Shown: one piece after another, positions 1 through 37,330 of the stretch | How positions within the stretch are numbered: position 1 is the stretch's first letter | Layout: every line of letters begins with the position of its first letter | Assembly (NCBI GenBank): GCA_007133205.1 | Contig: SLND01000154.1 | Location: 1-37,330 of the forward strand | Reading direction: 5' to 3' | DNA length: 37,330 nucleotides | DNA from: Natronospiraceae bacterium | Lineage (GTDB): Bacteria > Pseudomonadota > Gammaproteobacteria > Natronospirales > Natronospiraceae | Program-made: the position numbers and the translations under genes | Notes under the pieces: model-generated | Databases searched by the model: none | What the model was told of the DNA's origin: nothing | What the model saw: the letters and a program-made list of their open reading frames with translations, nothing else

Positions 1-76
1 ATAGCCGTGTTGCCAGAAGGACCAGTGATCCGAACAGGGCACCGAGAAACATCAGGATGGCGGCGGCCGGGTTCAT
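1..76 (-). CDS. Partial small hydrophobic ORF (MNPAAAILMFLGALFGSLVLLATRL...) running off the window edge
   Basis: ATG at 76-74 (minus strand) overlaps the TGA of the upstream gene (ATGA). The distal 33 bp duplicate 1437-1469, so the sequence here may be artefactual. Confidence 0.3.
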   Translation of the reverse strand, partial: MNPAAAILMFLGALFGSLVLLATRL

Positions 77-1200
77 GGCCGCGTCTCGGTAATCACCGCC
101 AGGACCATCGAGTCGCGGTCGAGCGCGAGCTGACGGGCCAGGGCCGGATCATCAAGCACCGCCTCCAGTCCCGCGAGACCCGCGGCACCCGTGGGCGTGG
201 TCTCCACGGCCAGGCTCGATTGCGCGAGGTCGGCCGCGCTGCGCTCCGCAGCCGAATCCGGCACGGCAATGAAATGATCGGCGCAGCGTGACAACACCCG
301 AAACGCCAGCGGCGAGGCCTCGGCGCAGTCCAGCCCGGTCAGGCCCGAATCCACCGGTCCGGGACGGCGCGTGGCCCGGCCAGCGCGCACGCTGGCCATC
401 AGCCCCGCCGCACCGGCCGGTTCCACCACCACCAGCCGCGGGCGTTGGGCCTCCGGAAGCCTCGCCGCGCGTACCGCGAGAGCGCCCGCCAGCCCGCCCA
501 CGCCCGCCTGCACGAACAGGTGCGTGGGCGCCGGCCAACCCGCTGCCCGGGCCTGATCCACGGCCTCATCCAGGATCATGCCGTAGCCGGTCATCACCCG
601 CGCGACCGTCTCCGTGGCCCCGTGGACATCGGTATCGGGCACGTACAGCACCCCCGGATCCGCTGCGCGCCGGCCAGCCTCGGCGACCACCTCGTCGTAA
701 TCCGCCGCGACCCGCTCCACCCGCGCGCCGAGCCCCTCGACGGCGGCCACGCGGGACATCGAGGTCGCCGCGGGCAGCAGGATGCGGCAGGCGACTCCCG
801 CCAGGCGCGCCCCGGCCGCCACCGCCCGACCGTGATTGCCGGAGCTGGCCGTGATCACCTCCAGGTCCGGGAAACGCCCCGCCGCCTGCGGCAGCACGTC
901 GGCCGGGACCCTCTCTCCGGTGCGCCGGACCAGGGCCTGGCGTACCTCCTCGAGCACCGCCCAGGTCCCGCCGAGCGCCTTGAAAGTGCCCAGTCCCAGC
1001 CGCGCCCGCTCGTCCTTGAGGAGAATCCCCGCGATTCGCCCCTCCGAGTCGTCATGGCCGAGCAGTGGTGTCGGTGCGTATCGCGGGCACTGCTCCAGGG
1101 CGTGGCGCAGGGCCCGGAACCCGGCATCTGGAAAGAGCTCCTCGGTATCCGGTTGCGCACTGCGCTCGCGGTGCCCGGGACAGTGATCGATTGCCGTCAT
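73..1200 (-). CDS. PLP-dependent fold-type II lyase, diaminopropionate ammonia-lyase-like
   Basis: 375 aa ORF with FKALGGTW (PLP lysine region) and SSGNHGRAVA motifs. Confidence 0.75.
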   Translation of the reverse strand: MTAIDHCPGHRERSAQPDTEELFPDAGFRALRHALEQCPRYAPTPLLGHDDSEGRIAGILLKDERARLGLGTFKALGGTWAVLEEVRQALVRRTGERVPADVLPQAAGRFPDLEVITASSGNHGRAVAAGARLAGVACRILLPAATSMSRVAAVEGLGARVERVAADYDEVVAEAGRRAADPGVLYVPDTDVHGATETVARVMTGYGMILDEAVDQARAAGWPAPTHLFVQAGVGGLAGALAVRAARLPEAQRPRLVVVEPAGAAGLMASVRAGRATRRPGPVDSGLTGLDCAEASPLAFRVLSRCADHFIAVPDSAAERSAADLAQSSLAVETTPTGAAGLAGLEAVLDDPALARQLALDRDSMVLAVITETRP

Positions 1201-1283
1201 GCCGGTTTCTCCATTCGCGCCAGGCCATACCGGGGCCGTCTGGCCGGCGCGTTCGTCTCCCCGGAATGAGTTTCCCCTCGGTG

Positions 1284-2324
1284 CTACCCGTCTTCGCCGC
1301 CGAGTTCACGGACCACCGTTTCCAGGCCCACCGCCACGCGCGCCATGCGCTCGTAGTCCAGCCGCTCGGGCGTGTCCCCGGGCGAATGATAGTAAGGATC
1401 CCGAAACGGCAGGGTATCGGTGACGAAAAATGCGGGATAGCCGTGTTGCCAGAAGGACCAGTGATCCGACCACGCGACCCCGGGAATGGCGGAAGGCAGG
1501 GCCGCGCCTTCGGACGGAATGCTGGCTTCTTCACGAAAGGCAGCAATCGCCCGGCGCAACAGCGCGCGGTCACCGAGACGGGTCACGAAGCCGATGAACT
1601 CGGCCCGGTCGGGGTACAGCATGCCCAGCCCCGGCCCCGGGAATTGCTGGCTTCCGGGCTCATCGCTGAAATAGCCCAGTCCGTCCATGGACATCATGGC
1701 ACGAATGTCCTCGCCGGCTTCCCTGGCACGGGCGGCATGGACATGGCTGCCCATGTCTTCGCTCATATAGAAAGGTGGCTCTTCGTTGGCAAAGGCAACG
1801 AAGCGCAGGGTCCGTGGCTGTGGATCGTCGGCGAAGCTTTCCGCCAGGTGCAACAGGGTGGCCACGGCGGAAGCGTTGTCATTGGCACCCGGGGAGCCGG
1901 GCACGGTGTCGTAGTGGGCGCCGATGATGATGATTTCCTCGGGGCGCTCGTGGCCCGTCACTTCCACATGGATGTTTTCCGCGCGCGGCTCGCGATAGTG
2001 GCCGGCCAGGGCATCGCTCAATTCATATTCCTGACGTTGCGGCTCGAACCCGATCTCGCGAAAACGCTCGTCCACATGGTCCGCGGCCCGGGCCATGGCA
2101 TCGGGGTGATGGAGATTGCGTTCGCCGATATCCTCCGCCAGTGCCCGGACGTCGGCCTCGAGTCGGCGCGCGGTATCACGCTCGTGATCCGTGAGTTCGC
2201 TCAGCTCCGTGGATGCGGATTCTCCCGGCATGTTCACCATCAGACTCAATCCAATGACAGCAATGCCCGTCACGATCATGAACAATAGCAGCAGGCGCAG
2301 CGGGCTGACGGGGCGACGGCGCAT
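1284..2324 (-). CDS. M28 family Zn metallopeptidase, membrane-anchored/secreted
   Basis: Motifs IIIGAHYDTVPGSPGANDNASAVA, ANEEPPF and SDHWSFWQHGYPAFFVTDT. Start chosen at MRRRPVSPLRLLLLFMIV. Confidence 0.85.
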   Translation of the reverse strand: MRRRPVSPLRLLLLFMIVTGIAVIGLSLMVNMPGESASTELSELTDHERDTARRLEADVRALAEDIGERNLHHPDAMARAADHVDERFREIGFEPQRQEYELSDALAGHYREPRAENIHVEVTGHERPEEIIIIGAHYDTVPGSPGANDNASAVATLLHLAESFADDPQPRTLRFVAFANEEPPFYMSEDMGSHVHAARAREAGEDIRAMMSMDGLGYFSDEPGSQQFPGPGLGMLYPDRAEFIGFVTRLGDRALLRRAIAAFREEASIPSEGAALPSAIPGVAWSDHWSFWQHGYPAFFVTDTLPFRDPYYHSPGDTPERLDYERMARVAVGLETVVRELGGEDG

Positions 2325-2359
2325 CAGGGCCAGGCTCCTGGAAGCGTTGGACAGATTCC

Positions 2360-3895
2360 CTAAGCGAACAGTCCATGAAGGTACCAGACCCCTGCCCGGC
2401 GGTCCCGGAAAATCCAGAGCTCTCTTCCCGCACGGCTGCGTGCCCGGTAATAGTCGCGGGCCACATCCGCCCCTTCCCACCAGCCGGTCTCGATCCGCTC
2501 AGGCCCCGCAAGCAGGGTCATGTCGCCGGGGATGCCACCGCCCTCTTCCAGCATCCGCGGCGTCTCCAGCAACCAGCAGGGCCGATCGGCACGTCCTCCT
2601 TCCGGCTCCGTCACGTCGCTGCCGGCCAGCCGCCAGGCCCGTTCGGGGCGGTGGTCGGCACAGGTCGCGAGGGTATGGACCGCATCCGGTCCGAGCCGGG
2701 CGTGGAGGGACTCGAAAAGCGCTTCCACCTCCTCGCCCGAATCCGCTTCGCGGAACAGTGCCACGCTCCGTCCCCGGTAGGCCCTGAGCGGTCCACTCAC
2801 CAGGCGCAGTGCCCGCACCGCCCGGGTCAGGGCAACCCGCTCCAGGCGCACCCGGAAAAGCCGTGCCAGATGATCCGGATGCCGGTAATTGCCGGCAAGG
2901 CCGAGCCGGATCGGGGTCTCCTCACCGCCGTGATGACGGCAATACAGGCGCAGTTCGTCGGTGGTGCTGTCATGGCGACGGAGAAAGCTCACCGCCGATT
3001 CCAGCAGGGGCTCGAGGCCGGCCATGATCCGCTCGCGATCCCCCGTCTCGGCGGGCAGTTCCAGGGATTCCTCGAAGCTCAGTGCCCCCCGCCAGCCGGG
3101 GCGCGGGTCCGGCACGCGCCCCAGGGCCCGATCCAGAGAACGCACGAAAGCAGCCCCGAAACGCCGGCCCAGGCCATCCCGCGGCAGGCGCATGACATCG
3201 GCGAGCCGGCGGACACCGATGCCCGCCAGGGTCCGGGCGGTGCCCGGATCCGGAGCCAGACAATCCGGCGACAATTCGCCCAGCCTGCCGGCAAGCAGGG
3301 TGGTATCGGTCACCGGCCTGCTGTCGCCGGCCCGGGCAAGCCACTCCGCCGCCAGCGGGGTGGGTGCGATTGCCATCACCGGCAGATGTCCGGCCGCGGC
3401 AACCTGTGTCTCCAGCCGCCGACGGAGCGCAGCGATACCGCCGAACAGGGACAGGCTGCCTCCGATCTCCAGCAGCACGGCAGCGGGCGGCGCGAGACTC
3501 ACCAGGGAGCTGAAGCCTTCTGCCATTTGCGCCACGTTTTCCAGGCTCGCCCGCTCCCGATCCGGATTCCGGCGTTGCAGGATGGGGGCATGCACCCGCG
3601 CCAGGGCATCGGACAGGCGCATCCGGGGCCGGACGCCCGCAGTCAGCGCGGCCTGGTTGCAGCCGATGACCCGGGTGGCGGCCCCTTCCCCTGTCACCAC
3701 CAGACAGGGTTCATGGGCATCCCGCCAGGTACCGGCGACCGCTTCGAATGGCAGGTCAGGCAGGCGCAGGCACAACCACAGGATTCGCCGACGGGGGCGG
3801 CTCCCGGACCGGGGTCCGGGGAGGCGTTTACGGGGGCGCGGACGGCGCGGCGTCGCTGCCGCCGGCGGAAACAGGGGCAGTTCATGGTTCTTCAT
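2360..3895 (-). CDS. imuB: Y-family DNA polymerase-like protein ImuB
   Basis: LWLCLRLPDLPFEAV N-terminus, ImuB/DinP-like body, position directly after imuA. Start chosen at MKNHELPLFP. Confidence 0.85.
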   Translation of the reverse strand: MKNHELPLFPPAAATPRRPRPRKRLPGPRSGSRPRRRILWLCLRLPDLPFEAVAGTWRDAHEPCLVVTGEGAATRVIGCNQAALTAGVRPRMRLSDALARVHAPILQRRNPDRERASLENVAQMAEGFSSLVSLAPPAAVLLEIGGSLSLFGGIAALRRRLETQVAAAGHLPVMAIAPTPLAAEWLARAGDSRPVTDTTLLAGRLGELSPDCLAPDPGTARTLAGIGVRRLADVMRLPRDGLGRRFGAAFVRSLDRALGRVPDPRPGWRGALSFEESLELPAETGDRERIMAGLEPLLESAVSFLRRHDSTTDELRLYCRHHGGEETPIRLGLAGNYRHPDHLARLFRVRLERVALTRAVRALRLVSGPLRAYRGRSVALFREADSGEEVEALFESLHARLGPDAVHTLATCADHRPERAWRLAGSDVTEPEGGRADRPCWLLETPRMLEEGGGIPGDMTLLAGPERIETGWWEGADVARDYYRARSRAGRELWIFRDRRAGVWYLHGLFA

Positions 3896-3909
3896 CGCAT
3901 GTCTCGGAC

Positions 3910-4521
3910 TCAGGGGCCCAGCAACACCCGTCCTCCCCGGCCCCCCGGGCTCTTGAGGATTTCGACTTCCAGGCCTTCGTTGCGGGGCGCAAGCAACAGC
4001 CTCAGGGTCGCCGGGGACGGACTCCGGGCCGCGCCAGATTCGCGAAACAGGTAGGCGGGAATCCCGCCCGCGCCGGCGGCCAGTTGCAGCCGCCGAAAAT
4101 GATGCCTCCCCTGTCCGCATCCCCAGGTCAGCACCGCCGCACAACTGCCGGAGCGCAATCCCTGTTCGGCAGCCCATACCCGGTCTTCCACGTTATCCGG
4201 CCAGGTGACGATATTGCAGGCCGGCGCCAGACCGGCCGCGGCCAGGGCGGGTGCGTAGGGAATCCAGGGGGGTGAAAGCCACAGGATCCGACCGCCCCTG
4301 CCGGCCAGGTCCCGCAGTGCCGGCAGCAGCAGGCGCAATTCGCCCACGCCCCATTGCGCGGACAGGATTTCACTCAGGCTGCCGCGCGGCCAGCCACCTC
4401 CCGGCAATCGCGCATCCAGGGCCGGAAAACCGGTGGCGACATGACCGGCACCAGCGCCATCGTCCCGGCGGGGCCGGAAGATGCGCGGATCGGCAAGCAG
4501 TGTCTGCAGTGAGTTATCCAT
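3910..4521 (-). CDS. imuA: ImuA, RecA/SulA-like translesion synthesis accessory protein
   Basis: TGFPALDARLPGGGWPRGSLSEIL motif; lies between lexA and imuB on the same strand. Confidence 0.85.
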   Translation of the reverse strand: MDNSLQTLLADPRIFRPRRDDGAGAGHVATGFPALDARLPGGGWPRGSLSEILSAQWGVGELRLLLPALRDLAGRGGRILWLSPPWIPYAPALAAAGLAPACNIVTWPDNVEDRVWAAEQGLRSGSCAAVLTWGCGQGRHHFRRLQLAAGAGGIPAYLFRESGAARSPSPATLRLLLAPRNEGLEVEILKSPGGRGGRVLLGP

Positions 4522-4574
4522 TGCCCGACCATGGCTCTGGGCAATGCCTCAAGCCGGCGACGACAGGGACAGGG

Positions 4575-5183
4575 TCACTGCACGTGCCCGTTGCGGATGA
4601 CGCCGACCACCACGCCTTCAAGCACCAGGGACTGGCGCCTGCGATCCACCTTGATCGGCTCGAAGTCCGGATTCTCCGGCAGCAGGCGGATTTCACGCCC
4701 ACGCTGGTGATAACGCTTGACGGTGACCTCGTCATCCAGGCGGGCCACCACGATCTGACCGTTTCTCACATCGGGGGCACGGTGCACGGCCACGAGATCG
4801 CCTTCCAGAATACCGGCATCGCGCATGCTCATGCCCTTCACCTGCAGCAGGTAATGCGCCTGGGGACGGAAGATGCCCGGATCCAGACGATAGCGGGTTT
4901 CGATATGCTCCTCGGCCAGCACCGGACTGCCCGCGGCCACCCGCCCCACCACCGGCAGGCCGGCCTCTTCCTCCTCGACCAGACGAATCCCCCGGGAAGC
5001 ACCCGAGGAAAGCTCGATCGCGCCCTTGCGGTGCAGGGCCCGCAGATGGCTTTCGGCGGCATTGGGGGAACGGAAACCGAGATGTTCGGAAATCTCGGCC
5101 CGGGTGGGGGGACGGCCGGTGTTCGCAATGGCCTGGCGGATGAGATCGAGTACTTCCTGCTGGCGGGCAGTCAGTTCCTCCAT
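4575..5183 (-). CDS. lexA: LexA SOS repressor
   Basis: N-terminal wHTH ([12 protein letters not shown]), cleavage site AAGSP, catalytic S in [10 protein letters not shown] and K in DEVTVKRY. Confidence 0.95.
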
Positions 5184-5205
5184 GGCGGCCTCCGGGGGTC
5201 AGGGG

Positions 5206-5240
5206 CTGTATATAAAATCACCAACTGTGATTATATACAG
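5206..5240. promoter_or_regulatory. LexA operator region: perfect SOS box CTGTGATTATATACAG (5225-5240) plus degenerate box CTGTATATAAAATCAC (5206-5221)
   Basis: CTGT-N8-ACAG upstream of lexA. On the minus strand it contains TATAAT (CTGTATATAATCACAG), a likely -10 element. Confidence 0.85.
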
Positions 5241-5270
5241 TCCATCCCGGCTTGCAAGACGGATCTCGCC

Positions 5271-6692
5271 TTAACCGGCCATTTCGGAATCCTTGCCGTT
5301 ACCCAGCTTGCGGTACAGGGTCTGGCGGCTGACCCCGAGCAGGGCCGCCGCCCGCCGCTTGTTGCCATCCACCTGGTCGAGTACGTGCTGGATGTAGCGC
5401 AGCTCCAGCTCATCCAGGGTGGGCAGGACCGGCCCGTCGGTCAGCGAGGCCAGCAGGCTGTCCGCCGCGGCCTGGCCGCCACCCGCCGAGGACGCGTTGT
5501 CCGGACGGTAATTGCGAATCCGGGTGGGCAGGTGCTCGGCCTCTACCACTTCTCCGTGCGAGAAGGTCACCGCCCGCTCGATCGCATTCTGGAGCTCGCG
5601 TACGTTGCCCGGAAAGGGGTACTGGCGCAGGGCCTCCATGGCCGATTCTGAGAATCCGCTCGCGTTCCGTCCCTGCTGGAGGTTGTAGCGGCGCAGCATC
5701 TGCGCGGCCAGCAGCTCCAGATCCTTGCCACGCTCACGCAGTGGCGGAATCGACAGGGCGAAGGTTTCCAGACGATAGAACAGATCTTCGCGGAACTGCC
5801 CCTCTTCCACGAGGGCATCGAGATCCCGGTTGGTGGCGGCCAGTACACGCACGTCCACCTGTCGATCGGACTCGCCCCCGACCGGACGGATCATGCCCTC
5901 CTGCAGTACCCGCAACAGCTTGGCCTGCAGGTTCATGGGCATTTCCCCGATTTCATCCAGCAGCAGGGTACCGCCGTGGGCGCGGGTAAAGATGCCCTCG
6001 TGGCGCTTCACGGCGCCGGTAAAGGCCCCGGCCGCATGGCCGAAGAACTCGCTTTCCAGCAGATCCGGCGGGATGCCGGCGCAGTTGACCGCGAGAAAGG
6101 GGCCGTCACTGCGCTCGCTTTCCTCGTGTACCGCCCGCGCCACCAGCTCCTTGCCGGTACCACTCTCGCCCATGACCAGCACCGGTCCGCTGGCACGGGC
6201 CACACTGCGGATCTGGTCATAGAGGGCCTGCATGGGACGGCTCTCCCCCACCAGGCCGTGAAAGTCATCGCCACTGAATACTTCACGAAAGCGCTGCACT
6301 TCACTGCGCAGCCGGCGATTCTCCAGTACCCGGGTGACGGTGAGCAGCAGGTGATCGACATCGATGGGCTTGGTGAGGAATTCATCCGCCCCCGCCTTGA
6401 GCGCTTCCACCGCCTGTTCGATGCTGCCGAAGGCCGTCAGGATCACGAAGGCAGGGGGGAGATGGAGCTCGGTGGTTTCCCGCAACAGGCTCATGCCATC
6501 CGCCCCGGGGAGACGAAGATCGCTGAGTATCAGATCCGGTGACCATTCGGAGATCAGCGGCAGGGCCTTTTCCACCGAATCCACCGCGCGCACTTCCCGC
6601 CCGGTCTCTTCCAGTTCCTCGACCATCAGTTTCGCCAGGCCGGCGTCATCCTCCACCACCAGAACCCGGTCACGTTTCTCGTTGTCACTCAT
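5271..6692 (-). CDS. NtrC-family sigma54-dependent response regulator (REC-AAA+-Fis HTH)
   Basis: Receiver domain (VEDD, SDLRLPG, LTKP), Walker A GESGTGKE, GAFTGA sigma54-contact loop, C-terminal HTH NKRRAAALLGVSRQTLYRKL. Confidence 0.95.
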   Translation of the reverse strand: MSDNEKRDRVLVVEDDAGLAKLMVEELEETGREVRAVDSVEKALPLISEWSPDLILSDLRLPGADGMSLLRETTELHLPPAFVILTAFGSIEQAVEALKAGADEFLTKPIDVDHLLLTVTRVLENRRLRSEVQRFREVFSGDDFHGLVGESRPMQALYDQIRSVARASGPVLVMGESGTGKELVARAVHEESERSDGPFLAVNCAGIPPDLLESEFFGHAAGAFTGAVKRHEGIFTRAHGGTLLLDEIGEMPMNLQAKLLRVLQEGMIRPVGGESDRQVDVRVLAATNRDLDALVEEGQFREDLFYRLETFALSIPPLRERGKDLELLAAQMLRRYNLQQGRNASGFSESAMEALRQYPFPGNVRELQNAIERAVTFSHGEVVEAEHLPTRIRNYRPDNASSAGGGQAAADSLLASLTDGPVLPTLDELELRYIQHVLDQVDGNKRRAAALLGVSRQTLYRKLGNGKDSEMAG

Positions 6693-8260
6693 GCCTTGCT
6701 CACCACGCCCTCCCGGGCACTCGCGGTACCCGGCACGGGCTGCTGTTGTCCATCTTCCGTTTCATCCGCCGAGCCACCCGCGGACGAGTCCGCTGTTTCC
6801 GCACCTTCGGCTCCCGCAGGCAGATACAGGGTGAATCGCGCCCCACCCCAGTCGTTCGCATCCACTTCGATCTCGCCGTAGTGCTCGTTGGCAATCCCGT
6901 GCACTACCGAGAGACCAAGACCGGTCCCCTCGCCCACCGACTTGGTGGTGAAAAAGGGCTCGAACAGGCGCGAGCGATCCTTTTCGGAAATGCCGTCCCC
7001 ATCGTCATCAACATCAAAACGTACTCTGTCGCCTTCCAGTGTCCATGTGATCCGGACCCGGGAATCTGCCGCCTGTACCGCGTTGCGCAACAGGTTGACC
7101 AGCGCCTGCTCGATCCGGATGGGGTCGGCATGCAGACGGGGCCCGGGCAGTTCGCCTTCGGTTTCGATTGCAATGCCACGCTCGCTGGACAGTTCCGATA
7201 CCTGTTCCACGGAACTGCGGGCCAGATTGCCGCCATGCAGGGTCTTGCGGTCACTCGCGGAAGTGCGTCCGAAATCAAGCAACTGGCGGACAATGTGACT
7301 CATGCGCTGAACCTCGGCGCGGATATCCTCGAGATTGGCCTGCTGCTTGTCGGACAGGTCGCCTTCGCGCAGCACCCGGCGCGCGCGGCCATCCACTACC
7401 GACAACGGCGCACCCAGCTCGTGGGCAATACCCGCCGCCAGGCGACCGATGGCCGCCAGTTTTTCCGAATGTCGCAGGCGCTCTTCCAGGTCGAGCTGCG
7501 TCAGGCGGCGTTCGCTGATCTCCTTTTCGGCCTGCTCGATTGAATCGAGCATTTCGTTGAGCGCCTGTGCCAGCGTCAGCACCTCACGTGGCCCCGCCGC
7601 GCCGGCACGCGCATCACGCTCACCACGGCGGACCCGGCCCATGGTGCCGACCAGGGATTCAATATGACGCCCCACCGCCCGGTGATAACCGAACAGCACC
7701 AGGGCCATCACCACCAGGGTTCCGATACCGACCGCGCCGATCATCTGGCGCTGGATCACCTGCATGTATTCCACGAAATCACTCGCACGGCGGGTCACCT
7801 GAAGCCAGCCAATGATCTGTCCGGTGGTCTCGTCGGTCAGTGCGACGTAGTGGGAATAAACGTCGCGCCCTTCCATCTGTTCGTACTGCCCGGTTTCCTG
7901 CTCCTCGGCGCCGATATCGCGGATCGCTTCCGGTTCCTGCTGTGGCCGGCCCGGCCCCACGTGGGCGAGCTGCTCGCCATGAGCGTTGTAGACATAGGCG
8001 CCATAGACCTGATCGAGCTGAAACACGGATTCCAGGGCCTGGCGGACACTGCCCTCGCGTTCCCGCTCCAGGCTGTAGCCGACCGGCAACTGAATCGCCC
8101 GTGCCACCAGTTCCATGTCTTCCTGCATGCGCTGTTCGGCACGCTGCTCCATGGTGGCAATCACGGCCGTCATCCCGAGCGTGATCGCTACCAGCAATGG
8201 CAGCACGATGCCGACGACCAGGCGCCAGCGCAGGCTCAGGGGAAATCGGGGAATAGGCAT
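6689..8260 (-). CDS. Membrane sensor histidine kinase (periplasmic sensor, HAMP, HisKA, HATPase_c)
   Basis: H-box GIAHELGAPLSVVDG, N-box LLRNAVQAAD, G-boxes DDDGDGI and GTGLGLSVVHGI. 4-bp overlap with the regulator gene. Start at 8260 preferred (GGAGG RBS); an ORF start at 8320 is also possible. Confidence 0.9.
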   Translation of the reverse strand: MPIPRFPLSLRWRLVVGIVLPLLVAITLGMTAVIATMEQRAEQRMQEDMELVARAIQLPVGYSLEREREGSVRQALESVFQLDQVYGAYVYNAHGEQLAHVGPGRPQQEPEAIRDIGAEEQETGQYEQMEGRDVYSHYVALTDETTGQIIGWLQVTRRASDFVEYMQVIQRQMIGAVGIGTLVVMALVLFGYHRAVGRHIESLVGTMGRVRRGERDARAGAAGPREVLTLAQALNEMLDSIEQAEKEISERRLTQLDLEERLRHSEKLAAIGRLAAGIAHELGAPLSVVDGRARRVLREGDLSDKQQANLEDIRAEVQRMSHIVRQLLDFGRTSASDRKTLHGGNLARSSVEQVSELSSERGIAIETEGELPGPRLHADPIRIEQALVNLLRNAVQAADSRVRITWTLEGDRVRFDVDDDGDGISEKDRSRLFEPFFTTKSVGEGTGLGLSVVHGIANEHYGEIEVDANDWGGARFTLYLPAGAEGAETADSSAGGSADETEDGQQQPVPGTASAREGVVSKA

Positions 8261-8317
8261 CCGAATGACCTCCGGCGACCCGCCGGGTCGGGATTGGCGG
8301 GACGGGAAAAACGACGA

Positions 8318-8336
8318 CATGTCACATATTTTGACA
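8318..8336. promoter_or_regulatory. Putative activator-binding dyad CATGT-CACATATTTTG-ACA (TGTC-N9-GACA) upstream of the first DUF4168 gene
   Basis: Inverted repeat sharing the form CATGT-N11-ACA with sites upstream of three other DUF4168 genes; 89 bp before the -24 GG. Confidence 0.5.
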
Positions 8337-8424
8337 CCACAACCCCCGCGGGTTCAATCGCCAACGCACCCACCGGCTGATGGACGGCCCGGACAAGGCG
8401 GCCCTGCTGCCGGGTGGCGCGGCA

Positions 8425-8440
8425 TGGCATGATACCTGCT
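8425..8440 (+). promoter_or_regulatory. Putative sigma54 promoter TGGCATGATACCTGCT
   Basis: -24 GG / -12 GC with 10-nt spacing, matching TGGCACG-N4-TTGCW closely; 70 nt before the start codon. Confidence 0.7.
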
Positions 8441-8509
8441 AGACAACTTTCAGCCGGAAGCGTTTGGTATGGACTGACCCGAGGTTCCCTGAATACGGAG
8501 CGAAATCCA

Positions 8510-8923
8510 ATGAAGACAACAATTCGACTGTCGATCCTGTTCGTACTGTGCCTGGCCATCGCGCCCCTGGCGCTGGCCCAGGCATCGGTGACCCAGGACG
8601 CGGCCCAGGAGGCCCCGGCCGATGATGATGCGCTGGAGGAGTCGGTACCCGAGGTCTCCGATGCCCAGATCGAGGCCTTTGCCGAGGCCTATGCGGCGCT
8701 CGACCGGGTTCGCACGAAGTATGAGCGCAAACTGCAGGAGACCGATGACCAGGATGAGGCGCGAGAGCTTCAGCTTGAAGCGAACGAGGCCTACGTCGAG
8801 GCCATCGAGGAGAGCGGCATGGACCCGGAGGAATACCAGCAGGTCGCGACCGCCGTGAATGCGGACCCGGAGGTTCGCGCCCGGGTCACGGAACTTCTGG
8901 ACGAGGCGGATGACAGCCCGTAA
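8510..8923 (+). CDS. Secreted DUF4168-type protein, paralog A
   Basis: Signal peptide MKTTIRLSILFVLCLAIAPLALA; core VSDAQIEAFAEAYAALDRVRTKY...AIEESGMDPEEYQQVATAVNADPEVRARV. Confidence 0.8.
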   Translation: MKTTIRLSILFVLCLAIAPLALAQASVTQDAAQEAPADDDALEESVPEVSDAQIEAFAEAYAALDRVRTKYERKLQETDDQDEARELQLEANEAYVEAIEESGMDPEEYQQVATAVNADPEVRARVTELLDEADDSP

Positions 8924-8975
8924 GAGAGGAAAGTTTCTTACTTTGGCAGAGCAAACCGAAACGACGAGGAGAACC

Positions 8976-9431
8976 ATGAAGACACATCGCAGCAAGCACT
9001 TCACCACCAGCATGATTGCCATCCTGGCGGGACTGGCCCTGAGCTCCGGGACTCTGCTCGCCCAGGAACCGCCGGAAGAAGGCCCGGCGGAACCCCCCGA
9101 AGAAGCCGCAGAGCCGCCGGAGGAAGAGGCCGAACCCATGGAACAGGAGCATCAGCCGGTCGAAGTGGACGATGACAAGGTCGAGGCCTTCGCCCAGGCC
9201 TATCTGGCGCTGACCGAGGTACGCGAAGATTATTCCGAGCGCCTGCAGGACACCGAAGACAGCGAGGAGATCCAGTCCCTGCAGCACGAGGCCAGCGACG
9301 CCATGGCTGAAGCGATTGAAGACGCCGGCCTGGAAGTGGATGAATACCAGGAGATTGCCGCGGCCATGAGCGCTGACCCGGAACTGCGGGACAAGATCAC
9401 CGAGAAGGTCTCCAGGTTGCGCGAAGAATGA
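8976..9431 (+). CDS. Secreted DUF4168-type protein, paralog B
   Basis: Signal peptide, P/E-rich linker, core KVEAFAQAYLALTEVREDYSERL...AIEDAGLEVDEYQEIAAAMSADPELRDKI. Confidence 0.8.
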   Translation: MKTHRSKHFTTSMIAILAGLALSSGTLLAQEPPEEGPAEPPEEAAEPPEEEAEPMEQEHQPVEVDDDKVEAFAQAYLALTEVREDYSERLQDTEDSEEIQSLQHEASDAMAEAIEDAGLEVDEYQEIAAAMSADPELRDKITEKVSRLREE

Positions 9432-9904
9432 CGGAGCGTTCAATGCTGCCACTCAAGCTCACAACCGCCCTCGTTGTTGCCGGGATTTTTCTGATCGGCC
9501 TGGCCGGCGTGGAGGCCGGCCAGGTGCAGCCAGTCGAAGATCCGGACGAACCACCGCAACAGCAACAGGACCGGTCGGCGGCCCCGGATCCGGATGAGCC
9601 GGACCTTCCGGAGATCGACAAGGACACCCTGGCCGACTTCGTCGAGGCCCACATTCAGGTTACGGAGGTGCGCGAGAAGTATGCCGGCAAACTGGAGGAA
9701 GCCGACGAGTACGAGCAGGTACAGGACCTGCAGGAACAATCCGAGACTAGTGCAAATGAAGCGATCGAGGATTCCGGCATGACGGTGGGCAGCTACGAGG
9801 CGGTCTTGGTGGCCATCAACGCAGACCCCGAGCTTAGGGACAAACTGAACCGCAAGCTCGAGGATGCCGGGGTAGCGCCCCATTCAGGCAGTGGCCTCCG
9901 GTAA
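9428..9904 (+). CDS. Secreted DUF4168-type protein, paralog C
   Basis: ATGA overlap with paralog B; core LADFVEAHIQVTEVREKYAGKL...AIEDSGMTVGSYEAVLVAINADPELRDKL. Confidence 0.8.
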   Translation: MTERSMLPLKLTTALVVAGIFLIGLAGVEAGQVQPVEDPDEPPQQQQDRSAAPDPDEPDLPEIDKDTLADFVEAHIQVTEVREKYAGKLEEADEYEQVQDLQEQSETSANEAIEDSGMTVGSYEAVLVAINADPELRDKLNRKLEDAGVAPHSGSGLR

Positions 9905-9929
9905 ACAATCGCCGGCATGAGTTCGTGGA

Positions 9930-9954
9930 AACCCCCGGGCCTGTCCCGGGGGTT
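9930..9954. terminator. Stem-loop after paralog C (10-bp perfect stem AACCCCCGGG/CCCGGGGGTT)
   Basis: Perfect inverted repeat with 5-nt loop, 25 nt after the stop codon; no T-tract, so function is uncertain. Confidence 0.45.
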
Positions 9955-10004
9955 GCCCGGTCCACCCCGCTCCGACCCTCGCTGCTGCCTGCCCCCCGCC
10001 GTAA

Positions 10005-10023
10005 CATGTTCCACATTGCAACA
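10005..10023. promoter_or_regulatory. Putative activator-binding dyad CATGT-TCCACATTGCA-ACA upstream of paralog D
   Basis: TGTT-N9-AACA dyad, 113 bp before the -24 GG. A second dyad, TGTC-N10-GACA, lies at 10061-10078. Confidence 0.5.
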
Positions 10024-10135
10024 TCGTACGAAGACTCTACGACAATTTTCTGGTTCGGCCTGTCACCGGGGCAAGACACCATTTTTTGTTTATGCTCAGT
10101 TACTTACACATTCCAGAAGGCTTGCAGGCAAATCC

Positions 10136-10151
10136 TGGCACGCAACCTGCA
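10136..10151 (+). promoter_or_regulatory. Putative sigma54 promoter TGGCACGCAACCTGCA
   Basis: Near-consensus -24 (TGGCACG) and -12 (TGCA) with correct GG-N10-GC spacing; 43 nt before the start of paralog D. Confidence 0.8.
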
Positions 10152-10193
10152 CCCTCTTCCCCCGCGTTTTTGCAACCTGTAAGGAGTAATCGC

Positions 10194-10628
10194 ATGAGCA
10201 TGAACAAGAGCATTCTCGCAACGCTGATCGCCGGTTTCGTGGCGGCCCCGCTGGCCGTGGCTCAGCAGCAGCCCCCGCAGGAACAGCAGGAGCAGCCGCC
10301 GCAGGAAGAAGCTCAGCCGATGCCTGAGCAGCAGGAAGCTCCTGACGTCAGCGATGCCCAGATCGATGCTTTCGTTGAAGCACATGTCAACGTGAACGAC
10401 GTTCGCGAGGAATACACCGAGCGTCTGCAGCAGGCCGAAGACCAGGAAGAAGCCCAGCAGCTGCAGCAGGAAGCCAACCAGGCCATGCAGGAAGCCATTG
10501 AAGACTCCGGCATGGACATCGAGGAGTACGAAGAAGTGGCCATGGCCGTGAACGCCGATCCCGAAGTCCGGGACGACGTGATGGAGCGCCTTGAAGAAGC
10601 CGGCGTGGACACCGGCGCGCCGCAATAA
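10194..10628 (+). CDS. Secreted DUF4168-type protein, paralog D
   Basis: RBS aaggag; signal peptide MSMNKSILATLIAGFVAAPLAVA; QQ/PP/EE-rich linker; core DAQIDAFVEAHVNVNDVREEYTERLQQAEDQEEAQQLQQEANQAM. Confidence 0.85.
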   Translation: MSMNKSILATLIAGFVAAPLAVAQQQPPQEQQEQPPQEEAQPMPEQQEAPDVSDAQIDAFVEAHVNVNDVREEYTERLQQAEDQEEAQQLQQEANQAMQEAIEDSGMDIEEYEEVAMAVNADPEVRDDVMERLEEAGVDTGAPQ

Positions 10629-10672
10629 GTGGTGAAGGCTGACGGGGCCTTCGGCCCCGACTCCTCAATGAG

Positions 10673-10700
10673 TGCCCCGCCCCCGGCGGGGCATTTTTTT
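10673..10700 (+). terminator. Rho-independent terminator after paralog D
   Basis: tGCCCCGCCcccGGCGGGGCATTTTTTT; preceded by another hairpin CGGGGCC-TTC-GGCCCCG at 10643-10659. Confidence 0.85.
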
Positions 10701-10779
10701 GTCTCAAAGTTTCGGGCGCTGCACTAACGTAGACTCTGGATCCTGTGCCCATGCACAATTTCACTGTGAGTTCGGGAAA

Positions 10780-10798
10780 CATGTTTCAGACCAAGACA
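10780..10798. promoter_or_regulatory. Putative activator-binding dyad CATGT-TTCAGACCAAG-ACA upstream of paralog E
   Basis: TGTT-N9-GACA, embedded in palindrome GAAACATGTTTC (10776-10787); 132 bp before the -24 GG. Confidence 0.5.
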
Positions 10799-10929
10799 AG
10801 ACACCCCGTCCTCACGTACCGAACCCCGGACCTTCCCTTTTGCTGACGGCACCCGACTGATTCCCAACAACCCGGCAAGATCAGGCACTTGGAATCCTCG
10901 CCGGAGGATTGTCCTTCCTGCGCAAAAGT

Positions 10930-10945
10930 TGGCATGTCCTATGCA
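10930..10945 (+). promoter_or_regulatory. Putative sigma54 promoter TGGCATGTCCTATGCA
   Basis: GG-N10-GC spacing; same form as the other three; 70 nt before the start of paralog E. Confidence 0.7.
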
Positions 10946-11014
10946 TTTCGTACGTAGCGTCACCGATTGGCGCCCGAAGGATTTCAGGCGAACGCAATGC
11001 AAGGAGGTCAAGCC

Positions 11015-11467
11015 ATGAAGACAGGCAAGATCCTTATTGCAAGCGCAGCAGCCGCATTTCTGATCAGCCCGCTGGCATTGGCCCAGCAGCAACAGCCGCC
11101 ACAGCAGCAGCCTCCGCAGGAACAGGAGCAACCGCCGCAACAGGAGGCCCAGCCGATGCCTCAGGAAGAGGAAATTCCGGATGTCTCCGAATCCCAGATT
11201 GATGCCTTCGTGGATGCCCACGTGGCCGTCAATGATGTCCGAGAGGAGTATACCGAATGGCTGCAGGCGGCAGAGGATCAGGAAGAAGCCCAGCAGTTGC
11301 AGCAGGAAGCCAATGAGGCCATGACCTCGGCAATCGAGGACAGCGGCATGGACGTGGAGGAATACGAGGAAGTCGCCATGGCCGTGAATGCCGACCCGGA
11401 AGTCCGGGATGAGGTCATGCAGCGCCTGGACGAAGAAGGCGTTGATACCGGGGCCCAGCCCCGGTAA
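11015..11467 (+). CDS. Secreted DUF4168-type protein, paralog E
   Basis: RBS aaggaggt; signal peptide ending LALA; QQQQPPQQQPPQEQEQPPQQ linker; core closely resembling D and F. Confidence 0.85.
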   Translation: MKTGKILIASAAAAFLISPLALAQQQQPPQQQPPQEQEQPPQQEAQPMPQEEEIPDVSESQIDAFVDAHVAVNDVREEYTEWLQAAEDQEEAQQLQQEANEAMTSAIEDSGMDVEEYEEVAMAVNADPEVRDEVMQRLDEEGVDTGAQPR

Positions 11468-11534
11468 ACACGGACGCCGGCTGGCGGCCGGACCCAAGCG
11501 GGACTGGTCCGTCAGCCGCCCTTTACCAACATGC

Positions 11535-11589
11535 CCGGAATGTAGCCCGTTCCTCCCCTTCCCTCCCCTCCCTGGCGGGCTCATTCCGG
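11535..11589. repeat. Imperfect inverted repeat (15/14 nt arms, one bulged base) with 26-nt pyrimidine-rich loop
   Basis: CCGGAATGTAGCCCG ... CGGGCTCATTCCGG between paralogs E and F. Confidence 0.6.
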
Positions 11590-11591
11590 AG

Positions 11592-11610
11592 CATGTTTTA
11601 TTTTGTTACA
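11592..11610. promoter_or_regulatory. Putative activator-binding dyad CATGT-TTTATTTTGTT-ACA upstream of paralog F
   Basis: CATGT-N11-ACA; 113 bp before the -24 GG, the same distance as at paralog D. Confidence 0.45.
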
Positions 11611-11722
11611 CCCAATTCCATCGGTTGAGGCCCATTGCCAGGCCCCACCATCCTCCCCATTTTCCTCTTTTTCATATAAGAATCAATAAGCTACATTGTT
11701 TTTCCTGAGAAAGGCCTGGATA

Positions 11723-11738
11723 TGGCATGCAATCTGCT
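11723..11738 (+). promoter_or_regulatory. Putative sigma54 promoter TGGCATGCAATCTGCT
   Basis: GG-N10-GC spacing; same form as the other three; 48 nt before the start of paralog F. Confidence 0.7.
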
Positions 11739-11785
11739 TATACTTTGGTGCTGATTGTATATCCATTACTCGAGAGGACAGGAAA

Positions 11786-12196
11786 ATGAACAAACGGACC
11801 TATCTCGTGGCCGCCCTGGCCGGCGCCTTTCTGCTGAGCCCCCTGGCCATTGCCCAGGAACAGCAGCCCCAGCAGGAAGCCCAGCCGATGCCGGAACAGC
11901 AGGAAGTTCCGGATGTGACTGACGAGCAGATCGATGCTTTCGTGCAGGCCCATATCAACCTGGACGAAGTTCGTCAGGAGTTTACCCAGCGCCTGCAGCA
12001 GGCCGAGGATCAGGAAGAGGCCCAGCAGCTCCAGCAGGAAGCCAACGAAGCCATGTTCGCGGCGATCGAGGATGCCGGCATGGAAGTCGAAGAATACGAG
12101 GAAGTCGCGATTGCGGTGAATGCCGACCCGGAGGTCCGGGAACAGGTCACCAGCCGCCTGGAAGATGAGGGCTTCGACACCGGCGCCGCCCGGTAA
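11786..12196 (+). CDS. Secreted DUF4168-type protein, paralog F
   Basis: Signal peptide MNKRTYLVAALAGAFLLSPLAIA; core DEQIDAFVQAHINLDEVRQEFTQRLQQAEDQEEAQQLQQEANEAM. Confidence 0.85.
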   Translation: MNKRTYLVAALAGAFLLSPLAIAQEQQPQQEAQPMPEQQEVPDVTDEQIDAFVQAHINLDEVRQEFTQRLQQAEDQEEAQQLQQEANEAMFAAIEDAGMEVEEYEEVAIAVNADPEVREQVTSRLEDEGFDTGAAR

Positions 12197-12245
12197 AGCC
12201 TGCTGCGGCTTGTCCGGACGTTCTCCGGATTGCCCAGAGAGAAGG

Positions 12246-12275
12246 AAAACCCCGCACATGCGGGGTTTTCTTTTT
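12246..12275 (+). terminator. Rho-independent terminator after paralog F
   Basis: AAAACCCCGCAcaTGCGGGGTTTTCTTTTT. Confidence 0.9.
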
Positions 12276-12374
12276 CCCACGCTGGTTCCGTGAAATACCA
12301 GGAGCTGAAAAAGCGCCGGCAGGAACAAGCTCGAATCCCTTGCACCCCATTGTCCGGTCCCTGAAGCTATTGCC

Positions 12375-13025
12375 ATGACACCGATGGAACAGTCCCTCAT
12401 CGATGCCATCCAGAATGGCGACGCGCAGACTGTGACGGATCTCCTCGCCACCACCCCCGGACTTGCCGATACCCGCACACAGGGTGGCGTCAGTGCTCTG
12501 CTCCTGGCCATCTATGGCGGACGCCGATCGATCGCCCGCCAGATTGCCGAAAACCGGGAAGGCCTGGATATATTCGAGGCGGCCGCCCTCGGTCATCGAT
12601 CTCACCTGGAAAGAAGCCTTGAACTGGACCCGGAAGGCGCTGAACACTACAGCGCCGATGGACTGACCCCGCTGCATCTCGCAGCCCGCTTCAACCAGCC
12701 GGAGGCCTGCCAGTTGCTGCTGGATCGTGGCGCTGATCCGGACCGGATCAGCGACAACCCGCTGGGCTTTCGTCCACTCCACGCTGCTGTCGCCGGACAC
12801 AGCCTGGAAGCGGCAGAACTGCTTCTTGACGCCGGCGCCACCCCGGATGCACGTCAGGGAGATGGCCTAACTTCCCTGATGGCGGCTGCAGCCACGGGCC
12901 AGATTGAAGTGGTGGAATTGCTGCTGGATCACGGTGCAGACCCGGACCTGAGGAGCAAGGAAGGACTCACCGCCCGTGACCTGGCCCGCACCCAATCTTT
13001 CGAGGATATCGAAAGCCTGCTCTGA
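12375..13025 (+). CDS. Ankyrin-repeat protein
   Basis: Repeats DGLTPLHLAARFNQPEACQLLLDRGADPD, FRPLHAAVAGHSLEAAELLLDAGATPD, DGLTSLMAAAATGQIEVVELLLDHGADPD. Confidence 0.85.
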   Translation: MTPMEQSLIDAIQNGDAQTVTDLLATTPGLADTRTQGGVSALLLAIYGGRRSIARQIAENREGLDIFEAAALGHRSHLERSLELDPEGAEHYSADGLTPLHLAARFNQPEACQLLLDRGADPDRISDNPLGFRPLHAAVAGHSLEAAELLLDAGATPDARQGDGLTSLMAAAATGQIEVVELLLDHGADPDLRSKEGLTARDLARTQSFEDIESLL

Positions 13026-13075
13026 TCCTCAGTCTCAGGCAGAGAAATGCGCTCAGCTCACGAGCTGCTTGCCGG

Positions 13076-16000
13076 TCAACTGCCGACCAGGCGGAACCGG
13101 CGGCGCAACAAGGCCGGCACCTGATCCGCGGGTACCGGATGGCTTGCGAGAAAGCCCTGAAATTCCTTGCAGCCACGAGCCTTGAGGAATTCAAGTTGTT
13201 CCAGGGTTTCCACGCCCTCCGCCAAAACGTCCAGGTTCAGATTGCGCCCCATGTCAATCACTGCCCCGGTAATAGCTTCGTCATCCGAATCACCCGGGAT
13301 ATCCTCGATGAAGGACTTGTCGATTTTCAGTTTGCGAATGGGGAAGCGCTTGAGATAATTCAGGCTTGAATATCCCGTCCCGAAATCATCAACACTCAGG
13401 CCCACGCCAATACGACTCAGGTCACTGAGCATTCGCACACTTTCCTCCACTTCCTCCATGACCGTGCTTTCGGTCAGTTCCAGCTCCAGAAGTTCCGGAG
13501 CCAGCCCCGTGTGCGCCAGGACCTTCTGGATTACGCCCACAATATTGCGTCGACGAAACTGAATCGCGGAAAGATTGACCGTAACCCGCGTATCCGCAAA
13601 TCCCTGATCCTGCCAGAGACAGGCCTGCCGGCAGGCCTCGGACAAGACCCACTCGCCAATTTCCATGATCATGCCGGTCTGCTCGGCCACCGGAATGAAC
13701 ACCGAGGGAGAAACCAGACGCCCGTTATGGTTCCACCGGACCAGGGCCTCAAGGCCGACAATGTCCCCACTCTCGATGTCCACCTGTGGCTGATAATGGA
13801 GTACGAAGCGGTTATCCTGAATCGCACGCCGTAACTGGTTTTCCAGGGAAAGACGCTCCCACGCGGCTACGCTGAGATCATGGGTAAAGAACTGAAAATT
13901 GTGACGGCCGCGTTCCTTGGCCTGGTACATTGCGGCGTCGGCATTACGCACCAATTCCTCAATTCCGGAAGCATCCCCGGGGTACAGACTGATACCGATA
14001 CTTGGTGTCACCCGCAGCTCATGGTGGCCTACCACATAGGGCGCACTCAACCGGTCAATCAGTTTGCGTGCGACGGTGGCTGCCTCATTGGCCGAATTCA
14101 GGTCGGGAAGCATGATGAGGAATTCATCACCCCCCTGACGACTCACCGTATCCTGGCCCCGGATACTCGCCTGCAGCCTCCTCCCGACCTGCTCCAATAG
14201 CTGATCCCCGACGGCGTGCCCCAGCGAATCATTGACATTCTTGAATCGGTCCAGGTCGAGAAAAAGCACTGCCAGGTGATTGCCGTCGCGCTTTGCCCGG
14301 GCCATTTCCTGTTCCATTCGGTCCCGCAACAGGGTGCGATTGGGCAAACCGGTCAACAGATCGTAGTGCGCCAGGTAATGTATCTGTCGTTCCGCGTCCT
14401 TGCGCTCGGTGATATCGGTGATCACACCGTCACAATAGAGCATGTTTCCTTCTGCATCATGAATGGCTACGGCATTGTTCATCCCAACAAAACGGGAGCC
14501 ATCCCGGCGAACGAATTCGACCTCTTCCCCACGGTACCCGTTGTGATGCAGAAGCTTGTGCTGGAGCTCATCCCGCCGTTCCGCCGAGACATAAAGTATG
14601 GGCGCACGTACCTGCTTCATTTCCTCCGGGCTGTCATACCCGAACATTTCCGCCAGAGCCTGATTGACATAGACCAGTTGGCCTTCCGGCGTACTCCGAT
14701 AGATCCCATCGGTGATATTGCTGGTAATCGAGGACAGGAGCTGGCGGTTCTCCTCCAGGGCGCGGACGGTATGCTGTCGCTGCAACGCATTACCGAAGCT
14801 GGCGGCCGCCGCCAGCAGGGTTGCCAACTGGCTTTCCGTCCAGTATCGCTCGTGGCGACAGTCGTCGAATCCGATCATGCCTTCGAACACGCCGTCCCGA
14901 ATCATCGGCACCAGCAGTAGTGCCTTGATGGCCTGACGCTCCATGATGCTTCTAGCCGGCTGTGGCAGTTCTCGTGTCAGCACTCGCAGGGACTGTCCGC
15001 GTTTCAGGGTCTCGTACCAGTAGTCAGGCAGCTTGTGCCAGTGGAGATCATGCATTTCCGGGTTGCCAATCTGCGCCGTCACACCTTCGCGCACCCACTC
15101 GTAGAGCATGCTCTGAGCCGGCAGTCCATCCTCGGAATGAGGATGGACCTCAAAGATATAGGCACGATCCGCATCCGCCGCCTCTCCAATAATCTTCAGG
15201 GACTGGTTCACTGCGGCATCAAAATCCGGATTCCGGATCAGTTCGGTCAGGGATCCGGCAATGGCTTCCAGCAGTACTTCCCGTTGCGCCAGTGCCTCCG
15301 TGCCCTCCTTTCGTTCGGTGATGTCCTGTATGAATCCCATGAAATAGAGCGGTTCATCGCTGCTGTCACGAACCAGCGCCAGACTCACATCCACCCACAG
15401 GATTTCGTTATCAGGATCCAGGAGCCGAACCTCCCGGGTCGTCGAGACCTCCCTTCGGTCCAGCAGGGATTGCGAATCCACCAGCATGCCTCGCTGATCG
15501 TCCGGATGGACCACATCCAGTGCCGGCTGCCGGAGCAAGGCTTCCCTGTCTCTGCCCAGCAATTCGCACAGACGTGGCGTCACTTTCTGCCAATGCCCGG
15601 CCAGATCCAGATGCACCACCATGACCAGGGAAAGCTCCTCGGTACGTCGCCGACGTTCCTCGCTTTCCCGCAGGGCCTGGGTCATGCGGTCGGCTATCTG
15701 AACCGCCCGCGCACGGGTACGGTAACCGGACCAGAGGAGCCCGGTGAGCAACAGGCTGACCAGTACACCGCCCCAGAGAATCATGGCGGGAACCGGACCA
15801 GGCTGGAATTCCTGGCTCAATTCGACTTGCCATGTCCGGTCTGCCACCTGCACCGTGTCGCTGATATCCAGGCCATTACCGTTGTCCGGAGCGCCATCCG
15901 ATTCCATCAGGATCTCCGGCGCATCTTCCGTCAAGTCCACCACTCGAACATGATAGGCGCTTGCGCTATCTCCGATATCACCGAGCAGGGAACGGGCAGG

Positions 16001-16717
16001 CAGGGCCAGTCCCAGCCAGCCCTGGGCGAAATCGAGTGCGTAGGGAGATTCCAGGGGCATGGCGAATACCAGCCCCGGGACCGGCTCCGAGTCCTCATCG
16101 TCGCCCTCTGAGGGTGCCAGTTCCAGCAAACCCGAGACGGCAGCCGTACCGGTTTCGGTGGCAGCCAACAGGGCCGCCTCTGGAGCTTCCGAACTACAGA
16201 CATCGAATCCGTCCGCCACGCGGGGATCGGGATCCGCGAGGAAGGTCAGAACGCAGTAAACTGCGGCACCGGTACCCGGCTGAACGGTAAAGTCCGCCCC
16301 ACCTTGTTCACGCATGAATGCCTGGAACCCGGGCACCTGCTCCGGTTCCAGGCGGGTAATGTAGGCAAGTGCTTCGACCTCGGGGTAGTTCTCGCGCAGG
16401 TCGAGTTCCCCGATGAAACGGTTCCAGTGATCGGCACCCGGATTTTCAAGGAGTGTAAACGCGGCTGCACCGGCATGAAGCATGGAAAGATAGCGGGTAG
16501 TCTGATCACTGAGATCAGCGCTCAAACGGGACATTTCACCAATCAGTTCCCGTTCCTGCGCAGTGCGCTCGGCGCTCAGACTGAAGTTCCAGGCACCCAG
16601 GGTGACCGCGAGCAGGGTGGCCAGCAGTGCAATGAGGCCCATTCCGGCCAGTGAGTTCCCGGATCTGCGTGCCCTGGAAACCTGCGACCGGGGCTGATTG
16701 CCACTCTCTTCAGACAA
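13076..16717 (-). CDS. Membrane CHASE-PAS-GAF-PAS-GGDEF-EAL c-di-GMP turnover protein
   Basis: 1213 aa; CHASE-like periplasmic N-terminus between TM segments, intact GGDEF (RQGGDEFLIML), EAL (VGLEALVRW) and DDFGTGYSSL. Confidence 0.9.
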   Translation of the reverse strand: MSEESGNQPRSQVSRARRSGNSLAGMGLIALLATLLAVTLGAWNFSLSAERTAQERELIGEMSRLSADLSDQTTRYLSMLHAGAAAFTLLENPGADHWNRFIGELDLRENYPEVEALAYITRLEPEQVPGFQAFMREQGGADFTVQPGTGAAVYCVLTFLADPDPRVADGFDVCSSEAPEAALLAATETGTAAVSGLLELAPSEGDDEDSEPVPGLVFAMPLESPYALDFAQGWLGLALPARSLLGDIGDSASAYHVRVVDLTEDAPEILMESDGAPDNGNGLDISDTVQVADRTWQVELSQEFQPGPVPAMILWGGVLVSLLLTGLLWSGYRTRARAVQIADRMTQALRESEERRRRTEELSLVMVVHLDLAGHWQKVTPRLCELLGRDREALLRQPALDVVHPDDQRGMLVDSQSLLDRREVSTTREVRLLDPDNEILWVDVSLALVRDSSDEPLYFMGFIQDITERKEGTEALAQREVLLEAIAGSLTELIRNPDFDAAVNQSLKIIGEAADADRAYIFEVHPHSEDGLPAQSMLYEWVREGVTAQIGNPEMHDLHWHKLPDYWYETLKRGQSLRVLTRELPQPARSIMERQAIKALLLVPMIRDGVFEGMIGFDDCRHERYWTESQLATLLAAAASFGNALQRQHTVRALEENRQLLSSITSNITDGIYRSTPEGQLVYVNQALAEMFGYDSPEEMKQVRAPILYVSAERRDELQHKLLHHNGYRGEEVEFVRRDGSRFVGMNNAVAIHDAEGNMLYCDGVITDITERKDAERQIHYLAHYDLLTGLPNRTLLRDRMEQEMARAKRDGNHLAVLFLDLDRFKNVNDSLGHAVGDQLLEQVGRRLQASIRGQDTVSRQGGDEFLIMLPDLNSANEAATVARKLIDRLSAPYVVGHHELRVTPSIGISLYPGDASGIEELVRNADAAMYQAKERGRHNFQFFTHDLSVAAWERLSLENQLRRAIQDNRFVLHYQPQVDIESGDIVGLEALVRWNHNGRLVSPSVFIPVAEQTGMIMEIGEWVLSEACRQACLWQDQGFADTRVTVNLSAIQFRRRNIVGVIQKVLAHTGLAPELLELELTESTVMEEVEESVRMLSDLSRIGVGLSVDDFGTGYSSLNYLKRFPIRKLKIDKSFIEDIPGDSDDEAITGAVIDMGRNLNLDVLAEGVETLEQLEFLKARGCKEFQGFLASHPVPADQVPALLRRRFRLVGS

Positions 16718-16869
16718 CTCGGGGCTCCTGCCGCGCGCACTCCCTGTCGCTCTTCGTGGCCAGCCTCCAGCCAGCGATACATGACATAACAGATGAAGTC
16801 TATCAGAGGCCTCTCCGGACGTCCCCCGGGAACGGTCAAACTGCCCGGATCAGTCAGCGACGGCTTGCT

Positions 16870-18240
16870 TCAACACTCGGGGACGTTGACCGCAAGGCCG
16901 CCCTGGGAGGTTTCCTTGTAGATCGTACGCATATCCTCGCCGGTCTGGCGCATGGTGCGGATCACCTGATCGAGCGAGACCTTGTGTTGTCCATCACCCC
17001 GAATCGCCATGCGCGATGCATTGATCGCCTTGAGCGCCCCCATGGCGTTGCGCTCAATGCAGGGAATCTGGACCAGTCCGGCAACCGGGTCGCAGGTCAG
17101 TCCGAGATTGTGCTCCATGCCGATCTCCGCGGCATTCTCGACCTGCGCAGGACTCCCGCCCAGCGCTTCGGTCAACCCCCCCGCGGCCATGGAACAGGCG
17201 GTTCCCACTTCCCCCTGACAGCCCATTTCGGCACCGGAGATGCCGGCGTTCTTCTTGTAGAGGATGCCAATGGCCCCGGCCGTCAGCAGGAAACGGACGA
17301 CACCCTCTTCCGAGGCATCCTCGATGAATCGATGATAATAATGGAGTACTGCCGGGATGATGCCGGCCGCGCCATTGGTTGGTGCCGTCACCACACGACT
17401 GCCTGCCGCGTTCTCTTCGTTGACGGCCATGGCATAGACATTGACCCAGTCCAGGAGGTCCAGGTGGCCGGCCTTGTCCTGGGCATTCAGTTCCCGGTAC
17501 AAGCGTGGCGCCCGACGCCGGACTTCCAGTCCGCCGGGGAGCTTCCCATCCTGGCGCGTGCCCCGCTGTACACATTCCTGCATTACGGACCAGATACGCA
17601 GCAATTCACGGCGGATTTCATCTTCATCCCGCCAGGTCCTTTCGTTCTCCAGCATGAGCTGCCAGACTGCAAGCCCATGCTGTTCACATTGCGCCATCAG
17701 GTCCGCAGCGGTATCAAAGGGGTGCGGAATACGAGCGTCTTCCTCCTGCTCTTCCTGATCGGCATCTTCCTGGTCCCGCACGATGAAACCACCGCCGATG
17801 GAGTAATAGATATCATCGTGAAGCAGTTTGCCCTTGGCACCTCGGGCCACCAGACCCATGCCGTTGGAATGACGGGGCAGGCGATCTTCCTTGAGGAATT
17901 CGATATGGGTCTCGGCATCAAAGTCGATTTCATGATGCCCGAGCACCGACAGGCGTTTTTCCTGACCTACCGCGGCAAGCAGGTTCTCGATCTGCTCCGG
18001 GTCCACCCCCTGCGGTGTCTCGCCGAGCAGTCCCAGAATCACGGCCTTGTCGGTGCCATGACCCACGCCCGTCAGTGCCAATGAGCCGTAGAGCTTGACC
18101 ACGATCTCCGCGGTATCTTCCAGCAGGCCACGGTCCTTCAGCTCCTCGCAAAAGGCGAGTGCCGCCCGCATCGGCCCCACGGTATGGGAACTCGAGGGAC
18201 CAATGCCAATGCGGAACATGTCGAATACGCTTACCGCCAT
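16870..18240 (-). CDS. sdaA: L-serine ammonia-lyase, iron-sulfur type
   Basis: [22 protein letters not shown]-terminus; [38 protein letters not shown]. Confidence 0.95.
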
Positions 18241-18410
18241 GGCCTACTCCATTGATTGATACGGACCGCTCGGTCCCTGTGCGGAGTCGCGCCGACTGGC
18301 GGCCGACAGGACCCGGACAATTCATCCATGGCAGATTGTTGAATCAGCCCCGGCCCCCGGAAAGGAGCAAGGTGCAGCCAAACACCAGGCAGAACCTCTC
18401 CAGCCCTGAT

Positions 18411-21400
18411 TCAATCCGCAGAGGATCCACCCTGGGACTGTTCCACATCCTCACTGTCTGACAGCGCAAGCAGGCTGGCGTTGCCTCCAACCGCCGCGGT
18501 ATTGATCGTCAGGGTCCTTTCATTGGCGAAACGCAGCAGGTAATGAGGTCCGCCGGCCTTGGGGCCGGTCCCTGAAAGGCGCTGACCACCGAAGGGCTGT
18601 ACCCCGACCACAGCACCCACCATGTTGCGATTCACGTAGGCATTGCCCACCTGAATACGGCGCTGAATGTATTCCGCCTCCCGGTCGATACGGGTATGAA
18701 TGCCCAGGGTCAGTCCATAGCCGGTCCGGTTGATGGCATCGATGACCTTGTCGAGATCCTTCGCCTTGTAACGAATGATGTGCAGTATCGGACCGAATTG
18801 TTCCCGCTCAAGGATATCGATGTCGTCGATCTCCACCGCGGTCGGCCGGAGAAAGGTGCCGTGACCACAATTCGGTCCCAGTGGGGCCTCCTTGATCAGC
18901 CGCCCCTGCGTCTTGATCCATTCCGCATGCTCCTGGAGGCCGTTCAAGGCCTTCTCGTCGATCACCGGACCGATGTCCGTACTCAGCAGGCCAGGATCCC
19001 CGACAGTCAGGGTATCCATGTACCCGGACAGGATTTCCAGCACCCGGGGTGCAATTTCTTCCTGCAGGAAAAGAGCACGCAAGGCCGAGCACCGCTGCCC
19101 GGCGCTGTGAAAGGCCGACTGGACAACGTCCTCCACCACCTGTTCCGGCAAGGCCGAGCTGTCAACGAGCATCGCATTCTGCCCACCTGTTTCCGCAATC
19201 AGGGTGGGAATGACATCTTCGCGCGCCGCCAGTGTCCGGTTCACCACTCGTGCCGTTTCGGTGGAACCGGTGAAGGCCACCCCGGCAATACGTGGATCGG
19301 GAATCACCACTTCACCAAAGACGCGACCACGACAGGGCAGAAAGTGAAGTACATCCCCGGGAACCCCGGCCTTGTGCAGCAGCTTCACTGCAAGTGAACC
19401 GATCAGAGTGGTCTGCTCGGCGGGCTTGGCCAGCACGCTGTTGCCGGCTGCCAGTGCGGCGGACACCTGGCCGGTAAAAATGGCGACCGGGAAATTCCAG
19501 GGGCTGATGCAGGCAAACACGCCCTTGCCGGTCAGGCGCAACTCGTTGCTCTCACCGGTGGGACCGGGCAGCTTGATGTTGTGACCAAACTTCTCGCGGC
19601 ACTGAAGGGCGTAGTAACGCAGAAAGTCCACTGCTTCACGCACCTCGGCCACGCCATCAGGAATGGTCTTGCCGGCCTCCCGGCTGCACAGCGCCATGAA
19701 CTCGCCGAAGTGCTCCTCGTAGAGATCTGCCGCACGCAGGAGAATGTTGGCGCGCTCCTCGGCGGGGGTTTCATCCCAGCTTCGCTGCGCTTTCGAGGCA
19801 GTCTCGATCGCTTCTTCCAGCACTGCCTTTTCGGGTTCGTAATACTTGCCCGGAGACCGGCGATTATCCGCCGGATCCACGGCATGAACCTCCTTGCCGC
19901 CTCCGTGAATCCGGCCGCCCACCACGGCCCGTGCTTCCCATTGCTTGTCCATGGCCCGGGTCATGGAATCGGCCAGGGCCGACAATTCCTCGGGATCCGC
20001 CAGATTCACGCCCCGGGAATTGTCGCGGTCGTAACCCTGGTCGTGATAGATGTCCTTTGGCAGGGGAATCCGGGGATGGCGGTAGCGCTGCAGCTTCTCG
20101 ACCTCTCGCACCGGATCCCGGGCGATCTCCTCGACCGGGACATTCTCATCCATGATGTGATTGACAAAAGAAGTATTGGCGCCGTTTTCAAGCAGACGTC
20201 TCACCAGGTAGGGCAGGAGTTCCTTGTGCCGCCCTACCGGGGCATAAACCCGACAGTGAACTCCCGATTCCCCCGCAATCAGCTCGTCATACAGTTCCTG
20301 GCCCATACCATGCAGACGCTGGAACTCGTAGTCCCGGCGGTCCCCCGTCATTTCCAGAATCGAGGCAATGGTATGGGCGTTATGGGTTGCAAATTGCGGA
20401 TAGAGGCGATCGCAGTCCTCACCCAGCATCTTCCGTGCACAGGCTAGATAGGAGACATCCGTATTTACCTTGCGGGTAAAGACGGGATAATCCTTCACAC
20501 CCTCGACCTGGGCTTCCTTGATTTCGTTATCCCAATAGGCCCCCTTGACCAACCGCACCGGAATCCGCCGGCCCACATCGTTGGCCAGTTCATTGAGCCA
20601 GTCGATCAATTTGATGCAGCGTTTCAGGTAGGACTGAATGGCCAGCCCGAAGCCTTCCCAATCCTGCAGGGACGGCGAGCGATACACCCGCTCGAAAACT
20701 TCGAGCGAGAGATCGAGTCGGTGGGCTTCTTCCGCGTCCACCGTCAACTGAATGCCGGCATCACGTGCTTCCTCTGCCAGCCTGAGGAGCTGGGGTGTCA
20801 GTTCTTCCAGAACGGCTTCGCGCTCGGCATATTCGTAACGCGGATGGAGAGCCGACAGCTTGACCGAAACACCGGAGGCATCCCAGATACTTTCATCCGG
20901 GGACGTCGCCTTGCCGGTGGCCCGGATCGCCTCGGCATAGGATTCAAAATAGCGATCGACATCATCCCAGGTCAGCGCCGCCTCACCCAGCATGTCGAAA
21001 CTGTGGCGGTAACCACGATGATCCTTCGAGCGGGCACGCTTGAGCGCCTCGCCTATGGTTCGTCCCATCACGAACTCGAAACCCAGAATGCTCATGGCCT
21101 GGCGCATCGCGCCGCGGATCATCGGTTCACCCATTCTGGCAGTCAGCCGGCTCATGAAACCGGACACATTCTTGCGAGTCCGCTTGTCCACCTTGACGAT
21201 CTTGCCGGTCAGCATCAGGCCCCAGGTGGAGGCATTGACAAAGAGCGAGCCACTTTCCCCAAGGTGGGAGCCCCAGTTGCCGGAACTGATCTTGTCCTGG
21301 ATGAGCTTGTCGGCCGTCTCGGCATCCGGCACCCGAATCAGTGCCTCGGCCAGACACATCAGGACCACGCCTTCCTGCGAAGACAGGTCGTATTCCTGCA

Positions 21401-21650
21401 TGAAGGCCGAAATCCCGCCCTTTCTCACGCCCTTGCGGCGTACCATGCGCACGAATTCCTCGGCCTGGCGTTCAATGCGCGCACGTGCTGCATCATCCAG
21501 CCGCGCCAGGGGCAGAAGTTCTTCCATGACCGACTTCTCATCAGCCAGATAAAGCCGGTTCATCTCCGCACGCACACCTTCGAGCCTGGGTGCGCCACGC
21601 TCGAAGACAAATGGTGTGGTAGCAGCTTGGGTACGTTCGGGTAGTGCCAC
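18411..21650 (-). CDS. putA: Bifunctional proline dehydrogenase / L-glutamate gamma-semialdehyde dehydrogenase
   Basis: 1079 aa; PRODH (RLVKGAYWDNEIKEAQ) and ALDH (FTGSTETARVVN, HSAGQRCSALRALFL) motifs; no N-terminal RHH DNA-binding domain evident. Confidence 0.95.
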   Translation of the reverse strand: MALPERTQAATTPFVFERGAPRLEGVRAEMNRLYLADEKSVMEELLPLARLDDAARARIERQAEEFVRMVRRKGVRKGGISAFMQEYDLSSQEGVVLMCLAEALIRVPDAETADKLIQDKISSGNWGSHLGESGSLFVNASTWGLMLTGKIVKVDKRTRKNVSGFMSRLTARMGEPMIRGAMRQAMSILGFEFVMGRTIGEALKRARSKDHRGYRHSFDMLGEAALTWDDVDRYFESYAEAIRATGKATSPDESIWDASGVSVKLSALHPRYEYAEREAVLEELTPQLLRLAEEARDAGIQLTVDAEEAHRLDLSLEVFERVYRSPSLQDWEGFGLAIQSYLKRCIKLIDWLNELANDVGRRIPVRLVKGAYWDNEIKEAQVEGVKDYPVFTRKVNTDVSYLACARKMLGEDCDRLYPQFATHNAHTIASILEMTGDRRDYEFQRLHGMGQELYDELIAGESGVHCRVYAPVGRHKELLPYLVRRLLENGANTSFVNHIMDENVPVEEIARDPVREVEKLQRYRHPRIPLPKDIYHDQGYDRDNSRGVNLADPEELSALADSMTRAMDKQWEARAVVGGRIHGGGKEVHAVDPADNRRSPGKYYEPEKAVLEEAIETASKAQRSWDETPAEERANILLRAADLYEEHFGEFMALCSREAGKTIPDGVAEVREAVDFLRYYALQCREKFGHNIKLPGPTGESNELRLTGKGVFACISPWNFPVAIFTGQVSAALAAGNSVLAKPAEQTTLIGSLAVKLLHKAGVPGDVLHFLPCRGRVFGEVVIPDPRIAGVAFTGSTETARVVNRTLAAREDVIPTLIAETGGQNAMLVDSSALPEQVVEDVVQSAFHSAGQRCSALRALFLQEEIAPRVLEILSGYMDTLTVGDPGLLSTDIGPVIDEKALNGLQEHAEWIKTQGRLIKEAPLGPNCGHGTFLRPTAVEIDDIDILEREQFGPILHIIRYKAKDLDKVIDAINRTGYGLTLGIHTRIDREAEYIQRRIQVGNAYVNRNMVGAVVGVQPFGGQRLSGTGPKAGGPHYLLRFANERTLTINTAAVGGNASLLALSDSEDVEQSQGGSSAD

Positions 21651-21934
21651 GGTCAGCCTCCCGCAATGGATCTGGGGTCAGTTTCCCGAGGCCGAGACGG
21701 CCCATTGAGGACCGGAAATTGGCGGCATGTTCGGGGCCTGAAGACGCCCGCCATTCTACCGGAACAGGCCGACCCTGCCAGCCCTGGGCGGGGTTCCAGG
21801 CGGCTTGCCGGGGAAGTGAGAGAGATGGCTTCAGGTGGGGCACTCACGACAGAATCGGCCGCCCCGAAGACGTCCGACCCTGCCGAACAAGCGGACACAG
21901 CCGCTTATCACGGATACAGCTTGCTTTTCGTCGT

Positions 21935-23131
21935 TCAGCTTTCGTCCTGCCTAAATTCGATGGTCTGCTGTGTGACCACCGGCTGATCCTGTTCCGGGAA
22001 CTGCCACTGGCGGATGGCACGATAGGCAGACCGATCGAAGGTCTCGCCGGGTTCGGAGTCCAGGACCTCCACGTCCGAGACGTAACCGTCCTCGTTGATC
22101 ACCACTTCCATGGTCACGTGCCCGGTGGTGCCCTCAACCAGGGCCTGGCGCGGCCATTCCGGTTCGGCCACCTCCACCGGCTCGAGGTAATCCACCTCAC
22201 GTGGCTCATCACTGACCGAGGCGATCACCCACCCGGAAGCCAGGAACAGGCCGCTCACGATCATCAATGCCCCATGGAACGGCAGGGGACGTCGTTTTTT
22301 CTCCACTATCATCATCACTCTCTCCTTCAGAAGCGATGGCAACAATCCGCCGAACCCGAGTGCATGCACGTCGAGTCCGGCGGTACGACACAGAGTCTGG
22401 GCATAGACCAGCCGATCCGGTTTGCCCAGATCGGCCAGCGCAGCCGCGTCGGCGGCAAGCTCCTGGTCGGCCCGAAAGCGGTACCAGCCGAGTTGCACGG
22501 CCGGATGAAACCAGAACAGGCAGCGCAGCCACAGTGCCAGCAGCAGCCACCATGGATCGCCATGGCGAACGTGTGCTTGCTCGTGTGCCAGCACGAGCGC
22601 GGTCTGCGCACTGTCACGCTCGTCAAGATCGGCCGGCAGCCACAGGGTCGGTCGCAGCGCACCCACCAGCATCGGGCTGCGGCAGGCATGCGAGAAACGC
22701 ACCCGCACAAGGCGCGGGAAACCGTGCGCCTGGATTTCATTGGCCACTTCGGTGCGGTTACAGGCGCCGGCACGCAAAACGGCCTGAAAGCGGAGTTGGG
22801 TCCGCCCGAACCAGACCGCCGCGATCACGGCACCCATCGCCCAGACTGCCGCCAAGGCCCACAGCCAGCCGCCAACGGCAGAGCCTTCCAGGGCCGCACC
22901 GCCCCCGACAGGCACGCCGTCGGCTACCAGGGTGAAACCGGCGGTGGCCGGCATCACGCCGCCGAGTACCCCGGTGGGCACGAGTGCGGCCAGCGGCAGG
23001 AGCCAGGCCAGATAAGCGGCACGCGCCCCGGCGGCGTGATACAACAACCGCGACAACAACCATGCCAGCGGCACCAGGACCGCGAGCGCGATGCTCGAGT
23101 GCCAGAGCCATTCGAGAAACACGTGAGTCAT
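21935..23131 (-). CDS. M56 family (BlaR1-like) membrane metallopeptidase with TonB C-terminal domain
   Basis: HEQAHVRHGDPWW zinc site, multiple TM segments, C-terminal GHVTMEVVINEDGYVSDVEVLDSEPGETFDRSAYRAIRQWQF. Confidence 0.9.
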   Translation of the reverse strand: MTHVFLEWLWHSSIALAVLVPLAWLLSRLLYHAAGARAAYLAWLLPLAALVPTGVLGGVMPATAGFTLVADGVPVGGGAALEGSAVGGWLWALAAVWAMGAVIAAVWFGRTQLRFQAVLRAGACNRTEVANEIQAHGFPRLVRVRFSHACRSPMLVGALRPTLWLPADLDERDSAQTALVLAHEQAHVRHGDPWWLLLALWLRCLFWFHPAVQLGWYRFRADQELAADAAALADLGKPDRLVYAQTLCRTAGLDVHALGFGGLLPSLLKERVMMIVEKKRRPLPFHGALMIVSGLFLASGWVIASVSDEPREVDYLEPVEVAEPEWPRQALVEGTTGHVTMEVVINEDGYVSDVEVLDSEPGETFDRSAYRAIRQWQFPEQDQPVVTQQTIEFRQDES

Positions 23132-23487
23132 TTGAGTTTCTCCAGAAGACTGCGAATTTCTTCGCGATCAGCCTCGGACAGCCCCTCGCGTTCCGCGAAG
23201 GCCGCCACCAGCGGTGCCAGCCGCCCGTCCAGATGCTGATTGACGAGCTGACCCGCTTTCTCCCGCAGCCAGTCCTCGCGCTCGATCAGCGGCCGAAAAC
23301 GATAGGTTCGCCCTTCAGGTTCGCGCGCCAGGGCACCCTTCTCGGTCAGGCGTGTCAGCAGCGTGCGCACCGTCTTGGGACTCCAGTTCTCACCCGGGGC
23401 GACACGCTCGACGACCTCGCTGGAGGTGAGCGGGTGCTCGCGCCAGAGCACTTCCATGACTCGACTTTCGGATTCGGAAATATTCAT
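23128..23487 (-). CDS. BlaI/MecI/CopY family transcriptional repressor
   Basis: ISESESRVMEVLWREHPLTSSEVVERV...KTVRTLLTRLTEKGAL; 4-bp overlap with the M56 gene. Confidence 0.9.
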   Translation of the reverse strand: MNISESESRVMEVLWREHPLTSSEVVERVAPGENWSPKTVRTLLTRLTEKGALAREPEGRTYRFRPLIEREDWLREKAGQLVNQHLDGRLAPLVAAFAEREGLSEADREEIRSLLEKLK

Positions 23488-23494
23488 AAGCTTG

Positions 23495-23537
23495 GACTAC
23501 AACCGTAAGCCTCGCCACCAAGACTACACTCGTAGTC
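23495..23537. promoter_or_regulatory. Two BlaI-type operators: GACTAC-AACC-GTAAGC (23495-23510) and GACTAC-ACTC-GTAGTC (23522-23537)
   Basis: One perfect and one imperfect 6-4-6 inverted repeat, immediately upstream of the repressor gene. Confidence 0.75.
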
Positions 23538-23618
23538 CATAATGTCAAGGGAGATTCGAGCAAGGAGAAACCGCAGCTCCGGAATCCGCTCCCGGCCCGG
23601 CATGCAAGCATCCGGACT

Positions 23619-24098
23619 TCAGCGGAACCAGGTCACGGCAAAGATTGACAGCATCAGCAGCGCCACCACCAGCTTGGCCAGGGCCCCCAGAAACACCCCC
23701 AGCCATGCGCCGATCCCGGCGCGCGAGGCCTCTTCCATGGTGCCTCGGGCCATGAGATGACCGCAGAAGGCTCCGATCAGCGGCCCGAAAATCGCGCCGG
23801 CCAGGCCGAAGAACAATCCCACCAGGAGACCGAACACCGCGCCCAGGGCTGCCGACCGACCCGCACCATAACGGCGGGTAGTGAGCGCGGTGGCGGCGAA
23901 ATCGAGAAACACCGAGGCCAGGGCCATCAGTCCGAGCACTGTCAAAGTGCCGCCCCCCACCGCCTCGAAACCGCCGGCCCAGGCGGCCAGGAACAGGCCC
24001 ACGAATACCATGGGCACACCGGGCAGGATGGGCACCACGCTGCCGACGAGGCCCACCACCACCAGCAGCCCCGCCAGCCCCCAAAGCACGATTTCCAA
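23619..24098 (-). CDS. DUF456 family membrane protein
   Basis: Gly-rich TM protein with VVGLVGSVVPILPGVPMVFVG. TTG start at 24098 inferred from an upstream AGGA; the ORF extends to 24224. Confidence 0.7.
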   Translation of the reverse strand: MEIVLWGLAGLLVVVGLVGSVVPILPGVPMVFVGLFLAAWAGGFEAVGGGTLTVLGLMALASVFLDFAATALTTRRYGAGRSAALGAVFGLLVGLFFGLAGAIFGPLIGAFCGHLMARGTMEEASRAGIGAWLGVFLGALAKLVVALLMLSIFAVTWFR

Positions 24099-24244
24099 AG
24101 CGCGTCCTCCCCTCGCCTCATCCCAAGCCGTGAGCTTAGCCGCACCGGCACCGTACCCCAAGCTCACCCCGCCAGCTACAATGAGGGCAGCGGCTCCAGT
24201 GGAGGGGAAGGACACCCGGCGCACGACGCGTGCAGGCGGTGGCC

Positions 24245-26092
24245 ATGAACTACGATTCGAACATTCGACACAGTAACAGCGGCGCCTATGAAGAGCGCCG
24301 CCTTGCCGACGTTCATGCGCTGGAGCTGCTCGATACCGCCTACGAGGAACGCTTCGACCGCATCACCCGCCTGATTGCCGACATCTTCCGGTTTCCCGTG
24401 GTGTTTGTCAGCCTCCTCGACCGCGACCGGCAATGGTTCAAGTCGGCGCTGGGCATGGGGGTGCGCGAAACGGTTCGCGAGATCTCGTTCTGCAACCGCA
24501 CTGTGCAGCAAGAGGAAGGGCTGCTCGTCGTCCCCGACGCCCACCAGGACGAGCGCTTTCGTGACACGCCGCTGGTGACCGGGCCGCCCTATATCCGCTT
24601 CTATGCCGGCGCCGTGGTACACGGTCCGAGTGGCTACCCGGTGGGCACCACCTGCGTCATCGACCACCAGCCGCGCGAGTTCAGCGAACAGCAATGCAAC
24701 CAGCTTCGCGAGTTTGCCGCACTCGTCGAACGGGAGCTGAAGCACTCCCACGAAATCGAATCGCTCAAGGCCTCGGTCACCTATACGGCCTATTACGACA
24801 CCCTCACCGGCCTGCCCAACCGGCGCCTGTTCAATGACCGCCTCGAACGCCTGCTCGAACTGTGCGACCGCGAGCAGCGAACCCTCGCCGTGCTGCTGGT
24901 CAACATCAAGGGCCTGCGCCTGCTCAACCAGGCCTACGGCACCCGGGTCGGCGACAACCTTCTGGGGCAGGTTGCTGACCGGCTGCGCGAGGCCTGCCCG
25001 GCCGGCGGCACGGTGGCCCGCCTGCAGGCCGACGAATTCGTCCTCGCCGCACCCGCACCGGAACGCCAAAGCGCCTACATCGACACCTGCGCCGAGCACC
25101 TGCGCAAGCATCTCGACGGGCCATTCGCCCTGGACGGGCATCAGCAGTACCTCAACATCCAGCTTGGCGGAGCCGTGTTTCCCGAGCACGGCACCACGGC
25201 CAACACCCTGGTCGAGCGTGCCGCCGCCGCCATTCACAGTCCCCGCCGTGATGTCATCCAGCGACGCCTGCGCATCGTCGGGCGCAAGGACGTGGAAAGC
25301 ATTTCGCGCAACCTGGAAGTCGAATCCCGGCTGCGGGCCGAACGGGAACAAGGATTCGAGGGCTTCGAGCTCCACTACCAGCCCATCGTGCGCGTGAGCG
25401 ACGGCTGCATTGCCGGTTACGAAGCACTGCTGCGCTGGGAGGACAGGGACCTTGGCCGGGTGTCCCCCGGCGACTTTCTTTCCGTGGCCGAGCAGAGCGG
25501 GCTTATCATGCCCATCGGTGACTGGGTCGCAGAACGGGCCTGCCGGCAACTGGGGCAATGGCAGAAACAGGACGGGCACGAGCGCTTCGTCTCCATCAAT
25601 GTCGAAGCGGTGCAGCTCGAACAGGCGGGATTTGCAGAACAGATCCTGCAGGCGCTGCAAGAACACGGGGTGACACCCGGGCAACTGCACATCGAGGTCA
25701 CCGAGTTCTCCCTGGTGGGCGACAGCCTGCCGGTCAAGCAGTGCATGGACACCCTGGCCGATGCCGGCGTACGCATCTACATCGATGACTTCGGCACCGG
25801 CTACTCGTCGCTCGAGTACCTGCGCCGCATGCCGATTGCCGGGGTCAAGCTGGACCGTTTCTTCATTGCCGGGCTGCCGGACGATGAAAGCGATATCACG
25901 CTCACGCGGACGGTGTTGAGGATGGCGCAGGGCCTGGGATTTCAGACGGTGGCGGAAGGCGTGGAAAAGCCGGAGCAGTACCAGTTCCTGCGCGAGGAAG
26001 GCTGTGACATGGTGCAGGGGTTCCTGCTGGCGCGCCCGGTGCCGCCCGGTGAAGCCATAGCGCTTCCAGGTTGTCTTTCCCCTGATCGCTGA
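24245..26092 (+). CDS. GAF-GGDEF(degenerate)-EAL protein, probable c-di-GMP phosphodiesterase
   Basis: GAF domain; RLQADEFVLA in place of GGDEF; EAL motif YEALLRW, IEVTEF, IDDFGTGYSSLEYL conserved. Confidence 0.85.
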   Translation: MNYDSNIRHSNSGAYEERRLADVHALELLDTAYEERFDRITRLIADIFRFPVVFVSLLDRDRQWFKSALGMGVRETVREISFCNRTVQQEEGLLVVPDAHQDERFRDTPLVTGPPYIRFYAGAVVHGPSGYPVGTTCVIDHQPREFSEQQCNQLREFAALVERELKHSHEIESLKASVTYTAYYDTLTGLPNRRLFNDRLERLLELCDREQRTLAVLLVNIKGLRLLNQAYGTRVGDNLLGQVADRLREACPAGGTVARLQADEFVLAAPAPERQSAYIDTCAEHLRKHLDGPFALDGHQQYLNIQLGGAVFPEHGTTANTLVERAAAAIHSPRRDVIQRRLRIVGRKDVESISRNLEVESRLRAEREQGFEGFELHYQPIVRVSDGCIAGYEALLRWEDRDLGRVSPGDFLSVAEQSGLIMPIGDWVAERACRQLGQWQKQDGHERFVSINVEAVQLEQAGFAEQILQALQEHGVTPGQLHIEVTEFSLVGDSLPVKQCMDTLADAGVRIYIDDFGTGYSSLEYLRRMPIAGVKLDRFFIAGLPDDESDITLTRTVLRMAQGLGFQTVAEGVEKPEQYQFLREEGCDMVQGFLLARPVPPGEAIALPGCLSPDR

Positions 26093-26112
26093 CCGGGCAA
26101 AATTAACCTCCA

Positions 26113-26148
26113 GGACAGGCCGCAGCCCCGGAGGGCTGCGGCCTGTCC
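26113..26148. terminator. Bidirectional terminator-like hairpin between convergent genes
   Basis: 16-bp perfect stem GGACAGGCCGCAGCCC-CGGA-GGGCTGCGGCCTGTCC; no long T-tract. Confidence 0.55.
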
Positions 26149-26170
26149 TTCAGGCATCATGCCCGACGCC

Positions 26171-27415
<1,245 letters not shown>

Positions 27416-27553
27416 GTGCAGAACTCCTGATTCCGAATTTGGGATGGCAAGGAAAGACAATACGACGCCCCCCGGCGGGTTGCCGCCCGGCGCCGAATGA
27501 AAACCCGCGTATTGTAACGGAAAGGGGGCGGTGACTGCCCGTACTGTCCTGCA

Positions 27554-27753
27554 GGGCTTGCCGTTTCGGTATGAGGCTTTGCCAGGTACGGGGTCTGCGG
27601 ATGGTTCTTCCGGGATCGCCGTGAATCCGTCCATGGAGGCTCTGCGTGCGACGTCCTGTCGCACACAGTCCCGGAAGAACCATTCCGCAGCCCCCGCCGT
27701 GCGAGATTTTCGGGGGAGCACGCACCAAGGTGCGTGACCGAAACGGCAAGCCC
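27554..27753. repeat. ~200-bp nested imperfect inverted repeat
   Basis: 17-bp perfect outer arms (27554-27570 / 27737-27753), 21/22-nt middle arms (27595-27615 / 27669-27690), 7-bp central hairpin GTGCGAC-GTCCT-GTCGCAC. Confidence 0.8.
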
Positions 27754-27817
27754 GGCCGGCCGAGCCTCCGCGAACATTCACACAGACCTCGAGGCTTGCT
27801 CAGGCACCACCAATGGC

Positions 27818-28273
27818 TCAGGGCCGGCGCGGGAACGGCAGCGGGCGCACCGGCGCGATCTCGCCCTTGTCCCGCCAGCGCAGGTAATCGTGCAGAATCA
27901 GCCCATGATCGAAGGCCAGCGGCGGCGGATCAGCCGGATCCATGACTTCCACCGCACGCGCATCATCCGCCGCCCGGGGCTCACCCACCGCCCGCCCGAC
28001 GAAGGTCACGCTGACCGTGTGCCCGCGCGGATCCCGGCGTGGATCGGAATAGGCCCCCAGAAAGCTCACCAGACGCACCTCCAGTCCGGTCTCCTCCCAG
28101 GCCTCGCGCATGGCCGCCTGCTCAAGGGTCTCGCCGATATCGACAAAGCCCCCCGGCAAGGCCCAGCCCAGGGGCTCATTCGCCCGCTCGATCAGGACCA
28201 CACCGCCATCGTTGCGCTCGGGCAATTCAATGACTGTATCCACAGTCAGCCGGGGCGTCTCGGGTGCCGCCAT
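27818..28273 (-). CDS. NUDIX hydrolase
   Basis: Nudix box [25 protein letters not shown]. Confidence 0.9.
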
Positions 28274-28276
28274 GCC

Positions 28277-28657
28277 CTACTCCTTTCCCGCCAGTTTTCG
28301 CAGGCGACGCCGATCCTTCCGGTCCGGCCGCCGATCCGGCACCGGTCTGGCCAGACGATCCATGCGCCGGATCTCGGCCTCACGCTTGCGCCGCTCGATG
28401 CTTTCCTCGGTCTCCGCATAAAGTTGCTCGGCGACCCGTGCCGGCCCACGACAATCCGAGATGGCCTCCACCACGACCTCGAAATGGGTGCTGCCCTTGG
28501 TGATCTTGAGCCGGTCGCCCGGCGTGACTTCGTGCGCCGGCTTGATGCGGGTCCCGTTGACGTGCACCTTGCCGCCGTTGACCGCCTTCTGCGCCAGCGC
28601 CCGGGTCTTGAAGAAGCGGGCCGCCCAAAGCCACTTGTCAACGCGCAGGCGCTCCAT
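28277..28657 (-). CDS. hslR: S4-domain ribosome-associated heat shock protein Hsp15
   Basis: MERLRVDKWLWAARFFKTRALAQKAVNGGKVHVNG S4 domain; ~127 aa basic protein. Confidence 0.85.
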   Translation of the reverse strand: MERLRVDKWLWAARFFKTRALAQKAVNGGKVHVNGTRIKPAHEVTPGDRLKITKGSTHFEVVVEAISDCRGPARVAEQLYAETEESIERRKREAEIRRMDRLARPVPDRRPDRKDRRRLRKLAGKE

Positions 28658-28732
28658 CACAGCCCTCCATTGCAATCAATGACGAGCATGGCAAGACGGA
28701 TCTGGAGGCGGCTCTCACTGGTAACCACTCTT

Positions 28733-29530
28733 TCAGTCATCCCTGCCCTCCCGCGGGGGCCACGGAATCAGGGCACTGGTACGGCGAACATAGTCGGCAT
28801 ATTCCGGTTTGCTCGCCTTCAAGTCACGCTCCAGCAGCGTGACCCCGGAAACACGGACCAGCAGGAAAGTCATCAGGACCGGTGCGAAGAGCGTCCACCA
28901 GCCACCGAAAGGAATGGCAAAGCAATAAAAGCCCCACCAGACACAGATCTCGCCGAAATAGTTGGGGTGACGGGAATACCGCCAAAGGCCCTGATCCATG
29001 ACCCTGCCGCGGTTTTCCGGATCGGACTTGAAGCGGGCAAGCTGAAAATCCGCAGTCGTCTCCAGAAAGAAACCAATCACCCAGAGCAGAATCCCCGCAC
29101 TCCCCCACCACTGCATCAGTGCCGGATCCAGATGTCCCAGCCCAATCATCAGGAAGGGATACGCGACCAGCCAGAGAATCGCGCCCTGCAACAGGAACAC
29201 CGACCAGAGGCTGCGCTTGGCAAAACCGTCTCCATGCCGCTCACGCATGGCCTGGTAACGACGATCTTCTCCTTCCCCCCAGTTGCGCCAGCTGAGGTAA
29301 AGGGACAGGCGCAACCCCCACAGGGTCACCAGCACCACAGGCACCAGGGCAGCGAGATACTGCGGCCCGACAGCCCACCAGAACCAGGCCAGGAGCACGA
29401 AGCCAAGCCCCCAGAAGCGATCAACCAGGCTTGCATCCTTTCGCAATACACTGAAGGCCCAGATCACGATCATCAGGGCCAGGCTGATACCGAGCCCGAT
29501 CAGCGCCGCAAAGACCGTCCCCATGTTCAT
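28733..29530 (-). CDS. DUF1295 / steroid 5-alpha-reductase-like membrane protein
   Basis: LWRYSRHPNYFGEICVWWGFY motif, multiple TM segments. Confidence 0.85.
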   Translation of the reverse strand: MNMGTVFAALIGLGISLALMIVIWAFSVLRKDASLVDRFWGLGFVLLAWFWWAVGPQYLAALVPVVLVTLWGLRLSLYLSWRNWGEGEDRRYQAMRERHGDGFAKRSLWSVFLLQGAILWLVAYPFLMIGLGHLDPALMQWWGSAGILLWVIGFFLETTADFQLARFKSDPENRGRVMDQGLWRYSRHPNYFGEICVWWGFYCFAIPFGGWWTLFAPVLMTFLLVRVSGVTLLERDLKASKPEYADYVRRTSALIPWPPREGRDD

Positions 29531-29907
29531 GGCACTTCGTCCTCCGCCTCGCCGCTACGAAAGCGCTCGGCATGTTCCGGTCGCAGCAGCAGCTCCGGCA
29601 CCCCTTCATCCGCCTTCATGGCAAAGAGGCGGAGCAGGAGATAGACCAGGGTCGCGATATTGCCGAGCACCACGATGGCCACCGCCCAGCCAAGGCGAGC
29701 GAACCAGCTGGTCTCGCGGTACGCCAGCCACAACCAGAAAATGAAAAACCCGATGTAGATGTCTACCAGGGTGGTCGCCACCCAGGGATCCGCGGCAAGC
29801 TCCTCCAGGGCGGACAAGACCCCACGATCCACACTGGCCACGAAGACAAAGCCCAGCAACAGGAGCAGAAGACAGCCCAATACGAACCGCAGAACCAGAT
29901 TCCACAT
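29527..29907 (-). CDS. DUF1475-like small membrane protein
   Basis: ~3 TM segments, WVATTLVDIYIGFFIFWLWLAYRE; 4-bp overlap with the DUF1295 gene. Confidence 0.65.
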   Translation of the reverse strand: MWNLVLRFVLGCLLLLLLGFVFVASVDRGVLSALEELAADPWVATTLVDIYIGFFIFWLWLAYRETSWFARLGWAVAIVVLGNIATLVYLLLRLFAMKADEGVPELLLRPEHAERFRSGEAEDEVP

Positions 29908-29963
29908 GCCTCACCCTCCATGATCCTTGGTGTTCCAGGCCCCGTACTCTCCGCCTGGCAAGC

Positions 29964-30995
29964 TCAATGCGCCGGTTTTTCGAACAGGTAATGCGAAACC
30001 CACCACTCTTCTCCTCTGCGCCAGGCAAAGAACTCCGCGGAGGCAAGAAAGAAGATACGCCAGCGATGAAACCAGGTACGCGCCTCCTCGCCATAGGTAT
30101 CACGCAGGATCGGCGCCAGTTCCTTGCGGGCATCATCAAGGCGCTGCAGCCATGCTTCGCAGGTCCGGCCATAATGGGTGCCATTGATGCGCCAGCGCCG
30201 CAACAGATTCAGTTCACTCTGAAACCGCAGTGGCAGCTCGTCGGAGGGCATCAGGCCACCGGTGAAGAAATGTTTCGCCATCCAGCTGCCATCATCCGGC
30301 TCGAAGAAATACGGGAAGTCGCGGTGGCAGAAGATATGGATGAACAGGCGGCCCCCGGGGCGTAGCCAGGAAGCGACCCGGTCCATCAATTCCCCCCAGT
30401 TGCGCATGTGCTCGAACATTTCCAGCGACACCACACGGTGGAATGTGTCCTCGGTGCTGAAATCATTGATATCGGCGGTAATGACACGGAGATTATTCAA
30501 TCCGCGCTCTGCCGCCCGTGCTTCGATGAAGGTACGCTGGCTGGCGGAATTGGAAACCGCGGTGATGGAGGAATCCGGATAATTTTCCGCCATCCACAGG
30601 CTCAGGGCGCCCCAGCCGCATCCGAGTTCAAGTACGCGCTGGCCGTTCTCCAGTTCGGCGCGCCGACAGGACAGTTCGAGCATGCGCGCTTCGGCTTCCT
30701 CCAGATCCCGGGTGCCCTCTTGCCACAGTCCACAGGAATACTTCATGTGCGGCCCGAGAACGCGCTCGAAGAAGGCGGTGGGTAGTTCGTAATGCTGAGC
30801 ATTCGCCTGATCGGTCGCAACCGCGATTGGCCCCTGCCCCAGCTCCCGCACCAGGGCCTCGATCTCGATCGAGCGCGCTTCACAGTGAGCGGGACGCTGC
30901 CGGTCCGCCCGGACCCGGAGCATCTGCCGTACACCCCGCCGGGTCAGCGCGTCAGGCACCAGCCCCTTTTCCACCAGTGAAATCAGCCCGGACAT
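29964..30995 (-). CDS. Cyclopropane-fatty-acyl-phospholipid synthase-like SAM methyltransferase
   Basis: [40 protein letters not shown]; start chosen at [11 protein letters not shown]. Confidence 0.85.
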
Positions 30996-31126
30996 CTCAC
31001 CTTCTCCAGGGAAATCGGACCTCCAGCCTACCAGTTCGCGGCCCGCTGCGGGCTGCAAACCACCCGCTCATGGCCTGGCAGGCTTGTTATAATCGCGGGC
31101 CGTTTTCCCGATACAGGAGCTTGACC

Positions 31127-32320
31127 GTGTCGCAGGCATTCCTCGATCACCTCAACAAGCAACTCGATGGGCTCCGTGCCGAGGGGCTGTACAAGGATGA
31201 GCGCGTGATCACCACGCCCCAGGAAGGCTCCATCAGCCTGCTTGATGGCTCCGAGGTCATCAACCTCTGCGCCAACAACTATCTGGGTCTTTCCAACCAT
31301 GCCGAGCTGATCAAGGTGGCCAAGGAATCGCTTGATCGATACGGCTACGGCATGTCCTCGGTGCGCTTCATCTGCGGCACCCAGTCGATTCACAAGGCGC
31401 TCGAGGACAAGCTGAGCAGTTTTCTCGGGCAGGAGGACACCATCCTCTACCCCTCCGCCTTTGATGCCAACGGCGGACTGTTCGAAACCCTGCTGGGCCC
31501 CGAGGACGCGGTGATCTCCGACGAGCTGAACCATGCCTCGATCATCGACGGCATCCGCCTGTGCAAGGCGAAACGTTTCCGCTATCGCAACAACGACATG
31601 GCCGACCTGGAGGCCCAGCTCAAGGAAGCCGATGCCCAGGGCGCACGCTTCAAGATGATTGCGACCGACGGTGTCTTCTCCATGGACGGCTACATCGCCG
31701 ATCTTGCCACCATTTGCGACCTGGCCGACCGCTACGACGCCATGGTCATGGTGGACGATGCCCATGGCACCGGCTTTCTCGGTGAAAATGGCCGGGGTAC
31801 CCACGAGCACTGCGATGTCATGGGTCGGATAGACATCCTCACCGGCACCCTGGGCAAGGCCCTGGGCGGCGCTTCGGGGGGGTATACCTCGGCGCGCAAG
31901 GAAGTCGTGGAATGGCTTCGCCAGCGGTCCCGCCCCTACCTGTTCTCCAATACCCTGGCACCGATGATCGCCGCCACGTCCGCCCGTGTGCTGGACATGC
32001 TGGAGTCCGATTCCAGCTTCCGCGAGCGCCTCTGGGACAACACCCGATACTTCCGCGAGAAACTCGAGGCCCTCGGCTTCAATCTGCTGCCCGGCGAAAC
32101 CCCGATCATCCCGATCATGCTCGGGGATGCGAAACTGGCGAAGGACATGTCCGCACGCCTGCTGTCGGAAGGGGTCTACGTCATCGGCTTTTCCTACCCG
32201 GTGGTTCCGAAGGGCAAGGCCCGGATCCGTACCCAGATGTCGGCCGGGCTGGACCAGGAACAGCTCGACAAGGCAGTGGCGGCCTTTGAAAAGGTGGGAC
32301 GGGAGATGAAGATCATCTGA
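31127..32320 (+). CDS. kbl: Glycine C-acetyltransferase (2-amino-3-ketobutyrate CoA ligase)
   Basis: GTG start with caggag [55 protein letters not shown]. Confidence 0.95.
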
Positions 32321-32411
32321 CGGCTGCATCAGGGGAACCCCTGATCCGGCCGGGGACTCTTAATTCAACCGCTCAAACCCAATCCGGCCAGGCCGGACCC
32401 GAGGAGTTGCA

Positions 32412-33437
32412 ATGAAAGCGCTGGTCAAGAAGCACGCCGAAGAAGGCATCTGGATGGAAGAGGTGCCGGCCCCCGAACCGGGCCCTAATGACCTGCTCAT
32501 CCGGGTACGCAAGACCGCGATCTGCGGCACGGACATCCATATCTACAACTGGGATGAATGGGCACAGAAGACCATCCCCGTTCCCATGACCGTGGGCCAT
32601 GAATTCTCGGGCGAGGTCGTGGACATGGGCTCGGAGGTCCAGGGCTATGAAAAGGGCCAGCGGGTCTCCGGCGAGGGACATATCACCTGTGGCCACTGCC
32701 GCAATTGTCGAGCCGGACGCCGCCACCTGTGCCCGAATACGGTCGGCGTGGGCGTGAACCGGCCGGGCTGCTTCGCCGAATACCTGGTGATTCCGGCGGA
32801 GAATGCCTACCCCCTGCCCGACTCCCTGCCGGACGAGGTCGCGGCCTTCCTGGACCCGCTCGGCAATGCGACGCACACCGCCCTGTCCTTCGATCTGGTC
32901 GGCGAGGACGTGCTCATTACCGGAGCCGGCCCGATCGGCATGATGGCGGCCGGCATCGCCCGGCATGCCGGGGCACGCAATGTGGTGGTGACCGACATGA
33001 ACGACTACCGCCTGCAGATTGCCGCCAGGATGGGAGCCACGCGCACGGTCAACGTCCAGCAGCAGGACCTGAACACAGTGATGGCCGAGCTTGGCATGAA
33101 GGAAGGCTTCGACGTGGGCATGGAAATGTCCGGTGCCGGCCCCGCCTTCCGTCAGCTCATTTCTGCCATGCTGCACGGTGGCAAGGTCGCACTGCTTGGA
33201 ATCCCGCCTTCGGATACCGCGATCGACTGGAACGAAGTCATATTCAAGGGCCTGTTCCTCAAGGGCGTTTATGGCCGGGAAATGTTTGAAACCTGGTACA
33301 AGATGCTGTCCATGCTGGAATCCGGACTGGACGTGACTCCGGTGCTGACCCACGAAATGGCAGCGAACGATTACCGGGAAGGCTTCGAAGTCATGCGCAC
33401 GGGCAAATCCGGCAAGGTAGTCCTCGACTGGAGCTGA
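32412..33437 (+). CDS. tdh: L-threonine 3-dehydrogenase
   Basis: [58 protein letters not shown]; Zn-MDR features. Confidence 0.97.
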
Positions 33438-33481
33438 CGCCTGGGCAGGCGCAGGCTCCCGACCCGCAGGAGGCCAGAGTC

Positions 33482-34762
33482 ATGACGGGACGGCTTGCGC
33501 AATTGATACCAGCGATCCTCGTTTCGCTGCTGGTTGCGTCCTGTGTCGTCAACCCGGTAACCGGCGACCGGGAACTCGGCCTGGTTTCCGAACGCGACGA
33601 AATTGCGATTGGTAACCAGCAATACGCCCCCCTCAAGCAGATGCAGGGCGGCGAGTATGCCCTCGATCCCGAGCTTATTGATTATGTGGATCAGGTCGGC
33701 CAGCGCGTCGCGGCCGAAAGCCCGCGTCCTGACTTTCCCTGGGAATTCACCGTCATCAACAGCAGCGTGCCCAATGCCTGGGCCTTGCCGGGGGGCAAGA
33801 TCGCGGTCAACCGTGGACTGTTGACCGAGTTCGACAGCGAAGCCGAGCTTGCCGCCGTCCTCGGTCACGAAGTCGTCCATGCCGCGGCCCGGCACGGCGC
33901 CCAGCGGATGGAGCGACAACTCGTCCTCCAGCTCGGCCTGCTGGCAATCGCCGCGACCACTTCGGACAGCCGCTACGCCAACACCATCGTAGGCTCCGCC
34001 GCGGTGGGCGCCCTGCTGATCTCGCAACGCTACAGCCGCGAGGCCGAACTGGAAGCGGATCGCTACGGCACCGAATACATGGCGCAAGCCGGCTATCACC
34101 CCATGGCCGCCGCTGAGCTGATGGAGACCTTCGTCCGCCTGTCCGAGCAACGGGAACAGCACTGGCTGGACGGCATGTTTGCCAGCCATCCGCCGTCCCG
34201 CGAGCGCCTGGAGGCGAACCGCGAAACCGCGGAACGACTGGGCAGTGAGGGTGAATGGGGACGGGAACGCTTTCGTGCTGCCACGGGCGATCTGGAGCGC
34301 CGGGCACCTGCCTACGCCCATCATGACCGCGCCCGCACGGCGCTGCGCGAGGGAGATCACGAAGCTGCCTTGCAGGCTCTGGAAAAGGCCCTGGAAATCG
34401 AATCGGAAGAAGCGCGCTTTCACGCCTTGCGGGGTGAAATCAGACAGGCACAGGGGGATCTGCAACGGGCCGTCAGCGACTACCTGCAGGCGATTGAATA
34501 CGAACCGGATTACTTCCAGCACCATCTGCAGGCAGGGCTGGTTCTGGAAACTCGCGGGGATTACCACGATGCCCGAAAGCATCTGGAACGCAGCCTCGAG
34601 TTACTCCCCACCGCACCGGCACACCTGAGTCTGGGCGACATCGAACGCCGTGAAGGAAACCGTGACAAGGCGATTGATCACTACCGGACTGCCGCGTCTT
34701 CCGACAGCGAAGCGGGAAGAACGGCGAGAAGCCGTCTCGAAGAGATGGGCGCAGAAACCTGA
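33482..34762 (+). CDS. M48 family metalloprotease with TPR repeats (lipoprotein)
   Basis: Lipobox-like LLVASC, zinc motif HEVVHAAARHGAQ, C-terminal TPRs. Confidence 0.9.
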   Translation: MTGRLAQLIPAILVSLLVASCVVNPVTGDRELGLVSERDEIAIGNQQYAPLKQMQGGEYALDPELIDYVDQVGQRVAAESPRPDFPWEFTVINSSVPNAWALPGGKIAVNRGLLTEFDSEAELAAVLGHEVVHAAARHGAQRMERQLVLQLGLLAIAATTSDSRYANTIVGSAAVGALLISQRYSREAELEADRYGTEYMAQAGYHPMAAAELMETFVRLSEQREQHWLDGMFASHPPSRERLEANRETAERLGSEGEWGRERFRAATGDLERRAPAYAHHDRARTALREGDHEAALQALEKALEIESEEARFHALRGEIRQAQGDLQRAVSDYLQAIEYEPDYFQHHLQAGLVLETRGDYHDARKHLERSLELLPTAPAHLSLGDIERREGNRDKAIDHYRTAASSDSEAGRTARSRLEEMGAET

Positions 34763-34779
34763 ATCACAAAGCCCCGGAT

Positions 34780-34812
34780 AAAAAACCCGGGCCGGCCAGA
34801 GGCCGACCCGGG
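34780..34812 (-). terminator. Rho-independent terminator for the minus-strand sppA gene
   Basis: 12-bp stem CCCGGGCCGGCC/GGCCGACCCGGG (one mismatch), followed by T6 on the minus strand. Confidence 0.75.
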
Positions 34813-34842
34813 GCACACGTTGGGCAAACCCCCTGCCTGCGC

Positions 34843-36690
34843 TCAGCGAATCACGCAGGTGTCACAGAAATAATACTCATGGTTGGGGTCGTTGAAGGAC
34901 TCCATCTGCCTGAAATCCTCTTTCAGTTGCTCGAGCAGCTGGCGTTGCGGATTCTGATGCAGACGCTGCTCGATCACATCCGGACCCACAATACGGGCCA
35001 GGCTCATGGCCGCATCACCGAGGAAGCTCTCCCAGAATCCGGGGCGGTGCTCGATGAAGCGCGGCTGCCAATCCTCGATTTCCGCCATTGCCGCCGCACT
35101 TTCCAGGGCGTCATTCAGGTCACCCAGCTCATCCACGAGGCCGGCCCGGTGGGCGTCGGTCCCGCTCCAGACCCGGCCACGGGCAACATCATCCACCTCG
35201 GAAACGGACATGTCCCGGTGATGGGCCACCTTCTCGATGAAGTCGTCATAACCGTGCTGTATGCCGCTCTCCATCATCCGGCGCAGGCCCTCGTTCATGT
35301 GCCGATCCACGCGGAAGGCACCGGCCAGCTCGGTGGTGCCCACACCATCGGTACTGATCCCGATCTTGTCCAGGGTCCCCTCGAAGGTCGGGAACATGGA
35401 AAGAATGCCGATGGAGCCGGTCACCGTGGTCGGGTGGGCCCAGATTTCATCCGCCGACATGGAAATCCAGTAGCCACCGGAGGCCGCGGTCGAACCCATG
35501 GACACGACCACGGGGATACCCTTCTCCTGGGTGATCTCGATTTCACGCAGGATCACGTCGGATGCGAATGCGCTGCCACCGGGGCTGTCCACGCGTAAGA
35601 CCAGTGCCGCCAGATCACTGTCTTCGCGAGCCTCGCGGATCAGGCGTGCGGTGGAGTCGCCGCCGATGGTCCCGGGTGACTGGCTGCCATCCATGATCTG
35701 TCCCACGGCCAGCACCACGCCGATTTCATCCCCGCGACGGCGCTTGCGCTTGTCCTTTCGCGCCTCCAGGTAATTGCTCATCCCGATATGCTTGTAACCG
35801 TGATTGTCGTCTTCACCGACGACCTCAATCAGCCGCTCACGCATTTCATCCCGGGGAATGAGGGCGTCCACCAGACCGGCTTCATAGGCCATTGCGGCCG
35901 TATCCCCACCAGCCTCGTCCAGCAGATCCGGCATTTCGTCCACATAGGCCTGGATGGTGTCGGAGTCAATGCCACGACGATCACCGGTATCCGCTTTCCA
36001 GTTCTCCCACAGATCGGTGAGGTAGGCGAGACGGGCTTCCCGGTCCTCGGGTGACATGTCATCGCGGGTATAGGGCTCGACAAAGGACTTGTATTCCCCG
36101 ACTCGGAAGACATTCCACTCCGCATCCAGGAGATCAATCGCCTGCTTGTAGTAGTTGCGATAGGTATCGAATCCTGAAATCAGGATCTGCCCCGAGGGAT
36201 GCATGAAGACCTCGTCCGCCTGGGCGGCAAGGTAATACTGGGACTGGCTGAAACCATCACCGATGGCGTAAACCGGCTTTTCGGATTCTCGGAAGTCCTC
36301 GATGGCATCAGCAATGTCCTGCAGCTTGCTGAGCCCCCCACCGTGAAGATCGCGCAGCTGCAGTACCAGCGCATCAATCCGATCATCGTCCCTGGCCATT
36401 CGGATACTCTCGGTCACGTCACGCACCAGGGTCTCGGGGCGTTCCTGGCCGAACATCCGGTCCATGGCCTGCTCAAAGGGCGTTCCCGTCTCCTGGTCCA
36501 CCAGCATGCCCGAGGGATTCACCACCAGGGCGGCGCCCCGCGGCACCTCTGGCCGATCACTTGAAACAAGCATCAGGAGGACGATCAGAAGGAGACCGAA
36601 AAACAGGAAATTAAGAAGGATCTGGCGGGTAAGATTCACCCCCCACCATATGCGGCTCAGAATGCCGCCCAGATTGGATGACTGACTCAT
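34843..36690 (-). CDS. sppA: Signal peptide peptidase SppA, 67K type
   Basis: LRVDSPGGSAFASDVI, VVSMGSTAASGGYWISMSADEIWAHPTTVTGSIG; duplicated protease domain. Confidence 0.95.
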   Translation of the reverse strand: MSQSSNLGGILSRIWWGVNLTRQILLNFLFFGLLLIVLLMLVSSDRPEVPRGAALVVNPSGMLVDQETGTPFEQAMDRMFGQERPETLVRDVTESIRMARDDDRIDALVLQLRDLHGGGLSKLQDIADAIEDFRESEKPVYAIGDGFSQSQYYLAAQADEVFMHPSGQILISGFDTYRNYYKQAIDLLDAEWNVFRVGEYKSFVEPYTRDDMSPEDREARLAYLTDLWENWKADTGDRRGIDSDTIQAYVDEMPDLLDEAGGDTAAMAYEAGLVDALIPRDEMRERLIEVVGEDDNHGYKHIGMSNYLEARKDKRKRRRGDEIGVVLAVGQIMDGSQSPGTIGGDSTARLIREAREDSDLAALVLRVDSPGGSAFASDVILREIEITQEKGIPVVVSMGSTAASGGYWISMSADEIWAHPTTVTGSIGILSMFPTFEGTLDKIGISTDGVGTTELAGAFRVDRHMNEGLRRMMESGIQHGYDDFIEKVAHHRDMSVSEVDDVARGRVWSGTDAHRAGLVDELGDLNDALESAAAMAEIEDWQPRFIEHRPGFWESFLGDAAMSLARIVGPDVIEQRLHQNPQRQLLEQLKEDFRQMESFNDPNHEYYFCDTCVIR

Positions 36691-36853
36691 TTGTGAACTC
36701 CCGGCGCTGTCTGCTTTGCTGCCAAAAACAGAATCTGACCCTCATCCCTCAATCAGGGAAAAGGTCTGATGTTGAGTGTGCGGATGTTTCGCATCCATCC
36801 AGCCCGAGCATAATACCGGGCCGGCCCACGTGAGGGAAAGCTGGCGACGGGAA

Positions 36854-36882
36854 GCCTGTCCCGGGCAGAGCCCGGGACAGGC
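36854..36882. terminator. Terminator-like hairpin, 13-bp perfect stem
   Basis: GCCTGTCCCGGGC-AGA-GCCCGGGACAGGC just downstream of the minus-strand partial CDS. Confidence 0.5.
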
Positions 36883-36897
36883 GGGGACATTGCGAAC

Positions 36898-37330
36898 TCA
36901 GTACTCGAAGGTAACCATTACCGCGCCGGCGCGACAGACCTTGCCACCAGGGCCTGGTTCTTCGGCAAGCTTGTGGTCAAGTGGCTGCAGGACGGCCGGA
37001 GCTTCTTCCCGGGCAAACTCGCGCAATCGCTCGACGGCCGGTCCATCCACACTGACCTCCCGCGCCACCAGGCCATGAAAATGGGGTCCCCCCGCTTCCT
37101 GCCAATGCCGGTCCACACTGTGGATTACCGCCTCCACGGCCTCGCCGAGGAAGTGCAGCTTGTCCTGATCTTCCCGGCCCAATTCAGTCTGCTCCCGCAC
37201 AACCAGGCGCAGGCGCCCATCGTCCAGGCGGGCGGTGGCCTGCATCCGTTCCAGTTCGTCCATCACCGCACGCGGCGGGGCATCCCCGCTGTAGCGGCGG
37301 ACCAGATCGATGAAATTGGGCTCGGCCCTG
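36898..37330 (-). CDS. DUF6502-like protein, 5' end outside the window
   Basis: Reading frame stays open to the window edge (...NFIDLVRRYSGDAPPRAVMDELERMQATARLDDGRLRLV...DKLHFLGEAVEAVIHSVDRH). Family assignment from memory of the (F/L)VRRYGGD.PPRA..DEL pattern. Confidence 0.6.
   Translation of the reverse strand, partial: RAEPNFIDLVRRYSGDAPPRAVMDELERMQATARLDDGRLRLVVREQTELGREDQDKLHFLGEAVEAVIHSVDRHWQEAGGPHFHGLVAREVSVDGPAVERLREFAREEAPAVLQPLDHKLAEEPGPGGKVCRAGAVMVTFEY

Follow-up and report, generated by a model that had tools for sequence, protein, structure and literature searches.

Analysis of a 37,330-nt stretch of a Natronospiraceae MAG (the window, to whose numbering all positions refer) points with good confidence to a dedicated two-component regulon, in which a membrane histidine kinase (HK) and an NtrC-type response regulator (RR) would act with sigma54 to control genes for DUF4168 (PF13767) proteins. 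The arrangement is conserved and apparently undescribed, and a literature search for DUF4168 and PF13767 retrieved nothing. The genes encoding the RR and the HK are divergent from six DUF4168 genes, which are organized in four transcription units (D1-D2-D3, D4, D5 and D6), and each unit is preceded by a sigma54-type -24/-12 element and, further upstream, by a common dyad.

The RR gene (5271..6692, minus strand) encodes a receiver domain (PF00072), a sigma54 AAA+ domain (PF00158) in which the GAFTGA motif was read directly, an AAA lid (PF25601) and a Fis-type helix-turn-helix domain (PF02954), which places the protein among the NtrC-type sigma54-dependent response regulators. The HK gene (6689..8260, minus strand, with the open reading frame extending to 8320) overlaps the RR gene by 4 bp and encodes a periplasmic sensor domain followed by HAMP, HisKA and HATPase domains according to Pfam. 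Translation of the HK probably starts at 8260 (523 aa) rather than at 8320, since the similarity to orthologs begins there, at about residue 21 of the long reading frame, and a GGAGG sequence precedes this ATG. These domains and the gene layout agree with the first-pass annotation, which had described a GAFTGA regulator and a membrane kinase divergent from six DUF4168 genes.

All six DUF4168 genes lie on the plus strand and their products score between 43.6 and 61.5 bits against PF13767, above the Pfam gathering cut-off of 25.8 bits. Given from ATG to stop, they are D1 (8510..8923, E = 5e-14), which carries a signal peptide, D2 (8976..9431, E = 2e-16), D3 (9428..9904 or from an ATG at 9443, E = 6e-11), which overlaps the end of D2, D4 (10200..10628 or from 10194, E = 7e-15), for which a four-helix model was obtained, D5 (11015..11467, E = 3e-15) and D6 (11786..12196, E = 4e-13). 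D1 to D3 are close or overlapping and were treated as one unit, while a gap of approximately 300 to 390 bp precedes each of D4, D5 and D6. Terminator-like hairpins follow D4 (10670..10696, plus strand, a pattern match only) and D6 (12245..12270, with the stem found on the minus strand and a T-run following on the plus strand as well). A PDB fold search with the DUF4168 model gave a best E-value of 2.2, no PDB sequence matched DUF4168 at a meaningful E-value, and the ZraP, CpxP and Spy families were absent among the matches listed at E-values up to 10.

The -24/-12 elements were located at 8425..8440 for D1-D2-D3 (TGGCATGATACCTGCT), 10136..10151 for D4 (TGGCACGCAACCTGCA), 10930..10945 for D5 (TGGCATGTCCTATGCA) and 11723..11738 for D6 (TGGCATGCAATCTGCT). 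All four are on the coding strand before a gene, show the form TGGCAYG-N4-HTGCH with GG-N10-GC spacing and predict 5' leaders of approximately 40-60 nt. The pattern TGGCAYGN4HTGCH has only 13 matches in the 2.07-Mb assembly, four of them in the DUF4168 array, and the reversed pattern used as a control gave two. The positions and this rarity thus uphold the earlier claim that all four units begin with a nearly identical sigma54-like element. A sigma70 promoter was also considered for the array; one weak match was obtained, which did not exceed those in shuffled sequences. The gene for sigma54 itself, rpoN (PF04552), was not found in this assembly, which is 84% complete. This absence probably reflects incompleteness, because rpoN is present in all three genomes of the same family and sigma54-type sites precede glnA and pspA in the present one.

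The dyad, a 19-bp sequence of the form CATGTYnCAnnnTGnrACA, is situated 107-150 bp upstream of the -24/-12 element in all four units, at 8318..8336 in the HK-D1 intergenic gap (CATGTCACATATTTTGACA), 10005..10023 (CATGTTCCACATTGCAACA), 10780..10798 (CATGTTTCAGACCAAGACA) and 11592..11610 (CATGTTTTATTTTGTTACA), each on the plus strand and found by both pattern and matrix. When the matrix was trained on three other genomes, exactly these four sites occupied ranks 1-4 of 74,624 positions in the window, in agreement with the common upstream dyad of the first-pass annotation. With a leave-one-genome-out matrix, the dyad was the best match upstream of every one of the 12 DUF4168 promoters tested; a symmetrised version of the matrix gave more noise than the directional form. 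Apart from the motifs the four upstream regions align poorly (z 0 to 3), and the motifs are therefore not simply duplicated sequence.

In other genomes, orthologs of the RR are 48-76% identical and most of them adjoin DUF4168. The HK-RR pair directly adjoins DUF4168 in G000-G004, G101, G133, G136, G149, G169, G226, G239, G317 and G378, the HK adjoins it in G444, G502, G527, G547 and G610, and the RR alone does so in G037. Adjacency of the pair or the HK spans 13 families, with one family as the exception. Family f165 has a kinase ortholog (34-38% identical) located apart from DUF4168, and a clear -24/-12 element is lacking at the family's DUF4168 genes. The kinase ortholog and DUF4168 also co-occur: in two genome samples, 14 of 14 and 15 of 15 ortholog-bearing genomes encode DUF4168 (Fisher 4.7e-16 and 1.3e-15, respectively, both ignoring shared ancestry). 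Both the dyad and the -24/-12 element reappear in further genera and families, with their order unchanged and their spacing similar. The search of other genomes proposed earlier, for DUF4168 genes beside HK/RR orthologs with GG-N10-GC upstream, yielded such loci together with the dyad. A dyad matrix built from one family and applied to 12 loci of other families placed the best upstream match at ranks 1-7 of 24,000-40,000 positions. The strict -24/-12 score missed G502 and G444, where inspection identified sites of the form TGGCACG-N4-TTGA/TTGG, and G239, in which a secreted ORF lies between the element and the DUF4168 gene. A contig search with a DUF4168 alignment returned a single locus, on an already found Natronospira contig.

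Scattered DUF4168 genes carrying the same sites were detected in G001-G003 and G133. Because dispersed genes of relatives have these sites, the pair probably also acts in trans. The comparative sites and the adjacency thus support the earlier proposal that the pair controls DUF4168 genes, with the modification that the regulon would extend beyond the locus and that some DUF4168 genes fall outside it, namely one extra divergent copy without a promoter in each of G001, G002 and G003, and every member in one family, where the promoter is likewise missing.

The following mechanism is proposed. The membrane kinase would sense a periplasmic signal and phosphorylate the regulator, which would bind the dyad some 80-150 bp upstream and, through its GAFTGA AAA+ domain, drive sigma54-RNA polymerase at the -24/-12 element into the open state. 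The predicted output consists of small, acidic, helical DUF4168 proteins that would be exported by their signal peptides and are probably periplasmic; their gene has been amplified here into a tandem array of six beside the regulator genes and is partly dispersed in relatives. By analogy with zraP-zraSR, their most likely role would be to protect the envelope under stress, perhaps combined with feedback on the kinase as its partner. A broader version of this idea, put forward tentatively and with rather less than even expectation, is that DUF4168 constitutes an unrecognised class of periplasmic stress proteins (chaperones or membrane protectants) and kinase feedback partners, which would replace ZraP/CpxP in a widespread gammaproteobacterial sigma54 envelope-stress system and whose dosage would be tuned by tandem amplification in a soda-lake lineage.

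DUF4168 could instead be mainly a sensory accessory that binds the periplasmic domain of the kinase and sets its activity, as in CpxP/ZraP-like feedback, rather than a protective output. The proteins are secreted and small and, like ZraP, often encoded divergently from the kinase gene, and no genome in the samples searched had the kinase ortholog but lacked DUF4168. However, six copies in one array and the many genomes that have DUF4168 but no kinase hint at a role in addition to feedback, and this explanation is considered unlikely. PF13767 was found across Gammaproteobacteria, in other classes of Pseudomonadota and, among the control genomes, in at least one cyanobacterium.

It is more doubtful still that the array is under sigma54 but served by another enhancer-binding protein such as NtrC, with the adjacent HK/RR acting on other targets. 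A second NtrC-like HK/RR pair is encoded on contig C3 of the same genome and the adjacent RR could act on genes not linked to it, but the HK-RR adjacency has been kept across the 13 families and the dyad shows specificity for DUF4168 promoters. At further near-consensus sigma54 sites that were inspected, among them those of glnA, where the dyad is absent, pspA, flgA and pilA (names read from protein starts), the best dyad score was 5.1 bits, compared with at least 20.7 bits at DUF4168. Dyads elsewhere in these genomes are scarce: the regulon scan, performed by patterns only, gave 4-7 dyad matches per genome in G000-G003, 12 of the 20 being DUF4168 promoters, and just one of the remaining eight has a downstream -24/-12 element of even moderate quality (10 of 12 positions). 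That the motifs are functionless and arose by chance or were carried along by duplication, as the paralogy of the six genes might allow, was rejected as highly improbable given the site rarity, the matrix ranks, the barely alignable upstream regions and the recurrence of both motifs in like order and spacing elsewhere.

The regulon favoured here would provide PF13767, a domain of unknown function, with a regulatory context and an experimental handle in the form of a conserved sensor, activator, site and promoter. Such a conserved switch makes the role of DUF4168 proteins testable, and identification of the signal that activates the kinase would reveal the condition under which they matter. It would also enlarge the ZraPSR-like class of envelope responses by a sigma54 two-component regulon that is sequence-defined in 13 families.

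Several known systems resemble this arrangement. CpxP is a periplasmic negative regulator of CpxRA (PMC10848872). As in CpxP-CpxAR, a kinase is accompanied here by a small, probably periplasmic partner protein, although no similarity of DUF4168 to CpxP was detected. CpxR is an OmpR-type regulator that functions without sigma54. GlrK-GlrR (QseE-QseF) shares with the present pair an NtrC-type regulator and a dyad built from TGTC/GACA half-sites, given as TGTC(N)10GACA in PMC4987338, whereas the spacer is 9 here and the targets differ. The RR reached 353 bits, below the GlrR equivalog cut-off of 763 bits. PrsK-PrsR of PEP-CTERM/XrtA systems likewise comprises an HK and a sigma54-type RR that control exported proteins; both proteins fall below the cut-offs of these equivalogs, the RR with 396 of 502.6 bits and the HK with 86.6 of 300 bits. 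The closest parallel in layout is zraP-zraSR of E. coli and Salmonella, in which a membrane kinase and an NtrC-type sigma54 activator are likewise divergent from a gene that encodes a small exported protein and has a sigma54-type promoter, and ZraS is the closest solved structure to the HK core. Transcription of zraSR and zraP starts from divergent sigma54 promoters under ZraR control (PMC4987338), and ZraP represses ZraSR, according to the title of Appia-Ayme 2012 as cited there. Both proteins remain far under the equivalog cut-offs, the RR with 346.2 of 760 bits for ZraR and the HK with 154.5 of 479 bits for ZraS. Since homology of the effector to ZraP, CpxP or Spy was not detected, in sequence or, for ZraP, among solved folds, the locus was not filed as a ZraPSR member. 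It differs further from zraSR in that a near-consensus -24/-12 element was not found on the HK-RR side, and from zraP-zraSR in that the DUF4168 system holds up to six copies of its effector gene.

Comparative evidence supports the regulon proposed in the first-pass annotation, in which a membrane kinase (6689-8260, reverse strand) and an NtrC-type regulator (5271-6692, reverse strand), the HK-RR pair, would control divergent DUF4168 genes through sigma54. Judged from sequence comparison, this regulon is real and conserved, and it is apparently undescribed so far. Pfam matches confirmed the domains described for both proteins, and all six small genes of the tandem array (D1 to D6, 8510-12196, forward strand) scored above Pfam's own cut-off for DUF4168 (PF13767). 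D1, D2 and D3 form one unit, with D3 overlapping the end of D2, and D4, D5 and D6 are each a unit of their own. The encoded proteins start with a signal-peptide-like stretch, in most cases with ALAQ or similar at its end, followed by a Q/P/E-rich linker and the DUF4168 domain; no cysteine was read beyond the signal peptides, and a confident four-helix domain is predicted by AlphaFold for residues 52-133 of D4. Elsewhere in the same genome, G000, two longer proteins that weakly resemble DUF4168 are encoded (locus L052, contig C164, 5962-6879 and 9261-10097).

The sigma54-like element postulated for all four units was found at 8425, 10136, 10930 and 11723 as TGGCAYG-N4-HTGCH. The source assembly (2.07 Mb, 84% complete) contains 13 matches to this pattern versus 2 to the reversed control pattern, and 4 of the 13 fall within one 3.3-kb stretch, the DUF4168 array. 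Other matches in G000 and relatives lie upstream of glnA, pspA, flgA, pilA and a CheW-like gene (named from protein starts). As several of these are classical sigma54 targets, the pattern detects genuine sigma54 promoters of the lineage. RpoN was not found in the G000 assembly and is present in all three same-family genomes (G001-G003); its absence is taken as assembly incompleteness. In the gap shared with D1, no near-consensus sigma54 element is oriented towards HK-RR, and sigma54 autoregulation of the pair is therefore not indicated; the first dyad, within this gap, could act on the pair.

The shared upstream dyad was likewise borne out: CATGTYnCAnnnTGnrACA is common to 12 DUF4168 promoters of the four genomes, including the four of the window, and starts 107-150 bp upstream of the -24 element. 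With matrices trained on three genomes and tested on 300 bp upstream in the fourth, this dyad was the best upstream match every time, and the four window dyads ranked 1 to 4 among 74,624 positions. Among the further near-consensus sigma54 sites that were inspected, the highest dyad score was 5.1 bits, compared with at least 20.7 at DUF4168 promoters. Genome-wide, the degenerate pattern matched 7, 5, 4 and 4 times in G000, G001, G002 and G003; 12 of these 20 matches are DUF4168 promoters, and among the remainder a -24/-12 element of even moderate strength follows only one, on G000 contig C77. The predicted regulon is essentially confined to DUF4168.

The locus is syntenic in G001-G003 (serine-dehydratase-like gene, ankyrin gene, DUF4168, HK-RR, lexA, two further genes), and the six-gene array is peculiar to G000 among the genomes compared. 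The other three carry one or two DUF4168 genes at the HK-RR locus and others elsewhere; the dispersed genes bear the same element and dyad, which argues for action of the putative regulator in trans. An ankyrin-repeat gene (12375-13025) stands directly beyond the array in the window. In G001-G003, orthologs of it (63-65%) are found either between DUF4168 and HK-RR or next to them. The gene showed neither a dyad nor a -24/-12 element of its own, and it is possibly linked to the system. Past it, a putative large GGDEF/EAL-like sensor protein (13076-16717, reverse strand) was read from the sequence. The region 2360-5183 holds lexA, identified by Pfam, and two genes which by appearance resemble a SulA/ImuA-type protein and a Y-family polymerase (ImuB-like); this cluster also adjoins the HK-RR pair in G001-G003.

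In further gammaproteobacterial families, HK-RR orthologs directly adjoin DUF4168 genes, which they either diverge from or precede in the same orientation. The sites recur there as well: -24/-12 elements are accompanied by dyads that typically read CATGTGNC-N4-TGNCACA. The regulator helix-turn-helix reads GVSRQTLYRKL in Natronospiraceae and mostly GIGRRTLYRRL elsewhere, a change that fits the parallel half-site shift as a correlation. Kinase orthologs were detected in 14/370 class genomes and 15/398 phylum genomes (three shared between the samples), all of which also have DUF4168, a domain carried by 36 and 47 genomes of the respective samples. Strong -24/-12 elements precede 19/29 DUF4168 units in kinase-positive genomes versus 4/29 in others (1/58 on the reverse strand); neither this comparison nor the co-occurrence is corrected for shared ancestry. 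In G239 the element stands before a Gly/Pro-rich ORF ahead of DUF4168 (L138, 1624-2600), a possible second output protein there.

Each of G001-G003 has one extra divergent DUF4168 copy without a promoter element. In family f165 (G272, G356 and relatives), a more distant kinase (34-38%) is encoded away from DUF4168 genes that show no clear -24/-12 element. Two members (L202 in G696, L213 in G708) have the dyad-like sites CATGTATCTATTTGTTACA and TTTGTTACTGAGTTTTACA upstream of DUF4168 without a sigma54 element, which may reflect a rewired promoter. G097 and G214 have -24/-12 elements before DUF4168 without an orthologous kinase, perhaps an independent sigma54 link; the dyad was not found in G097. 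At these loci (L114 and L111) the elements are strong, and a different kinase-like gene (26% identity) immediately precedes DUF4168. Together, these exceptions indicate that DUF4168 has uses outside the HK-RR regulon.

The locus anatomy fits a chain in which a periplasmic signal would be perceived by the membrane kinase, the phosphorylated regulator on the dyad would open the sigma54 promoter, and secreted DUF4168 proteins would be the output. The known zraP-zraSR system has divergent sigma54 promoters driven by ZraR, and ZraP is a periplasmic chaperone responding to envelope stress (PMC4987338). Because the window kinase and regulator fail the ZraPSR equivalog scores and sequence and fold searches found no ZraP-like similarity in the DUF4168 effector, the locus is not classed with ZraPSR. 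The likeness lies in the matching gene arrangement, and an envelope-response role of the DUF4168 regulon is suggested by analogy.
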